From contig NZ_CP048437.1 of NCBI RefSeq assembly GCF_010509575.1, forward strand, positions 2,914,001-2,978,000: 64,000 bases of DNA, written 5' to 3'. This document shows positions 1-64,000 of this stretch, piece by piece (the first letter of the stretch is position 1; every line of letters starts with the position of its first letter). The notes under the pieces were generated by a model, which saw nothing but the letters and a program-made list of their open reading frames with translations, was not told the DNA's origin and searched no databases. The stretch comes from Faecalibacterium duncaniae. GTDB lineage: Bacteria; Bacillota; Clostridia; Oscillospirales; Ruminococcaceae. Position numbers and translations under genes: made by a program.

Positions 1-356
1 AGCCGCCCAACGGCGTGATGACCCCCGCCCTGATGAACGGGCAGAACTTTGTGGTGCAGTGGGATGCCACCGACGCGGAGATGCGTCAGTTCCTCAAGAA
101 GTATTCCCTCTCAACGGAGCGCCGCTGCCATGTCATCGACGACCAGTCGAACATTGCCATGGTCGAGGCAGGCCTGGGTATTTCCATCATGCCCCGGATG
201 CTGCTGCGCAACTGCACGGCAGCAGTCAAGATCTACCCCATCGAGCCCGAAGAGGACCGCGTGGTGGGTCTGGCCGTCCAGCGCCCCACCGCCATGGCTC
301 CCGCCGTGGAGCAGATGTTCCACCACATCGTGGAGTACTGCAAGGATCTGGACTGA
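1..356 (+). CDS. LysR-family transcriptional regulator, C-terminal part (5' truncated by window edge)
   Basis: Only the last 117 residues are in the window, open in frame from base 3. The segment NIAMVEAGLGISIMPRMLL followed by a charged tail is typical of the end of the LysR substrate-binding domain, where the effector-binding fold closes. The DNA-binding helix-turn-helix lies outside the window, so the regulated genes and effector cannot be named. A strong terminator follows directly, so the gene ends its own transcription unit. The family is read from the sequence with good confidence. The internal GTG/ATG near base 15 is not taken as a real start. Confidence 0.8.
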   Translation, partial: PPNGVMTPALMNGQNFVVQWDATDAEMRQFLKKYSLSTERRCHVIDDQSNIAMVEAGLGISIMPRMLLRNCTAAVKIYPIEPEEDRVVGLAVQRPTAMAPAVEQMFHHIVEYCKDLD

Positions 357-371
357 ACAACAGTGTAACAT

Positions 372-406
372 AACGGGCCGGTGTGCGCAACACCGGCCCG
401 TTTTTT
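372..406 (+). terminator. Rho-independent terminator after the LysR gene
   Basis: A 12-bp GC-rich stem (AACGGGCCGGTG pairing with CACCGGCCCGTT) has a short loop and is followed by six T. It lies 15 nt after the LysR stop codon. Confidence 0.9.
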
Positions 407-426
407 GCCGCCCGGAAAACTTTGGA

Positions 427-455
427 TTGTATCCCCGCCCGGGATACGGTATACT
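427..455 (+). promoter_or_regulatory. Sigma-A-type promoter for the lipase-like gene
   Basis: TTGTAT and TATACT are separated by 17 nt, about 40 nt upstream of the start codon at 493. Confidence 0.6.
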
Positions 456-492
456 AAGAAAAAATCCATTCTGGTTTTTGAGGGGAAAAATT

Positions 493-2040
493 ATGGATCG
501 AAGAAGTTTTTGCAAGGTGCTGGGGTTTGCGGCCGGCAGCACTTTGCTGCCCGGGCTGATGGTCCAGGCCGCCGGGCAGAGTTCCGTGGGCCATGCAGTG
601 CCGGATGGCCGCTACACCATCGGCATCCGCAGCGACCTGAGCGGCTGTGACCTGACCCACGCGTTCTATTATTCCGACAGCTTTTTCGCCCACCCGGCCA
701 CCCAATATGACCACCAGCTGGCGCTGGCAACGCTGGGTCTGGTCTGCGCTGCGGCCAACACCGTGGCCAGCGATGCGGAATACTGGGTCAACGGCTCTGT
801 GGGGCGGGAAGCCCACATTGCCGCCGCCTACGAGGCCCTGGGCTTTGAGGACGCGCTGTTCTACAATTACGATCTCGACACCGGCCGGGCCGGAGACTTT
901 GTGGGCTACTCGCTGGCCCGCAAGACCCTGACCCTGAACGGCCAGCGTACCACCCTTGTGGCGCTTGTCCTGCGGGGCGGCGGCTATGGCGGCGAGTGGG
1001 CCAGCAACTTCCACACAGGTGATACCAGCGCGCACACCGGTTTTGTCACGCCTGTGGCGGCGGTGTTTGCGTCCCTCAAGGCCTATCTGGCCCGGGCAGG
1101 GCAGGGCGGCACCTTCAAGCTCTGGCTGGGCGGCTACAGCCGCGGTTCCATCATTGCAAATCTGCTGGCGGCAAAGATCGCCCGGGAGCTGCCCCAGCTG
1201 GGGCGGGAGAACATCTATGCCTACGGCTTTGCGGTGCCTGCGGCCCTGACTGCCGCCGACCGGCCTGACCTGCAGCAGGATTTCGATGCCAATCACGCCC
1301 CGGACGGAACCCTGCTGGAAAACTGGCCCGAGAGCAACATCTTCAGCATCATTTCCAGCGGCGACGCGGTGGCCCGGGTGCTGCCCGCTGCCTGGGGCTA
1401 CCACCGCAACGGCTGCGACCGCTTTCTGCCCGCCACCCGGAATGCCGAAGAGCTGGCCGACCTGGACGCACTGGGGGCGGCATTCGGCCCCACGCCGCTG
1501 GTGATCAGCAGTCTTGCCACCGCCGAGGACACCAGTGCCCTCATCGACATCGTGGCCAAGTTCTGCGTTTCCCGGGAAAATTTCCACCAGAAATACGAAG
1601 CCGCCATCATGGACATGATCCAGTGTGCCTTTATCCGCTCCGAAAAAGAGGTGGTCGATGGCTACATCCTCAGCGACGGTGAGATCGTGGAGCGGCTGCA
1701 GAGCCTTTCCCACATGAAAGAGATCGATTACTGGCAGATCGTGGGCAGCGTCTGGGCCGCCTCCACCATGAGCCGCCCCATCCTTGAGCGGTACGGCCAG
1801 AACGTGCCCCTGCTGGCCCGGCAGATCCTTATCCCGGTGCTGGCGGTCGGCCTGTGCTACGGCATTGAGACCGATGTGGTGCAGATGGTGGCCCAGTACA
1901 TCATCCGCCTGCTCACCGCCCGGGGCGAGCTGGACAGCGTTCTGCGCGCGGCGTTCTGCCACCACCCGGAAAACTACATTTCCCTGATGGAATACTACGC
2001 CCCCGAGGAGCACGGTATGGAGCCCTTTACCCGAAAGTGA
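493..2040 (+). CDS. Secreted lipase/alpha-beta hydrolase-like protein
   Basis: A 515-residue protein. The start at 493 follows a GAGGGG ribosome site. Residues 1-28 form a signal peptide with a twin-arginine-like n-region (DRRSFCK) and a hydrophobic core ending near VQAAG, so export is expected. Around residues 214-219 the segment GGYSRGS is a nucleophile elbow (G-x-S-x-G) after a beta-strand, as in class 3 lipases and related hydrolases. The remainder matches no domain I can name, and the substrate is unknown. It stands alone, between the LysR terminator and the symporter promoter. A serine hydrolase role is inference from the elbow motif. Confidence 0.65.
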   Translation: MDRRSFCKVLGFAAGSTLLPGLMVQAAGQSSVGHAVPDGRYTIGIRSDLSGCDLTHAFYYSDSFFAHPATQYDHQLALATLGLVCAAANTVASDAEYWVNGSVGREAHIAAAYEALGFEDALFYNYDLDTGRAGDFVGYSLARKTLTLNGQRTTLVALVLRGGGYGGEWASNFHTGDTSAHTGFVTPVAAVFASLKAYLARAGQGGTFKLWLGGYSRGSIIANLLAAKIARELPQLGRENIYAYGFAVPAALTAADRPDLQQDFDANHAPDGTLLENWPESNIFSIISSGDAVARVLPAAWGYHRNGCDRFLPATRNAEELADLDALGAAFGPTPLVISSLATAEDTSALIDIVAKFCVSRENFHQKYEAAIMDMIQCAFIRSEKEVVDGYILSDGEIVERLQSLSHMKEIDYWQIVGSVWAASTMSRPILERYGQNVPLLARQILIPVLAVGLCYGIETDVVQMVAQYIIRLLTARGELDSVLRAAFCHHPENYISLMEYYAPEEHGMEPFTRK

Positions 2041-2098
2041 TTCACTTTTCTTCACCTTCCGCCTGAAATCTCTCCACCGGTGAAACGCCTGCGATTCG

Positions 2099-2127
2099 TT
2101 GAAATCCCGTTTTTTCTATGTTACACT
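2099..2127 (+). promoter_or_regulatory. Sigma-A-type promoter for the NSS symporter gene
   Basis: TTGAAA and TACACT are separated by 17 nt, ending 32 nt before the start codon at 2160. Confidence 0.55.
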
Positions 2128-2159
2128 TGATTTTATCAACTGGAAAAGAGGAAAAAAAC

Positions 2160-3530
2160 ATGGAAACTCAACACAAGCGCAGTGCGTTTTCCGGCAAACT
2201 CGGATTCGTGCTGTCCGCCGCCGGTGCGTCGGTCGGGTTGGGAAACATCTGGCGCTTCCCGTATCTGGCCGCAAAATACGGCGGCGGCATTTTTCTGCTC
2301 ATCTACATCCTGCTGGCTGTCACCTTTGGCTACACCATGATCATTGCCGAAACGGCGCTGGGCCGGATGACCCGCAAAAGCCCGGTGGGCGCTTACAGCC
2401 ATTTTGGCAAGGGGAAGGGGCTGGCGTTCGGCGGCTGGATCAACGCCGTCATCCCCATCCTGATCGTTCCCTATTATTCGGTCATCGGCGGATGGGTCAT
2501 CCACTATCTGGCCCAGTATCTCACCGGCCACGGCAGCGCGCTGGCATCGGACGGGTATTTCTCCGGCTTCATCTCCAACGGTCTGCTGGCCGAGATCGCG
2601 TTCCTGCTGTTCACCTTTATCACGCTGGGCATCATCTTTGCGGGTGTGCGCAACGGCGTGGAGCGCGTTTCCAAGGTGATGATGCCGGTGCTGGTGGTGC
2701 TCTCGGTGGTCATTGCCGTCTACTCGGTCACACGGCCCGGCGCACTGGCAGGTGTAAAGTATTTTCTGGTGCCCAACCCGGCCAACTTCTCATGGATGAC
2801 CGTGGTTTCCGCCATGGGGCAGATGTTCTACTCCCTCTCCATTGCCATGGGCATCCTGGTGACCTTTGGTTCCTACATGAAAAAGAACGTGTCCATTGAG
2901 CAGTCCACGGAAAATGTGGAGATCTTCGACACCGCCATTGCCATCATGGCGGGCCTGATGATCATTCCCGCCGTGTTCGCTTTTTCGGGCGGCGACCCTG
3001 ACACCCTGCAGGCGGGCCCGGCCCTGATGTTCATTACCATCCCCAAGGTCTTTGCCAGCATGGGCATGGGCACTGCCGTAGGCGTGCTCTTCTTTGTGCT
3101 GGTGCTGTTCGCAGCCCTCACCAGCTCCATTGCCCTGACCGAGAGTGCTGTTTCTACCTTTGAGGACGAGTTGGGCTGGGACCGCACCCGCTCCACCATC
3201 CTCATCGGCTGTATTATGATCACACTGGGCAGCCTTTCCGCGCTGGGCTACGGCCCCCTTGCCAGTGTGACCGTGTTCGGGATGCAGTTCCTCGATTTCT
3301 TCGACTTCCTGACCAACTCGGTGATGATGCCCATTGCGGCCATTGCCACCTGCCTGCTGGTCTCCCGAATCGTCGGCGTGGAAAAGATCGAGGAAGAGGT
3401 CACACGGGAAGGTCAGCCCTTCCGCCGCAAACCGGTGTTCAACTTTATGCTCCGGTATCTCTGCCCCATCTTCGCGGCCATCATCCTGGCCAGCTCGGTC
3501 GCCAACGCACTGGGCTGGATCGCAATGTGA
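2160..3530 (+). CDS. Sodium-dependent transporter, NSS (neurotransmitter:sodium symporter) family
   Basis: A 456-residue integral membrane protein of the LeuT fold. The N-terminal motif VGLGNIWRFPYL is the unwound TM1 signature that forms the sodium and substrate sites in this family. About eleven hydrophobic segments follow. Bacterial members import amino acids or tryptophan-like substrates with sodium, but the specificity cannot be read here. The start at 2160 has a GAAAAGAGG ribosome site; an upstream in-frame ATG at 2118 overlaps the promoter and is rejected. The length fits short bacterial NSS proteins. It is monocistronic, with its own promoter and a shared terminator downstream. Confidence 0.9.
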   Translation: METQHKRSAFSGKLGFVLSAAGASVGLGNIWRFPYLAAKYGGGIFLLIYILLAVTFGYTMIIAETALGRMTRKSPVGAYSHFGKGKGLAFGGWINAVIPILIVPYYSVIGGWVIHYLAQYLTGHGSALASDGYFSGFISNGLLAEIAFLLFTFITLGIIFAGVRNGVERVSKVMMPVLVVLSVVIAVYSVTRPGALAGVKYFLVPNPANFSWMTVVSAMGQMFYSLSIAMGILVTFGSYMKKNVSIEQSTENVEIFDTAIAIMAGLMIIPAVFAFSGGDPDTLQAGPALMFITIPKVFASMGMGTAVGVLFFVLVLFAALTSSIALTESAVSTFEDELGWDRTRSTILIGCIMITLGSLSALGYGPLASVTVFGMQFLDFFDFLTNSVMMPIAAIATCLLVSRIVGVEKIEEEVTREGQPFRRKPVFNFMLRYLCPIFAAIILASSVANALGWIAM

Positions 3531-3547
3531 CCCTGTTTTCTGCACGC

Positions 3548-3588
3548 AAAAAGCCCCCGGCCTGTATCCTCACAGGCCGGGGGCTTTT
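3548..3588. terminator. Bidirectional terminator between the symporter gene and rlmA
   Basis: A perfect 17-bp stem (AAAAGCCCCCGGCCTGT and its complement) has a 6-nt loop. A-runs and T-runs on the two sides serve both converging genes. Confidence 0.92.
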
Positions 3589-3591
3589 CGA

Positions 3592-4437
3592 TCATTCTTT
3601 TTCAAACACGAGGAAGCGGAACGCGATGTCCGTGGTCAGCTCGGGCAGGGCGGCCAGGCGGGCCGCGCCATCCCGTGGCGTTTTCCAGTAATAGGGGGTC
3701 ATGGCGAACAGCGCCTCCAGCTGCCCGGCAGGCACCGTGATGCTGCCCGAGACTTCCCGCTCCCCGATGGGGCGGAAGCCCTCATAGGCCACCTCCTGCA
3801 CCGGGTTCTTGTAGGGCGTGTCGTAGAGGACAGCCTTCATCTGGTAGAGGTGCTCTGCACCGGGCACAACATAGATTATCCGTCCGCCCGGGCGCAGCAC
3901 GCGCCGGAACTCTTCCTGCGCAAAGGGCGAGAAGCAGTTGAGCAGCAGGTCGGCCCATCCGGTGCGGACAGGCTGGGCAAAACTGGATGCCACCGCGTAT
4001 TTTGCGGCAGGCAGTGCCTTTGCGGCCAGACGCACCGCAGGCTTTGCGATATCAAAGCCCGCCAGCTGCACCGACTGGCCCGCCTGTGCAAAGGCCTGTG
4101 CAATGCAGCGGTCGTACCAGCCCTCGCCGCAGCCCGCATCCAGCAGATGGAGCGGTGCATCTGCCCCGGCGGAAGCGCCGTACGCAAGGCACAGTTCCCC
4201 CAACGCCCGGCCGAAGATGCCGTAATACCCGGCGTTCAGGAAGGCACGGCGGGCGGCGACCATCTCTTTGCTGTCACCCGGGGCCTTGGTGCGCATACTC
4301 TGCACCGGCAGCAGGTGCCAGTACCCCTCTTTCGCCCGGTCAAAGCTGTGGTTCCTGCCGCATTTCAGGGCAGTGTCCCCGGTCAGGGGTTCGCCGCAGA
4401 GCGGGCACTGCCAGGGGGCAAACGGCTCAGGTTTCAT
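3592..4437 (-). CDS. rlmA: 23S rRNA (guanine-N1)-methyltransferase, RlmA family
   Basis: A 281-residue protein. The N-terminus has the zinc-binding pattern CPLC, then C and H, with the family motif [15 protein letters not shown] Rossmann SAM-binding loop follows ([13 protein letters not shown], about residue 90) and then a class I methyltransferase core. RlmA-type enzymes methylate G745 or G748 of 23S rRNA; the Gram-positive relatives are associated with macrolide/tylosin binding. The start at 4437 is inside the 3' end of the helicase gene (11-nt overlap), so the two are translationally coupled and rlmA is the last gene of a long minus-strand unit. Which G it modifies is not visible. Confidence 0.88.
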
Positions 4438-6352
4438 CGGTGTGATCCTCAATGGGTGCGGTGGCACCGCCGTGGGCGGTCATATACTCTTCAAAGTTGG
4501 TGAACTTCTGCTGGGGCGGGCGGCGGCTGATCAGCATTAGGCCCGGGTCCTCGTCCCGTGCGGGGGCGGCGTTCCGGCTGCGGCCGCGGGGTGCCTCGCT
4601 CTTGGCGGGGCGGGCCGGACGGCTGCTCTGCGCCGCATTGCGGCTGCCCTGCTGGCTCTGGCTGTTCTGGGCCGGGCGGGCATTGCGCGCATTCCGCTCT
4701 GCCCGCTGCTCGGTGCGCGGATCATTGCGGTCGGTGCGCTGCTCGGCACGGGCAGGCTGACCGCCGCGCTGACGCTGGCCGTTCTGGGCCGGAGCAGTCT
4801 GCTTTGCGGCAGGCTGCGCAGCCGGAGCCTTTTTGACCGGGCGCAGTGGGGTAGCCTCCGGGGCGCTCACAAAGTGGGGGTCGAATTTGGGCTGGGCGTT
4901 GCTGCCGCGGTTGGCCGGCTGCGGGGCATTGCCCTCGCGGCGAGTGCGGCTGTTATTGGAGCGGCGGTTCTCACTGCGTCCGCCGGAAGTGCGCTTCTGG
5001 TTTTCCTCCATGGATGTTCCTTCTTTCGGTTCGGTATTCTTGGGGCTGGGCTGTTTTGCAGCCGCTTTTTCCTTCTTGGGGACAGCGGGCTTTTCGGCCT
5101 TGGCTGCCTTTTCTGCTTTGGCAGGCTTCTCTGCCTTCACAGGCTTTTCCGGCTGCTCTGCTTCCGCCTTGGGCTTTTTGCCCCGCACCGGGGGCGCAGC
5201 CTTGACAGGGGCAGGCACGCCGTCCCAGGGGTGGCCGGAGACAACCGGGATCTGGCGGCGGTTCAGCTTTTCGATCCCGGCCAGATATTCCTTTTCCTCC
5301 GGGGCGCAGAAGCTGACGGCAGTGCCGTCGGCACCGGCACGGGCCGTGCGGCCAATGCGGTGGACGTAGGTCTCGGGCACCTCGGGCAGGTCGTAGTTGA
5401 ACACATGGGACAGCTCGCTGATGTCAATGCCGCGGGCGGCGATATCGGTCGCCACCAGCACCCGGGTCTTGCCCGCCTTGAAATCCTCCAGCGCCGTCAC
5501 ACGGGCGGTCTGGCTCTTGTTGCCGTGGATGGCGGCAGCGGGGATGCCCTGCTTGTTCAGGTCTTTTGCGATCTTATCGGCCCCGTGCTTGGTGCGGCTG
5601 AACACCAGCGCGTTCACCACCTCAGGCTTCAGGTTTTTGATGAGCCAGGGCAGCAGGAACTTCTTGTTGCCCTTCTCCACAAAATACAGGCTCTGCTGGA
5701 TGCGGTCCACCGTGCTGGACACCGGGTCCACCTTGACAAAGGCCGGATCATGCAGGATGCCTGCGGCCAGCTGCTCGATCTCCTTGGGCATGGTGGCGCT
5801 GAACATCAGGTTCTGGCGCTGCCTGGGCAGCTTGGCGATCACCTTTTTCACGTCGTGGACAAAGCCCATATCCAGCATCCGGTCGGCTTCGTCCAGAACA
5901 AAGATCTCAATGTTGGAGAGGTCCAGCAGCCCCTGCCCCACCAGGTCGTTCAAGCGGCCCGGGCAGGCAATGAGGATGTCCACGCCCTTTTTCAGGGCTG
6001 CGACCTGCGGAGCCTGACCCACACCGCCAAAGATGACGGTGCTGCGCAGGGTCAGATACTTGCCGTAGGCTTCAAAGCTCTCGCCGATCTGCAAAGCCAG
6101 CTCCCGGGTAGGAGTCAGGATCAGGGCGCGGATGGCACCCTTTTTGCGGGGCGCGCTGGCAGTCAGGCGGTCGAGCATGGGCAGCGCAAAGGCAGCCGTC
6201 TTGCCGGTACCCGTCTGGGCGCAGCCCATCAAGTCCCTCCCGGCCAGCACCGGCGGAATGGCCGCTGCCTGAATGGGCGAGGGGGATTCATAGCCCGCCT
6301 GTGCCACAGCACGCAGCACAGGCGCGGAAAGATTCAGTTCGTTAAATGTCAT
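4427..6352 (-). CDS. DEAD-box ATP-dependent RNA helicase with long basic C-terminal tail
   Basis: A 641-residue protein. Residues 1-360 carry the two RecA-like domains: Q motif, Walker A AQTGTGKT (residues 45-52), DEAD near residue 152, SAT, and [10 protein letters not shown]. The core resembles RhlE/CshA helicases that remodel rRNA and mRNA. From about residue 375 the tail is low complexity, first K/A/E/P-rich and then R/G/N/Q-rich, probably unstructured and RNA-binding. An in-frame ATG at 5011 (MEENQKRTS) has a GAAGGA site 6 nt upstream, so a 194-residue tail-only product is possible. The gene overlaps DUF1015 (ATGA) and rlmA, so it is part of an operon. Confidence 0.93.
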
Positions 6353-7647
6353 TCTTCACCTAAAATGTTTCTGCATTCCATATAATAGCGCTTTTCCTCT
6401 GCGTGCCCCATGCTGAAGGTCTTGCGGGGCAGCACACCACCCATAACGATGCCCTTGAACAGATCGCTCTTCTCAAAGGGCGGCATCAGGAAAGCCACAC
6501 CCCCCTGCCTGCACAGGGCGCGGACAGCGGGCTCATCGTGGACATAATCCACCCGGGCCTCGATGTGGCGGGCCATGAAATACTCAATGAATGCGTCAAT
6601 GGTGCCCACGGTCAGCGGGGCAACGGGATGTTCAAAGCTGAGCACATTGGCCACATGGGGGCCTGCCAGCGTAAAGGACTGCTGTTTTGCATCGCCGAAG
6701 CAGATGCCTGCCGCGTGGGAATCGCTCCACGCGATGAGGGCCAGCAGCACAGCACCGCAGTCCACATTGAAGAGGACGCGGTGGATGGGCTCGATCTCAA
6801 TGGCCGGAGAGTGGACATTGCAGACCTCAGCCAGGCACCAGCGGGCCGGGTGGGTCAGCTGCTGCTCCGGGGTCAGGGTCTTTTTCAGCTCCTCCCAGCA
6901 GGCCTTGGCGGAAGCCAGCGAATGGTTGCCGTCGCCCACGGCCAGCGTCAGGGGCGCGCCGCCCTTTGCCTGGGGATACCGGGCATCAAAGGCCTCCTGG
7001 CTGCCCAGAGCGTTCAGGGCGCTGTCGATCTGGGCCAGCAGGGCGGGATCTTCCACTGCCCAGCCGGCAATGTGGCCGCCGTTCAGCATCAGGTCGCCCT
7101 CGTAGACCTTGCGCAGCTGCTCCTTTTTCTCGCCGATGGGCTCGATGAGGGTGCAGCCGGGGTCATCGGCCAGCATCATAATATGGGGCGTTTCCAGCCT
7201 TGCCCCCCGGCGCACCGCCATGCGGGGCGGGATGCGGCTTTCCACGGTGTGCTCACTGGGGCGGATGGCAGGCACCGCACCCTCGGCATAGCTGTATGCC
7301 TCCAGGTCGATCTTGCCCACAAGGCCCTGCCGCACCCGGCCGCTCTGCTCGGTGCGCTCCACATAAATGAAGCCGTCCACCGCGCGGGTCAGCACGTTCC
7401 GGGTATAATCGTCCATGGCCGCATGGATGGCGCTGATCCTTGCATCCACGTCATCCTCTTCCAGATAGACCTCTGGCAGGATCAGGTCCAGTGTACTGGG
7501 GCCGCCTGCGGCGGCCTGCGCAGCCTTTTCCCAATAGGAGCGGTCACTGGTGAACTGATCGCAGGCCACACAGCCCCACTGCCCCACCGGGATCTGTTCC
7601 GACGGCAGCAGGATGTGCGCCGGGGAAAAACAGGGTGTTTTGTTCAT
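6349..7647 (-). CDS. DUF1015 family protein
   Basis: A 432-residue cytoplasmic protein recognised as DUF1015 from its overall pattern and the conserved segment [12 protein letters not shown] in the middle, plus HRVLF near the start of the last third. No reaction is established that I can assign safely. Some sources link the family loosely to ParB-like kinases, but that is not supported from this sequence. The start at 7647 follows a GGAGGGAAG ribosome site. Its stop overlaps the helicase start by 4 nt, so it shares a transcript with the genes on both sides. Confidence 0.82.
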
Positions 7648-7680
7648 AATACTTCCCTCCCTCTCACAAAAACGCAGGGA

Positions 7681-8790
7681 TCACTCAAAATAGCTGGCGG
7701 CATCGTCCCGGATGACCACATGCTCCACACCTGCCTCGGTCAGGGAGAGGGTCAGCTCCTCCCGGGCCGCTGCATCCAGCGTAGAGGAGGACGGGACCTT
7801 CACCAGCAGCTTCTTCACGCCCAGCTGGGCCGCAGGGGCTCCCAGCTGGCTGGAGGAGCCGGTCACCTCGGCCAGCGAATAACCGTACCAGAGCGTCACC
7901 GTATCTCCGAAGCGGGCCTGCCAGGCGGCGATATCCGCAGTCAGCTGCCCGGCACGGTCCACACCGTTGGTGGTGCCATAGTCCTGCTTGGCGCTGGTGG
8001 ACGAGGGGAACTGGACATTTTCCAGCAGCACCTGATCAAACCCGGCGGCGTGCACCTCGGCGATCAGATCGCCGATATACTGCACGGTCTCCGCAGCGTA
8101 GGGGTTCAGCCAGGGGTTGCCTCCGGCGGAAGCCTTGTTGTCCAGCCAGAGGTACTCCTGCCCCTGATACCGGATGGCCAGAGCGTGGTCGGCCCGGGCA
8201 CCGGCAGGGTCACGGAAGGCGGTCAGCGCAGCCACCGGCACCAGCCCCTCCTCCTTGAAGATGGATGCCACGCTCGTCAGCTCGACCTGCGTGGGGGCTG
8301 CATTGGCGGCACCCACTGCCGTCTGGGAGGCGTAATACACCTGCCCGGCGGTGTCCTTCAGGGTCAGGATGGCATAGGTCATGCCCTGTGCCTTGAGCTG
8401 CCGGGCGGCGGAGCGGATGGTTGCCTCGTCGGTCAGGGTGGTCACATCCACCTCTGCCCACAGGCCCGTCACAATATCAGTGCCCTTGACCTCGGGCTCC
8501 GGCTCCTTTTCCGGCACCGAGGAAGCTGCCGGTTCGCTGGCAGCGGTGCTCTGCGTCCCGGAGGATGCACTCTCGCTGACAACACTGGATGCGGAAAGGT
8601 CACGATCCCGCACCACGGTATACCAGGTGTGGGTGGCCCAGTCCAACACATGGGGCGCGGCCACCCAGGCCGCTGCCAGCACGGCCACCACCAGCACCGC
8701 AATGCCGATGCCCTTTTTCAGCCGCATCTCGCGGGTGTAAAAGCTGCGCCGGTAGCGCTTGACCTTCTGGCGTTTGGGATATCTTGCCAT
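7681..8790 (-). CDS. Membrane-anchored putative glycoside hydrolase (DUF4015-like)
   Basis: A 369-residue protein. A basic N-terminus (residues 1-25, MARYPKRQKVKRYRR) is followed by one transmembrane segment (about 28-46), then an S/A/E/P-rich linker to residue 110, then a TIM-barrel-like domain with WAEVDVTTL, AILTLKD, LWLDNKAS and VLLENVQFPSS. This matches the putative glycosyl hydrolase family with extracytoplasmic barrel domains; acidic residues at strand ends (D, E) are present but the substrate is unknown. The ATG at 8790 was chosen over a TTG at 8796 because AAGGAGG sits 9 nt upstream. It lies between the rnfA-like gene and DUF1015. Confidence 0.7.
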   Translation of the reverse strand: MARYPKRQKVKRYRRSFYTREMRLKKGIGIAVLVVAVLAAAWVAAPHVLDWATHTWYTVVRDRDLSASSVVSESASSGTQSTAASEPAASSVPEKEPEPEVKGTDIVTGLWAEVDVTTLTDEATIRSAARQLKAQGMTYAILTLKDTAGQVYYASQTAVGAANAAPTQVELTSVASIFKEEGLVPVAALTAFRDPAGARADHALAIRYQGQEYLWLDNKASAGGNPWLNPYAAETVQYIGDLIAEVHAAGFDQVLLENVQFPSSTSAKQDYGTTNGVDRAGQLTADIAAWQARFGDTVTLWYGYSLAEVTGSSSQLGAPAAQLGVKKLLVKVPSSSTLDAAAREELTLSLTEAGVEHVVIRDDAASYFE

Positions 8791-8816
8791 AATCAACCAC
8801 CCTCCTTGGGGTCAAC

Positions 8817-9425
8817 TTACAGGATCACGGAATGGCCGGTAAAGCCGTAGATGGCCAGCGCCAGCACACCGATATAGATCAGGGTGATGGGCAGGCCGCG
8901 GAATGCTTCAGGGATGGCCTTGCTGCGCAGGCGGTTGCCCGCCTCGGTCACCAGCATCACAGCCAGCAGGTAGCCCAGGCCGCTGCCCAGGCCAAAGCCG
9001 ATGGACTGCGCCAGCGTAAAGCTCTGGGTGCGCTCCACCAGCACGGTGCCCAGCACGCCGCTGTTCACGGCGGCAATGGGCAGGATGCGGATGAGCAGGC
9101 CGCTGCGGGGGCCCTTGACCGCCCGCAGGATGGCGTGCTCAAAGATGCAGACCATCGCCACACAGGCCAGGTAGAGCAGCGGGCGGAGCTGGGCACGGTA
9201 GGGCAGATCCACGATCTGGCTGCCCGCAAAATACGCCAGCGGGGCCACCAGCGTCTGGGTAACACAGAGCAGCAGGGCAAACCACCAGCTGCTGGTGCGC
9301 TCGTCACCCACCAGCTGGATCAGGCGCGACACGCCCAGACCACGGGTAAAGATGGCGTTCTGGGCAAACAGGGCCAGCACGGCGTAGGCAAAGGCCACAC
9401 CGATGGTATTCATCACAGCACTCAC
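8817..9425 (-). CDS. RnfA/NqrE-like membrane subunit lacking the iron-sulfur cysteines
   Basis: A 202-residue protein with six membrane segments. The C-terminal pattern AFRGLPITLIYIGVLALAIYGFTG matches RnfA/RsxA closely. In RnfA the two half-membrane helices each carry a cysteine, in motifs like GLCPF and TTNCAVLG, that binds a membrane-embedded [2Fe-2S] cluster with RnfE. Here the first is GLGVSRL (Ser33) and the second is AVNSGVLG (Ser122), so both ligands are gone. Other cysteines (54, 88, 93) are elsewhere. The start at 9425 overlaps the rnfE-like stop (ATGA). Fold assignment is firm; electron transfer is doubtful. Confidence 0.8.
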   Translation of the reverse strand: MSAVMNTIGVAFAYAVLALFAQNAIFTRGLGVSRLIQLVGDERTSSWWFALLLCVTQTLVAPLAYFAGSQIVDLPYRAQLRPLLYLACVAMVCIFEHAILRAVKGPRSGLLIRILPIAAVNSGVLGTVLVERTQSFTLAQSIGFGLGSGLGYLLAVMLVTEAGNRLRSKAIPEAFRGLPITLIYIGVLALAIYGFTGHSVIL

Positions 9426-10141
9426 TGATCCTGCACCTCCTTCCGGGGGTGCGCAGCCAGAGTGCCGCGCGCCTCAGTTTTCAGGTATTCCTTGTGTTTG
9501 CGGGCCAGCGCGCGCCAGACGGCACACACCACGCCCAGCACGATGAAACCGCCTGCCGGCATGGATGCCATGGGCAGGACAGAGCGGCTGAGCTGGACCC
9601 CAAACACACTGCCCAGCGCCAGCCACTCCCGCAGGCAGCCCACGATGAACAGGATGAGCGCGTAGCCCACCGTGATGCGCAGACCCTTGGAGACAGCCTT
9701 GCGCATGGTTTCCTGCACACGGCCAAAGCGGTAGGTCAGCAAGGGCTCCACCACCAGCATGGGCAGGTAGATGCCCAGCATCAGCAGGTCGGTGCCGAAC
9801 ACAGCGTTCAGGATGGGATAAGCGGCAAGGTAGACCACCGCCGCACTGCCGCTGTACACCAGCGCCCGGGGCAGCAGCTTTTTCTCCAGCTCTTCCGGGG
9901 CGGGCTGCTCGTCCCGCAGGGGGAACAGGCGGCTGACCAGGCAGGCCAGCATCCGGGAAGGCGTGAGCAGCAGGGCCACAGCCACGGCCAGCATCAAAGC
10001 ATTTTTGCCTGTGGTGGCAAGCACCACCAGCGGAGCCAGACCCATGCCCTGCATGACAACGGGATTGTTTTTGAACACCCGGTCATGGTGGGCGAACTTT
10101 TCAGGATCACGGGTGATCAGTTCTGCAATGGAACGTTTCAT
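9422..10141 (-). CDS. RnfE/NqrD-like membrane subunit lacking the iron-sulfur cysteines
   Basis: A 239-residue membrane protein. It keeps the family N-terminus (KNNPVVMQGMGLAPLVVLATT) and the LREWLALGSVFG segment. The expected first cysteine, in GLCPLLAVT of RsxE, is Ala36. The second, in IVTNCIVVGRAEAF, falls at VVEPLLTYRFGR, giving Pro133. A charged loop (about residues 76-92) is longer than usual. The stop overlaps the rnfA-like start and its start overlaps the rnfD-like stop, so the three are cotranslated. It is homologous to the Rnf/Nqr subunit but should not bind the cluster. Confidence 0.78.
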   Translation of the reverse strand: MKRSIAELITRDPEKFAHHDRVFKNNPVVMQGMGLAPLVVLATTGKNALMLAVAVALLLTPSRMLACLVSRLFPLRDEQPAPEELEKKLLPRALVYSGSAAVVYLAAYPILNAVFGTDLLMLGIYLPMLVVEPLLTYRFGRVQETMRKAVSKGLRITVGYALILFIVGCLREWLALGSVFGVQLSRSVLPMASMPAGGFIVLGVVCAVWRALARKHKEYLKTEARGTLAAHPRKEVQDQ

Positions 10142-11142
10142 TCAGCGCCCTCCTTTCCGGCCGCAGGGCGGTGCATCAGCTGATACAGGCGGCTCTCGGT
10201 GCGGTCCATCCAGCCGGAAATGCTGTTGACCGTGAGCAGGGCAAAGCAGACACCCGTCTCGTACACGCCGTAATACCGGAAGCCCATGGTGATCGCACCC
10301 ACCAGCACACCGTACAGGATGCGGCCCAGACGGTGGTGGGCGCAGGTGTAGGGCTCGTTGAGCAGGAACGCCGCGCTGAACAGCATGGCACCGGTCAGCA
10401 GCTCGTCCCGCACGCACTGCAGGCGCAGGGCGATGTCCACGCCGTTCACCCCCACCTGACGGGGGAAGAGGAAGGCGATGAGGGCACAGGTGACCACAAA
10501 GCTGACAGAAGCGCCCAGACGGACATCCTTTTGCAGCCAGAGGAAAAGCCCGCAGGCCAGAAGGATGAGGGCGGCACCCGTGCCCATGGGGGCGGCGTAC
10601 TCGCCCAGCACCAGCGAAATTGCGCTGATGTTCAGGCTGCCGCCGCTGCGCAGGGTATCCGAGATGGTGCTGGACACCGGCACGTCTGTGGCATCCCACA
10701 GGGGGATGTTGGTATAGGGCTGGGGGTAGCGGAACACCTGCTCCGGCCAGGACACCGCCGCCACGGCGTAACCCACAGCAGCGGGGTTGAAGGGATAGCT
10801 GCCGTAGCCGCCGAACACCTCCTTGCCGATGAGGACACCGGCCAGCACCGCCATAATGACCACATACCAGTCCACCGTGGCGGGCATGAGCAGGGCGATG
10901 ATGAGGGCAAAGCTCTCGTTGGAGAAATCCCCGGCCCGATACACGCGGCGGCGCAGCAGGGAGACCAGGCGGTCACACAGATTGCCGGTGAGCAGCGCCG
11001 CGCCGCAGAGCAGCAGGGGCCGCAGACCGTACAGGAAGCAGGCCATGCAGAGCAGCGGGATGGTCATAAAGCAGACGTGCAGATAGTACCGCCCCGTCTT
11101 TGCAAGCTCCTGCTCCTGCTGCTGGATCAAACGTTCATCCAT
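10138..11142 (-). CDS. RnfD/NqrB-like membrane subunit
   Basis: A 334-residue protein with about nine membrane helices. GGYGSYPFNPAAVGYAV and the late segment LTGAMLFSAAFLLNEPYT match RnfD/RsxD. The flavinylation region, usually an S-x-A-T-P-L type motif with FMN bound to Thr, is replaced by VSSTISDTL near the same place; a Thr is present but the motif is not canonical. The ATG at 11142 was chosen because upstream in-frame codons run back into rpe. It follows rpe by 13 nt. No rnfG lies between it and the rnfE-like gene, and no rnfB or rnfC is present in the window. Confidence 0.78.
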   Translation of the reverse strand: MDERLIQQQEQELAKTGRYYLHVCFMTIPLLCMACFLYGLRPLLLCGAALLTGNLCDRLVSLLRRRVYRAGDFSNESFALIIALLMPATVDWYVVIMAVLAGVLIGKEVFGGYGSYPFNPAAVGYAVAAVSWPEQVFRYPQPYTNIPLWDATDVPVSSTISDTLRSGGSLNISAISLVLGEYAAPMGTGAALILLACGLFLWLQKDVRLGASVSFVVTCALIAFLFPRQVGVNGVDIALRLQCVRDELLTGAMLFSAAFLLNEPYTCAHHRLGRILYGVLVGAITMGFRYYGVYETGVCFALLTVNSISGWMDRTESRLYQLMHRPAAGKEGAE

Positions 11143-11155
11143 GGTAAGGCACCTC

Positions 11156-11806
11156 TCACAGGGCGGCCAGACGGCGCACTGCCGCAGCCGGGTCGGCTGC
11201 GCCGAACACGGCACTGCCCGCCACCAGAATATCGGCACCCGCCTCCACACACAGGGGGGCGGTGGTGTCATCCACGCCGCCATCCACTTCCAGCAGGTAG
11301 CGGGCGCTCCGCTTTGCCCGCTCTTCCTTGAGCCAGCGCAGCTTTTCCAGCGCCGAGGGCATGAACTTCTGCCCGCCGAAGCCGGGCTCCACGCTCATCA
11401 CCAGCACCAGATCCAGCTGGTCGAGATACGGGGCCAGCGCCTCCGGCGCAGTACCGGGCTTGATGGTCAGGCCCACCTTGCAGCCCAGTGCCTTGACCGC
11501 ATCGATGGTCTGCTGGATGTCGTCCTCGCACTCGAGGTGGAAGTTGTACAGGCTGGCACCCGCCTTGATGAAAGGCTCTGCATACTGCAGCGGGTGGCTG
11601 ATCATCAGGTGGACATCGTAGAATGCTGCGGGCATCCCCTTGTGCAGGCTTTTCAGCACCGGCACGCCAAAGCTGATGTTGGGCACAAAGTGGCCGTCCA
11701 TCACGTCATAATGCAGCATCTGCGCACCGGCATCCAGCACCATGCGGCAGTCTGCGCCAAGCTGATTGAAATCAGCCGAAAGGATCGAAGGACTAATGAT
11801 CGTCAT
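11156..11806 (-). CDS. rpe: Ribulose-phosphate 3-epimerase
   Basis: A 216-residue TIM-barrel enzyme interconverting ribulose-5-phosphate and xylulose-5-phosphate in the pentose phosphate pathway. The N-terminus ISPSILSADF, the metal-site segments HYDVMDGHFVPN and HLECE, the phosphate-binding VMSVEPGFGGQKF and the final EVDGGV and GSAVFG are all family signatures with catalytic Asp and His in place. It is first in the minus-strand run that continues with the rnfD-like gene 13 nt later, so it is probably the promoter-proximal gene. Confidence 0.95.
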   Translation of the reverse strand: MTIISPSILSADFNQLGADCRMVLDAGAQMLHYDVMDGHFVPNISFGVPVLKSLHKGMPAAFYDVHLMISHPLQYAEPFIKAGASLYNFHLECEDDIQQTIDAVKALGCKVGLTIKPGTAPEALAPYLDQLDLVLVMSVEPGFGGQKFMPSALEKLRWLKEERAKRSARYLLEVDGGVDDTTAPLCVEAGADILVAGSAVFGAADPAAAVRRLAAL

Positions 11807-12007
11807 TGTGTTTTATACTCTCCGTTATTTTTCAGAAAGATTACACCATCCGTTCTGCCAGAGCACCTGTTTTGGGGCCGGAATGCAGGGCGGGCATGGT
11901 TACTCTTAGTTTACATGAAAACACGCAAAAAATCAAACCCGGAGCCGTGTTTTTCACGGAAAAGTCTCAAACCTGCCCCCGGATACATCCAAAATCCATT
12001 CCAAAAC

Positions 12008-12052
12008 CAAAAACGACCAGACCGCCCCGCCCGTTTCAGGGGGACAGTCTGG
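12008..12052 (-). terminator. Terminator of the two-component operon
   Basis: On the minus strand an imperfect GC-rich stem (CCAGAC with GTCTGG, and CCCC with GGGG) is followed by a T-rich tract, 9 nt after the histidine kinase stop. Confidence 0.7.
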
Positions 12053-12060
12053 CCGCGGAT

Positions 12061-13575
12061 TCAGTTGACAGGCTTCATGCTGGCGGGGTCCTCCACCGGC
12101 ACGGGCTGACCGGATTCGTCCGGCAGGCGCTTCATGCCGCTGGGGTTGGGGGGCGTGGCGGGCAGGGTGAACACGAACTGACACCACTCGCCCTGCTGGC
12201 TCTCCACACGGATCTGGCCTCCGGAAAGGTTGACCAGCACCTTGCAGATATTCAGGCCAAGACCGGCCCCCCGGGCGTGCAGGCCGCGGGACCTGTCCTC
12301 TTTGTAGAAGCGCTGGAACACATAGGGCAGCGCCTCGGGGCTGATGCCCTGACCGGAATTCCAGATCGAGATCTCCACCTCGGGGCCCAGCTTCTCCACA
12401 TGGAACTTGATGGTGCCGCCCGCCGGGGTAAACTTGATGGCATTGTCCAGAATGTTATAAGCCACCTGATGGATGAGGTCGGGGTCCGCGTAGACCAGCA
12501 CCTTTTCATCCATGGTCAGGCCTTCCAGATCGATCATGCCGTCGTTGATGCGCTGCTCCGCCGAAAGGGCCACACCGGTGAGCGTCTCCCAGATGTTGAA
12601 CATCCGGGCATTCACCTGATACTCGCCGCTTTCCAGCTTGGAGAGATCGAGCATATTCTGGATGAGCCGGGCCAGGCGGCCGGTCTCCTCGCTGACCAGC
12701 TGCAGGTAGTGGTTCTGCATATCGGGCGGGATGGTGCCGTCCAGAATGCCGTCCACAAAGCCCTTGATTGTGGTCATGGGGGTGCGCAGCTCGTGGGCGA
12801 TGTTGCCCATGAACTGGCCGCGGGAATTGTCGTTGGACTGGATGTTCTCCGCCATCTGGTTGAAGGTGTGGGCCAGATCCACCACTTCGCCCTCACCTTC
12901 CACGCCCTCGACACGGACAGAGAAGTCCCCGCCGCCGAACCGCTGGGCGGCATCGGTGATCTTCTGGAGCGGGTCGGTCAGCTTCCGCATCAGGAAGGAG
13001 GTCAGCACACTGGCGCAGAGCAGCATGACGCAGGCCGAGAAGAAGAAGTTCGACCAGAATTCCTCCTTGAAGTCGGTCAGCCGCGCGCCGGAGGAGCAGA
13101 GGAAGAGATAGCCGCTGTTGTTGCCCTGTGCATCCTGCATGTGCCGCACCGAGACATAGCTCTTCTCGGTCAGCACACCGTCCAGCGTACTCAGGGTGTG
13201 GTAGGGCTGATCCCCGGCAACTTTTTCCATAAGCTCCGGCCCCACAATATCTGTTCCCACCATCTCGGGGTTGGAGGCAATGAGGATCCTGCCCTCTTCA
13301 TCGGTGAAAAAGAGGTAAGCCTCGGCGCTCTCGCCGATGATCTCCAGCTTGGTGTTCAGGGCATCCAGCTCGGCCCCCTTGGGCAGAGCCGCCTGCTGCA
13401 CGATATAATCCGCCGCGCGCTGGGTCACATCCGCCACGCTGTCCAGCGTGTCGTACCGCTCCTGGGCAAAATAACGGCTGAACAGCAGCCACTCGGAGCA
13501 GCCCAGCACCGCCGTGCCCAGCACCAGCAGGGTGGCCACCATCGAAAAGAAGGTGACCGAAATACTTTTGCGCAT
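12061..13575 (-). CDS. Sensor histidine kinase
   Basis: A 504-residue membrane kinase. TM1 is at residues 8-30, followed by an extracytoplasmic PAS/CHASE-like sensor region, TM2 near 165-190 and a HAMP linker. The HisKA domain has the phosphorylated His in HELRTPMTTIKGF. The HATPase domain has N-box, G1 and G2 features (DNAIKFTPAGG, GLGLNICKVL). It phosphorylates the response regulator encoded just upstream, whose stop overlaps its ATG by one base (TAATG). The architecture resembles PhoR/WalK-type kinases, but the stimulus cannot be read. Confidence 0.93.
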   Translation of the reverse strand: MRKSISVTFFSMVATLLVLGTAVLGCSEWLLFSRYFAQERYDTLDSVADVTQRAADYIVQQAALPKGAELDALNTKLEIIGESAEAYLFFTDEEGRILIASNPEMVGTDIVGPELMEKVAGDQPYHTLSTLDGVLTEKSYVSVRHMQDAQGNNSGYLFLCSSGARLTDFKEEFWSNFFFSACVMLLCASVLTSFLMRKLTDPLQKITDAAQRFGGGDFSVRVEGVEGEGEVVDLAHTFNQMAENIQSNDNSRGQFMGNIAHELRTPMTTIKGFVDGILDGTIPPDMQNHYLQLVSEETGRLARLIQNMLDLSKLESGEYQVNARMFNIWETLTGVALSAEQRINDGMIDLEGLTMDEKVLVYADPDLIHQVAYNILDNAIKFTPAGGTIKFHVEKLGPEVEISIWNSGQGISPEALPYVFQRFYKEDRSRGLHARGAGLGLNICKVLVNLSGGQIRVESQQGEWCQFVFTLPATPPNPSGMKRLPDESGQPVPVEDPASMKPVN

Positions 13576-14273
13576 TACTGACGCACCTCGAACTTATAGC
13601 CCACGCCCCAGACGGTCTTGAGCTCCCACTTGTCGGAAGCGCCTGCCAGCTTTTCGCGCAGGCGCTTGACATGGACATCGATGGTGCGGCTGTCGCCGTA
13701 GTACTCAAAGCCCCATACCTCGTCCAGCAGCTGGTCGCGGGTGTAAACACGGTTGGGGTGGGAGGCCAGGCAGTTCAGCAGCTCCAGCTCCTTGGGGGGA
13801 GCCTCCACCACCTTGCCCTTGACCCGCAGCTCATAGCTGTTCATGTCCAGCCGCAGGTTGTCGAACTCGATCACGCCCTCGGTGCTCTCGGTCTGGGCGG
13901 TGGTGGTGGTGCAGCGGCGCAGCACCGCCTTGATGCGGGCCACGACTTCCTTGGTGTCAAAGGGCTTGACCATGTAATCGTCCGCGCCCAGCTCCAGGCC
14001 CAGCACCTTGTCAAAAGTCTCGCCCTTGGCGGTCAGCATCATCACGGGGGTGTTGCCCAGCTTGCGGATGCGGCGGCAGACCTCCAGGCCATCCATCTTG
14101 GGCATCATCACATCCAGCAGCACCATATCGGGCTTGACCTGATTGAACTTGTCCAGACCTTCTTCGCCGTCGTTCGCGGTGGTGACCTGGTAGCCCTCTT
14201 TGGTCAGATAAAGCCGCAGCAGCTCGCAGATGTTGGTATCGTCGTCCACGACGAGGATCTTTTCGTTGGCCAT
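13575..14273 (-). CDS. OmpR/PhoB-family response regulator
   Basis: A 232-residue protein. The receiver domain has the acidic pair VDDD, the phosphoacceptor Asp in VLLDVMMPKMDG, and conserved Thr (MLTAKG) and Lys (YMVKPF). A winged-helix OmpR-type DNA-binding domain occupies the last 100 residues (VYTRDQLLDEVWG, RTIDVHVKRLREK). The start at 14273 has a GGGGAGGAAACC ribosome site; an in-frame upstream ATG at 14336 lacks one. Coupled to the kinase by a one-base overlap. Target genes are unknown. Confidence 0.94.
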   Translation of the reverse strand: MANEKILVVDDDTNICELLRLYLTKEGYQVTTANDGEEGLDKFNQVKPDMVLLDVMMPKMDGLEVCRRIRKLGNTPVMMLTAKGETFDKVLGLELGADDYMVKPFDTKEVVARIKAVLRRCTTTTAQTESTEGVIEFDNLRLDMNSYELRVKGKVVEAPPKELELLNCLASHPNRVYTRDQLLDEVWGFEYYGDSRTIDVHVKRLREKLAGASDKWELKTVWGVGYKFEVRQ

Positions 14274-14409
14274 AGTGGTTTCCTCCCCAATTCTGTATGT
14301 TCCGGCCCTTTCGGGCCTTGTGACAAAGTATTCCACTTCTTATTATACGGAAGAGTTATGACAAAATAAAGAAGGTTTTGTATGATTTTTAGGACGCAGG
14401 CTCCGCCGC

Positions 14410-15690
14410 TCAGCTCATCATCAGCCGGATGATCTCCTCATTGGTCTGCCGCATCCCGTCCTTGCCCAGACGTCCAATGCCCTTGATGGTGGTCTCGATG
14501 TCCTTCATCACGATGCCATCGCCGCCCTTGAACTCCTGATTGCACTTGTACATGTTGTAGCCCAGCAGCGCCGCATCCACCGAAGATGCGATCTTTGCGG
14601 CGCAGGAAGCCTTGGCTCCGTCGCACACGATGCCGGACACGATGGCAAGGGCGTTGACCACCGTGTGGATGGCAGCCTGATAGCCGTCGCCGCACAGGTA
14701 CACGATGCCTGCGCCTGCACCCGCACCCGCGCTGACCGCGCCGCAGTAGGCAGACAGGGTGCCGATGCCGGTCTTTTCGTGGATGGCCACCAGATTGGAG
14801 ATGATGAGGGCGCGGTAGAGCTTTTCCTTGCCGCTGTGCAGCTCCTTGGCGTACTCGATGAGGGGCACCGAACAGGTGATGCCCTGATTGCCGCTGCCGG
14901 AGTTGATGATGACCGGCAGCTCGCAGCCGTTCATGCGGGCATCGGAGCCGGCGGCGGCCTTGGCTTTTGCGCGGTTGGAGACATCGTTGCCGTAAGTGGT
15001 CAGCAGCACCCGCCCGATGTTGGCACCGTAGTCGCCCAGCAGGCCCTCTTCTGCAATGGCGTTGTTGTAGCGGATCTGCCGTTCCAGCAGGTCTGCCACG
15101 TCCCGCAGGTCGGCGGTCTCGGCAAAGTCCCAGATGTCCTGCATGTTCAGCAGGCTGCGGTCGGCGCGGGCATCCTCCTGCACGGTCTCGTCCAGCAGGG
15201 GCACCTCGTACAGCACCGTGCCGTTCTTCTCGATGCGGCAGATGTTGGTGTGGTAGTCCGCGATGCGCACCCGGGCGTAGTCCTGCCCGCAGCGCTCGGT
15301 GACGACGATGTCAAACACATGCCCCTGCTCGGTGTGCTCGATGGTGATGGGCACCGTCTGCAGATAGTCCCGGATGGCAGACTTCTTTTCCTCGCTGACC
15401 TCCGAGATGACCTCCAGCTCCTTCTCGGCGGAACCGGCGATGATGCCTGCCGCCACCGCCGCCTCCATGCCCTTCAGGTGCCCGGTGTTGGGCACGATGA
15501 CGCTTTTCACGTTCTTGATGATGCTGCCGCTCACCTGCAGCTGCACGCTGTCCGGCAGCACCCCCAGCACCTCGCGGGCTTTTGCCGCCGCATAGGCCAG
15601 CGCGATGGGCTCGGTGCAGCCCATCGCCGGGATCAGCTCCTCCTTCAGGATCTCCACATAAGCCTGATAGCGCGGGTCGTTGCGTTCCAT
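14410..15690 (-). CDS. L-cysteine desulfidase / L-serine dehydratase-like protein (UPF0597, YhaM family)
   Basis: A 426-residue cytoplasmic enzyme. The segment AMGCTEPIALAYAAA near residue 25 and later Cys positions (GNQGITCSVP, GIVCDGAKASCAAKI) match the iron-sulfur-dependent YhaM/CyuA family related to serine dehydratase. Characterised members break cysteine into pyruvate, ammonia and sulfide. The ATG at 15690 was chosen because GGCAGGAGG lies just upstream; the longer in-frame start at 15786 runs through the promoter. Monocistronic, divergent from ychF. Substrate assignment is by family. Confidence 0.85.
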   Translation of the reverse strand: MERNDPRYQAYVEILKEELIPAMGCTEPIALAYAAAKAREVLGVLPDSVQLQVSGSIIKNVKSVIVPNTGHLKGMEAAVAAGIIAGSAEKELEVISEVSEEKKSAIRDYLQTVPITIEHTEQGHVFDIVVTERCGQDYARVRIADYHTNICRIEKNGTVLYEVPLLDETVQEDARADRSLLNMQDIWDFAETADLRDVADLLERQIRYNNAIAEEGLLGDYGANIGRVLLTTYGNDVSNRAKAKAAAGSDARMNGCELPVIINSGSGNQGITCSVPLIEYAKELHSGKEKLYRALIISNLVAIHEKTGIGTLSAYCGAVSAGAGAGAGIVYLCGDGYQAAIHTVVNALAIVSGIVCDGAKASCAAKIASSVDAALLGYNMYKCNQEFKGGDGIVMKDIETTIKGIGRLGKDGMRQTNEEIIRLMMS

Positions 15691-15738
15691 AACATCCTCC
15701 TGCCTTCCCTTCCGGAAATCGGTTCGTATTTTAAGAAC

Positions 15739-15767
15739 AGTATAATATAGAACTCCCGCCGTGTAAA
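15739..15767 (-). promoter_or_regulatory. Promoter of the cysteine desulfidase-like gene
   Basis: On the minus strand TTTACA and TATACT are separated by 17 nt, about 49 nt upstream of the start at 15690. Confidence 0.6.
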
Positions 15768-15790
15768 TCCGTTGTTTTGCGCCCATCCCC

Positions 15791-15819
15791 TTGCGCTCCG
15801 GGGTTTCATCGCGTATAAT
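15791..15819 (+). promoter_or_regulatory. Promoter of ychF
   Basis: TTGCGC and TATAAT are separated by 17 nt, 47 nt before the start codon. It lies back to back with the minus-strand promoter just to its left. Confidence 0.65.
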
Positions 15820-15866
15820 GATAGTTGTATCGTTATGCCAAAAAACGTGTAAGGAGCGTATTTTAT

Positions 15867-17000
15867 ATGAAGTTAGGTATCGTCGGTCTGCCGAACGTCG
15901 GCAAGTCCACTCTGTTCAACGCCATCACTTCCACCAAAAACGCGGAAGCCGCCAACTACCCCTTCTGCACCATTGAGCCCAACAGCGGCATCGTGGCCGT
16001 GCCGGACAAGCGGCTGGACAAGCTGGCCGAAATCTGGCAGACCAGCAAAAAGACCCCTGCCATCGTTGAGTTTGTAGACATCGCCGGTCTGGTCAAGGGT
16101 GCCAGCCAGGGTGCAGGCCTGGGCAACAAGTTCCTGGGCCACATCCGCGAGTGCGATGCCATCGTGCACGTGGTGCGCTGCTTTGATGACGACAACATCA
16201 TCCATGTGGTGGAGGACGTGACCAAGGCCGAGGCCGTGGACCCCATCGCCGACATCGATGCCATTGACTACGAGCTGATCCTCTCTGACCTCGAGGTCGT
16301 TCAGAACCGCGCGGGCCGGATGGCCAAGGCTGCCAAGAGCGGCAACAACAAGGGGGCTGCCGCAGAGGCTGCCTGGCTGCAGAAGCTGGCCGACCACCTG
16401 AGCGCAGGCAAGCCCGCCCGCAGCTTTGACTTTGACGAGGGGGATGCCGAGCAGCAGGCCGTGCTGCACGAGATGGGCCTGCTGAGCTCCAAGCCCGTGC
16501 TCTACGCCTGCAACGTGGGCGAGGATGATCTGATGGAGGGCATTGAGAACAACCGCTATGTCCCGCTGGTGGCCGCCCGCGCCGCCGAGGAGGGAGCCCG
16601 CTACATTCCCATCTGCGCCAAGACCGAAGAGGACATTGCCGACTACTCCCCCGAGGAGAAGAAGGCTTTCCTGGCCGAGATGGGCATCGAGGCCAGCGGC
16701 CTGGACAACCTGATCACTGCCAGCTACGACCTGCTGGGCCTCATCTCCTTCCTGACCGACGGCAAAAAGGAGTGCCGTGCCTGGACCATCCGCAAGGGCA
16801 CCAAGGCACCTCAGGCCGCCGGTAAGATCCACAGCGATTTTGAGCGCGGCTTCATCCGCGCCAGCGTCATCGGCTATGGCGACCTGGAAGCCAACAACTT
16901 CGATTATGCCGCTGTTAAGGCCAAGGGCCTGCAGCGCACCGAGGGCAAGGAGTACGTCGTGAAGGACGGCGATGTGATCGAGTTCCTGTTTAACGTCTGA
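15867..17000 (+). CDS. ychF: Redox-regulated ATPase YchF (Obg-family P-loop protein)
   Basis: A 377-residue protein. Walker A is [14 protein letters not shown] at residues 7-20, switch II is [22 protein letters not shown], a coiled-coil insert lies in the middle and a TGS domain closes the protein ([10 protein letters not shown]). YchF binds ATP rather than GTP because the usual NKxD specificity motif is replaced, here by the CNVGEDD region. It associates with ribosomes and stress responses. The start at 15867 follows AAGGAG; a longer in-frame start at 15825 is rejected because it precedes the ribosome site. Confidence 0.96.
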
Positions 17001-17008
17001 TGTATGAT

Positions 17009-17045
17009 AAAAGTGTCTCCCGCGCGGCGCGCGGGAGACACTTTT
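17009..17045 (+). terminator. Terminator between ychF and mtnN
   Basis: A perfect 17-bp stem (AAAAGTGTCTCCCGCGC with its complement) has a 3-nt loop and ends in four T. Confidence 0.92.
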
Positions 17046-17067
17046 GCCCGGGAGAAAGGACATCTAT

Positions 17068-17751
17068 ATGATTATCGGAATTATGGGCGCAATGCCCGAT
17101 GAAGTCGATCAGCTGTGTGCAAAGCTGGAAAACGTCACCGTGGAGCCCTACGGCGGCGTGGAGTACCACAGAGGCACGCTGGCAGGCAAGCAGGTCGTGG
17201 TCTGCTGTGCAGGCATGGGCAAGGCCAATGCCGCCGCCACCACTCAGGTGCTCATCACCCGATACGGTGCCGAGAAGATCATCTTCTCCGGCATTGCAGG
17301 CAACATGACCAGCAAGATCGGCATTGGTGATGTGGTCATTGGCAAAACGGTGCTGTACCACGATGCCCAGCTGGACATGATCTGCCAGAACCCGCCCTAC
17401 CTGAAGGCGTACGCCGGTGATCCGGCCCTCATCGCCGCCGCTGAAAAAGCCTGCGCCGAGGCCGGGGTCAAAGCCCTGACCGGCAAGATTGCCACCGGCG
17501 ACCTGTTCGTGGGCGACAGCGAGACCAAGGCCGCTATTGAGGCCAAATGCGCCCCCGACTGCGTTGAGATGGAGGGTGCTGCTGTGAGCCAGATCGCCGC
17601 CAAGAACGATGTGCCCTGTGTCATCCTGCGCGCCATGAGCGACAATGCCGACGAGGACGGCCACGAGGTGCTGGTGGTGAAGAAGTTCAGCATCGCCGAG
17701 TACGTGGCTACCGCCACCCGGATCGTGGCGGCCATGGTAGAAGCACTCTGA
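17068..17751 (+). CDS. mtnN: 5'-methylthioadenosine/S-adenosylhomocysteine nucleosidase
   Basis: A 227-residue purine nucleosidase. The N-terminus IIGIMGAMPDEVDQL, the segment FSGIAGNM, the substrate motif VEMEGAAVSQIA and the catalytic Asp in RAMSDNAD are diagnostic of MTAN/Pfs. It cleaves MTA and SAH to release adenine, recycling methylation by-products and making the precursor of AI-2. The start at 17068 has a GGAGAAAGGA ribosome site. It follows the ychF terminator closely, so it needs its own promoter or read-through. Confidence 0.95.
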   Translation: MIIGIMGAMPDEVDQLCAKLENVTVEPYGGVEYHRGTLAGKQVVVCCAGMGKANAAATTQVLITRYGAEKIIFSGIAGNMTSKIGIGDVVIGKTVLYHDAQLDMICQNPPYLKAYAGDPALIAAAEKACAEAGVKALTGKIATGDLFVGDSETKAAIEAKCAPDCVEMEGAAVSQIAAKNDVPCVILRAMSDNADEDGHEVLVVKKFSIAEYVATATRIVAAMVEAL

Positions 17752-17767
17752 TCAGACGGAGCGGCCT

Positions 17768-18208
17768 TTACAGAAACTGCTCCAGTTTCAGCCGGTTCTC
17801 TTCCTCCAGATCCTGCAGCTTTTGCATCAGGCGCTTGGAGCCGGGAGCCGCATCGGGATAGTCTTTCTGGCTCTTGATGCAGTCCATCACGCCCTGACTG
17901 CTTCCCTCGCTGAGCATTTCGGCCAGATTGCGGGTGGATCTGTCGGTGAGCGTTTTCATGCCGATGCCCATTTTGGTGTTGAGCTTTGCCATGATGCTCT
18001 GGCCCTGAGCCGTGCCGCCGCAGGCCTCGATGGCGGTGTGGGCTTCCTGATTCAGTTCCCGGTAGAGGTTCCGCTCCCGCAGAAGCTCGGCCCGGAAGGC
18101 AGGGTCCTCAGTCATGGGCACGATCTGTTCCAGCGTGTTCTTGCCCATCTCCGTGTTCTGCACCACCGCTTCCAGCAGATTCAGGTTATCATTTTTCTGA
18201 TTTTCCAT
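17768..18208 (-). CDS. Hypothetical helical protein, possibly four-helix-bundle
   Basis: A 146-residue, charged, almost all-helical protein with no signal peptide or membrane segment. The pattern of two long amphipathic helices (residues 8-60), a kink at EACGGTAQG and further helices to an E/L-rich C-terminus suggests a ferritin-like or PA2169-type bundle, but I do not recognise a defined family and no metal-binding E-x-x-H pair is obvious. It converges on mtnN (16 nt between stops) and lies 60 nt downstream of the degenerate GGDEF gene, separated by a hairpin. Confidence 0.6.
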   Translation of the reverse strand: MENQKNDNLNLLEAVVQNTEMGKNTLEQIVPMTEDPAFRAELLRERNLYRELNQEAHTAIEACGGTAQGQSIMAKLNTKMGIGMKTLTDRSTRNLAEMLSEGSSQGVMDCIKSQKDYPDAAPGSKRLMQKLQDLEEENRLKLEQFL

Positions 18209-18210
18209 AC

Positions 18211-18257
18211 AAAAATCCCCCTTTGTGGCACTAGCTTGTACCGCAAAGGGGGATTTT
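18211..18257 (-). terminator. Terminator between the GGDEF-like gene and the hypothetical helical protein
   Basis: CCCCCTTTG pairs with CAAAGGGGG across a 22-nt loop, with A/T flanks on both sides. It starts 11 nt after the GGDEF-like stop and ends at the next gene's start region. Confidence 0.7.
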
Positions 18258-18268
18258 ATACATTCGGT

Positions 18269-19063
18269 TTATTTGCTGCAGATCTGGTCGCCGCCGGCGG
18301 TCTGGGCCGCCTTCAGGCGCTGCTCACACAGCTGATACAGCGCGTCCCAGTTTTTGCCCCGCACCTCGCCGGTGCAGGCGCAGCCGATGGACTGGGTAAA
18401 GGGCACCCGGCGCATCAGGCCCACCGATGCCACGCACGCGCGGGGCATCTCGGCATAAATGCCGTTCAGCTCCTCGGCCAGCTCTGCGCAGTTCTTATCC
18501 GCACAGCCGATGGCGAACAGCGTGTCCGTCAGGCGGCAGACCACCCGCTCTGCAGGGCGGTCGTAGTACTTTTTCCACTGGTTGGCCACAAAACAGACCA
18601 GCTGGTTCATCACGGCATCGCCCTGCCGGGTGCGCATCCCGTCCTCATCGTCCAGCGCCACCAGCGCCAGCGAAGCACAGCGGTGAGCATCCGTCCACTC
18701 ATCCAGCCGGGTGCAGAACTCCGTTTCAAAATAGCGGCGGTTGAACACGCCGGTCAGGAAATCGTGATTCATATCGTCCCGGCAGAGCTCCCGCTCCCGC
18801 GCGGTCATCCGATCCTCCGGCAGGTCGCTGCCCGCCAGCGGAGCCGTCATCTGCAGCTGCCAGAGCTTGCCGTCCGCCTCGATCAGGCGGCGCAGCACGC
18901 AGTCCACCTGCCCATTGCGCAGGACATAATCCACCTGCAGGCCATCGTCCTGCCAGGTGTCCGCGGCCTCCTCATCGGCTTCCGTCAGGGTCACGTCTTC
19001 AAAGGCGGTCTGTGCGTTTTCTGCAAAGGCGCGCAGATCCTGTTCCGTCCATTCTTTTTTCAT
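18269..19063 (-). CDS. Degenerate GGDEF-domain protein
   Basis: A 264-residue soluble protein. Residues 100-264 follow the GGDEF fold: HDFLTGVFNRRYFE at its start and QRLKAAQTAGGDQI at its end. The catalytic signature is lost: the position of RYGGDEF reads CRLTDTLF, and the metal/FKxxND region reads LDDEDGMRTRQGD. It should therefore not make c-di-GMP; a receptor or scaffold role is possible. The N-terminal 95 residues resemble an effector-sensing half-PAS but are not assignable. The start at 19063 has a GGGGAA site. A c-di-GMP riboswitch occurs 5 kb away. Confidence 0.72.
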   Translation of the reverse strand: MKKEWTEQDLRAFAENAQTAFEDVTLTEADEEAADTWQDDGLQVDYVLRNGQVDCVLRRLIEADGKLWQLQMTAPLAGSDLPEDRMTARERELCRDDMNHDFLTGVFNRRYFETEFCTRLDEWTDAHRCASLALVALDDEDGMRTRQGDAVMNQLVCFVANQWKKYYDRPAERVVCRLTDTLFAIGCADKNCAELAEELNGIYAEMPRACVASVGLMRRVPFTQSIGCACTGEVRGKNWDALYQLCEQRLKAAQTAGGDQICSK

Positions 19064-19257
19064 GCGTTTTTCCCCATTATCCGGTGCCGGACTCTCTCCC
19101 TTCCGGCACAGCTTTGCCACACGGCCGCTGAAAGCGCAGCCCCATTACCGGAATTATATCACCTTGTGCCGGGCGTTTCCAGCAAAACGCACAAACTTTA
19201 ACGCAATTTTTTACATTTTCGTCAAACTGCTAAACACACTCCGGGTTTCCGGCCCGG

Positions 19258-20799
19258 TTATGTACGGCAGTACACGGCGCACTCCGCCAGAATGCGCTTG
19301 GCCAGCGCGGCAGTGTCGAACCCATCGGCGGCGCGCCAGCTCCAGTTTCCGCCCAGCTTGCCGGGGCTGTTCAGGTGGGCTTCCTCGCCCAGGCCCAGCC
19401 AGTCGGCCATGGGGATGATGGCACGGTCGGCCACAGAGCCCAGCGCGGCCCGGAGCAGCGCGGTGCGGGCCGCCTCTGTTTTGACAGCGGCCACCTCCTT
19501 TGCGGTGGGCTGATAGCCGGTCAGATGCAGGTAGGCAGCGGCCACAGCCTTCTCCTTGGCCGATGCGCTCTCGTCCCACCAGGCGGTCAGCGTCGTGTTG
19601 TCATGGGTGCCGGGGTAGACCACGCTGTTCTTGACGTGGTTGTGGGGCAGGTACTCGCTGTCCCCGCCGCCGAACGCGAACTGCAGCACCTTCATGCCCG
19701 GGAAGGTGCTGTCTGCCAGCAGCTCCCGCACACTGGGGAACAGCTCACCCAGATCCTCGGCGATGATGGGCAGCTTGCCCAGCGCACCTTCCAGCGCGTT
19801 GAACAGCTCCATCCGGGGGCCGGTCTCCCACTTGCCGGTCTTGGCGGTAGTGCTGTCTGCCGGGATGGCCCAGTAGGTGTCAAAACCACGGAAGTGGTCG
19901 ATGCGGAGCAGGTCATAGATGCCCAGCGCATGGCGGACACGCTGGATCCACCAGGCATAGCCGGTCTGCTTATGGTAGGGCCAGTTGTACAGCGGGTTGC
20001 CCCAGAGCTGGCCCTCTGCCGAGAAGTAATCCGGCGGGCAGCCTGCCACCCGGGCAAAGCCGCCGTCTGCATCCAGCTCAAACAGCGGGCCGCCCACCCA
20101 GGCATCCACGGAATCTGCCGAGACATAGATGGGGATATCGCCCAGGATCTGCACATTGTTGGCGTTGGCGTAGGCTTTCAGCTTCTTCCACTGGATGCTG
20201 AACTCGTACTGCAGAAACTTCCAGAAGCCGATCTCTTCCTCGTTCTCTGCCTTAAAAGCTTCCAGCGCCTGCGGCTCCCGCTTGCGGTACTCCCGGGGCC
20301 ACTCGGTCCAGCTCTTCATGCCGTTGGCGGTCTTGAGGGCCATGTAGAGGGCATAATCCTCCAGCCAGCCCTCGTTTTCCAGCGTGAAGGCATAGTACGC
20401 ATCCGGATAGTAATAGGCACAGCCGTGCTGGCCCGCGCACTGCCTGCGCCAGGCGGCATAGGCGGCACGCAGGACCTTGTAGCGGCTGGTGTACAGGGTG
20501 CCGTAATCCACGTTCAGCGGGTCCTTGCCCCAAGGCTCGGCCTTGAGCTGGGCGGCTGTCAGCAGCCCCTCGGCTTTCAGAGCATCCAGATCAATGAAAT
20601 AGGGGTTGCCCGCAAAGGCAGAGCAGCTCTGGTAGGGGCTGTCCCCATAGCCCGTGGGGCTCAGGGGCAGGATCTGCCAGATCTTCTGGCCTGCCGCCGC
20701 AAGGAAATCCACAAATTTTTCTGCCTTTTTGCCAAAGCAGCCGATCCCGTAGGGGCCGGGCAGGCTGGACACCGGCATTAGAATACCACTTTCACGCAT
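19258..20799 (-). CDS. malQ: 4-alpha-glucanotransferase (amylomaltase)
   Basis: A 513-residue GH77 enzyme. The N-terminus MPVSSLPGPYGIG, WQILPLSPTGYGDSPYQSCSAFAGNP, the catalytic nucleophile region LLRIDHFRGFDTYW, the acid/base IIAEDLGELFPSV and the third acidic site PGTHDNTTLTAWW are all in place. It transfers alpha-1,4-glucan chains during maltodextrin and glycogen metabolism. The length is normal. Monocistronic, divergent from the AlaX-like gene and with overlapping promoters. Confidence 0.96.
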   Translation of the reverse strand: MRESGILMPVSSLPGPYGIGCFGKKAEKFVDFLAAAGQKIWQILPLSPTGYGDSPYQSCSAFAGNPYFIDLDALKAEGLLTAAQLKAEPWGKDPLNVDYGTLYTSRYKVLRAAYAAWRRQCAGQHGCAYYYPDAYYAFTLENEGWLEDYALYMALKTANGMKSWTEWPREYRKREPQALEAFKAENEEEIGFWKFLQYEFSIQWKKLKAYANANNVQILGDIPIYVSADSVDAWVGGPLFELDADGGFARVAGCPPDYFSAEGQLWGNPLYNWPYHKQTGYAWWIQRVRHALGIYDLLRIDHFRGFDTYWAIPADSTTAKTGKWETGPRMELFNALEGALGKLPIIAEDLGELFPSVRELLADSTFPGMKVLQFAFGGGDSEYLPHNHVKNSVVYPGTHDNTTLTAWWDESASAKEKAVAAAYLHLTGYQPTAKEVAAVKTEAARTALLRAALGSVADRAIIPMADWLGLGEEAHLNSPGKLGGNWSWRAADGFDTAALAKRILAECAVYCRT

Positions 20800-20849
20800 T
20801 GTAAATCCTTCCTCGTCTCAAACTTTTTGCTGGGGCTTGTCTGTTTTCT

Positions 20850-20900
20850 ATCATAACATAACCGCAGACTATTTTCCACAGGCAAAAAACGTGGTATACT
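20850..20900. promoter_or_regulatory. Overlapping divergent promoters of malQ and the AlaX-like gene
   Basis: On the plus strand TTTCCA (20873) and TATACT (20895) are 16 nt apart, driving the AlaX-like gene. On the minus strand the same hexamer read as TGGAAA and TATGAT (20850-20855) are 17 nt apart, driving malQ. The two share a -35 position, so the genes may compete for polymerase. Confidence 0.45.
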
Positions 20901-20923
20901 TGTTTTTATATTAGGAGGTGCTT

Positions 20924-22108
20924 ATGCAGCCAACCGAAAAATACTATGAACACGATGCCTACCGCCGGGAGGCGGTGGGGCATATTTTAGCCGCAGAGCC
21001 GGACAGCCGGACCGGCGGCGGGCGCATCGCGCTGGACGGCACGGTGTTTTACCCCGAGGGCGGCGGCCAGCCTGCCGACCGGGGCACCCTGACCCTTGCC
21101 GACGGCACGGTGCTGACTGTCACCGATGTCCACGAGCAGGCGGGTGTCATCTGGCACATGGTCACTTCCCTGCCCGCCGGGGCGGTGCCCGGGGCTGAAG
21201 CCGCACAGGCCATCGACTGGGCATGGCGCTTTGACAAGATGCAGCAGCACACCGGCGAGCACATCCTCTCCGGCATCCTGCACAGCATGTTCGGGGCCGA
21301 GAACGTGGGCTTCCACATCGGCTCCGATGCCGTGCGGATGGACACGAACATCCCCATCTCCGCCGAGGGGCTGAAAGCGGCCGAGACTGCCGCCAACCGC
21401 ATCATCTGGGAGAATGTACCGGTGAACATCACCTACCCCACCCGGGAGGAGCTGGCCATCCTGACCTACCGCTCCAAAAAGGAGATCGAGGGGCAGGTGC
21501 GGATCGTGACCATCCCCGGGGCGGATGTCTGTGCCTGCTGCGGCACCCACACCGCCTTTACCGGCGCGGTGGGCCAGATCAAGATCCTGGCCGCCGAAAA
21601 CTATAAGGGCGGCGTGCGCCTGAGCATCGTCTGCGGCGGGCGCGCGCTGGAAGCCGCACAGGCCATGCGGGCACGGCAGGCAGAGATCGGTGCCCTGCTC
21701 AGCGCCAAGGCCAGCGAGACGGCCAACGCCGTGCACCGGGTGTATGACGAGTACACCGCCCTGAAATTCACCCACTTCGGGCTGTGCAGCCAGCTCTTTG
21801 ACGCGCTGGCCGCGCAGGTAACGCCCGGTGCGGATGCCATCCGCATCGTGCCGGGGCTGGACCCGGACGGCCTGCACCGGCTGGCTGTCCGCCTGACCGA
21901 AGCCACCACCGGCCTGTGCGCGGCCTTGACCCCCAACGAAAAGGGCACCGGCTACTGCCTTGCCCAGGCGGGCGGCGATGTCCGCGCCCTGACCAAAGCC
22001 CTGAACGCCGCCCTCAATGGCCGCGGCGGCGGCAAACCCGGCATCTGCCAGGGAAGCTGCGCCGCAGAGCCGGAACAGGTGAAAGAATTTTTGAGAAAGA
22101 CGAAATAA
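20924..22108 (+). CDS. Alanyl-tRNA editing protein, AlaX-like (AlaRS-related)
   Basis: A 394-residue protein. It starts with the AlaRS second-additional domain (YPEGGGQPADRGTL), then the editing zinc motif HTGEHILSGI and the C-x-x-x-H pair CACCGTHTAFTGAVGQIKIL. A C-terminal DHHA1-like region follows. Such proteins hydrolyse mischarged Ser- or Gly-tRNA(Ala) in trans. There is no aminoacylation domain, so it is a free-standing editor. The ATG at 20924 was chosen because TTAGGAGG lies 6 nt upstream. Confidence 0.9.
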   Translation: MQPTEKYYEHDAYRREAVGHILAAEPDSRTGGGRIALDGTVFYPEGGGQPADRGTLTLADGTVLTVTDVHEQAGVIWHMVTSLPAGAVPGAEAAQAIDWAWRFDKMQQHTGEHILSGILHSMFGAENVGFHIGSDAVRMDTNIPISAEGLKAAETAANRIIWENVPVNITYPTREELAILTYRSKKEIEGQVRIVTIPGADVCACCGTHTAFTGAVGQIKILAAENYKGGVRLSIVCGGRALEAAQAMRARQAEIGALLSAKASETANAVHRVYDEYTALKFTHFGLCSQLFDALAAQVTPGADAIRIVPGLDPDGLHRLAVRLTEATTGLCAALTPNEKGTGYCLAQAGGDVRALTKALNAALNGRGGGKPGICQGSCAAEPEQVKEFLRKTK

Positions 22109-22403
22109 CTCCTTCCGTCATCGCTGCGCGATGCCACCTCCCTCAATGAGGGAGGCTTTGGCTGTACGGAAAGCTTTCCTTCTTCGCCAGTGGCTCCCTC
22201 GCTGAGGGAGCTGCCGCCGAAGGCGGCTGAAGGAGTCACACAACATCAAAAAGACGAAATAACTCCTTCCGTCATCGCTGCGCGATGCCACCTCCCTCAA
22301 TGAGGGAGGCTTTGGCTGTACGGAAAATTTTCCCTCTTCGCCAGTGGCTCCCTCGCTGAGGGAGCTGCCGCCGAAGGCGGCTGAAGGAGTCACACAACAT
22401 CAA
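22096..22403 (+). repeat. Two tandem copies of a 154-bp palindromic intergenic repeat
   Basis: Bases 22096-22249 and 22250-22403 are nearly identical. Each copy begins near ACTCCTTC and ends near GAAGGAGT, which are inverted complements, and contains two hairpin-forming pieces: CCTCCCTCAATGAGGGAGG and GGCTCCCTCGCTGAGGGAGC. This resembles a small palindromic or MITE-like repeat. It fills the whole gap between the AlaX-like gene and trmB; the second copy stops just before the trmB ribosome site. No coding sequence is credible inside it. Confidence 0.9.
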
Positions 22404-22418
22404 GGAGAATGACAAACT

Positions 22419-23171
22419 ATGAGAATGCGTTTCAAACCCTACGCCCACGATGAGCTGATGGCCGCCGATTTCCACGTCCACGAGCCCCTGATCTGGGGCG
22501 GCAAGTGGCACGCACAGTATGCCCGCCCGGAGCAGCCCTTTGTGCTGGAACTGGGCTGCGGCAAGGGCGGCTTTATCTCCCAGCTGGCCTGCGCCCACCC
22601 GGAGAACAACTATCTGGGCATCGACATCACCGACAAGGTGCTGATCCTTGCCAAGCGCAAGATCGAGGCCGCTTACACCGAGGCAGGCCGCCCCATCGAC
22701 AACGTGAAGATCATGAGCACCGACATCGAGCGCATCAAGGGCGTGCTCACCGCCCAGGATACCGTCAGCCGCATCTATATCAACTTCTGCAACCCGTGGA
22801 GCAAGAACGCTTCCTCCAACAAGCACCGGCTCACCTATCCCCGCCAGCTCATCCAGTACCGCGAATTCCTGAAGGACGGCGGCGAGATCTACTTCAAGAC
22901 CGATGACGACGACCTGTTCCGCGACAGCCTGGAGTACTTCCCCGCTTCCGGCTACGAGATCACCTGGAAGACCTTTGACCTGCACGAAAACGAGCCGGAG
23001 TGGAACATCCGCACCGAGCACGAGGGGATGTTCACCGAGATGGGCATCAAGATCAAGGCCCTGATCGCCAAAAAGCTGCCCGGCGATGCCGCCGTGACCT
23101 GGATCGAACCCAAGGTCCTGAAAAAGAGGAAGGCTGCGGAGGAAGCCGCTGCCGCCGCAAAGGAGGAGTAA
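22419..23171 (+). CDS. trmB: tRNA (guanine-N7-)-methyltransferase
   Basis: A 250-residue SAM-dependent enzyme that makes m7G46 in tRNA. The SAM loop is LELGCGKGGFISQLA, with the family motif YLGIDIT, then INFCNPWSKNASSNKHRLTYP carrying the D/N-P-W active region, and FKTDDDDLF. A lysine/alanine-rich tail closes it. The start at 22419 follows AAGGAGAA, which comes directly after the repeat. It is one base from the next gene, so they are cotranscribed. Confidence 0.95.
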   Translation: MRMRFKPYAHDELMAADFHVHEPLIWGGKWHAQYARPEQPFVLELGCGKGGFISQLACAHPENNYLGIDITDKVLILAKRKIEAAYTEAGRPIDNVKIMSTDIERIKGVLTAQDTVSRIYINFCNPWSKNASSNKHRLTYPRQLIQYREFLKDGGEIYFKTDDDDLFRDSLEYFPASGYEITWKTFDLHENEPEWNIRTEHEGMFTEMGIKIKALIAKKLPGDAAVTWIEPKVLKKRKAAEEAAAAAKEE

Positions 23172-23172
23172 G

Positions 23173-24222
23173 ATGTCCTTTTTTGTCAACACCATGGTCT
23201 GCGGCTTTTCGCTGTATCAGATCCTGGCGTTTTTCCTGATCTACTCCTGCCTGGGCTGGTGCCTGGAGGTCATCTATGCCGCCGTTTCCACCGGCCAGCT
23301 GGTGAACCGCGGCTTTCTGAACGGCCCGGTCTGCCCCATCTACGGCTTTGGCATGATCATTGTGCTGTTCACCCTTTCGCCGCTGGCAGACAACCTGCTG
23401 CTGCTCTATCTCGGCGGCGTGATCCTGCCCAGCGTATTGGAGCTGGTGGGCGGCTGGGCGCTCTACAAGCTCTACCACACCCGGTGGTGGGATTACAGCG
23501 ACTTCCCCTTCAACATCGGCGGATATATCTGCCTGGAGTTCTCCCTTTTGTGGGGCGTTGGCACCGTTGTGGTGATGAAGGCCGTTCACCCCGTGATCGC
23601 GGGCTTTGTGGAGATGGTCCCCCAGATGGTGGGCTTTGTCCTCATGTGCATCCTGTACGCCTGCTACGCCGCCGACGTGGTGGTGACCGCCTTTGCGGCC
23701 TCTGACCTGGCCCGTGAGCTGGATGCTCTGGAAAAGGTGGCCGACAGTATGCACGCCGTGTCCGATGCCATGACCGAGCTGCTGGGCACCACCGCCATGG
23801 ACGTGGACCAGAAGATGGACGAGAGCCGCCTGCAGCTCAAGCTGGCAGCTGCCGAGGCCCGGGACAATGCCGCCAAACTGAGCCCCCGGGATGCCGCTGC
23901 CGCCCTGCGCGCCAAGGCCGACGAGGCCATGGAGGCTGCCCGCAAGTCCTCCCAGGAGGCCCGGCTCAATGCCTCTGAGGCCGCCGCTGCCGTCAAGCTG
24001 GCCGCCAAGGGCACCGCAGAGCGCACGGCAGAGCTGCTCCGTCTGGAACAGCTGGCCGAAGAACTGCAGGCCCGCAGCGAGGAGATGCGCGCCCGCACCC
24101 GGAGCTCCAAGTACTTTGGCAAGGGCCGTATGCTCCGCGCTTACCCCAAGCTGCGCCACGGCGAAAAGCACCGCTCTCTGGACGAGCTGCGGGAGCGCCT
24201 GAAGTACGAGCGCAGGCACTGA
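23173..24222 (+). CDS. Putative ABC transporter type IV / CmpB-family membrane protein
   Basis: A 349-residue protein. Residues 1-175 carry five or six membrane helices, with YSCLGWCLEVIY, GFLNGPVCPIYGFG and GGWALYKLYHTRWWDYSDFPFNIGGYICLEFS, the hallmark of the CmpB-type family in Clostridia. From residue 180 the protein is a long A/E/K/R-rich coiled coil, probably cytoplasmic, ending with basic RRH. Function is not established. Coupled to trmB by a one-base gap and ended by a strong terminator. Confidence 0.85.
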   Translation: MSFFVNTMVCGFSLYQILAFFLIYSCLGWCLEVIYAAVSTGQLVNRGFLNGPVCPIYGFGMIIVLFTLSPLADNLLLLYLGGVILPSVLELVGGWALYKLYHTRWWDYSDFPFNIGGYICLEFSLLWGVGTVVVMKAVHPVIAGFVEMVPQMVGFVLMCILYACYAADVVVTAFAASDLARELDALEKVADSMHAVSDAMTELLGTTAMDVDQKMDESRLQLKLAAAEARDNAAKLSPRDAAAALRAKADEAMEAARKSSQEARLNASEAAAAVKLAAKGTAERTAELLRLEQLAEELQARSEEMRARTRSSKYFGKGRMLRAYPKLRHGEKHRSLDELRERLKYERRH

Positions 24223-24243
24223 CCCTGCCCGCTGCAGCAACCC

Positions 24244-24286
24244 CAAATGCCCCTGACCGGCTTCTTTCGGTCAGGGGCATTTTTCC
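24244..24286 (+). terminator. Terminator after the CmpB-like gene
   Basis: A perfect stem AAATGCCCCTGACC with its complement has a 9-nt loop and is followed by five T. Bases 24287-24460 hold no gene; a TTGACA box at 24407 is the only clear promoter-like element, without a well-spaced -10. Confidence 0.9.
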
Positions 24287-24460
24287 TGCGCTGCATTCTC
24301 CATAAAATCAGGCAGATCTTGTTCTGCTGCACGCTTTTGTTCTCATTCTGTTTTCAACATTATACGTTCCTTTTTTGTACACTCTTCCAAATCTATTTTC
24401 GTCATATTGACAAAAAAAGAGTATTTTATCCTGTGCAATATGCTATTCCTGCTAAAAACT

Positions 24461-24540
24461 GAAGAATCGGCAAGCCAGTCGAAAGGCTGCGACGCAAAGC
24501 TACAAGGGCCTGTAATATGGCAGCCAGCCGCACGTTATTC
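24461..24540 (+). ncRNA. Cyclic di-GMP-I (GEMM) riboswitch aptamer
   Basis: The core GGCAAGCCAGTCGAAAGGCT (24469) followed by GCGACGCAAAGCTACAAGG and then ATGGCAGCCAGCCGC matches the conserved GEMM-I aptamer, including the GAAA tetraloop, the GACGCAAAGC internal segment and the AUGGCAGCC closing part. P1 pairs GAAGAATCGGC with GCCGCACGTTATTC. It stands 195 nt upstream of the surface-protein gene and is followed by an intrinsic terminator. Aptamer identity is strong by motif; the switching direction is not proven. Confidence 0.9.
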
Positions 24541-24680
24541 TCTCCGGGTAAGGTAATCCGAAACCTTGCACCTCCTTGTGAAGATGCGTCGGCTTCCCTT
24601 CAGGAGAGCGAGCGCGCAGCGGGTCTACAAGGGTTCAGAGCGTCGTACCAGCCGTTTGGCCGGTGCGGCGCTCTTTTGTT
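24541..24680 (+). terminator. Expression platform and terminator of the c-di-GMP riboswitch
   Basis: Bases 24636-24680 form a GC-rich stem (AGAGCG and CGCTCT ends, inner ACC with GGT, AGCC with GGCC-type pairing) followed by TTTT. Between aptamer and terminator a CTACAAGGG copy (24625-24633) repeats the one inside the aptamer (24500-24508), and CTCCTTGTG near 24573 can pair with ACAAGG in either. That offers a way to couple ligand binding to terminator formation. Confidence 0.75.
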
Positions 24681-24734
24681 TTGGCTGAAATAGAGAGAGT
24701 TTTTGGGAATATCATGGAAAAGGAGTAAAGAATT

Positions 24735-26825
24735 ATGAAACCTAAGCGTTTGATCAGCTTATTGGTTGCGGTCTGCATGATGATCACCATGCTGCCCCTG
24801 TCGGCAGTCACGGCATTTGCAGAAGACACGTCAGCGCCAACTGGTACAGCCAGCTATGGCGATTACGAGTATGACTATACGATAAATACAGAAGACGGTA
24901 CTGCAACCATCACAAAATTTCGTGCCCTTGTTGATGGCTCCTACGACATCACCATACCCACAGATTTTGGCAGATTCCCTGTAACTGCTATCGGCGATGA
25001 TGCCTTTAGAGGTTGCTCTGCTCTGAAGAAGGTCACCATTCCACAAAGCGTCACTTCCATCGGCGATTCTGCCTTTGCAGGTTGCCACAACTTGGACTCT
25101 GTTACCATCAATGACGCTGCCACATCAATAGGAAACCGGGCCTTTACGGAATGCCCTCTTACAACAACGCTTTCATTAGGTAAAAAAATTACGACGATCG
25201 GCGATGAGGCCTTTTATGATTGCCGTGGTCTGACGAGCGTCACCATTCCACCAAGCGTCACTTCCATCGGCAAGAAAGCCTTTCTCCAATGCATTCATCT
25301 TAAAACGCTTTCGTTCGGTGAGAATATTAAGACGAATATTGAGACGATCGGCGATGATGCCTTTTATTATTGCATTGAGCTGGAGAGTGTCACCATTCCA
25401 CAGAGCGTCACTTCCATCGGCAATGATGCCTTTGGACAATGCCATGACTTGCAATCTCTTACCATCAAGGACGCTGCCACATCGATAGGACACCGGGCCT
25501 TTTTAGGGTGCACTTCTCTTGAAACGATTTCGTTAGGTGAGAATATTAAGACGATCGGCTATCATGCCTTTAATTCTTGCACTTCCATTAATCTGACGAA
25601 CGTCACCATCCCGGAAAATGTAACAACCATTAGACCTGGTACCTTTGACTATTGCACCCATCTGGAATACATTATGCTCCCTGCTGGATTGACTTCTTTC
25701 CAAGACAGTCTGAAAGGTTGTCCAGCTGGGAACCCCAATGGTGCCATCTACTACAAAAACTACAAGGCCGCCGCAGATGCTCTGCTTGCAGACAATGATG
25801 ACAATTCTAACATTGATGCCAATGATAAACTGAGAAAACGCAATTTTCTTTACCTCTGCAAGGTGACCTTTGATGCCAAGGGCGGCGAACTGAACGACGA
25901 CGCTGAGGTGCCGGTTTATAAGACCGAAAAAATCACTGATACCAAGGCAAACGATCTGACTGCCATCCATGATCCCACCCGTGCGGGTTACAAGTTCACC
26001 GGCTGGTACACCGCAGATGACCAGCCCTTGAATGTGAACGAAATAATTACGAAGGACATCACCTTCTATGCCCATTGGGAGCTCGCCCCCAAAGCTCCGG
26101 TCTGCCACCCGCTGACCTTGAAGGACGGCGTTATCACCAGCGTAACAGTGCCCGGCAAGGATGGTGCTGACCCCGAGGATATCACCGAGATCGTTAAAAA
26201 GAATGCCAACGAGGACGGTTCCTTTAATGTCCCCGAGGGTGCAACGGTGAGTGTTGCATTTGATAAGGATGCTTTTGCAGATAGCGGTCTGAAATTTGGC
26301 CACTGGGATATCACCGGCCTGGATGATCCGAACGCTTATCAGGATAAGGAAAGCTTTGACTTTGAGATGCCTGCAAAGGCCGTGACCCTGAAAGCCATGA
26401 CACAGGATGCATCCATTGAAGATGACGAGCCCGATATCGTTGGCCCCATCGTGATCGGCACTACTGTTGTTGTCGGCGGTGCAGTGCTGGGCTATCAGGC
26501 CTATTCTCTGGGTGCTGAATTTGCAGGCAAGCTGATGGCTCTGCCCTACTTCCCCAGCAACCGCAGCGCCCTTGCCATGATGCTGTGGGAGGATGCAGGC
26601 AAACCCATGCCCGAATCCGAACTGCTCTACCCCGATGTAGGGCAGGAAGAGCGGGATATGGACCTGCAGCACGCCGCCCGCTGGGCCATGGAGAATGAGC
26701 TTATCCCTGACCTGAATGATGAGGGCACGGCTCCGGAAGAGATGAAGTTCTTCCCGGCCAATCCCGTAAGCAAGCTTGATGTGCTGAATGCATGGCAGAA
26801 AGCACAGGAGCTCAAGAACAACTAA
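24735..26825 (+). CDS. BspA-like leucine-rich-repeat surface protein with InlB B-repeat and SLH-like end
   Basis: A 696-residue exported protein. Residues 1-31 are a signal peptide ending AVTAFA. Residues 70-320 hold about nine BspA/TpLRR-type repeats with the pattern IGDDAF..C..L..VTIP.SVTSIG. Residues 375-440 form an InlB B-repeat (FDAKGGEL, AGYKFTGWYTADD, ITFYAHWE). A Gly/Val-rich segment near 570-590 precedes an SLH-like region (ALAMMLWEDAGKPMP). It probably sits on the cell surface and binds host or matrix ligands. The upstream c-di-GMP riboswitch makes it a regulated adhesin candidate. The start follows AAAAGGAG. Confidence 0.88.
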   Translation: MKPKRLISLLVAVCMMITMLPLSAVTAFAEDTSAPTGTASYGDYEYDYTINTEDGTATITKFRALVDGSYDITIPTDFGRFPVTAIGDDAFRGCSALKKVTIPQSVTSIGDSAFAGCHNLDSVTINDAATSIGNRAFTECPLTTTLSLGKKITTIGDEAFYDCRGLTSVTIPPSVTSIGKKAFLQCIHLKTLSFGENIKTNIETIGDDAFYYCIELESVTIPQSVTSIGNDAFGQCHDLQSLTIKDAATSIGHRAFLGCTSLETISLGENIKTIGYHAFNSCTSINLTNVTIPENVTTIRPGTFDYCTHLEYIMLPAGLTSFQDSLKGCPAGNPNGAIYYKNYKAAADALLADNDDNSNIDANDKLRKRNFLYLCKVTFDAKGGELNDDAEVPVYKTEKITDTKANDLTAIHDPTRAGYKFTGWYTADDQPLNVNEIITKDITFYAHWELAPKAPVCHPLTLKDGVITSVTVPGKDGADPEDITEIVKKNANEDGSFNVPEGATVSVAFDKDAFADSGLKFGHWDITGLDDPNAYQDKESFDFEMPAKAVTLKAMTQDASIEDDEPDIVGPIVIGTTVVVGGAVLGYQAYSLGAEFAGKLMALPYFPSNRSALAMMLWEDAGKPMPESELLYPDVGQEERDMDLQHAARWAMENELIPDLNDEGTAPEEMKFFPANPVSKLDVLNAWQKAQELKNN

Positions 26826-26856
26826 CGCCATCCCCGAATATTCCCAAATATACGTA

Positions 26857-26891
26857 GAAGCGCCTCATCCTTCACCGGATGGGGCGCTTCT
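26857..26891 (+). terminator. Terminator after the surface-protein gene
   Basis: AGAAGCGCC pairs with GGCGCTTCT around an ATCC/GGAT inner stem. It lies 31 nt after the stop codon. Confidence 0.8.
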
Positions 26892-26974
26892 GCGTTGTAA
26901 TGTGTCGAATTTTCTGTTATACTGTACTTGTCGGCCTTCCGACCTCGATCTATAAGAGGAAGGGGGTGAGTTTT

Positions 26975-27076
26975 ATGAACTTTATAATCTCTTTTACACT
27001 GTCCGTCGCAGCGGGTGTAGTCAGCTATTACATCTGCAAGTGGCTTGACGACCAGTTCAAGGCCGGTAAGCACTAA
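26975..27076 (+). CDS. 33-residue single-span membrane peptide
   Basis: The product begins MNFIISFTLSVAAGVVSYY and ends ICKWLDDQFKAGKH. It has one hydrophobic helix (residues 2-19) and a short basic/acidic tail, the layout of many small Firmicutes membrane peptides and of type I toxins. A very strong ribosome site (AAGGGGGTGAG) lies 5 nt upstream. A strong terminator follows directly. The function is unknown; no antisense promoter could be confirmed. A decayed second copy follows the terminator. Confidence 0.72.
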   Translation: MNFIISFTLSVAAGVVSYYICKWLDDQFKAGKH

Positions 27077-27083
27077 TCCTTAG

Positions 27084-27134
27084 CAAGCAGGAAGCCCCCT
27101 CGGTATTCGCACTACCGCGGGGGCTTCTTGTTGC
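27084..27134 (+). terminator. Terminator of the small membrane peptide gene
   Basis: GAAGCCCCC pairs with GGGGGCTTC, extended by an inner CGGTA/TACCG stem and outer AGCA/TTGC flanks, followed by TTG-TTG. Confidence 0.88.
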
Positions 27135-27140
27135 TACTTG

Positions 27141-27175
27141 GTGAGTTTTATGAACTGCAACCAATCTCTTTTACA
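27141..27175 (+). pseudogene. Decayed second copy of the small membrane peptide gene start
   Basis: GTGAGTTTTATGAAC at 27141 is identical to 26966-26980, and AATCTCTTTTACA at 27163 matches 26986-26998, but the distance differs by 2 nt, so the frame is lost. It is noncoding now. The nucleotidyltransferase gene converges on it from the right. Confidence 0.7.
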
Positions 27176-27225
27176 GCTTTATTATATGCTGTATCGCTCA
27201 AAAAGTCAAGCAGATTTTGTTTTGC

Positions 27226-28146
27226 TCACGCCCACAGATCCTCGGGGTACAGACCCTCCTGGGTTTTCTGGGCGATGGCGGCCACCACGGTGGGCTTATC
27301 CTCACGGTAGGTCACGCCGTACCACTTATCGGTGCTCTTGAGCACGGTGACCGCTGCCTTGCCCTCATCGATGAGCTCGCTGGCCACGGTGGGCAGGAAA
27401 TACTCGCACTTGAGGGGGTTCTGGGGCAGATTCTCACGCAGCCAGCCTGCAAAGCGGCGGTCGGCCTCGTCCAGGAAGCTCTTGCCGAAGCCCCACAGGT
27501 TCATGCTGACAGGTGCTTCCACCGGCAGGTCATCCGTGCCCTCACCGGTGAGGGAGGTGCAGCGGATGCCGCCCTCATAGGTCTCGATGCCGGTGCGCTC
27601 GGTCACGCTGTGCAGGGTGCCGTCCGGGTTCACCACGCAGACACCGCGGGAGACGGTGCCGTTCTCAGAGACGGTATTTTTGAGCAGGTAGCTCACCATG
27701 CAGTAATCGTAAACTGCGCCGTCCTGATGGGTGGACAGATACTCATAGATGACCTTGAAGGCCTCGGGGCCGTAGTAATCGTCCGCGTTGATGACAGCGA
27801 AGGGGCCATCAATGAGGTCTTTTGCGGCCAGCACGGCGTGGCAGGTGCCCCAGGGCTTGACACGGCCCTCGGGGATGGTGAAGCCTGCGGGCAGCTCATC
27901 CAGCTGCTGGAAAGCGTATTTCACGTTCATGCCCTGAGAGACGCGGTCACCGATGGCGGCTTTGAAAGCCTCCTCGATCTCGTGCTTGATGACAAAGATC
28001 ACGGTCTCAAAGCCTGCACGGTGGGCATCGTACAGGGAGTACTCCACAATGGGCTGGCCCTTGGGGCCCACCGGGTCGATCTGCTTCATGCCGCCGTAAC
28101 GGCTGCCCATGCCGGCAGCCATGACCACCAATACCGGTTTGTTCAT
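27226..28146 (-). CDS. Nucleotidyltransferase-family protein (sugar-phosphate nucleotidyltransferase-like)
   Basis: A 306-residue protein. The N-terminus VLVVMAAGMGSRYGGMKQIDPVGP is the NTP-binding loop of GT-A-like nucleotidyltransferases, followed by FAVINADDYYGPEAF with the metal Asp. Related enzymes activate glucose-1-phosphate or other sugars with UTP, dTTP or CTP. The sugar and nucleotide cannot be fixed from sequence. The ATG at 28146 was chosen because GGAGGAAAG sits just upstream; the longer in-frame start at 28215 overlaps the promoter. Monocistronic. Confidence 0.85.
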   Translation of the reverse strand: MNKPVLVVMAAGMGSRYGGMKQIDPVGPKGQPIVEYSLYDAHRAGFETVIFVIKHEIEEAFKAAIGDRVSQGMNVKYAFQQLDELPAGFTIPEGRVKPWGTCHAVLAAKDLIDGPFAVINADDYYGPEAFKVIYEYLSTHQDGAVYDYCMVSYLLKNTVSENGTVSRGVCVVNPDGTLHSVTERTGIETYEGGIRCTSLTGEGTDDLPVEAPVSMNLWGFGKSFLDEADRRFAGWLRENLPQNPLKCEYFLPTVASELIDEGKAAVTVLKSTDKWYGVTYREDKPTVVAAIAQKTQEGLYPEDLWA

Positions 28147-28186
28147 TTTTCTTTCCTCCTGCGTCAGTGCGCTGTTCTTTGCGTCT

Positions 28187-28215
28187 ATTATACTCCAAAT
28201 TTTCCCGGGCAACAA
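28187..28215 (-). promoter_or_regulatory. Promoter of the nucleotidyltransferase gene
   Basis: On the minus strand TTGTTG and TATAAT are 17 nt apart, about 41 nt before the start. Confidence 0.65.
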
Positions 28216-28308
28216 GGGACAGCTTTTCCTTGAATTTTTGCATGGATTCTCACCCGCTGCCGTGATAGAATAGAGGCAATGGAGTTTCCGCAGAAAAGGA
28301 GAATGCTT

Positions 28309-29085
28309 ATGTCAACCAAAACTGTCTGGATCACCGGCGCGTCCTCCGGCATCGGGCGGGAGTTTGCCCGCCGCTATGCCCGGCTGGGCTTCCGGCTCAT
28401 TCTGACCGCCCGCCGCCGCGACCGGCTGGAGACCCTTGCCGCTGAGCTCCGGGCGAAACACGGCACCCTCTGCCGCATCGTACCCGCCGACCTTGCGCAG
28501 GATGCGCAGGTCACCGCCCTGTGCGAAGCACTGGCAGACGAACGCATCGACCTGTTCATCAACAACGCGGGCTTTGGTGCCTGCGGTGCCTTTTCCGAGA
28601 CGGACGCGGGCAAGGAGCTTTCCATGCTGCGGGTAAACGTGCTGGCCATGCACCGGCTGTTCAAGTTCACTCTGCGCAAGATGGAAGCCCAGGGCTTCGG
28701 CACCATCCTGAACGTGGCATCCTCGGCGGGCCTGCTGCCGGGCGGGCCCTATATGGCGGGCTACTATGCCTCCAAAGCATACGTTGTCAGCCTGACCCGC
28801 GGCGTGGCTGAGGAGCTGCGGGAGCAGCACAGCCCGGTCTATGTCTGTGCCCTCTGCCCCGGCCCCGTGGACACCGAGTTCAACGACCGCGCCGATGTGG
28901 TGTTCGCCCTCAAGGGCATCACCCCGGAGCTCTGCGTGGAGGAAGCCATGCGCGGGATGCTCCGCCGCAAAACCATCATCGTGCCCAGCACCCTGATGCG
29001 CCTTGCCACCACGGCCCAGAAGCTCGTTCCCACGCCCCTGCTCATGCCCATTCTGGCCCACCAGCAGAAGAAAAAGCTGGGCTGA
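28309..29085 (+). CDS. Short-chain dehydrogenase/reductase
   Basis: A 258-residue Rossmann-fold oxidoreductase. Cofactor loop TGASSGIGREF (residues 8-18), NNAG in LFINNAGFGACGAF, catalytic Ser-Tyr-Lys in NVASSAGLLPGGPYMAGYYASKA. Basic residues after the second strand (TARRRDRL) suggest NADP(H). It resembles the DltE/YqjQ type of SDR. The substrate is unknown. The start at 28309 follows AAAAGGAG by 7 nt; an ATG at 28303 is the alternative. Confidence 0.92.
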   Translation: MSTKTVWITGASSGIGREFARRYARLGFRLILTARRRDRLETLAAELRAKHGTLCRIVPADLAQDAQVTALCEALADERIDLFINNAGFGACGAFSETDAGKELSMLRVNVLAMHRLFKFTLRKMEAQGFGTILNVASSAGLLPGGPYMAGYYASKAYVVSLTRGVAEELREQHSPVYVCALCPGPVDTEFNDRADVVFALKGITPELCVEEAMRGMLRRKTIIVPSTLMRLATTAQKLVPTPLLMPILAHQQKKKLG

Positions 29086-29092
29086 TGGCCGC

Positions 29093-29121
29093 TTGACAGC
29101 GCACCGCCGCTCATGTATTTT
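29093..29121 (+). promoter_or_regulatory. Promoter of the RpiB-family gene
   Basis: TTGACA and TATTTT are 17 nt apart, 32 nt upstream of the start at 29154. Confidence 0.7.
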
Positions 29122-29153
29122 AGAGGTATCCGAAAAAACAGGAGGAATGTCCC

Positions 29154-29789
29154 ATGAAAATTGCACTCATCAACGAAAACAGCCAGGCCGCCAAAAACGG
29201 CATCATTGAAGCCGCCCTGAAAAAGGTGGTGGAGCCCATGGGCCACGAGGTGGTCAACTACGGCATGTACACCGCAGAGGATGCCGCCCAGCTGACTTAT
29301 GTTCAGTGCGGCATTCTGGCCGCCATCCTGCTGAACAGCGGCGCGGCCGACTACGTCATCACCGGCTGCGGCACCGGCGAGGGTGCCATGCTGGCCCTGA
29401 ACAGCTTCCCCGGCGTGATCTGCGGCCATGTGGAGGACCCCGTGGACGCTTACACCTTTGCCCACGTCAACGACGGCAACGCCGTTTCCATGCCCTTTGC
29501 TAAGGGCTTTGGCTGGGGCGGCGAGCTGAACCTCGAGTACTGCTTCGAGAAGCTGTTCGGCTTTGGCCACGGTCAGGGCTACCCCAAGGAGCGCGTTGTG
29601 CCCGAGATGCGGAACAAGGCCATTCTGGATGATGTGCGCGCCGCCACCTTCAAGCCCCTGATCGAGTGCCTGCAGAGCATCGACCAGGACCTGCTCAAGG
29701 GAGCCATTGCAGGCGAGAAGTTCAGCAAGCTGTTCTTCGCCTCCTGCAAGGACGAGCAGCTGGCCACCTACATCAAGACCCTGCTGTAA
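29154..29789 (+). CDS. RpiB/LacA/LacB-family sugar-phosphate isomerase
   Basis: A 211-residue protein. The N-terminal half follows ribose-5-phosphate isomerase B and galactose-6-phosphate isomerase: DYVITGCGTGEGAMLALNSFPGVICG contains the phosphate-binding GCGTGEGA loop with the active-site Cys position, followed by the VNDGNAVSMP segment. The protein is longer than RpiB (about 150 residues) by an extra 60-residue C-terminal part (EYCFEKLFGFGHG onward). The pentose or hexose substrate is not fixed. Monocistronic with its own promoter and terminator. Confidence 0.85.
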   Translation: MKIALINENSQAAKNGIIEAALKKVVEPMGHEVVNYGMYTAEDAAQLTYVQCGILAAILLNSGAADYVITGCGTGEGAMLALNSFPGVICGHVEDPVDAYTFAHVNDGNAVSMPFAKGFGWGGELNLEYCFEKLFGFGHGQGYPKERVVPEMRNKAILDDVRAATFKPLIECLQSIDQDLLKGAIAGEKFSKLFFASCKDEQLATYIKTLL

Positions 29790-29822
29790 GCGGAAGCAGC
29801 AGGATATATTTTCAAGCGCTTT

Positions 29823-29872
29823 GCACCCGAAGAGCCTTTTCTTTTTTGAGAAGGCTTTCCGGGTGTTTTTTT
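29823..29872 (+). terminator. Terminator after the RpiB-family gene
   Basis: CACCCG pairs with CGGGTG and AGCCTTTTC with GAGAAGGCT, followed by seven T. Confidence 0.9.
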
Positions 29873-30003
29873 GTCATTTTTTACATTTCTCAATTGAAAT
29901 TTTGTCGATTTCAACAATTGACGATATATATATATATATAATGGTTATAGACAAAATTCATCGAGTTTCGACACTCTTTTGCTGCTTCATGGAGGTGAAG
30001 CCA

Positions 30004-30228
30004 ATGGCCGGAAAGCTCTGCCCGAACTGCAAACAATTCACATTTTTCAAAACAGTTGGTGAAAACCGTGAGTGCACCAAATGTGGGTACAAAATGGTCG
30101 TTCCGATCCAAAGCAAGGGCCGCGGCGAACGTTGCCCCAACTGCGGAAAACTGACTGTACAAAATCAGGGTGGAAGGAAGTGCTGCACAAACTGCGGCGC
30201 AACCTTCAAAGGAGGAAAAAATGGCTAA
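30004..30228 (+). CDS. Small zinc-ribbon protein with four C-x-x-C motifs
   Basis: A 74-residue protein with CPNC, CTKC, CPNC and CTNC pairs, enough for two zinc ribbons, separated by basic linkers. Nothing else is recognisable; nucleic-acid or protein binding is possible. The ribosome site GGAGGTGAAG is 5 nt upstream. It overlaps the DUF697 gene by 8 nt, so the two are made together. Upstream is an inverted repeat TTGAAAT/ATTTCAA (29894-29914) and a run of alternating AT (29924-29941), an AT-rich promoter region. Confidence 0.78.
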   Translation: MAGKLCPNCKQFTFFKTVGENRECTKCGYKMVVPIQSKGRGERCPNCGKLTVQNQGGRKCCTNCGATFKGGKNG

Positions 30229-30751
30229 AACCAAAGTTACAATGCCGGATGACCTGAAGAGCAAGTGCGCCGCTGTCATTCACACTGCCACAACAGCTGC
30301 CGCCGCTGCAGGTATTATCCCGATTCCTATGGCTGACACCATTCCCATTACTGCCGCTCAGATTACCATGATTATCGGCTTGGGGCATATCTTCGATATT
30401 TCTCTTTCCGAAACGGCAGCCAAATCCATTTTGGGTGGTACAATGGCAAGCCAGACCGGGCGTGCTGTATTTTCTGGCATTATCAAAGGCATTCCCGGTG
30501 TCGGAACCGTTGTGGGCGGTGTCATCAGTGCTGGCACTTCTGTTGCATTGACCGAGACCCTTGGCTGGATCGTTGCGGAGGATTTCTATAAAAAGAGCCT
30601 CGATCCGACAGCAGAGAGTGTTCTCGATACGGCCAATACAGTTATGAACGGTTTCAATGACTTTACCGGAAGCGTAAATTCTCAGGCTCGTGCATCTGCT
30701 GCGGCAAACGCTGCCGCCACTGCAAAAAAGACCAAAAAGCGCTTCTTCTAA
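30221..30751 (+). CDS. DUF697-like hydrophobic protein
   Basis: A 176-residue protein. After a short basic start, residues 15-130 contain two or three hydrophobic helices with AAAGIIPIPMADTIPITAAQ and IIGLGHIFDISLSETAAKSIL, then GIPGVGTVVGGVISAG, matching DUF697/YcjF-type domains often found beside small GTPases. No GTPase is present here. The tail is A/K-rich (AKKTKKRFF). The start at 30221 follows GGAGG and lies inside the zinc-ribbon gene. Confidence 0.78.
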   Translation: MAKTKVTMPDDLKSKCAAVIHTATTAAAAAGIIPIPMADTIPITAAQITMIIGLGHIFDISLSETAAKSILGGTMASQTGRAVFSGIIKGIPGVGTVVGGVISAGTSVALTETLGWIVAEDFYKKSLDPTAESVLDTANTVMNGFNDFTGSVNSQARASAAANAAATAKKTKKRFF

Positions 30752-30766
30752 GTACATCCTATAAGT

Positions 30767-30807
30767 AAAAAGCCGTAACGCAGTTTCGATTGTGTTACGG
30801 CTTTTTT
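30767..30807 (+). terminator. Terminator after the DUF697-like gene
   Basis: AAAAGCCGTAACGCA pairs with TGTGTTACGGCTTTT, followed by further T. Confidence 0.92.
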
Positions 30808-30825
30808 GGCTTAATTTTTCTTCAA

Positions 30826-30854
30826 TTGACTTTTCCCCGGAAACCGGATACACT
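30826..30854 (+). promoter_or_regulatory. Promoter of the DUF1622 gene
   Basis: TTGACT and TACACT are 17 nt apart, 72 nt before the chosen start. Confidence 0.6.
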
Positions 30855-30925
30855 AATCCTATCCAAACACATCCTGCTCACCCTGAAAAGGGCGGTTTAT
30901 GATACGAAACACGAGGAAGTCTAAT

Positions 30926-31342
30926 ATGGCATGGTTATACCATTTCAATCAGATCGTCACCCACGGCATGGAGGGGTTTCTGGAGACGGCGGTGCCGCTG
31001 ATCTCCGGGTTGGCTGAGATCATCGGCCTGTTCATCATCGTCACCAGCCTTGTCAAGGCCACCTACCACTATGTGCGGGTCACCTTTTTCCATGGCCAGC
31101 ACGATTTCCTCCACGAGATGTCCAGCGGCCTGACCACGGCGCTGGAGTTCCTGATGTCGGCGGAGATCGCCAAGACCTTCCTGTTGCAGAATCTGGAATC
31201 GGTGGTGCCGCTGGCGGCCACCTTTGCCCTGCGGGCCATGATGAGCCTGATGCTCCACTGGGAGATGGAGGGCGGGCACCGCTCCGGCCGCAAAAAGGAA
31301 GAAACGCCCGCCGGTGAGGCTGAGAAAAAGAATGACTTATAA
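30926..31342 (+). CDS. DUF1622 family membrane protein
   Basis: A 138-residue protein with three membrane segments: VPLISGLAEIIGLFIIVTSLV, a second near LTTALEFLMSAEIAKTFL, and a third VVPLAATFALRAMMSLML. The order and the RVTF/HDFLHEMSSGL piece between them match DUF1622. The tail is charged (SGRKKEETPAGEAEKK). The role is unknown. The ATG at 30926 is preferred because GAGGAAG lies 9 nt upstream; an ATG at 30899 is the alternative. Confidence 0.78.
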   Translation: MAWLYHFNQIVTHGMEGFLETAVPLISGLAEIIGLFIIVTSLVKATYHYVRVTFFHGQHDFLHEMSSGLTTALEFLMSAEIAKTFLLQNLESVVPLAATFALRAMMSLMLHWEMEGGHRSGRKKEETPAGEAEKKNDL

Positions 31343-31402
31343 AGTTTCCCTCTTTTTTCTCGGTTCTGGGTTGTGTAAAACGTAAAAATCGTGCCCCGGC
31401 TC

Positions 31403-31431
31403 TTGACAGTTTTGCACAAAGGGGCTATACT
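31403..31431 (+). promoter_or_regulatory. Consensus promoter of the ammonium transporter gene
   Basis: TTGACA and TATACT are exactly 17 nt apart. Initiation is expected near 31438, which leaves a leader of about 150 nt. Confidence 0.85.
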
Positions 31432-31446
31432 CGTGCCATCGAAAGC

Positions 31447-31483
31447 AAAGGCGCTGACGGAAGTGATTCCGCCAGCGCCTTTT
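31447..31483 (+). terminator. Leader terminator (attenuator) ahead of the ammonium transporter gene
   Basis: AAAGGCGCTG pairs with CAGCGCCTTT, with an inner CGGAA/TTCCG stem closed by a GTGA tetraloop, followed by TTTTGTGTTTT. It begins about 10 nt after the predicted start of transcription, so most transcripts should stop here unless something prevents it. Confidence 0.8.
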
Positions 31484-31587
31484 GTGTTTTCGCTGGATAT
31501 TGCTCGGGAGGAATAGAGGGCCTCCTGAACAAGGCTCCCGCGCACATTCGGTGCGGGGAGCGCATTACAAACCGGGGAGGTATTATA

Positions 31588-33330
31588 ATGTTCAGTTCCA
31601 TAAACACCTGTTGGGTGCTGGTTGCGGCATTCCTGGTCTACTTTATGCAGGCCGGTTTTGCGCTGTGTGAGGCGGGCTTTACCCGCGCCAAAAACACCGG
31701 CAACATCCTGATGAAAAACATGATGGACTTCTGCATCGGCACACCGTGCTACTGGGTCATCGGCTTCGGCCTGATGTTCGGCGGCACAAGCGCGTTGATC
31801 GGCGGGTTCGATCCGTTCATTCAGGGCGATTACAGCCACCTGGGGCTTGATATCCCGCTGTGGGTGTACATCGTGTTCCAGACCGTGTTCTGTGCCACGG
31901 CAGCCACCATCGTGTCCGGCTCCATGGCCGAGCGCACCAACTTCAAGGCTTACTGCGTTTATTCCGCTGCCATTTCGCTGGTGGTCTACCCCATCTGCGG
32001 CCACTGGATGTGGGGCGGCGGCTGGCTGCAGAGCATGGGCTTCCATGATTTTGCCGGTTCCGCAGCCGTTCACAATGTGGGCGGCGTGATTGCCCTGCTG
32101 GGTGCCGCAATGCTCGGCCCCCGCATCGGCAAGTACGATAAGGACGGCAACCCCCACGCCATTCCCGGCCACAACCTGACCGCCGGTGCGCTGGGCGTGT
32201 TCATTCTGTGGTTCTGCTGGTTCGGCTTCAACGGCGGCTCTTCCCTGAGCCTTGCCACCGATGAGGCTATGACCCTGACGGGCCTTGTCTGCTTCAACAC
32301 CAACCTGGCCGCTGCCGTTGCCACCTGTGTGACCATGATCTTCACCTGGCTGCGCTACGGCAAGCCCGATGTTTCCATGACCCTGAACGGCTCTCTGGCC
32401 GGTCTGGTCGCCATCACCGCAGGCTGCGACGCGGTCTCTCCTTTCGGTGCCTTCATCATCGGCTTCGTGGCCGGTATCCTCGTTGTCCTGAGCGTTGAAT
32501 TCTTTGATAAGATCGCAAAGATCGATGACCCCGTGGGCGCTGTCTCCGTTCACTTTGCAAACGGCGTGTGGGGCACCATTGCCGTGGGCCTGTTCTCCAA
32601 CGGCGGCGACGGCGTGGGCAAGGGCCTGTTCTACGGCGGCGGCTTTGCACAGCTGGGCACCCAGCTGCTGGGCCTTATCACCGTTGATGTGTACGTTGTG
32701 GTCGTGATGTTCATCATCTTCAAGATCATCGACAAGACCATCGGCCTGCGCGTCCCCGCTGAGGTGGAGATCGACGGCCTGGATATCCACGAGCACGGCC
32801 TGGCTTCCGCTTACGCCGGTTTCTCCATCTCCGATGCCAACGCCGCTGCCATGGTGCCCAACGAGAACACCGATCTGGGCGAGGATGATGCCTCCAAGGC
32901 AAGCGCCGTGCAGATGAACGCTGCCGTGCCTGTGGTCAAGGAGCCTGCCGTCATCCACGATGGCATCTACGACACCGGGATGCACAAGGTGTCCATCATT
33001 GCAAAGCTCTCCAAGTTCGATCCGCTCAAGACCGCGCTGAACGATCTGGGCGTGACCGGCATGACCGTGACCCAGGTGATGGGCTGCGGCATCCAGAAAG
33101 GCACCACCGAGAAATACCGCGGCGTGCCTGTGGACAGCACCTTGCTGCCCAAGATCAAGGTCGAGGTCATCGTTTCCAAGATCAGCGTGGACGCTGTGGT
33201 GGATGCCGCCAAGAAGGCCCTGTACACCGGCCACATCGGCGATGGCAAGATCTTTGTCTACAACGTGACCCGCGTGGTAAAGATCCGCACCGGCGAAGAG
33301 GACTTTGCCGCCCTGCAGGATGTGGAGTAA
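31588..33330 (+). CDS. Ammonium transporter fused to a C-terminal PII domain
   Basis: A 580-residue fusion. Residues 1-410 form the Amt/MEP/Rh channel: MQAGFALCEAGF start, the Trp/His pore region (VYPICGHWMWGGG, GVHNVGG-like segments), VGLFSNGG near the end. After a linker, residues 465-580 are a GlnB/GlnK-like PII domain (MHKVSIIAKL, GIQKGTTEKYRGV, SKISVDAVVDAAKKAL, GDGKIFV). PII normally blocks Amt when nitrogen is high. The T-loop lacks the uridylylated Tyr51 (RGVPVDSTLLPK), so control is probably by ligand only. RBS GGGGAGG is 7 nt upstream. Confidence 0.93.
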   Translation: MFSSINTCWVLVAAFLVYFMQAGFALCEAGFTRAKNTGNILMKNMMDFCIGTPCYWVIGFGLMFGGTSALIGGFDPFIQGDYSHLGLDIPLWVYIVFQTVFCATAATIVSGSMAERTNFKAYCVYSAAISLVVYPICGHWMWGGGWLQSMGFHDFAGSAAVHNVGGVIALLGAAMLGPRIGKYDKDGNPHAIPGHNLTAGALGVFILWFCWFGFNGGSSLSLATDEAMTLTGLVCFNTNLAAAVATCVTMIFTWLRYGKPDVSMTLNGSLAGLVAITAGCDAVSPFGAFIIGFVAGILVVLSVEFFDKIAKIDDPVGAVSVHFANGVWGTIAVGLFSNGGDGVGKGLFYGGGFAQLGTQLLGLITVDVYVVVVMFIIFKIIDKTIGLRVPAEVEIDGLDIHEHGLASAYAGFSISDANAAAMVPNENTDLGEDDASKASAVQMNAAVPVVKEPAVIHDGIYDTGMHKVSIIAKLSKFDPLKTALNDLGVTGMTVTQVMGCGIQKGTTEKYRGVPVDSTLLPKIKVEVIVSKISVDAVVDAAKKALYTGHIGDGKIFVYNVTRVVKIRTGEEDFAALQDVE

Positions 33331-33426
33331 CGCTCCGCACAATTTCAACCGCTGTCCCGCTTTGAAAGCGTGACGATATTTGTTCTCCTTGTTCTCCTTT
33401 TCCTTTTTCTGAAATCCATTCGGCAG

Positions 33427-33462
33427 AACCCCTGCTTCCTCCGCACAAGGAAGCAGGGGTTT
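33427..33462 (+). terminator. Terminator after the ammonium transporter-PII gene
   Basis: AACCCCTGCTTCC pairs with GGAAGCAGGGGTT, followed by a T-rich run. Confidence 0.92.
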
Positions 33463-33505
33463 GTTGTTGTCGTCACGATGTGAGCCCCCCTGCAATGGTT
33501 CCGGG

Positions 33506-33534
33506 TTGACATCCCCGTGCGGGCGTGTTATTTT
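33506..33534 (+). promoter_or_regulatory. Promoter of the ClC-family gene
   Basis: TTGACA and TATTTT are 17 nt apart, 40 nt before the start at 33575. The short leader shows no fluoride riboswitch. Confidence 0.75.
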
Positions 33535-33574
33535 GGAGTGTAAAATTTTCAGTTTTTTTGTATCAGGAGTTTCT

Positions 33575-34855
33575 ATGAGCAACTTGAATGATTTTAACCG
33601 CGAGGCCAAAGCCGCCCTGTGGGTGGTCCTGCAATGGCTGCTGCTGGCCGTGCCCACGGGTCTGGTCTGCGGCGCAGTCGGCACAGCGTTCCACCTGAGC
33701 GTGGAGTACGTCACCGAGCTGCGGGCCGCGCAGAGCTGGCTGCTGCTCTGCCTGCCGCTGGCGGGCCTTGCCATCGTGGCACTCTACAAGGTCACAAAGT
33801 GCGAAGGCGTGGGCACCAATAACGTCATCCGCGCCGTGCAGAGCGGCGAGCCGGTCAGCCCGCTGCTGGTGCCCGCCATCTTTCTGGGCACGGTGCTCAC
33901 CCACCTGTGCGGCGGTTCTGCCGGCCGCGAGGGTGCCGCTTTGCAGATGGGCGGCAGCATCGGCTGGAACGTGGGCAAACTGCTCCACCTGAGCGATTAC
34001 GTCCGCCGCACCGCCACCATCAGCGGGATGGCCGCGTTCTTCTCCGCCCTGTTCGGCACCCCGCTGACCGCTGCCCTCTTCGCCATGATGGTGGAGGACG
34101 TGGGGCTGACGTTCACTTCGGCCTTTATGCCCGCGTTCACGTCGGCACTCATTGCTTACGGCGTATCCCTATTCTTCGGGATCGCCCCGACCAATTTTGT
34201 GCTCAATTCCATCCCGCACCTGACGCTGGAAACCGCGCTTCAGACCGCCCTGCTGGGCATTGCCTGTGCCGCCGTGACCCGGCTGTTCTGCTGGACGCTT
34301 CACACCCTGGAACATGGGATCCCCAAACGGATCCCGAATCCCTGGCTCCGGGCTTTTGCGGGCGGTGCAGCCGTGGTAGCGTTCTCGTATCTGTTCGGTG
34401 TCGGGCGGTACAACGGGGCCGGAATGGCCGTCATTGCCGATGCCGTGGAGCAGGGAGCCGCGCTGCCCTGGGATTTTCTGTGCAAGATCTTCCTGACCGC
34501 CCTGACCCTGGCAGTAGGCTTCAAAGGCGGCGAGGTGGTCCCAAGTTTCTACATCGGGGCGACCTTTGGCTGCATCGCCGGGCCATGGCTGGGCCTGCCC
34601 GCCGGGTTTGCCGGTGCCATCGGTCTGGTCTGCGTGTTCTGCGGAGCCACAAACGCCCTGATCCCCTCCATCCTGCTGGGATTCGAGCTGTTTGGCGGGC
34701 AGGGGCTGGAGCTTATTGCGCTGGGCTGCGGCGTGTGCTACATGCTCTCGGGCCACCACGGCCTCTACAGCAGCCAGACCTTTGTCACCAACAAGCTGCG
34801 ACCGGAGTACGCCTCCCACAAGTGGCGGGTCAAGCTGAAGAAAAAAGAAGAATGA
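33575..34855 (+). CDS. ClC-family anion transporter (possibly fluoride type)
   Basis: A 426-residue membrane protein. SAGREGAALQMGGSIGWNVG is the ClC anion-pathway motif that carries the gating glutamate, and MAAFFSALFGTPLTAALFAMMVE follows as in the family. The first selectivity segment, usually GSGIP, reads EGVGTNNVIRAV; substitution by a T-N-N or similar set recalls ClC-F fluoride exchangers, which typically have N-N-x-I there. The central Ser is missing. There is no CBS domain. No fluoride riboswitch is seen, so the ion is open. RBS TCAGGAGT is upstream. Confidence 0.85.
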   Translation: MSNLNDFNREAKAALWVVLQWLLLAVPTGLVCGAVGTAFHLSVEYVTELRAAQSWLLLCLPLAGLAIVALYKVTKCEGVGTNNVIRAVQSGEPVSPLLVPAIFLGTVLTHLCGGSAGREGAALQMGGSIGWNVGKLLHLSDYVRRTATISGMAAFFSALFGTPLTAALFAMMVEDVGLTFTSAFMPAFTSALIAYGVSLFFGIAPTNFVLNSIPHLTLETALQTALLGIACAAVTRLFCWTLHTLEHGIPKRIPNPWLRAFAGGAAVVAFSYLFGVGRYNGAGMAVIADAVEQGAALPWDFLCKIFLTALTLAVGFKGGEVVPSFYIGATFGCIAGPWLGLPAGFAGAIGLVCVFCGATNALIPSILLGFELFGGQGLELIALGCGVCYMLSGHHGLYSSQTFVTNKLRPEYASHKWRVKLKKKEE

Positions 34856-34883
34856 TTTTTCGCAGATTTTCGCCGCGGAGAGC

Positions 34884-34912
34884 TTGATTTTTTGCCGCCA
34901 TCGTGCTACAAT
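34884..34912 (+). promoter_or_regulatory. Promoter of the thrS T-box transcript
   Basis: TTGATT and TACAAT are 17 nt apart. Transcription would begin about 10 nt later, at the start of the T-box leader. Confidence 0.75.
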
Positions 34913-34934
34913 CAGCGTAGTTTCATCCTGACCA

Positions 34935-35195
34935 AAGCGATGATGCGGACAAACCGAAGCTCGTTCCCCATGACGCAGAGAGGGTTGCCCCGGATACCGG
35001 GTGCTGCAAGCAGCCTGCCGTGCATCGGGCTTCTACCACCGCAGAGCGCAGAGGAGAACCTCTGCCGGGTGCGCCCGTTACAGCACAGCGAGTGGCGTGT
35101 TCTCAAGGGCACGCAATTCGGGTGGAACCGTGGAACGCGTGAAATCTTCAGGCGCTTCATCCCGTAAATTTGAGCGGGATGGAGCGCTTTTTTGT
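34935..35195 (+). promoter_or_regulatory. T-box riboswitch controlling thrS
   Basis: The T-box sequence GGGTGGAACCGTGG is at 35120-35133. It is preceded by a Stem I (AGAGAGGG turn near 34979, a GCTGCAAGCAGC piece, and a specifier loop with the Thr codon ACC at 35035-35040). A terminator (35152-35195: GCGC, CATCCCG with CGGGATG, then T6) completes the switch. Uncharged tRNA(Thr) is expected to bind and form the antiterminator. Location directly upstream of thrS supports the assignment. The exact specifier (first or second ACC) is not resolved. Confidence 0.92.
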
Positions 35196-35223
35196 TTTAA
35201 CTTTCATCAAAAGGAGAACCACT

Positions 35224-37014
35224 ATGAAGATCATCTACAAAGACGGCCATGTGGACGAGTGCCCGCAGGACCAGGAACTGCATGTTATCCGCCACACCGC
35301 TGCTCACATCATGGCACAGGCCATCAAGCGCCTGTACCCCGAGGCTGACTTTGCCTTTGGCCCTGCCACCGAGAACGGCTTCTACTACGATGTCGATCTG
35401 GGCGACACCAAGCTCACCGATGACGATCTGGCCAACATCGAAAAAGAGATGCGCAAGATCTGCAAGGAAAATCTGGCCATCAAGCCCTTCATCCTGCCCC
35501 GTGACGAGGCTGTGAAGCTGATGGAGGAGCGCCAGGAACACTACAAGATCGAGCACATGGCTGATCTGGCCGACGAGACCGAGTTCAGCTTCTTCCAGCA
35601 GGGCGAGTACGTTGACATGTGCATCGGACCCCACCTGACCTACACCAAGGCGCTGAAGGCCTTCAAGATCACCCAGCAGTCCGGCGCATACTGGAAGAAC
35701 GACAAGGAAAACAAGATGCTGACCCGTATCAACGGTGTGGCATTCCACAATCAGGAAGAGCTGGAAGCCTGGGAAAAGGAGCAGCAGGAGGCCCGTGAGC
35801 GCGATCACCGCAAGATCGGCAAGGAGATGGGCCTGTTTATGACCGACGACCTGGTGGGCCGCGGCCTGCCCATGTTCCTGCCCGCAGGCTACACCGTCTG
35901 GCAGGAGCTGGAGAACTATATCAAGGAGAAGGAGCGTGCACGCGGCTACCTGCACGTGATGACCCCCTGCATCGGTACCGTGAACCTGTACAAGACCTCC
36001 GGCCACTGGGATCACTACCGCGAGAACATGTTCCCCGCCATGGAGATGGAGGGTGAAAGCTACGTCCTGCGCCCGATGAACTGCCCCCACCACATGATGA
36101 TCTACGCAAATCGTCCCCACTCTTACCGTGACCTGCCCATGCGCATCGGTGAGATCGCACACGATTTCCGCTACGAGTCCTCCGGCACCCTGAAGGGCAT
36201 TGAGCGCGGCCGCCACTTCTGCCAGAACGATGCCCACCTGTTCTGCACTCCGGAGCAGATCAAGAGCGAGGTCGCCGATGTCTGCAACCTGATCTTCGAG
36301 ACCTACAAGGATTTCAAGATCACCGATTACCGCTGCGTTCTGTCCCTGCGTGACCCCGCCGACAAGAAGAAGTACCACGACGACGATGCCATGTGGAACC
36401 ACGCCGAAAACGCTCTGCGCGAGGTGCTGACCGAGCTGGGCATCCACTTCACCGAGGAGATCGGCGAGGCCGCCTTCTACGGCCCCAAGCTGGATGTGAA
36501 CGTCAAGCCCGCCGTGGGTGCTGAGTATACTCTGTCCACCTGCCAGCTGGACTTCTGCCTGCCCGCAAAGTTCCACCTGACCTATGTGGACAAGGACGGC
36601 TCCGAAAAGACCCCCGTTGTCCTGCACCGTGCGATCCTGGGCTCCCTGGACCGCTTCATGGCCTACCTGATCGAGGAGACCAAGGGCAAGTTCCCCACCT
36701 GGCTGGCACCTGTTCAGGTCAAGGTCCTGCCCGTTTCCGAAAAGACCCTCGAGTATGCGGAGAGCATCACCGAGAAGCTGGTGGAGGCCGGTGTCCGCGT
36801 GGCTCTGGACGACGACAACCAGAAGATCGGCTACAAGATCCGTGCCGCACAGCAGGTGGACCGTGTGCCCTACATGCTGGTTCTGGGTGCAAAGGAAGCC
36901 GAGGCTGGCAACCTCTCTGTCCGTGACCGCAAGGGCGAGACCACCACGATGGAAGTGGATGAATTCATCGCAAAGGTCACCGAGGAGATCAAGACCCGCA
37001 GCTACAATACCTGA
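35224..37014 (+). CDS. thrS: Threonyl-tRNA synthetase lacking the N-terminal TGS domain
   Basis: A 596-residue class II synthetase. It begins with a short strand (MKIIYKDGHVDECPQD) and goes straight into the editing domain (RHTAAHIMAQAIKRLYP with the H-x-x-x-H zinc pair, YVDMCIGPH), then the catalytic core: motif 2 region VLRPMNCPHHMMIYA with Zn-binding Cys, motif 3 ILGSLDRFMAYLIEE, and the anticodon domain. The usual 60-residue TGS domain is missing, so it is slightly shorter than typical. The start follows AAAAGGAG. Controlled by the upstream T-box. Confidence 0.95.
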   Translation: MKIIYKDGHVDECPQDQELHVIRHTAAHIMAQAIKRLYPEADFAFGPATENGFYYDVDLGDTKLTDDDLANIEKEMRKICKENLAIKPFILPRDEAVKLMEERQEHYKIEHMADLADETEFSFFQQGEYVDMCIGPHLTYTKALKAFKITQQSGAYWKNDKENKMLTRINGVAFHNQEELEAWEKEQQEARERDHRKIGKEMGLFMTDDLVGRGLPMFLPAGYTVWQELENYIKEKERARGYLHVMTPCIGTVNLYKTSGHWDHYRENMFPAMEMEGESYVLRPMNCPHHMMIYANRPHSYRDLPMRIGEIAHDFRYESSGTLKGIERGRHFCQNDAHLFCTPEQIKSEVADVCNLIFETYKDFKITDYRCVLSLRDPADKKKYHDDDAMWNHAENALREVLTELGIHFTEEIGEAAFYGPKLDVNVKPAVGAEYTLSTCQLDFCLPAKFHLTYVDKDGSEKTPVVLHRAILGSLDRFMAYLIEETKGKFPTWLAPVQVKVLPVSEKTLEYAESITEKLVEAGVRVALDDDNQKIGYKIRAAQQVDRVPYMLVLGAKEAEAGNLSVRDRKGETTTMEVDEFIAKVTEEIKTRSYNT

Positions 37015-37015
37015 T

Positions 37016-37159
37016 ATTGTAAAAATAGAGCTGCAAAGTGAAGAGCATCCAAACGAAGAAACCATTGCTGCCATGATGGAAGCCGAGCGCATTGCGCGAG
37101 ACCCCAATGTAAAGCATTATACGGATTTGGATGAACTATTTGCAGATTTGAAACGTTAA
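37016..37159 (+). pseudogene. Remnant of a RelB/DinJ-type antitoxin gene
   Basis: An open stretch of 47 codons reads KIELQSEEHPNEETIAA, then ERIARDPNVKHYTDLDELF and ADLKR, the typical C-terminal half of RelB-family antitoxins. It has no ATG/GTG/TTG start in frame, begins 2 nt after the thrS stop, and no toxin gene follows; a bidirectional hairpin ends it. I read it as a 5'-truncated remnant. Translational read-through from thrS is not possible because of a stop. Confidence 0.7.
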
Positions 37160-37162
37160 ATG

Positions 37163-37202
37163 AACAGCGCCGCTTTCCCATGACCGGGAGAGCGGCGCTG
37201 TT
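37163..37202. terminator. Terminator between the antitoxin remnant and the truncated XRE gene
   Basis: AACAGCGCCGCT pairs perfectly with AGCGGCGCTGTT across a 16-nt loop and serves both converging units. Confidence 0.85.
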
Positions 37203-37205
37203 CGT

Positions 37206-38090
37206 TTACTGATTTTTTCGGTCTGCCCACGCACGGACGGCGGAGTAGAGGGCGGCGAAGACAAGCCCGGCCACGGCCCAGATGATCCAGCTCTTTTCCC
37301 AGTTGTTGTTCCAGAAGCTGACAGCGAGGTACACCGCCGTTACAAGACACCAGTAGGCCCCGGCAAACCAACCGACGCGGCGGTTCGTCCACTTTTCGCG
37401 GACGGTGTATTCCCCCGTTTGCAGCAGCTTATCAAAGCTGCCCTGGGTCATCCCGGCCCGGATGAACAACTGTACTGCACCGGCCACAATGGCCAGCAGC
37501 AGGCCGACTGCGGCAGCGACCCAGAAGTCTGGTACTCCCAGCATGGCCGTACCCAGGATCGGCACCACGGCCAGCACACAGAGCACCACGCCCTGGGTCA
37601 TGCTGCGGCGGTAGGTGGGCGCATACTCCTGTTTCTGCCGCTCCACGATGCCCTCCACACCATAGGCAAGGGCGATCTGCTCTTTTTCCAGATATTCAAA
37701 CGCTTCCAGCCGGATGGCGGCGGGCAGGATGAGCAGCAGCCCCAGCGCGACGAAGAGCAGCAGGAAGATGACACCGAGCCCTGTCATCCGCTCTTCGCTG
37801 GGTGTACCATCGCTCCATGCGCCCAGAACAAGCAGCGTGATGGGGCTGAGGATGCACAAGCTCACACCCGCCGCCATCTTTCCATGCACGGCCTGCACCG
37901 TGCTGAGATATGCGTTTGCCTCGTCAAATGAGACGGTGCGGCAGGGTTCCGTCACCCGCTCTTCCTTCGGCAGCGGGGCCGTGGCATCGGGCTGTTCCAG
38001 CTCATCTTTTAATAAGTAGTCGGTGCTCACTTCAAACAGAGCACTCAGCTTCAGTATTTTATCCAAGTCGGGGATGGACATTCCGGTATC
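37206..38090 (-). pseudogene. XRE-type membrane regulator, 5' end removed by the mobile element
   Basis: The remaining product begins DTGMSIPDLDKILKLSALFEVSTDYLLKDE, which is only the last part of a Cro/C1 helix-turn-helix, followed by a linker and four or five membrane helices (residues 70-290). Intact members begin with a full HTH such as WETG-x-S-IPDLDKI. Here an in-frame TAA lies just before CDTG, so the first 40-45 residues are missing. The break coincides with the start of recombinase DNA. An ATG (38081) could still make a headless protein but it would not bind DNA. Confidence 0.8.
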
Positions 38091-38115
38091 ACATAGTTAA
38101 AGATATTGGTATCAT
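38085..38115. other. Left end (attachment junction) of the integrated element
   Basis: Homology to the XRE gene stops at codons for D-T-G near 38,090 and a serine recombinase gene ends 25-30 nt further right. Large serine recombinase genes usually end next to the attachment site, so this is the probable left junction. The exact core dinucleotide cannot be fixed without the right end. Confidence 0.6.
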
Positions 38116-39543
38116 TCAATCAATTTTGCCGATAAAGCGGTAGAAGATTTCTACCTCCTGTTCCCGGCTTCCGTCCTCACCTTTGACCGCTTCATGGACA
38201 ACGATTTTTTCAATCAGCATATTCAAAAGTTCGGCGGTCAGTTCTGTTGGATTGACGCACTCTTTCATCAAGGCAATCCATTTTTCTGCGTCTACGGCGT
38301 TCTGGCTTTCAGTGGCGATAGCGGATTGAAGCTGTTCAATCTTTTCGTCCAGTTCAGCCTGTTCGCTTTGGTACTTCCCGGACAGCATAGAGAAGTTGTA
38401 TTCCGTGATACGCCCCGCCGCCCAGTCCTCATACATCCGGGCAAACAAAGTATCGACTTCGGCTTTTCGCTTCTCTGCCTTTTTCAGTTCTGCGGCCTGC
38501 TTCTTTCTTGCGGCAGCCTGTCCCTTATCAGTGGCATTTAACAGCTGCTTCAAGAGCCGTTCTTCATCATGCTGTACCAGCCCCGACCAGTATTGCAGAC
38601 GGGAGAGGACATAGGCATAAAGCACATCATAACGGATATAGTGCATGGAGCATTGGCGTGTGCCCTGCCCGTACTTGCTACAATGATAATGGCCGTAAGG
38701 CTTGCTGTTCTGCCTGTTCTCCCCATAGGACAGCGACCAGCCGCAATCCGCACATTTTACCAATCCGGAAAAAATCTGCGTTGTACCATCCTTGCACTTC
38801 CTGCGGCGGTTTGCTATCTGCTCCTGTACCTGCCGGAAAACCTGCTCGCTGATAATCGGCTCCTGCGTGTTCTCCACCCGCACCCATTCACTTTGGGGCT
38901 TGCGTACCCTCCGCTTGTTCTTAAAGGAAATGTTCGTTTCTCGGTAATGAATGGTATGGCCGATATAGGTTTCGTCTTTCATAATGCTCTTGACCTGGGC
39001 TATCGTCCATGCGTAGCTTTTTTCCTCCGGCGCACCCGCATAGATGTTTGCAAAAGTCCCGTCACGCTGGAAGTTGATAAATCCCGGTGTGGGAACCTTT
39101 TCCGCAATCAGTATTCTTGTGATACTGGCCGCCCCTCTGCCATGAATAGCAAGGTCAAAAATCTTCTCCACTATCCAGCGGGTTTCCTCGTCGATTATCA
39201 GCTTGTTTTTGATTTCCGGGTGTTTCCTGTACCCGATGGGAGCATAGGCGCCGATACGCTGTCCTGTGGCAAACTTTGCTTTGAAAGCGGCCTTTACCTT
39301 GCGGCTTGTATCTTTCGCAAACCATTCATTGAACAGGTTTTTGAACGGGACGAAATCGGAAAGCCCTTTCTCTGTGTCCTCATTCTCCGCAACGGCGATG
39401 TAGCGCACCCGTTTCTCTGGGAACAAAAATTCCAGATAGTAGTCCATCATCACATGTTCCCGCCCGAAACGGGACAGGTCTTCTTGTGTCAAGTAGGGAC
39501 TAAAAAAATTTTGAGAATTTACAAGACGTTCATAGGTGGACAA
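38116..39543 (-). pseudogene. Large serine recombinase, catalytic N-terminus lost
   Basis: From EDLSRFGREHVMMDYYLE onward the product is a normal large serine recombinase: helix E (FAKDTSRKVKAAFKAK), recombinase domain, zinc-ribbon (CADCGWSLSYGEN, C-x-x-x-C), coiled coil. The first 70 residues, with the catalytic serine (I-Y-x-R-L-S) and Q-loop, are replaced by an unrelated 20-residue stretch beginning at a TTG (STYERLVNSQ). The breakpoint is at codons for D-L-S-R, near 39,475. It should be inactive unless the missing part is restored. Confidence 0.8.
39465..39490. other. Probable junction of a nested insertion inside the truncated recombinase gene
   Basis: Homology of the truncated recombinase stops at GACCTGTCC (minus strand) and different DNA begins. 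The distance to the next recombinase gene (stop at 39570) is about 95 nt, again placing a recombinase gene next to a junction. Confidence 0.5.
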
Positions 39544-39569
39544 CCACCCATGAACGGCTTGAGTTTTCT

Positions 39570-39965
39570 CTATGCTCTTTTGCCGTTCTTTGTGCGACGT
39601 TTCTTATACGCCGCTTCAAACGCCTCCATCATCGGAGTGACCGGAAGCTCGTTGTCAGGCTTGGACAGATACTCGAACCGGATGCCGTTCTCCCGGAACT
39701 TTCGCTCAAACCTCATGAAAGAGGAAGTGTCCCGGCTGATTCGCGAGGTGTCGCGGGTGAGGATCGTACCGATGTCCTGACGCTTTGCTTCGTTCAGCAG
39801 GAAGTTCATGATACCTTCCGTATGGACGCCGGAGATGCCGTCTGCCGCCACAGCAGCAGCCACCTCATAGCCTTTGTCCTTCGCATAGCGTTCCAGCTCT
39901 TCCCGCTGGTCTGCTGCCGCAAGCTGATCCGCACAGGCAACGCGGATATAAAGAAATACTTTCAT
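39570..39965 (-). CDS. Small resolvase-type protein with the catalytic serine replaced
   Basis: A 131-residue protein with the resolvase/invertase N-terminal fold: VFLYIRVACADQ, DGISG, TRDTSRISRDTSSFMRF. In active members the segment reads R-V-S; here it is R-V-A-C, so the nucleophile is Ala with a Cys next to it. There is no DNA-binding domain beyond a basic tail (KKRRTKNGKRA). It overlaps the next recombinase by 4 nt (ATGA) and is the last gene of that operon. It may act as an accessory or regulator; catalysis is doubtful. Confidence 0.75.
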   Translation of the reverse strand: MKVFLYIRVACADQLAAADQREELERYAKDKGYEVAAAVAADGISGVHTEGIMNFLLNEAKRQDIGTILTRDTSRISRDTSSFMRFERKFRENGIRFEYLSKPDNELPVTPMMEAFEAAYKKRRTKNGKRA

Positions 39966-41569
39966 TTGGCTTCTCCTTCTGATGTAGTGAGGAAGTCCTT
40001 GAACTTCCAGACGATTTCTATGTTGTCAAGATCGTAAATGTAGACCGCAGAAATGAATGCGTGGGTCAGCTCATAGGTCAGAGCTTTGCAGTCGGCGTAC
40101 TGTTCGCAGACCGCATCCAGCTTTTCATCTGAACAGGCGGTCTCGGAGTCAAGCTCCTTCATCCGCTCGTGACTGCGCTGGATTGCTCCATCGTTTTCAG
40201 CAATCTTCACATCCGCTGCCGCCTTCTGCTGAATGTACGCCTCCTTCGTGATGCTTCCGGCTGCATACTTCTCGTAGAGCCTCAGCTTGGACGCCTTGTG
40301 CTGCTCGTTCTGCTTTTGCAGAGTGCGGATTTTATCAGCACATTCCTTGATGGCAGATTTCCGCAGATCACCGACTTCGCGGTTCTGTATTGCTTCCTTC
40401 TGTGCCAAAGCAAGAAACTGAGTAAGGGCATGGAAGACAACCTTCTCAATATCCATTTCCGGAAAGCTCCTGCCAACCGGACAGTCTGTGTTTCCGTTGT
40501 TGACCGAGTGAATGCACTGGAAGTATCGAATGCCAGCCTTGTTCTTTCGGCGTGTCATAGCACGTTTACAGTTACCGCAGCGGACGAGTCCCTTGAGCGG
40601 ATAGTCATGCTGCTTGCGCGTGGGATTCCGTCCTCCGCCTCGAATGACCTTCTGAGCAAGCTCAAAGTCTTCCTTGCTGATAATAGCTTCATGCGTTCCT
40701 TCTACGATAATCGGCTCATTGACAACACGCTTTTTTGAGCCGACACCGCAGGACTTCATTTTGCGGCTGACCAGTGTTCCGGTGTAAACAAGGTTTTTGA
40801 GGATGTTGTAGACCATCACGGTTTCCCAACTGATTTTCTCGCTCATGTTACTGAACTTCTTCTTGTCGGGATGCTTGCTCTTGAAGTATTGCCCCGGCGT
40901 CGGGATGCCGTCATCATTCAGGCTGCGGGCGATCTGAGAGGTGTTGCTGCCTTCCAGCGCCTCGCGGAAAATACGACGGATCACATCAGCCGCCTCCGGG
41001 TCTACGGCAAGTTTGTTCCGAATGGTGGGATGCAGGACGTAGCCGTATGGGGCGTAGCCACCGACATACTTGCCCTGCTTCATCATCTGGATTTTTGCCG
41101 ATGTGGTCTTTACGGAAAGGTCTTTGCTGTATGCGGCGTAGATGATGCTGCGCATAACCACTTCCAGACCGCCCGTTGTGCCTTTGTAATCGTCACTGTC
41201 ATAGCCGTCGTTGATGGAAATAAAGCGGACGCCCATGAATGGAAAAGTGCATTCCAGATAGTTTCCCGTTTCAATGTAGTCACGAGAAAAGCGGGAAAAG
41301 TCTTTGACGCAGATCAGGTTAATCTCGCCGCGCTTGACCTTCTCCATCATCTGCGTGAACTGAGGACGGTGAAAGTTCGTGCCGGTATAACCGTCATCCG
41401 CAAACTCAGACCGCTGACAGTGAGACAGCTCCAGATGATTGTCAAGAAAGCGATTGATGAGCATACGTTGGTTGCCGATGCTGTCACTTTCCGCCTTGCT
41501 GCCATAGCCGGTATCTTCATCAGCCATTGAGAGGCGGATGTAGATGCCGATGTTGTATTCCTTGCTCAT
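39962..41569 (-). CDS. Large serine recombinase 1 of 3
   Basis: A 535-residue protein. Catalytic domain: GIYIRLSMAD (Ser at about residue 14), NQRMLINRF, KDFSRFSRDYIETG. Recombinase domain with YGYVLHPTIRNKLAVDPEAADVI, zinc ribbon CGNCKRAMTRR and C in FQC, and a C-terminal coiled coil. Such enzymes cut both strands and insert or excise an element at attB/attP sites. It sits between the small resolvase (4-nt overlap) and recombinase 2 (no gap), so the set is one transcript. Confidence 0.93.
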   Translation of the reverse strand: MSKEYNIGIYIRLSMADEDTGYGSKAESDSIGNQRMLINRFLDNHLELSHCQRSEFADDGYTGTNFHRPQFTQMMEKVKRGEINLICVKDFSRFSRDYIETGNYLECTFPFMGVRFISINDGYDSDDYKGTTGGLEVVMRSIIYAAYSKDLSVKTTSAKIQMMKQGKYVGGYAPYGYVLHPTIRNKLAVDPEAADVIRRIFREALEGSNTSQIARSLNDDGIPTPGQYFKSKHPDKKKFSNMSEKISWETVMVYNILKNLVYTGTLVSRKMKSCGVGSKKRVVNEPIIVEGTHEAIISKEDFELAQKVIRGGGRNPTRKQHDYPLKGLVRCGNCKRAMTRRKNKAGIRYFQCIHSVNNGNTDCPVGRSFPEMDIEKVVFHALTQFLALAQKEAIQNREVGDLRKSAIKECADKIRTLQKQNEQHKASKLRLYEKYAAGSITKEAYIQQKAAADVKIAENDGAIQRSHERMKELDSETACSDEKLDAVCEQYADCKALTYELTHAFISAVYIYDLDNIEIVWKFKDFLTTSEGEAK

Positions 41570-43276
41570 TTACATCGCCTCCTGTACTTCCTTGATACTC
41601 TGAACGGTCAGAGCGTAAATATCGCCGTATTTCATAACCAGCTCGATTGAGCCGTCCTCATGGACTTTCACAAGCTCTACGGACTCGTCAACCAACTCCT
41701 GAGAGAGCATCGTTGCACCGCTGACGGATTTCATCAGCGTTAGCCACTTGTTGTCCTCGGACATTGCCTCGGCAAACTTTACCTTCCGCTGAACCGCTTC
41801 ATCCAACCGCCGTGAAAGATCGACATACTGCTCATCGTAGGCTTTCTTGGCAAAGGCGTATTCCTCTTCATCGAGAATGCCTTCCGTGAAGTCCTCATAG
41901 AGCCGAGTACGCTTCTTGGAGATGCCGCTGAGTTTCAGATTCAGGCTTGTGATGAGCGCATTCTGTTGATCGCGGATGCTGCGTTCGCCTTCGCTGTTTC
42001 TCAGTTTGGCAAGCAGCTTGTCGTAATTGAGAGCCGCCTTGACTTGAAGCTGGATCGCAGCAAGCACATCTGCTTCGAGTTTGTCCTGCCGCGTATAGTG
42101 CGGCGTACAGAGATTGCCGCGCTTGACGGATGAGCTGCACTCATAGAAGGCGTACCATGCGCCGTCCTTACGCTTGTCAACACGCTTGCGATGGAAATAG
42201 AGCTTCCTGCCGCAGTCTGCGCAGACGATTTTGTCTTCAAAGAGATTGATCAACGTAGCGCGGATTTCTTCCGTGCGCTCCATCTTCTCAACCCTTGTCC
42301 TTGCAGCAGCGTTCCGCATTTCTCGTACCTTCTGGAAGTCCTCACGGGAGATAATCGCTTCGTGAGTATTGGGAAAAACAATCCATTCCTCGCGGTCGAT
42401 ATGCTGATTTTTGACGCCCTTGTAGATAGCGTTCAGCGTCCGTCCGAGAACGGTATCTCCGACGTAGTGGGGATTATCCAGAATGGTAGTGAGTGAAGAC
42501 TTGTTCCAAATCTTTTTCGCCGTAGCATTGCCTGTGCGGACGCCAACCTGATACTTCTGAAACTCCGGATTGGGCGCGTTCATTGCATCAAGCCGATCTG
42601 CAATCGCAGGAAGGGACAGCCCTTCAATCTTCCATTGGAAAATCCTCCGGACAATCGGTGCGGTTTCCTCATCGAAGACCATATTGCTGTGTTCTTCATC
42701 CCAGCGATAACCATACGGGAGATTGCGCTTCTTGAACTCTCCACTTTCCATCTGTGCCTTGAGCGCAGTAGAAACCTTGCGGGAGATGTCCTTCGAGTAG
42801 AGGGTGTTGATCATGTTTTGCAGAGGGATGATGAGGCTTTCGCCGGAGCCGTCCGCATCAAAGTTGTCGTAGTTCTCTTTGATAGCGATAAACCGAAGCC
42901 CGATCTGCGGAAAGACCCGTTCCAGATAGGTTCCTGCCTCAATGTAGTCTCGCCCGAACCGGCTGAGATCACGAACCACAAGGCACTTGATTCTGCCGGT
43001 GCGGATGTCGTTCATCAGACGGTTGAACTCCGGTCTGTCAAAAACCGTACCCGTTCGTCCGTTGTCCACATAGGTATCTATCAGATTCAGATAGGGACGC
43101 TCTGCAATATAGGACTTGCAAATCTCAATCTGATTTGCGATGACATCCACCTTTTCGGACTTGCCGCTGTTTTCAACGGAAAGACGGGCATAGATGGCTG
43201 TTGAGAAGACCTCGGAAGAGACAGATTCGATAACCGGCTCTTCGACTGCAATTTGCTTTCTGCTTTTTCTTGCCAT
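41570..43276 (-). CDS. Large serine recombinase 2 of 3
   Basis: A 568-residue protein with a 25-residue N-terminal extension (MARKSRKQIAVEEP). Catalytic STAIYARLSVEN (Ser near residue 35), VRDLSRFGRDYIEAG, then recombinase domain (PYGYRWDEEHSNMV), zinc ribbon CADCGRKLYFHRK and coiled coil. The stop codon abuts the start of recombinase 1. It is related to but clearly diverged from 1 and 3, so it is not a recent duplicate. Confidence 0.93.
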   Translation of the reverse strand: MARKSRKQIAVEEPVIESVSSEVFSTAIYARLSVENSGKSEKVDVIANQIEICKSYIAERPYLNLIDTYVDNGRTGTVFDRPEFNRLMNDIRTGRIKCLVVRDLSRFGRDYIEAGTYLERVFPQIGLRFIAIKENYDNFDADGSGESLIIPLQNMINTLYSKDISRKVSTALKAQMESGEFKKRNLPYGYRWDEEHSNMVFDEETAPIVRRIFQWKIEGLSLPAIADRLDAMNAPNPEFQKYQVGVRTGNATAKKIWNKSSLTTILDNPHYVGDTVLGRTLNAIYKGVKNQHIDREEWIVFPNTHEAIISREDFQKVREMRNAAARTRVEKMERTEEIRATLINLFEDKIVCADCGRKLYFHRKRVDKRKDGAWYAFYECSSSVKRGNLCTPHYTRQDKLEADVLAAIQLQVKAALNYDKLLAKLRNSEGERSIRDQQNALITSLNLKLSGISKKRTRLYEDFTEGILDEEEYAFAKKAYDEQYVDLSRRLDEAVQRKVKFAEAMSEDNKWLTLMKSVSGATMLSQELVDESVELVKVHEDGSIELVMKYGDIYALTVQSIKEVQEAM

Positions 43277-43291
43277 TTGCTCATCCCTCCT

Positions 43292-44926
43292 TTATACGGC
43301 AATATCCAGCTCGTCGGCATAGCCGAGAACGTATTCAAGTGTCTGCTGGTATTCGTCCTTGTACTTAAAGACGATTTCGATTGCATGGTTTTCGTGAATC
43401 AGAATGCGGTCAACCAGCGACATCAGCACACGGCGGTTCAGCTCTTCGACGTTTTCATACTGCTTGAAAAGCGTCACCCAGTTTCGTTCGGTCGTGCCGG
43501 TTGTCACCGTTTGCTTCATTTCTTTTTTGACCCGCAGAAGTGCCTCCTGTTTGTCCTCAATGATTTTGGTGTAGCTGCTGCGGAACTCGAAGTATTCCGA
43601 TTTATCAATGACGCCGCCGATGAAGTTCTCGTAAAGCCCCAGCTTGAGCTTTTGATACCGCTCAATCTCTTCCTCGATTTTTGCAATCTGGGCTTCGTAA
43701 TTGAAAGCCTTACGGCTCTGAGACGGAAGCCGCTCTATCATCGCAAGCGCGTGTTCCAGATTGATGACAAGCTCGATCTGGTCATGAATAGCACGGAAGA
43801 CCTTCTCTTCAACCTCTTTTGCGGCGATGCTGTGCGGGCTGCACGTCCGGCTGTGCTTATTGGTGGAGCAGACGTAGTAGATATACTTTTTTGTCTTCGA
43901 CGGGACGGTCTTGCGGATCATTGGCTGCTGACAGTCTCCGCAGAACAGGAAGCCGGAAAACAGATGCGCCTCGTCCTGATCGGGTGAACAGCGCATATCT
44001 CTCTGCATCATGACCTTGACCGCCATGAAGTCCTCGTAGGAGACAAGAGCTTCATGCGCGTTCTCAACCTTGACCCATTCGGATTCATCCTTGCTTTTCA
44101 CGACGCGGACTTTGTAGTTGGGAGTGCCGCGCTTGCCCTGAGCCAGAACGCCGATATAAACCTCGTTGGTGAGAATACGCTGGACGGCTTTGTATGTCCA
44201 TTTTGCGGTATCGCCGGTTTTGAAGACGGTATCAAACTTCACACCGGCGGAATGCTTATATTCCATTGGGGACAGGACGCCCATCTGGTTCAGACGCTTT
44301 GCAATGCGCCCAATGGAGAAGCCGTCCTTGTACATGGAAAAGATCATCTGTACATATTCGCTGACCGCTTCATCCACGATGAGCTGGTTTTTGTTCTCCG
44401 GCGATTTCATGTAGCCGTAAGGCGCGAACGAGCCGACGAACTCACCGCTCTTCTGCTTGACTTCCAGACTGCTTCGGATTTTCATGGAGATGTCCTTGCA
44501 GTAAGAATCGTTAATCAGGTTTTTGAACGGGATAACAAAGGAGTCGGACTGCGGATCACCGGTCAGACTGTCATACGCATCATTGATTGCGATGAAGCGT
44601 ATGCCGAGCTGCGGGAATATCTTCTCAATGTAACGTCCGCCGTCGATGTAGTTTCTTGAGAAGCGGCTGAGATCCTTGACTACAATGCAGTCAAGCGCAC
44701 CTTTGCGGATTGCCTCTTCCAGCTTTTTGAACTGAGGACGATTGAAGGAAACGCCGCTGTAACCGTCATCCACAAACGGCTCACAGACAAGCTCCAAATC
44801 CTCATGCCTTGCGATATAGTCCTCGCAGATGGCTCTCTGGCTGGCGATGGAGTTGCTTTCAACTTTATCTCCATCCTCACGGGACAGACGGCAGTAGATC
44901 GCCGTGCGGTAAACCTTGTCTGGCAT
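43292..44926 (-). CDS. Large serine recombinase 3 of 3
   Basis: A 544-residue protein. Catalytic TAIYCRLSRED, SIASQRAIC, VVKDLSRFSRNYIDGGRY; recombinase domain PYGYMKSPENKNQLIVDEAV; zinc ribbon CGDCQQPMIRK; coiled coil to the end. First gene of the recombinase operon, with a promoter 150 nt upstream. The three together probably form the integration/excision machinery, as in other gut Firmicutes elements with three recombinases. Confidence 0.93.
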   Translation of the reverse strand: MPDKVYRTAIYCRLSREDGDKVESNSIASQRAICEDYIARHEDLELVCEPFVDDGYSGVSFNRPQFKKLEEAIRKGALDCIVVKDLSRFSRNYIDGGRYIEKIFPQLGIRFIAINDAYDSLTGDPQSDSFVIPFKNLINDSYCKDISMKIRSSLEVKQKSGEFVGSFAPYGYMKSPENKNQLIVDEAVSEYVQMIFSMYKDGFSIGRIAKRLNQMGVLSPMEYKHSAGVKFDTVFKTGDTAKWTYKAVQRILTNEVYIGVLAQGKRGTPNYKVRVVKSKDESEWVKVENAHEALVSYEDFMAVKVMMQRDMRCSPDQDEAHLFSGFLFCGDCQQPMIRKTVPSKTKKYIYYVCSTNKHSRTCSPHSIAAKEVEEKVFRAIHDQIELVINLEHALAMIERLPSQSRKAFNYEAQIAKIEEEIERYQKLKLGLYENFIGGVIDKSEYFEFRSSYTKIIEDKQEALLRVKKEMKQTVTTGTTERNWVTLFKQYENVEELNRRVLMSLVDRILIHENHAIEIVFKYKDEYQQTLEYVLGYADELDIAV

Positions 44927-45075
44927 AAAAATAACCTCCGTTTTTCTGTTTGGTGTGGTACATCAAATCAGAAAGACGAAGGCTTGCTTCAACTCTTATG
45001 AAGAGGAACACGAAAACGCCACATGACCATCAGGGCAAGCGGCTTAATCCGTATTCTTCTTTTTTGACCGATTTC

Positions 45076-45104
45076 ATTATACCACAGGCTCAATCGCTTG
45101 TCCA
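45076..45104 (-). promoter_or_regulatory. Promoter of the recombinase operon
   Basis: On the minus strand TGGACA and TATAAT are 17 nt apart, about 150 nt before recombinase 3. Bases 44927-45075 hold nothing else I recognise. Confidence 0.7.
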
Positions 45105-45139
45105 TAGAACCGGGTGAAAAGATTCAGACTGTTCATAAA

Positions 45140-45382
45140 TCAGAGACCTCTCAGATAGTGTTCCAGACAATCTTCCATTGTCGTGTCCGTCTCGGCGAAG
45201 CTGATCTTCACCACAGTTTTTCCGTCCAGATAACAATAGGGATTTCTGATCTGCTTGATGAACTCCCTCAGCCTGTCCTCTCGCAGTGCCGCAGGATCAA
45301 GCCGGATGCTGCTTCTCTGAACGAGTGTGTTACGGTCAACCGTTTTCGGGCTGACGTTTTTCATTGCTTCAATGCCCATCAT
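45140..45382 (-). CDS. DUF6870-like small protein
   Basis: An 80-residue basic/acidic protein (SIRLDPAALREDRLREFIKQ, RNPYCYLDGKTVVKISF, DTTMEDCLEHYLRGL). It matches a small family found beside serine recombinases in Clostridial mobile elements. No enzymatic motif is present. The start follows GGAGGTGCTTAG. It lies upstream of the recombinase operon on the same strand; its stop overlaps the region of that promoter. Confidence 0.75.
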   Translation of the reverse strand: MMGIEAMKNVSPKTVDRNTLVQRSSIRLDPAALREDRLREFIKQIRNPYCYLDGKTVVKISFAETDTTMEDCLEHYLRGL

Positions 45383-45844
45383 ATTCTAAGCACCTCCTGT
45401 TTCGTGGATTATTCAGGACAAAAGGATATGGCAGAGCATCTTGTGAAGACACTCTGCCACATAGTTTTCATCCTGAAACTATATAGTAAGTTTCTTTTGG
45501 GTTTGTTTCATTGTCCGGCATATTTGCAGCTCGCGCCCCTGCCAGAAGAACTTTGCAGTTCCGGGAATGCTGCGGACTACCAATGGTCAATCGGTATCAT
45601 GGGACTCTCACCCCTCCGAGGAACGCTCCGAGCCGCCCATTCAAAGAAAAGACGGAAGTATCATTATACCCGGCATCTGCATCGTCGCAAGCAGCCGCAC
45701 CACACGACTGTTATAGCTCTCCGGAGGTCGCTCACTCCCTTTCGGGAGGTCTTGGCGTCGGAAGCTGTGTTGCTTCGCAGAAGCGGAAAGATCCGCAGCA
45801 CTGAACTATTCAGTTTTCAAGGAGCAGTGAAGTGGTCTGATTGA
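45383..45844 (-). other. Long noncoding leader of the DUF6870/recombinase side
   Basis: About 460 nt without a gene. On the minus strand a promoter at 45663-45690 (TTGCGA, 16 nt, TATAAT) would give a leader of about 280 nt. It contains a hairpin at 45438-45467 (TGGCAGAG with CTCTGCCA, continued through two G-U pairs) and several GC-rich stretches (near 45600-45640). No known riboswitch class is recognised. Confidence 0.5.
45663..45690 (-). promoter_or_regulatory. Promoter inside the DUF6870 leader
   Basis: TTGCGA and TATAAT on the minus strand are 16 nt apart, about 280 nt upstream of DUF6870. Confidence 0.55.
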
Positions 45845-45890
45845 CCCTTTCACTTTACAACGGACATCTTTTTGCCGTTTGTTGAGTACC
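45845..45890 (-). repeat. Bipartite motif, copy A (minus strand)
   Basis: Read on the minus strand: GGTACTCAACAAACG, a 10-nt spacer, then GTCCGTTGTAAAGTGAA and A-GGG. It begins 2 nt after the stop of the sigma-like gene and points toward the DUF6870 leader. The two arms are identical to copy B at 56814; the spacers differ in sequence but not in length. Confidence 0.85.
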
Positions 45891-45892
45891 TC

Positions 45893-46375
45893 TCAAAAAA
45901 TTCTTTGAAATTTTTTCTGCACCGCTGCTTTGAGGTCAAATGCAGCTCTGATGCCGATGCCTTTCCTCCGGGCAAACTCTCGAAGAGTCAGTCCTTCACG
46001 GGTCATCGCAAGATACAATTCGCGCTGCTTCTCGGTCAGAATAGAAAGAAGCTCCTTCTCTTTGAGGGCGGTGATCAGTTCCTCCATGCAGTCGCGGGAG
46101 TCTGCCAGCCATGCAGCGGACTTCACATCGTCCTCCGGCATAGCGTCAAGGGACAGCACGGTATCAGAAATTTTCTCTGCGCCGTCCTCATCCTCAGAGG
46201 TGTTGTCAGAGCCATACGAGCGTCTGATCCGCTTTTCCTCTGCGCGAAGGATTCTCATAACCTTGCGGTCAACCTCGGAAACTTCGCCGGTTCGTTTCAC
46301 GCGCACCATGCACTTGCCGTCCTCCGTAGTCCATAGGTCGTAATCGAACGCGATAGGGGTCTTAGGGATTTTCAT
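45893..46375 (-). CDS. Sigma-70 region 4-like protein of the mobile element
   Basis: A 160-residue protein. The last 55 residues (LTEKQRELYLAMTREGLTLREFARRKGIGIRAAFDLKAAVQKKF) form a helix-turn-helix like sigma region 4. The first 60 residues (FDYDLWTTEDGKCMVRVKRTGEV) and an acidic middle (GSDNTSEDEDGAE) are typical of sigma-like proteins of Clostridial mobile elements. A region 2 is not clear, so it may be a sigma-like activator. It ends 2 nt from copy A of the bipartite motif. Downstream of the zinc-ribbon gene, with a structured terminator between. Confidence 0.72.
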   Translation of the reverse strand: MKIPKTPIAFDYDLWTTEDGKCMVRVKRTGEVSEVDRKVMRILRAEEKRIRRSYGSDNTSEDEDGAEKISDTVLSLDAMPEDDVKSAAWLADSRDCMEELITALKEKELLSILTEKQRELYLAMTREGLTLREFARRKGIGIRAAFDLKAAVQKKFQRIF

Positions 46376-46422
46376 TGTTCATCCTTTCCGCTGCGCGGGA
46401 GCAGCGGGAAGGGTGAAGACAG

Positions 46423-46497
46423 AAAAAGAGCCGCATGACGGTGAGGTTTGAATCCCATGCCGATAAAACAGAGCAATTAAACTCTGTCTCATGCGGC
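46423..46497 (-). terminator. Structured intergenic RNA with U-tail between the zinc-ribbon and sigma-like genes
   Basis: On the minus strand GCCGCATGA (46497 side) pairs with TCATGCGGC (46430 side), enclosing an ACAGAG/CTCTGT hairpin and a second arm (GGCATGGG/CCTCACC, weak), then ends in TTTTT. The layout of a closed multibranch stem with a U-tail suggests a terminator, possibly regulated. A second hairpin (CCGCTGC/GCAGCGG) lies at 46388-46407, just before the sigma-like start. Confidence 0.6.
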
Positions 46498-46583
46498 ATT
46501 AGGATGACTTCACCTATCAGGCGGCTCCACAGCTCAGCTATGACATATATTTTATTTTAGAACAGAGGCTTGTCCTCCGGTTC

Positions 46584-46826
46584 TTACTTGGTACGCGGTC
46601 GCAGTCTTCTCATATTCAGCACATCAAAGACTGTGATCCGCCCGCATTTCTTGCACTTGGATTCTACATGACCCCTCGTGTCCTCGTAGACAGCAATGGC
46701 ATTATGCTGACAATACGGACATTTCAGGTATCGGGGCTTCTGCTGGGAAATGGCAACTCTTGCCCTGCGGATTTTTTCGATCAGCTCCGGCGTCGGTTCC
46801 TGAACCCGAATGGATGCTCTCTTCAT
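46584..46826 (-). CDS. Small zinc-ribbon protein of the mobile element
   Basis: An 80-residue protein with CPYC and CKKC pairs (CPYCQHNAIAVYEDTRGHVESKCKKC) and basic flanks, similar to small Cys-rich proteins carried by Clostridial conjugative elements. A nucleic-acid role is plausible. The ATG at 46826 overlaps the stop of the ImmA-like gene (TAATG), with GGAGGTGTGGTA upstream. Confidence 0.7.
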   Translation of the reverse strand: MKRASIRVQEPTPELIEKIRRARVAISQQKPRYLKCPYCQHNAIAVYEDTRGHVESKCKKCGRITVFDVLNMRRLRPRTK

Positions 46827-47554
46827 TACCACACCTCCAATGGGTCAACATACTCACTGAATGGACGATCTACCATGTAGCCGAGCTGACGAAGGCGGAT
46901 AGACGCCGTTGTCTTGGAGACACCGAACAACCGGCAGAAAAGGCGCAGCGTTAAGTGATCACCATACGAATACCTCCCCTCGTAATTGATCAGCGGCGTT
47001 TCTGCAAACCGACGCATTGCCAGGTCAACCTCTTTTTGAGGAAGCAGGATCGCCGCGCCCAAGACATTTGCTTGCCACTCGTTCCAGTCCTCGCGGGTTT
47101 TCAGCTCTCGCGGCGTATAGGCTGTCCGTGCGGAATATTTCATTTCGCAGGACGCCTTTACCTCTTCCGATTCCAGTTGGAAGAGAATCTGATGGGCGCA
47201 CTCGTGGGCAAGGGTAAATCTGCGCTTGGCGCAGAGCCGCTGCACGTTGCCGGATCGAATGAAGCTCTCGTCCAAGATGACCTGATTACGCTTCAAAGCC
47301 AGTGTGCGCGTAATACCAAGTTCCGTGATCTTGTACTCAGTGTTGGCATAGGCAGTGACACCGCAGATGCTTCCGTCCGGCGAGAGACGGGCGAATGATA
47401 CGCGAAGACCGAGATAGTTCTTTGCAAACTGATCAATGGGTGTTGGCAAAGCTGATCGGTCGGGCTTGTCCGCCTCATCCCCGAAAAAGAACCGGTTGAA
47501 GTCCTTCGTTGTTGAGGCTGCAATTTCTTCAAGTTGGCGCTGGGATAAAATCAT
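46826..47554 (-). CDS. ImmA/IrrE-family metallopeptidase (first copy)
   Basis: A 242-residue protein. RRFTLAHECAHQILF holds the H-E-x-x-H zinc motif, followed by a downstream acidic segment (EWQANVLGAAILLP) that supplies the third ligand, as in ImmA/IrrE. The C-terminal 60 residues (LFCRLFGVSKTTASIRLRQLGY) form a helix-turn-helix. Such peptidases cleave repressors of mobile elements or toxins' partners. The start at 47554 follows AAAGGAGG and overlaps the preceding gene by 4 nt. Confidence 0.88.
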   Translation of the reverse strand: MILSQRQLEEIAASTTKDFNRFFFGDEADKPDRSALPTPIDQFAKNYLGLRVSFARLSPDGSICGVTAYANTEYKITELGITRTLALKRNQVILDESFIRSGNVQRLCAKRRFTLAHECAHQILFQLESEEVKASCEMKYSARTAYTPRELKTREDWNEWQANVLGAAILLPQKEVDLAMRRFAETPLINYEGRYSYGDHLTLRLFCRLFGVSKTTASIRLRQLGYMVDRPFSEYVDPLEVW

Positions 47555-47811
47555 GAGCAGTTGTCCTCCTTTGCTTCGACGAACCACTTGTCTCCTTCGT
47601 GGAAAAGAAATGACTCCTTTCCGCGAATCTGAACTGTGTAACGGATGCCTCCGCCCCCAACCTTTTTGGATGTGGCGCGGCATTTGTATAGAATCTGGTC
47701 GATTTGAAAGATTACACCGTTGTCCCACCAGATAAGGCGAGGGAGGATTGCCCCCTCCTTGTCCACATCCAGCGTAACCGGGACGTATGCTTTTCTGTAC
47801 TGTGTAGCCAT
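47551..47811 (-). CDS. Small protein of unknown function upstream of the ImmA-like gene
   Basis: An 86-residue, probably beta-rich protein (AYVPVTLDVDKEGAILPRLIWWDNGVIFQIDQILY, GIRYTVQIRGKESFLFHEGDKWFVE), similar in pattern to small barrel-like DUFs, but I do not recognise a named family. The ATG at 47811 has a GGAG site at a slightly long distance. It is the first gene of the minus-strand operon driven by the promoter at 47997. Confidence 0.6.
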   Translation of the reverse strand: MATQYRKAYVPVTLDVDKEGAILPRLIWWDNGVIFQIDQILYKCRATSKKVGGGGIRYTVQIRGKESFLFHEGDKWFVEAKEDNCS

Positions 47812-47941
47812 TTCTGTTTTTCTCACTCCTGTTCCCTCATACCGGTGTATGCCGGTACGGATGATCTTCGGCAGCATAAATGCCTGTCCATTTGAACTGC
47901 TCAAAAGATGTAACTTTTTCGTGTACAACTACTCATGCCCC

Positions 47942-47970
47942 TTGACAGGATGAGCAATTCAGGATATACT
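47942..47970 (+). promoter_or_regulatory. Plus-strand promoter for the XRE-ImmA-cargo operon
   Basis: TTGACA and TATACT are exactly 17 nt apart, 110 nt upstream of the XRE gene. Confidence 0.85.
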
Positions 47971-47990
47971 ATGAGTAGTTGGATTGCTCA
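47951..47990. promoter_or_regulatory. Operator-like inverted repeat between the divergent promoters
   Basis: TGAGCAAT (47951) and ATTGCTCA (47983) are perfect inverted complements 24 nt apart. The first lies in the spacer of the plus-strand promoter and the second just outside its -10. A GCACTT/AAGTGC dyad (48004-48016) lies inside the minus-strand promoter. These fit XRE dimer sites. Confidence 0.65.
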
Positions 47991-47996
47991 GTCATT

Positions 47997-48025
47997 ATTA
48001 TACGCACTTCAAGTGCCTTTGTCAA
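47997..48025 (-). promoter_or_regulatory. Minus-strand promoter for the ImmA-sigma operon
   Basis: On the minus strand TTGACA and TATAAT are 17 nt apart, a consensus promoter back to back with the plus-strand one. Confidence 0.85.
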
Positions 48026-48080
48026 TAGACTTGCGCAATTTGATGTCGCAAACTTTTTGTGAACAGGAGTGATTACCAAA

Positions 48081-48509
48081 ATGACGTTTGGAGAGAAATT
48101 CAAGGCTGAACGGGAGAAGCGGAAGCTGACCCAGCAGGAAGTAGCCGATGCACTGGGGATCAACAGGCGTATGATTACCCGGTACGAGAACGGCATTTCC
48201 TTTCCCCGTACCAAGGACGCTTACAGAAAAATCGCGGAATACTTCAAGGTGGATGTGAACTATCTGCTGACCGAGGACGAAGAGTTTGTGGTTCAGGCAT
48301 CCGAGCAGTACGGCTCCCGTGGCATGAAACAGGCAAAGGACCTGATTGAAGGGATGTCCGGCTTGTTTGCGGGCGGTACGCTGTCTGAGCAGGACAAGGA
48401 TGCGGTGATGAAGGCGTTGCAGGATATATATTGGGAATCCAAAGCCCGGAATGTTGAGAAATACACGCCGAAGAAATACAAGAAGACCGGTACGGACGCA
48501 GAGGAATAA
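48081..48509 (+). CDS. XRE/Cro-C1-family repressor of the mobile element
   Basis: A 142-residue protein. The HTH occupies residues 3-60 (FGEKFKAEREKRKLTQQEVADALGINRRMITRYENG, then YFKVDVNYLLTED). The C-terminal half is charged and helical. It is the likely master regulator, acting on the operators between the two divergent promoters, and is followed by an ImmA/IrrE gene, the arrangement of ImmR-ImmA. The ATG at 48081 is used; a GTG at 48069 overlaps the ribosome site. Confidence 0.9.
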   Translation: MTFGEKFKAEREKRKLTQQEVADALGINRRMITRYENGISFPRTKDAYRKIAEYFKVDVNYLLTEDEEFVVQASEQYGSRGMKQAKDLIEGMSGLFAGGTLSEQDKDAVMKALQDIYWESKARNVEKYTPKKYKKTGTDAEE

Positions 48510-48577
48510 CTGTCTGCGTCTCGGTTTCTTGACGGATTTACTTTGACTGTTTTCAACATGAAAGGGGTGAAGGTCCC

Positions 48578-49114
48578 GTGATAATTCGCTCCGAGGAAAT
48601 ATACAAAAAGGCGAACAGCATTGTCAAAAGCTGTGGAACAAGAGATACCTTGAAGATTGCCCGTGAGCTGGGCATTCATCTCCATTTTCTTGACAATCTG
48701 AACGATCTGCTCGGAATGTACACCTACCGCCATAAAGAGCGGCATATTCTTCTGAACTCCAACATGGAGTATCTGATCATGCAAATGGTTTGCGGTCACG
48801 AGATCGGGCATGATACCTTTCACCGTGATCTTGCCAAAGGAAACGAACCGCTCCCGGAGTTCGTGCTGTTCGATATGCGCACAAAACACGAATATGAGGC
48901 GAATGCGTTTGCCTCACACCTGATCATTGACGATGATGAGCTGATTGACCTGATGAAGCAGGACTACGATGTGGTGCAGCTCTCGGCTGCAATGGGAACA
49001 AACATCAACCTGATGCTGATAAAGCTCAACGAACTGAACCGCATGGGCTGGCAGCTCAACTTGCCTTATGTACCGCACTCTGACTTCCTGAAAAATGTCA
49101 GACCGGAGGGGTGA
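48578..49114 (+). CDS. ImmA/IrrE-family metallopeptidase (second copy)
   Basis: A 178-residue protein with QMVCGHEIGHDTFH (H-E-x-x-H) and a third ligand in EYEANAFASHLIID. It starts with GTG at 48578 after AAAGGGGTGAAGG. In ICEBs1-type elements this peptidase cleaves the neighbouring XRE repressor to release the element after DNA damage or quorum signals. The same role is likely for the XRE gene directly upstream. Confidence 0.9.
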   Translation: MIIRSEEIYKKANSIVKSCGTRDTLKIARELGIHLHFLDNLNDLLGMYTYRHKERHILLNSNMEYLIMQMVCGHEIGHDTFHRDLAKGNEPLPEFVLFDMRTKHEYEANAFASHLIIDDDELIDLMKQDYDVVQLSAAMGTNINLMLIKLNELNRMGWQLNLPYVPHSDFLKNVRPEG

Positions 49115-49138
49115 ATGAGGATGAAGGATAGTAATTAG

Positions 49139-49975
49139 ATGAACAACGACGACTATAAAGAAGCCCTTTTCTATGCCGCTTCCATCTTTAACGAACGCTT
49201 GGGGGCAGAGTTCAGTGAGGACAACCTTGTACTGCGCTGCTTTCAGACGGAAAACCAGCAGGAAGTCTTTGAGCAGTTCTGCAAGCAGTATTTTCCTGAC
49301 CGGCTGGAAGACCGATATACAGAGGACGGCTATTTTGACTTTCACGCCTCTGCATTCGTCGGCACAGGAGATGGCGCGGACGGAATCCTTCTGCGCACAG
49401 ACATAGCGCGTCATCCGGCAGAGTTGAAGCACATTCTTCTGCATGAGCTGGCGCATATCTTCTGCACCCGCAACGAGATTGACGGAGATAATTTCTTTGA
49501 GCGATACTGCATGGACGATACCATCAGCCGCAAAGAGGACGGAACCATTAACGCCGGTTATGCGGTCTGGCGGGAACTGATTGCGGAGCTGATTGCATTT
49601 GAGCTGGATGACAACTGCGATGTAGTTCCGCTTCGACGCAAGAAAGACCTACTCAGCTATTACGAAGGAGAACTCCTGACCGGCAACGGAAAAATGGGCG
49701 TCAGCATGATTCTCTGTGAGGCAATGACCAGTGCTGAGGGCGAAGCGTCTATGACATGGGACGCTGCCAAAAGCAAGTTTACGCGGTTCAAGCCCTTTGA
49801 TGATCCACTGTACAGGGACTTGCTGGAACTGGTTTTTACACACGTTAGAGAATACTTTATCGTGATCGACCGCGACTTTATCTATGAAATTGGAGTGTTA
49901 TATCTGACCATTGCCGCACAAGCGATGATTGCGTCCCTAAAGAACAGATTTCAGGAAGAATCGACAGACCGATAG
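49139..49975 (+). CDS. Putative zinc metallopeptidase, HELAH type
   Basis: A 278-residue protein. ILLHELAHIFCTRNEIDGDNFFERYC contains H-E-L-A-H. A further conserved acidic/Trp segment follows (YAVWRELIAELIAFELDD), whose Glu could be the third ligand. I do not recognise the family. No signal peptide is present, so it is cytoplasmic. It follows the second ImmA gene in the operon, giving three metallopeptidases around the regulator. The start at 49139 lacks a strong ribosome site (GAAGGATAGTAATTAG upstream). Confidence 0.7.
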   Translation: MNNDDYKEALFYAASIFNERLGAEFSEDNLVLRCFQTENQQEVFEQFCKQYFPDRLEDRYTEDGYFDFHASAFVGTGDGADGILLRTDIARHPAELKHILLHELAHIFCTRNEIDGDNFFERYCMDDTISRKEDGTINAGYAVWRELIAELIAFELDDNCDVVPLRRKKDLLSYYEGELLTGNGKMGVSMILCEAMTSAEGEASMTWDAAKSKFTRFKPFDDPLYRDLLELVFTHVREYFIVIDRDFIYEIGVLYLTIAAQAMIASLKNRFQEESTDR

Positions 49976-49996
49976 AGAGAAAGGACGGGCAATGAT

Positions 49997-50302
49997 ATGA
50001 AATATAAGCTGTTTCGCTCCCCCGGTAATCTGGACAAGGCAGTCCGGAAGCACGAACTGGTTGCCGTGGAAATCGGCAAGAGCATTGATGATGTGGCAGA
50101 CGCGCTTATCCGTGCCGTTCGGGATGATCTTGCGGAAATGCCGGAGTATGCGCACTGCGAAACCGCTGCGTACGCACCGGAACCAATTCAGGAGCATCGC
50201 CGCGTAAGACGTTATCAGTATGAGATGATGAGTGTTGTTTACCCGCAGTATGCGGAGAAGAACATCCTTATTGATTATGGCGTGATTGAAGAGGCGGAGT
50301 AA
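49997..50302 (+). CDS. Hypothetical 101-residue protein
   Basis: A charged, soluble protein (SIDDVADALIRAVRDDLAEMPEYAHCE, HRRVRRYQYEMMSVVYPQ). No family or motif is recognised. It sits directly between the HELAH peptidase and the AlkZ-related gene, overlapping the latter by 1 nt (TAATG), so it is translationally coupled and probably functions with it. Confidence 0.6.
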   Translation: MKYKLFRSPGNLDKAVRKHELVAVEIGKSIDDVADALIRAVRDDLAEMPEYAHCETAAYAPEPIQEHRRVRRYQYEMMSVVYPQYAEKNILIDYGVIEEAE

Positions 50303-50988
50303 TGTCAAAGAGATATGCCAGACAACTACATAGTGCAGATGGTTTGATTGCCGCCGTCGAACAATACGGCTTTCTGCCCTTCTTTCGGAACGAGATTCAC
50401 GGCTTCTCCATCGAGGAACTTTGCCCACCTGAGTTATGGTTTGCGGATGATGTAGATGGTCCGTGGGAATGGAAAGGACCGGCTGCGCGGAGCGGCAAAT
50501 GTCTTTACGGCAAACTTTTCAACAAGAAGGCTGGATTTGTGAGTCGGGAGTGGATTCCGGACTTTGCGAACTTCCGGCGTGACGGCTATGACTTTGACGC
50601 CCGTTGGGATGACGGCTTGGCGTCCTACAAGGACAAGGAGCTTTATGAAGCCATAGCCGGTGAAGGCAGGATGCTTTCCAAACGGCTGAAAGAGACTCTG
50701 AACTACCGCAAGGGCGGCAACACCGGTTTTGAGACGTGCATCACGCGGCTGCAAATGCAGAGCTATGTCTGCATCGCGGATTTCGTCTATATGCAGGACA
50801 GATACGGAAGACCTTATGGCTGGGGTGTAGCAGAATACGCGACGCCGGAAGAGCTTTTCGGGTACGACTTTATCACATCCGGATATCAGCGAGACCCGCA
50901 GGAATCCAAAGAGCGCATGATGCAGCATCTTTCCTCCATCCTACCGGGTGTGTCTGCACAGCAGCTTACGAAGATATTGAAAGGATAA
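50302..50988 (+). CDS. AlkZ-related protein (possible DNA glycosylase-like)
   Basis: A 228-residue protein of the AlkZ-related group found in gut Firmicutes: LIAAVEQYGFLPFFRNEI, PWEWKGPAARSGKCLYGKLFNKKAGFVSREW, YDFDARWDDGLASYKDKELY, RLQMQSYVCIADFVY. The LQMQ segment recalls the catalytic Q-x-Q of AlkZ-type glycosylases that open alkylated or crosslinked DNA. Activity is not shown for this group; the resemblance is inference. It follows the 101-residue gene with a 1-nt overlap. Confidence 0.68.
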   Translation: MSKRYARQLHSADGLIAAVEQYGFLPFFRNEIHGFSIEELCPPELWFADDVDGPWEWKGPAARSGKCLYGKLFNKKAGFVSREWIPDFANFRRDGYDFDARWDDGLASYKDKELYEAIAGEGRMLSKRLKETLNYRKGGNTGFETCITRLQMQSYVCIADFVYMQDRYGRPYGWGVAEYATPEELFGYDFITSGYQRDPQESKERMMQHLSSILPGVSAQQLTKILKG

Positions 50989-50994
50989 AACACC

Positions 50995-51474
50995 ATGAGC
51001 AAGAAACTTGTAGCGTATTTTTCTGCGTCCGGCGTGACCGCGAAGGTTGCCGAGACGCTGGCAGAGGCAATCGGCGCAGACATCTTTGAAATTGAGCCGA
51101 AGGTGCCTTACACGGAAGCTGATCTGAACTGGATGGACAAGAAAGCCCGCAGCACGATTGAGATGAACGATCCTGCCTCCCGTCCTGAAATTGCCGTCAA
51201 GCGGGACAACATGAAGGACTACGATACCATCTTTGTGGGCTTCCCGATCTGGTGGTATGTTGCGCCGTCGATTATCAATACGTTCCTTGAGAGCTATGAC
51301 CTGACCGGCAAGACGATCATCCCGTTTGCGACCTCCGGTGGAAGCGACATTGGCAAGACAAACGAACGTCTTGCGCCGAGCTGCAAAGGAGCAAAGCTGG
51401 TAGAAGGCAAGGTCTTCAAGGGCAGCGTCGGGCATCAGGAGCTTGCGGCATGGGTTGATGGACTTGGACTTTGA
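50995..51474 (+). CDS. Flavodoxin-family protein
   Basis: A 159-residue protein. LVAYFSASGVTAKVAETLAEAIGADIFEI is the FMN phosphate-binding loop of flavodoxins, followed by YDTIFVGFPIWWYVAPSIINTFLESYDLTGK and ATSGGSDIG. This is the NAD(P)H-linked, short flavodoxin type. It probably carries electrons for a redox reaction in this cargo set. 6 nt after the AlkZ-related gene, with its own GGATAAAACACC ribosome site. Confidence 0.88.
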   Translation: MSKKLVAYFSASGVTAKVAETLAEAIGADIFEIEPKVPYTEADLNWMDKKARSTIEMNDPASRPEIAVKRDNMKDYDTIFVGFPIWWYVAPSIINTFLESYDLTGKTIIPFATSGGSDIGKTNERLAPSCKGAKLVEGKVFKGSVGHQELAAWVDGLGL

Positions 51475-51510
51475 AAAGAGTACAAATCGAATTTATTAAG
51501 GAGGATATGG

Positions 51511-52113
51511 ATGAAACTGTTTTTATGTTCGCACTTTTCAAGTGTAGGAAGTTTGATAAAAGAAGAAATTGATAACAAGAAAGTCGCATTTATTCCCACA
51601 GCTTCGCTGCGTGAAGGCTATACCGGTTATGTCGGCTCGGCTCGAAAGCTATTCAATAAACTGGGAGCAGCCGTAACGGAAATTGATATTTCAACGGAGG
51701 CTTATTTAACGATACAGTCCGTTTTTGAAGATGCGGATGTGATATATTTTACTGGTGGAAATTCTTTCTTCCTTATGGACCAGCTCCGTAAAACGGGAAC
51801 GGATGAGCTATTGAAGCAGGAATTGGCAAAAGGAAAACTGATGATCGGTGAATCGGCGGGTGCGATTATATGCGCTCCAACTATCCAATATATTGAACAA
51901 ATGGATAAAAAGCCGGAGGACTACTCACAAGAAGATGATGCAGGGCTTGATTTGATTGATTTCTATGTTCTTCCGCATTATCTTACAGCACCATTTAAGA
52001 AAGTTACCGAGAAAATAATGACTGAATTTTCGGATTTGAATCTATGCCCAATTAACAACCGTCAGGGAATTGTAATTGATGGTGAAGGTTCAAAGGTTAT
52101 TTACAAAGACTAA
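51511..52113 (+). CDS. Peptidase S51 (dipeptidase E-like) / class I glutamine amidotransferase-like
   Basis: A 200-residue protein. KVAFIPTASL, YFTGGNSFFLMDQLRKTG and the nucleophile elbow MIGESAGAIICAP (Ser) and then a His region (YVLPHYLTAPF) match the S51 aspartyl dipeptidase fold. It may cleave Asp-X dipeptides. Its A/T-rich codons (for example AAAATAATG, TTTATTAAG) differ from its neighbours, which suggests separate acquisition. RBS AAGGAGG is upstream. Confidence 0.85.
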   Translation: MKLFLCSHFSSVGSLIKEEIDNKKVAFIPTASLREGYTGYVGSARKLFNKLGAAVTEIDISTEAYLTIQSVFEDADVIYFTGGNSFFLMDQLRKTGTDELLKQELAKGKLMIGESAGAIICAPTIQYIEQMDKKPEDYSQEDDAGLDLIDFYVLPHYLTAPFKKVTEKIMTEFSDLNLCPINNRQGIVIDGEGSKVIYKD

Positions 52114-52153
52114 TTTGAAAATTCAAGTTTAACGAACAGGAGATGATGATCGC

Positions 52154-52363
52154 ATGAAAATCCTATATGAACTATCCTGGCTATGGGAAACGCTGGGCAT
52201 TGCACTTTTGGCTGCGGCTGTCTGCATGGCTTGCGGTGCGCTGATCTGCAAGGCAGCGAAGAAGAAACTCAGCAAAAAGGTGTTGGCGGTCATAGGGGCT
52301 GCGGCATTTGTGGGCGCGATTCTGGCGGTCATTCTGATCGCCCGGACACCGATGCCGCTTTGA
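52154..52363 (+). CDS. Small membrane protein
   Basis: A 69-residue protein with two hydrophobic segments ([22 protein letters not shown] and [21 protein letters not shown]) and a basic hinge ([10 protein letters not shown]). No family is recognised. A GGAG site is upstream. It is 19 nt from the macro-domain gene. Confidence 0.62.
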
Positions 52364-52382
52364 CAGGACGGAGGATTGCATA

Positions 52383-53420
52383 ATGCCGCTTCAAATCGTC
52401 AGAAATGACATCACAAAAATGAAGGTGGACGCCATCGTCAATGCTGCCAACGAGTCGCTGCTGGGTGGTGGCGGCGTGGATGGCTGCATTCATCGTGCTG
52501 CAGGACCGGAGCTGCTGACGGAATGTGAAACGCTCCACGGCTGCAAAACCGGGAGCGCAAAAATCACGAAGGGCTATCGTCTGCCCTGCAAATATGTCAT
52601 TCACGCAGTCGGTCCGCGCTGGTATGACGGGCGGCATCGTGAGCGCGAACTGCTGATCTCCTGCTATCGGACATCGCTCATGCTGGCGAAGGAATACGGC
52701 TGCGAGTCTGTTGCGTTCCCGCTGATTTCCTCTGGCATCTTTGGCTATCCGAAGGATCAGGCTCTCAAAGTGGCGATTGACACCATTAGCAGTTTCCTTC
52801 TTGAAAACGAAATGACGGTGTACATCGTCATTTTCGACCGCAAAGCCTATCAGATCAGCGGCAAGCTGTTTGCCGACATTGCTTCATACATAGATGACCG
52901 CTATGTGGACGAACATACCGATAGTCGTTCCGAGCGGCTGCGCAGAATGAGTGCCTTCCGAATGGAAGAGCCGATGCCTTGCGAGTCACCCGTCTGCGAT
53001 GAAGCTATTGAAAAGCTCACAGCTCCTATGGCAGTTAGCTCCGAGAAGGCGTCAACTCTTGACGATGCACTGAGACAGATTGATGAGAGCTTTTCGGAGA
53101 TGCTTCTGCGGAAGATTGACGAACGCGGCATAACGGACGCACAGTGCTACAAGAAGGCAAATATTGACCGGAAGCTCTTCTCGAAGATCCGCTCAGATAA
53201 GTCCTACAAGCCTTCCAAGCCCACAGTCATTGCATTTTCCATTGCCCTTGAGCTGCCACTTACAGAAATGAAGGATATGCTCATGAAGGCGGGCTTTGCA
53301 CTCTCCCACTCCAACAAGTTTGACATTATCGTGGAGTATTTCGTGGAGCATGGGAACTATAACGTCTTTGAGATCAACGAGGCTCTGTTTGCCTTTGACC
53401 AGAGTCTCATAGGTGCCTAA
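52383..53420 (+). CDS. Macro-domain protein with C-terminal HTH-like domain
   Basis: A 345-residue fusion. Residues 1-165 are a MacroD-type macro domain: [23 protein letters not shown] and [12 protein letters not shown], which bind ADP-ribose and can remove ADP-ribose or deacetylate O-acetyl-ADP-ribose. Residues 215-345 hold a helical domain ([42 protein letters not shown]) that resembles an HTH or a dimerisation region. The same pairing exists in Firmicutes islands. The substrate is unknown. Confidence 0.85.
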
Positions 53421-53445
53421 TCTGACTATGAAGGAGGCATAGAAG

Positions 53446-54954
53446 ATGAAGAAACACACATACATTGCAATCGACCTGAAATCCTTCTACGCCTCCGTGG
53501 AGTGCCGGGAGCGCGGCTTAGATCCGCTGGACACCAACCTTGTTGTTGCAGATGAAAGCCGGACGGATAAGACCATCTGCCTTGCCGTCACTCCTTCCCT
53601 CAAGAGCTACGGTATCTCCGGACGTGGGCGGTTGTTTGAAGTCAAGCAGCGTGTGAAGGAAGCGAACGCCGGACGGCAGCACGACGCACCGGGACGCAGG
53701 CTGGAAGGATCATCGCATTTTTTCTCGGAGCTGCAAGCAAACCCGTCTCTGTCGATTGACTTCATCATCGCGCCGCCTCGGATGGCGTACTACATGGAGT
53801 ACAGCACCCGCATTTATCAGATTTATCTCAAGTACATTGCGCCGGAGGACATCGTAGTCTACTCCATCGACGAGGTGTTCATGGATGTGACGGACTACCT
53901 GAATACCTACAAGCTCTCGGCACATGATCTCGCCATGAAGATTATCCTCGACGTGCTTGAGACAACCGGCATCACGGCAACCGCTGGGATCGGGACGAAC
54001 CTCTTTCTCTGCAAAGTGGCAATGGACATTGTAGCGAAGCACATCCCAGCCGACAAGAACGGCGTCCGAATAGCCGAACTGGATGAAATGAAGTTCCGGC
54101 GTGAGCTTTGGGCGCACCAGCCTCTCACGGATTTCTGGCGCGTGGGTCGAGGTATTGCGAAGAAACTTGAGCAGAATGGAATGTTCACCATGGGCGATGT
54201 TGCCCTCTGTTCAGAGCGGAACGAGGACTTGCTTTACAAACTGTTCGGCAAGAATGCGGAATTGCTCATCGACCATGCGTGGGGCTGGGAGCCTACGACC
54301 ATTGAGGCAATCAAGGCGTACCGTCCCAGCTCCAACAGCCTCAGCTCCGGTCAGGTATTGCACTGTCCCTACGAGCCGCAGAAAGCGAAGCTGGTTGTGC
54401 GGGAAATGACGGACTTGCTTGTGCTGGACTTGGTGGACAAAGGGCTTGTTACCGATCAGATGGTTCTCACAGTTGGCTACGACATTGAGAACCTGACCGA
54501 TCCGGCACGACGGGCAAAGTATCACGGCGCGGTGGAGAAAGACCCCTACGGTCGGGAGATTCCCAAACAGGCGCACGGGTCTATCAACCTCGACGGTCAC
54601 ACATCATCTACGCGCAAAATAATGTGTGCTGTGTCAGAGCTGTTTGACCGAATCGTGGACAAGAATCTTCTTGTCCGCCGTATGTATGTTGTAGCAAATC
54701 ATGTCCTGCCGGAAGCGGACGCGCCGAAGAAAAATGACGGTGCTGTCCAGCTCGACCTCTTTACCGACTATGCCGCCGAAGAGGAAAAGCAGAAAGCCGA
54801 GGACGCTGCCTTGGAACGTGAGCGGAAAATACAAGCCGCCACGCTTGCAATCAAAAAGAAGTACGGAAAGAACGCCATTCTCAAGGCAATGAATCTTGAA
54901 GAAGGCGCAACCGCGAAAGACCGTAATGCGCAGATCGGAGGGCACAAGGCGTGA
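53446..54954 (+). CDS. Y-family DNA polymerase (UmuC/DinB type)
   Basis: A 502-residue protein. Metal ligands are in YIAIDLKSFYASVEC and YSIDEVFMDVT, followed by the helix-hairpin-helix and little-finger parts (TAGIGTNLFLCKVAMDIVAKH). The segment QLDLF near 445 is a sliding-clamp binding motif. It would copy damaged templates, like UvrX/YqjW proteins of Bacillus elements. Start at 53446 follows AAGGAGG. It overlaps the YolD gene by 4 nt. Confidence 0.92.
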   Translation: MKKHTYIAIDLKSFYASVECRERGLDPLDTNLVVADESRTDKTICLAVTPSLKSYGISGRGRLFEVKQRVKEANAGRQHDAPGRRLEGSSHFFSELQANPSLSIDFIIAPPRMAYYMEYSTRIYQIYLKYIAPEDIVVYSIDEVFMDVTDYLNTYKLSAHDLAMKIILDVLETTGITATAGIGTNLFLCKVAMDIVAKHIPADKNGVRIAELDEMKFRRELWAHQPLTDFWRVGRGIAKKLEQNGMFTMGDVALCSERNEDLLYKLFGKNAELLIDHAWGWEPTTIEAIKAYRPSSNSLSSGQVLHCPYEPQKAKLVVREMTDLLVLDLVDKGLVTDQMVLTVGYDIENLTDPARRAKYHGAVEKDPYGREIPKQAHGSINLDGHTSSTRKIMCAVSELFDRIVDKNLLVRRMYVVANHVLPEADAPKKNDGAVQLDLFTDYAAEEEKQKAEDAALERERKIQAATLAIKKKYGKNAILKAMNLEEGATAKDRNAQIGGHKA

Positions 54955-55373
54955 ACAGAAAATACAACGAGATCATGGGGCTTCCTCACCACGTCTCCAA
55001 GACCCGACCGCAGATGCCAATGTCAGATCGTGCAGCGCAGTTTGCTCCCTTCGCTGCCCTCACCGGCTACGATGCTGCAATCAAAGAAACCGGACGTCTG
55101 ACTGACGAAAGGATCGAGCTTGACGTGGAAGCTCTAAGTGCATTGGATATGAAGTATCAGCTTCTTATGGAAGCCCTTGATGAAGCACCGGAAGTTACCA
55201 TTACCTACTTCCAGCCTGATGAGCGGAAGGCTGGCGGAAAATATGTATCAGCAGTCGGCGCAGTCAAAAAGATCGATGATTTTGAGCGGCGAATCACCAT
55301 GCAGGACGGCACAAGGATTCCGATGGATGACGTTCTAAGTATTGACGGAGAGCTGTTCTCATCGCTGGAATAA
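54951..55373 (+). CDS. YolD-like protein
   Basis: A 140-residue protein (HHVSKTRPQMPMSDRAAQFAPFAALTGYDAAI, then LTDERIELD, VTITYFQPDERKAGGKYVS, IPMDDVLSIDG). It matches the YolD family, always next to Y-family polymerases in Firmicutes and their phages. GTG start at 54951, overlapping the polymerase stop by 4 nt, so cotranslated. The mechanism is not known. Confidence 0.88.
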   Translation: MNRKYNEIMGLPHHVSKTRPQMPMSDRAAQFAPFAALTGYDAAIKETGRLTDERIELDVEALSALDMKYQLLMEALDEAPEVTITYFQPDERKAGGKYVSAVGAVKKIDDFERRITMQDGTRIPMDDVLSIDGELFSSLE

Positions 55374-55475
55374 TGTCGCTTGCCATGCGACCAAATGAAG
55401 TGAATACCGAAGTACAATATGACTGTAAGGTGAGACGCCAAGCAGTCATATTTTTTATATACGGAGGTACTGAAC

Positions 55476-56135
55476 ATGAGAAAGAACTTGACGGAGATCG
55501 TATTCATCCTTGATCGCAGCGGCTCTATGAGCGGGCTGGAAGCAGACACCATCGGTGGCTTCAACTCCATGATTGAAAAGCAAAAAAAGGAGAATGGTGA
55601 GGCATTGATCTCTACTATCCTCTTTGACAACGTGAGCGAGGTTATTCATGACCGTGTACCGGTTCAAAAGGTCGAGCCGATGACCGACAAGGACTATTCC
55701 GTTCGCGGCTGCACCGCGCTTCTGGATGCTATCGGCGGAGCGATTCATCACATTGGAAATGTCTACAAGTACGCAAGAAATGAAGATGTCCCTGAACATA
55801 CTCTGTTCGTCATCACAACGGACGGCATGGAGAATGCAAGCTGCCGTTATGACAGCGAGAAGGTCAAGAAAATGATTGAGCGTCAGAAGGAAAAGTATGG
55901 CTGGGAGTTTTTGTTCCTCGGTGCAAACATCGACGCGGTTGAGACGGCAAGGCATTTCGGAATTGGTGCAGACCGAGCGGTCAACTACCACTCCGACCAT
56001 GAGGGAACGCATCTCAACTATGAAGTTCTGAGCGAAGCGGTTTCTGCTGTCCGATGCAGCGTACCACTGGGTACGAATTGGAAAAAGCGTATTGATGAGG
56101 ACTTCAATTCCAGAAAGGACGGGAGAAAGCAATGA
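55476..56135 (+). CDS. VWA-domain protein
   Basis: A 219-residue protein. The MIDAS metal site is present: FILDRSGSMSGLE (D-x-S-x-S), the Thr in GCTALLDAIGG, and the Asp in VITTDGMENAS. No signal peptide is visible, so it is cytoplasmic. It is a single domain with no helix extension. It overlaps the SIMPL gene by 4 nt (ATGA) and is 100 nt after YolD. A scaffold or sensor role is likely, but the partner is unknown. Confidence 0.85.
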   Translation: MRKNLTEIVFILDRSGSMSGLEADTIGGFNSMIEKQKKENGEALISTILFDNVSEVIHDRVPVQKVEPMTDKDYSVRGCTALLDAIGGAIHHIGNVYKYARNEDVPEHTLFVITTDGMENASCRYDSEKVKKMIERQKEKYGWEFLFLGANIDAVETARHFGIGADRAVNYHSDHEGTHLNYEVLSEAVSAVRCSVPLGTNWKKRIDEDFNSRKDGRKQ

Positions 56136-56791
56136 GAACGATCACCGTAAAAGGGACAGGAAATGTCTCCGCAAGACCGGATTACATCATTCTCTCCTTG
56201 AACATTGAAACCTTATCTAAAACCTATGACCGTGCAATGTCGGAAGCTGCCGAGAGAATCGAAAGACTGCAAGGTGCCGCAGCCTGCGTTGGGTATCGCA
56301 AAGAAGACTTGAAAACCACGAGCTTTGATGTCCAGACAAGATACGAGAACGTCAAGGATCGGCAAGGAAATTACAAGCGAGAGTTTGTCGGATATGCTTG
56401 CAGCTATCGCTTGAAACTTGCATTTGACTTTGACAGCAAACAGCTTGCAAAGGTCATTTCTGCGATTGCGGATTGCGGTGCAAAGCCGGAACTCAGTATT
56501 TCATTCACTGTAAGAAACCCATCAGCGGTCAGCGAAAAGCTGCTGACCAGCGCGACGGAGAACGCCAGAGCGAAGGCGGAGATTCTTTGCAAAGCATCAG
56601 GCAGTACGCTTGGGCAGCTACTCAATATCGACTACAACTGGGGCGAACTCAATGTGTATTCCAGAACAAGTTATGAGGTCGAAGACTGCATTCAGCCTCT
56701 TATGGCGATGAGTAAATGCTCTGCGCCGGAGATCGAGCCGGACGATATTGACGTGTCGGACACCGTGGCTTTCACATGGGAAATCCAATGA
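56132..56791 (+). CDS. SIMPL/DUF541 domain protein
   Basis: A 219-residue protein (TITVKGTGNVSARPDYIILSLNIETLSKTYDRAMSEA, FSFTVRNPSAVSEKL-like, ENARAKAEILCKASG). SIMPL proteins (BP26 in Brucella) form ring-like multimers, but usually carry a signal peptide; this one does not. It overlaps the VWA gene by 4 nt. The pair is unusual and its role is unknown. Confidence 0.82.
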   Translation: MRTITVKGTGNVSARPDYIILSLNIETLSKTYDRAMSEAAERIERLQGAAACVGYRKEDLKTTSFDVQTRYENVKDRQGNYKREFVGYACSYRLKLAFDFDSKQLAKVISAIADCGAKPELSISFTVRNPSAVSEKLLTSATENARAKAEILCKASGSTLGQLLNIDYNWGELNVYSRTSYEVEDCIQPLMAMSKCSAPEIEPDDIDVSDTVAFTWEIQ

Positions 56792-56813
56792 TTTTTTGAC
56801 TTTTTTGAAATCC

Positions 56814-56858
56814 GGTACTCAACAAACGCTCTTATTGTGTCCGTTGTAAAGTGAAGGG
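56814..56858 (+). repeat. Bipartite motif, copy B (plus strand)
   Basis: GGTACTCAACAAACG at 56814-56828, 10-nt spacer, then GTCCGTTGTAAAGTGAA and GGG at 56839-56858. Arms identical to copy A at 45845-45890 in the opposite orientation, and both copies point toward mobility genes. It lies 22 nt after the SIMPL stop and 170 nt before mobC. Confidence 0.85.
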
Positions 56859-56899
56859 ACATTTCACGGAGGAATCTTCGGGGAATACGATTTTGGGAG

Positions 56900-56996
56900 A
56901 TTAGCAAGCAAATCCGGTGAGTACCCACCGGAGAAAAATCAGTTAAGGAGACCCTGCCCTTAACATCAGATTTTTGCTTGTTGGGATAGTCCCAAA
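56900..56996 (+). other. Candidate origin of transfer (oriT)
   Basis: The region upstream of mobC is packed with inverted repeats: CAAGCAAATC (56905) with GATTTTTGCTTG (56969), CCGGTG/CACCGG (56914/56926), GTTAAGG/CCTTAAC (56942/56958) and TTGGGA/TCCCAA (56981/56990). Such nested dyads next to mobC-relaxase genes are typical of oriT. The nick site is not identified. Confidence 0.6.
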
Positions 56997-57027
56997 CCCT
57001 TCTAATCTTTACGACGGAGGGCGCAGC

Positions 57028-57357
57028 ATGGTACGAAGAACACGAGACATTCAGAAGAAGATTTGGCTGACACCACAGGAAGAACGGACGATTGCAAAGA
57101 AGATGGAGATGATCGGCACGGAGAACTTCGGTGCGTATGCAAGGAAGATGCTGATCGACGGCTACATCATCGTTGTGGACTACACGGAGCAGAAAAAGCT
57201 CGCCGCCGAAATCAACAAGATCGGTGTGAACATCAATACCGTCTGCCGCAGGATCAACTCGACGGGACGATTCTATCAGGACGATATTGACGAGCTGAAA
57301 GAAAAGATGGACGCGGTATGGCAGTTACTAAAATCAAAGCAATCCGAGGAACTTTGA
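57028..57357 (+). CDS. mobC: MobC-like relaxosome protein
   Basis: A 109-residue protein. The N-terminus MVRRTRDIQKKIWLTPQEERTIAKKM resembles a ribbon-helix-helix, and INKIGVNINTVCRRINSTGRFY is the MobC family motif. It binds oriT and helps the relaxase. The ATG at 57028 follows GGAGG by 7 nt. It overlaps the relaxase gene by 40 nt, so the two are coupled. Confidence 0.9.
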   Translation: MVRRTRDIQKKIWLTPQEERTIAKKMEMIGTENFGAYARKMLIDGYIIVVDYTEQKKLAAEINKIGVNINTVCRRINSTGRFYQDDIDELKEKMDAVWQLLKSKQSEEL

Positions 57358-58682
57358 GCAAGGCAATTGCGTACATTCTGAATCCCGAAAAGACAGACGA
57401 GAAGCTGCTGGTCTCGTCCTACGGCTGTGCCAGCGAGACCGCAGCGCGGGAATTTGAATGGACGCGGAAAATAGCTGAGCAAAAAGGGATGAATCCGGTC
57501 AGGATCATAGCCCGTCATGTGATCCAGTCCTTTGAAATCGGAGAGGTCACACCGGAGCTTGCCCACGAGATCGGCAAGCAGTTTGCAGATGAAATCCTCG
57601 GAGGAAAATATGAGTATGTGCTGACCACTCACATTGACAAAGACCATGTTCATAACCACCTGATTTTCAATGCGGTTGACTTCGTGGACTACCACGCATA
57701 TAAGAGCTACAAGCGGATTTACTATGATATGCGCGAGGTCAGCGACCGGCTCTGTAAGGAAAACGGTCTCTCTGTTATCCCTCCCTCTCAGAACAAGGGC
57801 ATGGGCTACAAGGAGTACACCGAAGCCAAACGCGGCACGAGCTGGAAGCAAAAGCTCAAGCAGACCATTGACCGACTCGTCATCACAGCGAAGGATTACG
57901 ATGATTTTCTGCGGCTCATGCAGGAAGCTGGTTATGAAATCAAGACCGGCAAATATATCTCCTTTCGCGCTGAAGGTCAGGAGCGGTTTACTCGTTCTAA
58001 GACCATCGGAGAGAACTACACCGAGGAACGCATCAAGGAGCGGATTGCCGGACGGACGCCGCGCAGAAACCGGAGGCAGACCGTGCCGAAGGGCATCTCT
58101 CTCATCGGAGATATTCAGGAGCGGATCAGACTTATCGACAGCAAGGGCTATGAGTATAAAGCCAAGCTCACGATCCTCAAGGAAGCGGCGCGGACACTCA
58201 ATTATCTCACGGAAAACAACTTGCTCCAATACGCCGATCTTGAAAAGAAGGTCGAGGACGTTCACAGCTCCTATGACCGCACCGGCAAGGAACTGAAAGG
58301 CGTCGAAGCGCGACTGCGGGAAGTCCAACCGCTTATCAAAAACATCTCCAACTACCAGCGGCTCAAGCCCGTATATGACGCATTCCAGAAGGCAAAAGAT
58401 AAGCCGGGTTTCAAAGCAAAGCACGAAGCCGAGCTTGTGATCTTTGAGGCAGCGAGAAGCACATTACTTGCCATGCAGGGCGATGAAAAACTGCCGAGCT
58501 TGAAGACACTGCAAGCGCAACAGCAGCGACTTCTTGATGAGCAACAGCGGCTCTATGATGAACGTGCGAAGCTCAAAAAAGAAGTAAAGCAAATAGAGAC
58601 GATCAAGTCTAATGTTGATACGTTTCTCGCTCCTTCTGCTGACCATGACCGTGATCATCTGCGCAGCACACAGCGCGAATAG
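57318..58682 (+). CDS. Relaxase/mobilization nuclease (MobA/VirD2 type)
   Basis: A 454-residue protein. The N-terminus TKIKAIRGTLSKAIAYILN holds the tyrosine region, and THIDKDHVHNHLIFNAV the H-x-H metal site (H-V-H-N-H) of MOB_P-like relaxases. The second half is a long coiled coil (LREVQPLIKN, QQQRLLDEQQRLYDERAKLKK). It nicks oriT and leads the strand into the recipient, using a helper element's transfer machine, because no type IV secretion genes are in the window. Confidence 0.92.
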   Translation: MAVTKIKAIRGTLSKAIAYILNPEKTDEKLLVSSYGCASETAAREFEWTRKIAEQKGMNPVRIIARHVIQSFEIGEVTPELAHEIGKQFADEILGGKYEYVLTTHIDKDHVHNHLIFNAVDFVDYHAYKSYKRIYYDMREVSDRLCKENGLSVIPPSQNKGMGYKEYTEAKRGTSWKQKLKQTIDRLVITAKDYDDFLRLMQEAGYEIKTGKYISFRAEGQERFTRSKTIGENYTEERIKERIAGRTPRRNRRQTVPKGISLIGDIQERIRLIDSKGYEYKAKLTILKEAARTLNYLTENNLLQYADLEKKVEDVHSSYDRTGKELKGVEARLREVQPLIKNISNYQRLKPVYDAFQKAKDKPGFKAKHEAELVIFEAARSTLLAMQGDEKLPSLKTLQAQQQRLLDEQQRLYDERAKLKKEVKQIETIKSNVDTFLAPSADHDRDHLRSTQRE

Positions 58683-58693
58683 TCCTTTCAAAA

Positions 58694-58727
58694 GCAGGGC
58701 ATCTCCTGTTGACCGGAGATGCCCTGC
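58694..58727 (+). terminator. Hairpin after the relaxase gene
   Basis: GCAGGGCATCTCC pairs perfectly with GGAGATGCCCTGC across an 8-nt loop, 11 nt after the stop. There is no strong T-run, so it may be a weak terminator or a barrier to RNA decay. Confidence 0.6.
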
Positions 58728-58785
58728 ATCCTTGAGAGAAGGTTCGAGAAATTGAAACTTTTTCTTTAATTTCTGCATCAACGGA

Positions 58786-58814
58786 TTGCTTTTGAGAATG
58801 AAATCCAGTATAAT
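58786..58814 (+). promoter_or_regulatory. Promoter for the small HTH gene/hsd operon
   Basis: TTGCTT and TATAAT are 17 nt apart, 45 nt before the GTG start. Confidence 0.65.
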
Positions 58815-58858
58815 ATTATATGCGATGTTGACTGCAAGCAAGCGAAAGGATGGTTGCC

Positions 58859-59071
58859 GTGCGCATAAGCTATAAGAAACTATGGATGCTTCTTCTGGAA
58901 CGCGACATAAAGAAGGCTTCTCTACGACATGAAGTAGGGCTGTCTGCCGGAACATGGACAAAACTGAATAAGGGGGAAGAAGTGTCCCTCTCTATTTTGC
59001 TGCGCGTTTGTGATTACTTGAACTGTGACATCGGAGATATATGTGAGGCTGTGCGAACGGACAAGAACTGA
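58859..59071 (+). CDS. Small XRE-family regulator upstream of hsdM
   Basis: A 70-residue single HTH: RISYKKLWMLLLERDIKKASLRHEVGLSAGTWTKLNKGEEVSLSILLRVCDYLN. The GTG at 58859 was chosen because AAAGGATGG lies just upstream and an ATG at 58850 is part of that site. It probably regulates the type I system, like C-proteins. 69 nt from hsdM. Confidence 0.8.
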   Translation: MRISYKKLWMLLLERDIKKASLRHEVGLSAGTWTKLNKGEEVSLSILLRVCDYLNCDIGDICEAVRTDKN

Positions 59072-59140
59072 GTCCGGTTTTTCGTACAGCTCTTTTTGTA
59101 GAATAGTAAGTGTGAAACTATAACTTTGGAGGTTGCTGAA

Positions 59141-60643
59141 ATGGCTGAGAATAACACAAGCAATATCGGCTTTGAAAAACAAATCTGGGACGCGGCTTGC
59201 GTCCTGCGCGGAAACATCGACGCATCCGAATACAAGTCCGTCGTTCTCGGATTGATTTTCTTGAAATACATTTCTGATCGCTTCGAGGCAAAGTACAAGG
59301 AACTGGTTGAAGAAGGCGATGGATTTGAAGAAGACCAGGACGAATACACTGCCGAAAACATCTTCTTTGTCCCTGAGAATGCACGATGGAGCGCGATTGC
59401 TGCTGCCGCTCACACGCCGGAAATTGGCACGGTGATTGACGATGCAATGCGCAGTATTGAGAAAGAAAACAAGCGTCTCAAAGATATTCTTCCTAAGAAC
59501 TTCGCCCGTCCAGAGCTGGACAAGCGGCGTCTTGGTGAAGTGGTTGATCTCTTCACCAATATTCAGATGATCGAGCATGGAAACAGCAAGGACATTCTCG
59601 GTCGCACATACGAATATTGTCTCTCAAAGTTTGCCGAACAGGAAGGCAAACTTGCTGGTGAGTTCTATACTCCCTCTTGTGTTGTGCGTACCCTTGTTGA
59701 GGTGTTGCAGCCGTTTAATGGACGTGTTTATGACCCGTGCTGCGGCTCTGGCGGTATGTTCGTTCAGTCCGCAAAGTTCATCGAAAATCATGGCGGCAAC
59801 ATCAACAAGATTTCCGTCTTTGGTCAAGACTCCAACCCGACCACATGGAAGATGGCGCAGATGAATCTTGCCATTCGCGGTATTGAAGCCGACCTCGGCA
59901 AGTTTAATGCAGACACGTTCTTTAACGATTGCCACCCTCAACTCAAGGCAGACTTCATTATGGCGAATCCTCCCTTCAATCTCTCCGGCTGGGGTGCAGA
60001 TAAGCTCGTTGATGATGTCCGTTGGCAGTATGGTACGCCTCCTGCTGGAAATGCAAACTTCGCGTGGTTGCAGCACATGATCTGGCATCTCGCTCCGAAT
60101 GGACGTATCGGTATGGTGCTTGCAAATGGTTCGCTTTCTTCGCAGTCCGGCGGTGAAGGTGAAATCCGCAAGAACATTATCAATGCTGACCTTGTGGACT
60201 GTATCGTTGCAATGCCGACGCAGCTATTCTACACGACGCAGATCCCGGTATCGCTCTGGTTCCTTGCAAAGAACAAGAAGCAAAAAGGCAAAACGCTGTT
60301 CATCGACGCACGGAAGCTCGGTACTATGGTCACACGAAAGCTGCGAGAACTGACGGATGAAGACATTAAGAAAATTGCCGACACTTACAATGCCTTCGTT
60401 GACGGAACACTCGAAGATGAAAAGGGCTTCTGTGCTGTTGTCACTACACAGGACATTGCAAACCAGGACTACATTCTTACTCCGGGACGCTATGTTGGCA
60501 TTGAGGAACAAGAAGATGACGTTGAGCCGTTTGAAGAGAAAATGGGACGCCTGACTTCTGAACTGTCTGAGCTTTTCACTAAGTCTCATGAGCTTGAGGC
60601 TCAGATCAAAGCGCGACTGGGGGCGATTGGATATGAGATTTAA
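59141..60643 (+). CDS. hsdM: Type I restriction-modification DNA methyltransferase subunit
   Basis: A 500-residue N6-adenine methyltransferase. N-terminal helical domain (FEKQIWDAACVLRGNIDASEYKSVVLGLIFLKYISDRFE), SAM motif VYDPCCGSGGMFVQ, catalytic motif IMANPPFNLSGWG (N-P-P-F), and C-terminal coiled region. The ATG at 59141 follows TTTGGAGG by 8 nt. It overlaps hsdS by 11 nt. It forms M2S with HsdS; hsdR must be outside the window. Confidence 0.96.
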   Translation: MAENNTSNIGFEKQIWDAACVLRGNIDASEYKSVVLGLIFLKYISDRFEAKYKELVEEGDGFEEDQDEYTAENIFFVPENARWSAIAAAAHTPEIGTVIDDAMRSIEKENKRLKDILPKNFARPELDKRRLGEVVDLFTNIQMIEHGNSKDILGRTYEYCLSKFAEQEGKLAGEFYTPSCVVRTLVEVLQPFNGRVYDPCCGSGGMFVQSAKFIENHGGNINKISVFGQDSNPTTWKMAQMNLAIRGIEADLGKFNADTFFNDCHPQLKADFIMANPPFNLSGWGADKLVDDVRWQYGTPPAGNANFAWLQHMIWHLAPNGRIGMVLANGSLSSQSGGEGEIRKNIINADLVDCIVAMPTQLFYTTQIPVSLWFLAKNKKQKGKTLFIDARKLGTMVTRKLRELTDEDIKKIADTYNAFVDGTLEDEKGFCAVVTTQDIANQDYILTPGRYVGIEEQEDDVEPFEEKMGRLTSELSELFTKSHELEAQIKARLGAIGYEI

Positions 60644-61829
60644 TCTATGGGAAGATTGCAACAGGGTTCCTCTAACCGAGCTGCTGTCTTTTATTGTAGA
60701 CAATCGCGGCAAGACTGTTCCTACTGCGCCAAGCGGACACAAGCTGATAGCAACGAATTGCGTGACAAACAACACCCTGTTTCCGGTGTATGACAAAATT
60801 AGATATTTAAGCGAGGAAACTTATCAGACATGGTTTCGGGCACACCCGATTCCCGGCGATATTCTTTTCGTGAACAAGGGAACTCCGGGACGAGTCTGCC
60901 TTGTTCCTGATCCCGTTGATTTTTGTATCGCGCAAGATATGATTGCATTGCGCGCTGACGAATCGAAGATTTATCCCAAATATTTGTTTACAGTGCTAAG
61001 AAGCAGAGAAATTCAACAACAGATATATAACACAAACGTGGGAGACGTTATTCCACATTTCAAGAAGCAATTTTTGGATCAGTTGTTGATTCCCATACCT
61101 GAGCGGTCTATACAAGAGTCAATCGGAGACTTGTATTATGTGCTTAGCCTCAAGGCAGAACGTAACAAAAAGATAAACGATAATTTATACGCTCAAGCCA
61201 AAGCTATCTTTGACAACCATTTTATCAATATTGATGCCATCCCTGCTGGATGGAGAAAAGGCAATCTCTTAGACATCGCCAATTACTTGAATGGACTTGC
61301 CATGCAGAAGTTCCGTCCTCAAGGGCATGAAATAGGTCTTCCAGTATTGAAGATTAAGGAACTCCGCCAAGGTTCATGTGATGATAGCAGTGAACTCTGC
61401 TCCTTGAGTATCAAGCCTGAATACATCATTCACAATGGCGATGTCGTCTTCTCTTGGTCCGGAAGTCTACTTGTTGATATATGGTGCGGGGGAACTTGCG
61501 GATTGAATCAGCACCTTTTCAAGGTTACATCAGACGTCTATGACAAGTGGTTTTACTACCTGTGGACGGCTCACCACCTTGCCCGTTTTATTGCAATCGC
61601 TGCTGATAAGGCAACAACAATGGGGCACATCAAACGTGAGGAACTTGCCAAAGCAGAGGTCTTAATTCCTTGCGAAGAAGACTATACAAGCTTCAACTCT
61701 ATCATGCAGCCTATTTTTGAGCTGATAATCTCGAACCGGATTGAGTCTCGTAAGCTGGCTGCACTTAGGGATGAACTACTACCAAAGCTGATGACCGGCG
61801 AGATCGACATCTCCGACGTTCAGCTCTAA
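60633..61829 (+). CDS. hsdS: Type I restriction-modification specificity subunit, full-length
   Basis: A 398-residue protein with two target recognition domains. TRD1 is at residues 1-170 (VPLTELLSFIVDNRGKT) and TRD2 at 200-380 (GWRKGNLLDIANYLNG). The conserved helical spacers are KKINDNLYAQAKAIFDNHF (about 180) and LAALRDELLPKLMTGEIDISDVQL at the end. The DNA coding for the first spacer carries the 14-bp core TAAACGATAATTTA (61174-61187), and an inverted core sits just after the stop (61835-61848), so TRD2 can be flipped. This copy is in the full-length (active) arrangement. Confidence 0.95.
   Translation: MRFNLWEDCNRVPLTELLSFIVDNRGKTVPTAPSGHKLIATNCVTNNTLFPVYDKIRYLSEETYQTWFRAHPIPGDILFVNKGTPGRVCLVPDPVDFCIAQDMIALRADESKIYPKYLFTVLRSREIQQQIYNTNVGDVIPHFKKQFLDQLLIPIPERSIQESIGDLYYVLSLKAERNKKINDNLYAQAKAIFDNHFINIDAIPAGWRKGNLLDIANYLNGLAMQKFRPQGHEIGLPVLKIKELRQGSCDDSSELCSLSIKPEYIIHNGDVVFSWSGSLLVDIWCGGTCGLNQHLFKVTSDVYDKWFYYLWTAHHLARFIAIAADKATTMGHIKREELAKAEVLIPCEEDYTSFNSIMQPIFELIISNRIESRKLAALRDELLPKLMTGEIDISDVQL
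61174..61187 (+). repeat. hsdS recombination core, copy 1
   Basis: TAAACGATAATTTA inside hsdS between the two TRDs. Identical cores occur at 61835 (inverted) and 63440 (same orientation). Confidence 0.85.
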
Positions 61830-61848
61830 GCCGCTAAATTATCGTTTA
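61821..61848 (-). repeat. hsdS recombination site, copy 2 (inverted, 28 bp)
   Basis: Twenty-seven of 28 bases match the reverse complement of 63440-63467. It spans the last hsdS codons, the stop and the inverted 14-bp core TAAATTATCGTTTA. Confidence 0.88.
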
Positions 61849-61858
61849 CCGTCTGAAT

Positions 61859-61884
61859 AACTCTCACCAGTGGCGAGAGTTTTA
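61859..61884 (+). terminator. Terminator between hsdS and the tyrosine recombinase gene
   Basis: AACTCTC pairs with GAGAGTT across a 9-nt loop, then TTTT-AC. Position 20 nt after the inverted core. Confidence 0.6.
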
Positions 61885-61937
61885 CAAAAGGGACTGCCAC
61901 TGAATGTCGTTCTCTTACCTCGAAAGGAGACACGACA

Positions 61938-62921
61938 ATGACAGAACAACTCATCACGGAGATACAGCGAAAAATGCTGCCGTATCTCAACAACGAACAG
62001 CTCATGCACCTTCGGGATGCAATGGCTGAGACATTGGAAGGGGCAACGATCACCTATGATAGTGGCTCAATTCCAGCAGAAGAAACAGATGCAGTCGAAG
62101 CATTTATCACGGCAAAACGGATCGAAGGCTGCTCAGAGAAAACCCTGAGCTACTACCGGAAGACGATTGAATCTCTGATTGCTGGAGTCGGAAAGGCTGT
62201 ACAACAGATCACCACAGATGATTTGCGTCGCTATCTGACCAACTATCAGGTTCAGCGCAGGTCGAGTAAAGTGACCATAGACAACATCCGCCGGATCCTG
62301 TCCAGTTTCTTCTCTTGGCTTGAGGATGAGGACTTCATCGTGAAAAGTCCGGTACGCCGGATTCACAAAGTTAAAACCGCAAAGGTTGTTAAGGACACCT
62401 ACACCGATGAAGCGTTGGAGCTGATGCGCGACAACTGTACAACGGCGCGTGATTTGGCTATGGTTGATCTTCTGGCTTCGTCCGGAATGCGTGTTGGAGA
62501 GCTGGTCACATTAAACCGCGAAGACATCAACTTCAACGAACGCGAATGCGTTGTTATCGGCAAGGGTAATAAAGAGCGATTGGTCTACTTCGATGCAAGG
62601 ACGAAGATCCACCTTCAAAACTATCTTGAGGGGCGAACGGATGAAAACCCAGCTTTGTTTGTTTCCCTGAAAGCTCCCTTTGACCGATTGATGATTGGCG
62701 GAGTGGAGACACGCCTTCGGGAGCTGGGAAAGCGTCTGAATATCCCGAAGGTTCACCCTCACAAGTTCAGGCGTACACTGGCTACAACTGCCATAGACAA
62801 AGGAATGCCCATAGAGCAAGTCCAGCAGCTCTTAGGGCATCAGAAAATCGACACCACCATGCACTATGCAATGGTGAAACAACAGAATGTGAAGCTGGCA
62901 CATAGAAAATATATTGGATAG
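61938..62921 (+). CDS. Tyrosine recombinase of the hsdS inversion system
   Basis: A 327-residue integrase. Core-binding domain at residues 50-140 (FITAKRIEGCSEKTLSYYRKTIESLI), catalytic R-K-H-R-H-Y: SSGMRVGELVTL (R), KGNKERLVYF (K), HPHKFRRTLATT (H-x-x-R), LGHQKIDTTMHYA (H and Y). It lies between two hsdS parts and three recombination cores, the setting of PsrA/CreX-type recombinases that shuffle hsdS. The start follows GAAAGGAGACAC. Confidence 0.93.
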   Translation: MTEQLITEIQRKMLPYLNNEQLMHLRDAMAETLEGATITYDSGSIPAEETDAVEAFITAKRIEGCSEKTLSYYRKTIESLIAGVGKAVQQITTDDLRRYLTNYQVQRRSSKVTIDNIRRILSSFFSWLEDEDFIVKSPVRRIHKVKTAKVVKDTYTDEALELMRDNCTTARDLAMVDLLASSGMRVGELVTLNREDINFNERECVVIGKGNKERLVYFDARTKIHLQNYLEGRTDENPALFVSLKAPFDRLMIGGVETRLRELGKRLNIPKVHPHKFRRTLATTAIDKGMPIEQVQQLLGHQKIDTTMHYAMVKQQNVKLAHRKYIG

Positions 62922-62931
62922 GAGTAAAAAG

Positions 62932-63462
62932 ATGAGACTTGGTGATTGTGGTAAAACTAATCTTCATACTTACTCAGATAAAGAAAAATGGTCTTTGATT
63001 CGTTATCTGGACACAGGTAGCATTACCGAAGGAAGGATAGATGAAATCCAGACCTTATATCCCGGCGTGGACAAAATCCCCAGCAGGGCGAGACGGAAGG
63101 CTTCTGTTGGAGACATCCTTTTCTCTACTGTTCGTCCAAATCAGAAGCATTATGGAATTATTGAAGCAGGAACCGAGAATCTTCTCGTATCCACAGGATT
63201 CACCGTTGTGACTGTTGATACCACTATTGCGGATCCTTATTTTATTTATTATTATCTCACGCAGTCTTCGGTCATTGAGTCTCTTCAAGCAATAGCAGAG
63301 CAAAGTACATCAACCTATCCTTCCATCAAACCATCTGACATAGAGGATATTGAACTCGACCTTCCAGAGCTGGAAACACAGAAGAAGATAGGTTCTACGC
63401 TAAGGATGCTTGATAGGAAAATAGCATTAAACGAAGAGATAAACGATAATTTAGCAGCTTAG
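62932..63462 (+). CDS. Half HsdS with one TRD, second hsdS locus in the split state
   Basis: A 176-residue protein: one TRD (RYLDTGSITEGRIDEI, GDILFSTVRPNQKHYGIIE, STSTYPSIKPSDIEDIELDLPELETQKKIGSTLRMLDRKIALNEEINDNLAA). It stops 9 nt after the recombination core 3 (63440-63453), exactly where a full HsdS would continue (as in hsdS copy 1 at its core). It has its own ATG and GGAG site 10 nt after the integrase. The missing second half is encoded in the opposite strand directly to the right, so inversion should rebuild a full gene. Confidence 0.88.
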   Translation: MRLGDCGKTNLHTYSDKEKWSLIRYLDTGSITEGRIDEIQTLYPGVDKIPSRARRKASVGDILFSTVRPNQKHYGIIEAGTENLLVSTGFTVVTVDTTIADPYFIYYYLTQSSVIESLQAIAEQSTSTYPSIKPSDIEDIELDLPELETQKKIGSTLRMLDRKIALNEEINDNLAA

Positions 63463-63467
63463 AGCTG
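63440..63467 (+). repeat. hsdS recombination site, copy 3 (28 bp)
   Basis: The reverse complement of 61821-61848 with one mismatch; contains TAAACGATAATTTA, the end of the half hsdS and the end of the minus-strand hsdS. Confidence 0.88.
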
Positions 63468-64000
63468 GACAGCAGACACATCGATCTCGCCAGACATCAG
63501 TTTGGGCAGCAAATTATCTCTCAATGTCGCAAGCGATTGATTCTGCTCTTCCAAAATACGTTGCTGTGCAAAGATAGGAGCGCAAAAGTCGCTGAATTTG
63601 GCAAGAGTTTCAGCGTCAGGAATAACCGCCGGGACATTTTTCATAGTGCTGCCAGATACTTCTTTGAATGTTGACCCGGATGCCATGCCTTCAATGACCG
63701 GGAGAGTGTTTTTCAAAAAGAAGTAAACAAATGGTGTTCCAATTTCCGGCTTAGGCACAACCGATTTGAAACCTTGATTTGTTGTTACTTCACCAGCGGC
63801 GATAGCAATATAACCTATTGGCGCACGAGATGAGAACAATACTGTCCCTTCGGGCATGATTGATGCGCTGCTATTTCTCAAGCCAAGTTCAGTTATGTCA
63901 TTCTCACCATGAGAAACGAACTTCGACTTGTTGTTAGATAAATCTTTCGGAGTTATCCATGCTATTCCGGACTCCGTGTAATACTCAGGTTTAGCTTTTG
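63459..64000 (-). CDS. C-terminal half of a second HsdS (inverted, continues beyond the window)
   Basis: Reads from the right edge without a stop: PEYYTESGIAWITPKDLSNN, then FVSHGENDITELGLRNSSAS, VLFSSRAPIGYIAIAAGEV, TNQGFKSVVP, ending LATLRDNLLPKLMSGEIDVSAVQL. This is a TRD2 with the terminal helix of HsdS. It converges on the half hsdS with a 4-nt overlap of stops. Comparing with the 642 nt after core 1 in hsdS copy 1, its other boundary, with an inverted core, should be near base 64,100. Confidence 0.88.
   Translation of the reverse strand, partial: KAKPEYYTESGIAWITPKDLSNNKSKFVSHGENDITELGLRNSSASIMPEGTVLFSSRAPIGYIAIAAGEVTTNQGFKSVVPKPEIGTPFVYFFLKNTLPVIEGMASGSTFKEVSGSTMKNVPAVIPDAETLAKFSDFCAPIFAQQRILEEQNQSLATLRDNLLPKLMSGEIDVSAVQL

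Follow-up and report, generated by a model that had tools for sequence, protein, structure and literature searches.

An Rnf-type D-E-A membrane trio without the [2Fe-2S] cysteines and the covalent-FMN motif in Faecalibacterium duncaniae and its relatives

The [2Fe-2S] cluster in the membrane core of Rnf is ligated by two cysteines of RnfA (C25, C113) and two of RnfE (C25, C108), and Na+ is held near the reduced cluster at the neighbouring backbone of V106 in RnfE and T111 in RnfA (PMC11889175; this and the other sources are cited for the accessible parts of their text). How electron transfer and Na+ are coupled in Rnf and NQR is debated, with the ion path placed either in the A and E subunits (PMC11889175) or in NqrB (PMC10643135). 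Na+-NQR, whose NqrB, NqrD and NqrE form a homologous membrane core, has been proposed to stem from a duplication of rnf, other than the one considered here, with loss of rnfB (PMC4014512). Partial Rnf/Nqr gene sets also occur in NQR/RNF-like flavinylation clusters, which encode an NqrB-NqrF fusion along with an FMN-binding protein and are interpreted as redox systems (PMC8238504, eLife 2021). The clade described in the following took a different course: NQR acquired NqrF and retained the cofactors of its core, whereas the cluster and the FMN of the D subunit are gone from this clade. Its D subunit further resembles Amt/Rh channels and urea transporters, although in fold only (6-12% identity), and to our knowledge these proteins have no A/E-type partners.

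The trio and the canonical Rnf of the same genome

The window analysed here, a stretch of 64,000 nucleotides (positions 2914001-2978000) of the single-contig 3.10 Mb genome of F. duncaniae, contains an operon-like run of homologous D, E and A membrane subunits, designated D', E' and A' (Table 1). Their Pfam matches lie over the cut-off, each gene of the trio overlaps the next by 4 bases (D'/E' and E'/A'), and the D fold is shared. Note that all three proteins stay under the cut-offs of the NCBIfam subfamilies, with 147.9 versus 207 for rnfD, 45.8 versus 213 for rnfE and 65.4 versus 229 for rnfA. The closest named relatives of A' belong to Faecalibacterium: F. hattorii and F. prausnitzii proteins each share 82% identity with it, and that of F. 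prausnitzii is annotated only as 'Rnf-Nqr domain containing protein'. No Rfam RNA exceeded the threshold at the locus (window positions 4000-16000).

Table 1 Genes of the trio locus, in window positions
Feature	Position	Strand	Size, matches and aligned chains
D' (RnfD/NqrB-like, 10-TM-type)	11142-10138	minus	334 aa; PF03116 192.7 bits (Pfam)
E' (RnfE/NqrD-like)	10141-9422	minus	239 aa; PF02508 81.5 bits; aligned to 7zc6_E, 9eri_E
A' (RnfA/NqrE-like)	9425-8817	minus	202 aa; PF02508 75.4 bits; aligned to 7zc6_A, 9eri_A, 7xk3_E
rpe, ribulose-phosphate 3-epimerase, adjoins D' upstream	11156..11806	minus	NCBIfam TIGR01163 249.5 bits
DUF4015 putative glycoside hydrolase, adjoins A' downstream	7681..8796	minus	PF13200 54.7 bits
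Sensor histidine kinase, upstream of rpe	12061..13575	minus	HATPase_c, HisKA, HAMP domains
Response regulator, upstream of histidine kinase	13575..14336	minus	ORF, named from its sequence

The trio agrees with Rnf in sequence families, D fold and the order D-E-A, and it has kept the gate phenylalanines of D and Arg67 of RnfE. It differs by the absence of the [2Fe-2S] cysteines and the covalent-FMN motif, by an altered riboflavin pocket, by the lack of RnfB, RnfC or RnfG alongside and by its position next to rpe. The marks of Na+-NQR, i.e., the FMN threonine of NqrB and the cluster cysteines of NqrD and NqrE, are absent as well, and none of NqrA, NqrC and NqrF was found among six proteins scanned around the trio. 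Unlike the flavinylation clusters, the trio has no FMN_bind (RnfG-type) match in the window, and D' holds only PF03116. The original prediction, made from the DNA of the window, had stated that rnfB, rnfC and rnfG are missing from the vicinity. None of them adjoins the trio in the window, but the absence of rnfC proved specific to the lineage, as some relatives carry an rnfC-like gene at this place.

A complete rnfCDGEAB operon, the search for which had been proposed along with the original prediction, resides in the same genome about 200 kb from the trio; all four cluster cysteines are present and the flavin motifs are intact (SSAT in RnfD, SGAT in RnfG). Because a normal, complete Rnf is encoded in the same genome, we regard the trio as a paralogue. 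The shared D fold and the presence of this operon would fit D'E'A' acting as an alternative or regulatory core that joins the canonical RnfC, RnfB and RnfG and makes Rnf leaky, inactive or differently tuned. We consider this unlikely: the residues K32 and E158 of RnfA, which face RnfB, are each kept in 2 of 109 A' sequences, the trio follows rpe at a distance from the canonical operon, and some relatives have a degenerate RnfC of their own beside the trio, which points to a separate complex. Besides rnfG, the genome holds further FMN_bind matches, some of them clustered (G000:C1:1228574-1229880, 1448845, 1969831-1970472 and 2548616), and a single ApbE match at 1074809; the FMN_bind clusters and ApbE possibly point to extracellular electron transfer.

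The degenerate RnfC, designated C', was detected in 19 of 395 genomes of the order, with at least 260 bits against a model of seven C' (next match 228). Wherever the flank reaches far enough (14 of 14 loci, i.e., L109, L112, L115, L116 and ten further ones), the gene order on one strand is rpe-C'-D'-E'-A', with a gene on the opposite strand between rpe and C' in L109 and L112; the short contig of L235, another of the 19, shows no D'. Both Fe-S motifs, with eight cysteines, are kept in all 19 C'. A regular expression for the glycine-rich FMN/NADH loop found nothing in 16 of the 19, and the matches in the other three were short and, by eye, placed elsewhere. Native RnfC matches the Nuo51 FMN-binding domain with 139.6 bits; among four C' scanned, three reached 20.9-25.2 bits (cut-off 31.2) and the fourth gave no match. 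C' stands beside the trio in none of the best 80 of 105 loci, nor is it found in the genome of the window. The only RnfC-type match there at E ≤1e-30 has E 2.8e-36, which falls well short of the values of all C', and we regard it as the canonical RnfC. In L109, L110, L111, L112 and L114, rpe and the trio are separated by a conserved gene of about 180-215 aa, which is divergent from the trio or on the opposite strand; it may resemble the adaptor MecA.

Cofactor sites of A', E' and D'

In alignments with solved RnfA and RnfE chains, the four cluster cysteines coincide with Ser33 and Ser122 in A' and with Ala36 and Pro133 in E'. All four replacements claimed in the original prediction are thereby borne out, and none of the cysteines is left. 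Cys54, Cys88 and Cys93 of A', which had been named as residues that might occupy the cluster site, do not do so; no four-cysteine set exists there, displaced cluster cysteines are ruled out and the loss of the ligands stands. Cys54 is a cysteine in 47 and Cys88 in 89 of 109 A' sequences, at positions where native RnfA has Ile and Val, and Cys does not exceed 30% of the rows in the Cys93 column.

Within the clade, Cys occurs in none of 107 rows at the positions of RnfE C25 and C108, in none of 109 at RnfA C25 and in 43 of 109 at RnfA C113, the rows being the window, the best 80 of 105 loci, 16-kb neighbourhoods and eight further loci, with near-identical rows kept. The replacements themselves are conserved, with Ser at RnfA C25 (96/109), Ala at RnfE C25 (97/107) and Pro at RnfE C108 (89/107). 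Ten further C' loci retain the first cysteine of E in two cases (L270 and L271) and the second cysteine of A in seven, and no inspected clade member with both A' and E' has more than two of the four cluster cysteines. L270 and L271 (G804 and G751) are C'D'E'A' loci that read GLCP at the first RnfE cysteine, and the D' of G804 has TAASP; both are possibly early intermediates of the clade.

In E', the replacement Pro133 is preceded by Glu132. An acidic residue, Glu or Asp, occupies RnfE position 107 in 92 of the 98 rows that lack C' (84 of 89 when identical sequences are counted once), and all others have Asn; most D' loci without C' have Glu/Asp-Pro at the RnfE cluster site. Beside C' the residue is Asn in nine of nine rows, and the ten further C' loci have Asn in nine cases and Ser in one.

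The covalent-FMN motif of D, searched as [ST]xA[TS]P, a pattern set from A. woodii and native RnfD sequences, occurs in a single one of 120 D' rows and is absent from the window D'. Riboflavin is bound in NqrB by a pocket of T162, G198, N200, A205, F342 and D346 (PMC10643135), and N123 and D249 are the corresponding residues reported for A. woodii RnfD (PMC11889175). In the window D', the six named NqrB positions are occupied by Phe, Gly, Tyr, Ala, Phe and Glu, and the counterpart of N123 is Asn. Over eight pocket positions it reads F, G, Y, N, A, F, F, E versus T, G, N, N, A, F/L, F, D in canonical proteins; five of the eight are kept, whereas Phe replaces T162, Tyr replaces N200 and Glu replaces D346. 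Judged by these residues the pocket is altered, which does not imply that it is empty. That the trio is a member of the Rnf superfamily unable to pass electrons by the usual route, as originally predicted, is well supported, all the more as the FMN motif of D' is gone and its pocket is altered too. We infer from the sequences that the trio transfers no electrons along the Rnf route. Riboflavin transport by D', an idea suggested by the pocket and by rpe, was set aside, since the pocket of the window protein is altered and nothing else supports it.

The state of the pocket differs between D' encoded with and without C'. Beside C', all 16 readable rows keep T162, 15 of 18 keep N200 and 16 of 18 keep N203, the equivalent of N123 in A. 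woodii, while the numbers for D' without C' are 4 of 92, 3 of 94 and 26 of 94, in a set of 123 rows from mixed searches that excludes repeats and D' shorter than 230 aa and over-represents C' loci. For loci with short flanks, absence of C' was judged from a genome-wide profile search or a few hundred bases. The pocket is intact in L073-L075, three loci of one genus whose genomes have no C'. When kinship is counted, the association between C' and the pocket is not significant: C' changes three times on the tree, and because only one independent pair lies on well-supported branches, the pattern is to be read as a consistent history and not as statistical proof.

These data also bear on a concealed redox function, in which electrons would travel via a quinone, a haem or a flavin bound non-covalently by the altered pocket of D', and C'D'E'A' would be the fuller version, with electrons exchanged between the two [4Fe-4S] clusters of C' and the riboflavin of D'. 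The invariably kept Fe-S cysteines of C', the well-preserved pocket of the D' next to it and the five pocket residues remaining in the window D' agree with such a function. It nevertheless appears improbable, as the window lineage has no C', has exchanged T162, N200 and D346 and has no Fe-S cysteines at the sites.

Neighbourhood, distribution and selection

The original prediction had proposed examining relatives for the trio beside rpe and the glycoside hydrolase-like gene. On the best 80 of 105 loci, on which the neighbour counts for rpe, DUF4015 and C' were taken, rpe adjoins D' in 74 of the 74 with 3.5 kb upstream (71 by script and three by eye), and a function common to rpe and the trio is possible. 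The association with the DUF4015 gene is less constant; it follows A' directly in 44 of 79 loci. When 21 neighbourhoods (20 plus the window) were compared, rpe was picked in 20, DUF4015 in 16, the histidine kinase in 11 and the response regulator in 11; rpe was missed in L099, perhaps through the choice of the open reading frame. By analogy with sensor-Amt proteins, the trio might serve as a sensor or transceptor and signal the presence of a ligand or ion to the neighbouring kinase and regulator. This is quite unlikely, as no such pair was detected in 10 of the 21 neighbourhoods and the similarity to Amt concerns the fold only, which is general to RnfD/NqrB proteins (PMC12174285).

Of 31 genomes of the genus, 29 encode A' (E ≤5e-58), and the two genomes without it are 79-80% complete. 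In a search of 198 genomes of the family, the 30 loci with the best E' matches all contain D', E' and A', down to about 35% identity. The best 80 of 105 loci include Faecalibacterium, Gemmiger, Ruthenibacterium, Fournierella, Anaerofilum, Pygmaiobacter and Subdoligranulum. Of the best 30 D loci from a class sample of 293 genomes, nine are of the trio type, all from the order of the window, and 21 are of the canonical type, judged from neighbouring genes or motifs. Among these 21, L128 obtains its highest score with the trio D model, yet has SSST in D and both cysteines of E. A phylum sample of 299 genomes gave nothing above 186 bits outside the genome of the window, which itself reaches 475 bits. 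In the samples searched, the clade is thus seen only in the order of the window. A tree of 76 RnfD-type proteins, calculated by quick search without bootstrap from 15 canonical proteins and 61 D' with less than 70% identity and readable pocket columns, separates D' from the canonical proteins by a branch with an SH-aLRT value of 100, while several forks near the base of the D' clade are poorly settled.

Substitution rates were derived for 22 loci of the genus by a simple counting method. The eight closest pairs have dN/dS values of 0.08-0.19 (A'), 0.10-0.24 (E') and 0.07-0.17 (D'); when every pair with dS 0.1-1.2 is included, the medians are 0.33, 0.36 and 0.32, respectively, and the highest value is 0.73, with the dS of distant pairs being uncertain. 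The trio is under purifying selection. Although genes and cofactor sites were lost successively, as would be expected of a decaying, functionless remnant of a duplicated rnf operon, it is highly improbable that the trio is such a remnant, given the low dN/dS of close pairs, the presence in 29 of the 31 genus genomes and the retention of all three genes down to about 35% identity. Pseudogenes are ruled out by the low dN/dS.

Proposed origin and working of the trio

Since the Fe-S and covalent-FMN sites are lost and the trio is nevertheless preserved by selection, a transporter role is possible. The kept fold, the gate phenylalanines and Arg67 of RnfE favour a protein complex that is perhaps a transporter or an ion channel. 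More specifically, we give an even chance to D'E'A' being a redox-silent ion or solute transporter built on the Rnf core. D' would supply an Amt/urea-transporter-like pore with a two-phenylalanine gate, and A' and E' would supply an inverted-repeat pair that alternates access.

The trio would descend from a duplicated rnf operon. Loss of rnfB and rnfG, and of the [2Fe-2S] cysteines of A and E and the covalent-FMN motif of D, both of which are now missing from nearly the whole clade, would have come first; C' would have been lost later, in the lineage of the window, where the riboflavin pocket would have been altered and Glu/Asp-Pro gained. Such a stepwise loss of redox function after duplication is suggested because D' linked to C' mostly keeps the pocket and D' without C' mostly does not. 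In the lineage of the window, the carboxylate of Glu/Asp-Pro in E' would be fixed at the place where reduction of the cluster once attracted Na+, an idea that derives from the Na+ held at the V106/T111 backbone near the reduced cluster. We put forward tentatively, and regard as rather doubtful, that a Na+ pump was converted in this way into a constitutive cation transporter, with the permanent carboxylate of E' replacing the reduced cluster, and with intermediates of the stepwise loss, among them C'D'E'A', surviving to this day. As part of the same proposal, C'D'E'A' with its two [4Fe-4S] clusters may pass electrons to riboflavin only.

A natural core without an electron path that is under selection and has living intermediates would separate transport from redox chemistry, and if D'E'A' moves ions, it reveals which part of the core is the pore. 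The complex is moreover conserved in Faecalibacterium, Gemmiger and their kin, which are gut bacteria. Among the matches listed in a search of the full-text literature, judged by titles and the beginnings of abstracts, we recognised no earlier description of such a complex. As far as that search shows, the clade, the stage with a degenerate RnfC and the loss of the covalent-FMN site of D are new.

Two further loci with altered cluster cysteines are of note. L268:1875-6322 (G595), which lies outside the clade, encodes Rnf C-D-G-E-A, with no rnfB detected in the 8 kb examined, and has kept the FMN motifs of D and G. Three of its four cluster cysteines are replaced (Ser/Cys in A, Ala/Gly in E); apparently, the A/E cluster and rnfB were both lost here independently of the clade. 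L269:1390-6850 (G240) is a complete rnfCDGEAB in which the second cysteine of RnfE is Gly and the first cysteine of RnfA is shifted by one; the G240 genome has a second Rnf-type match besides this locus.
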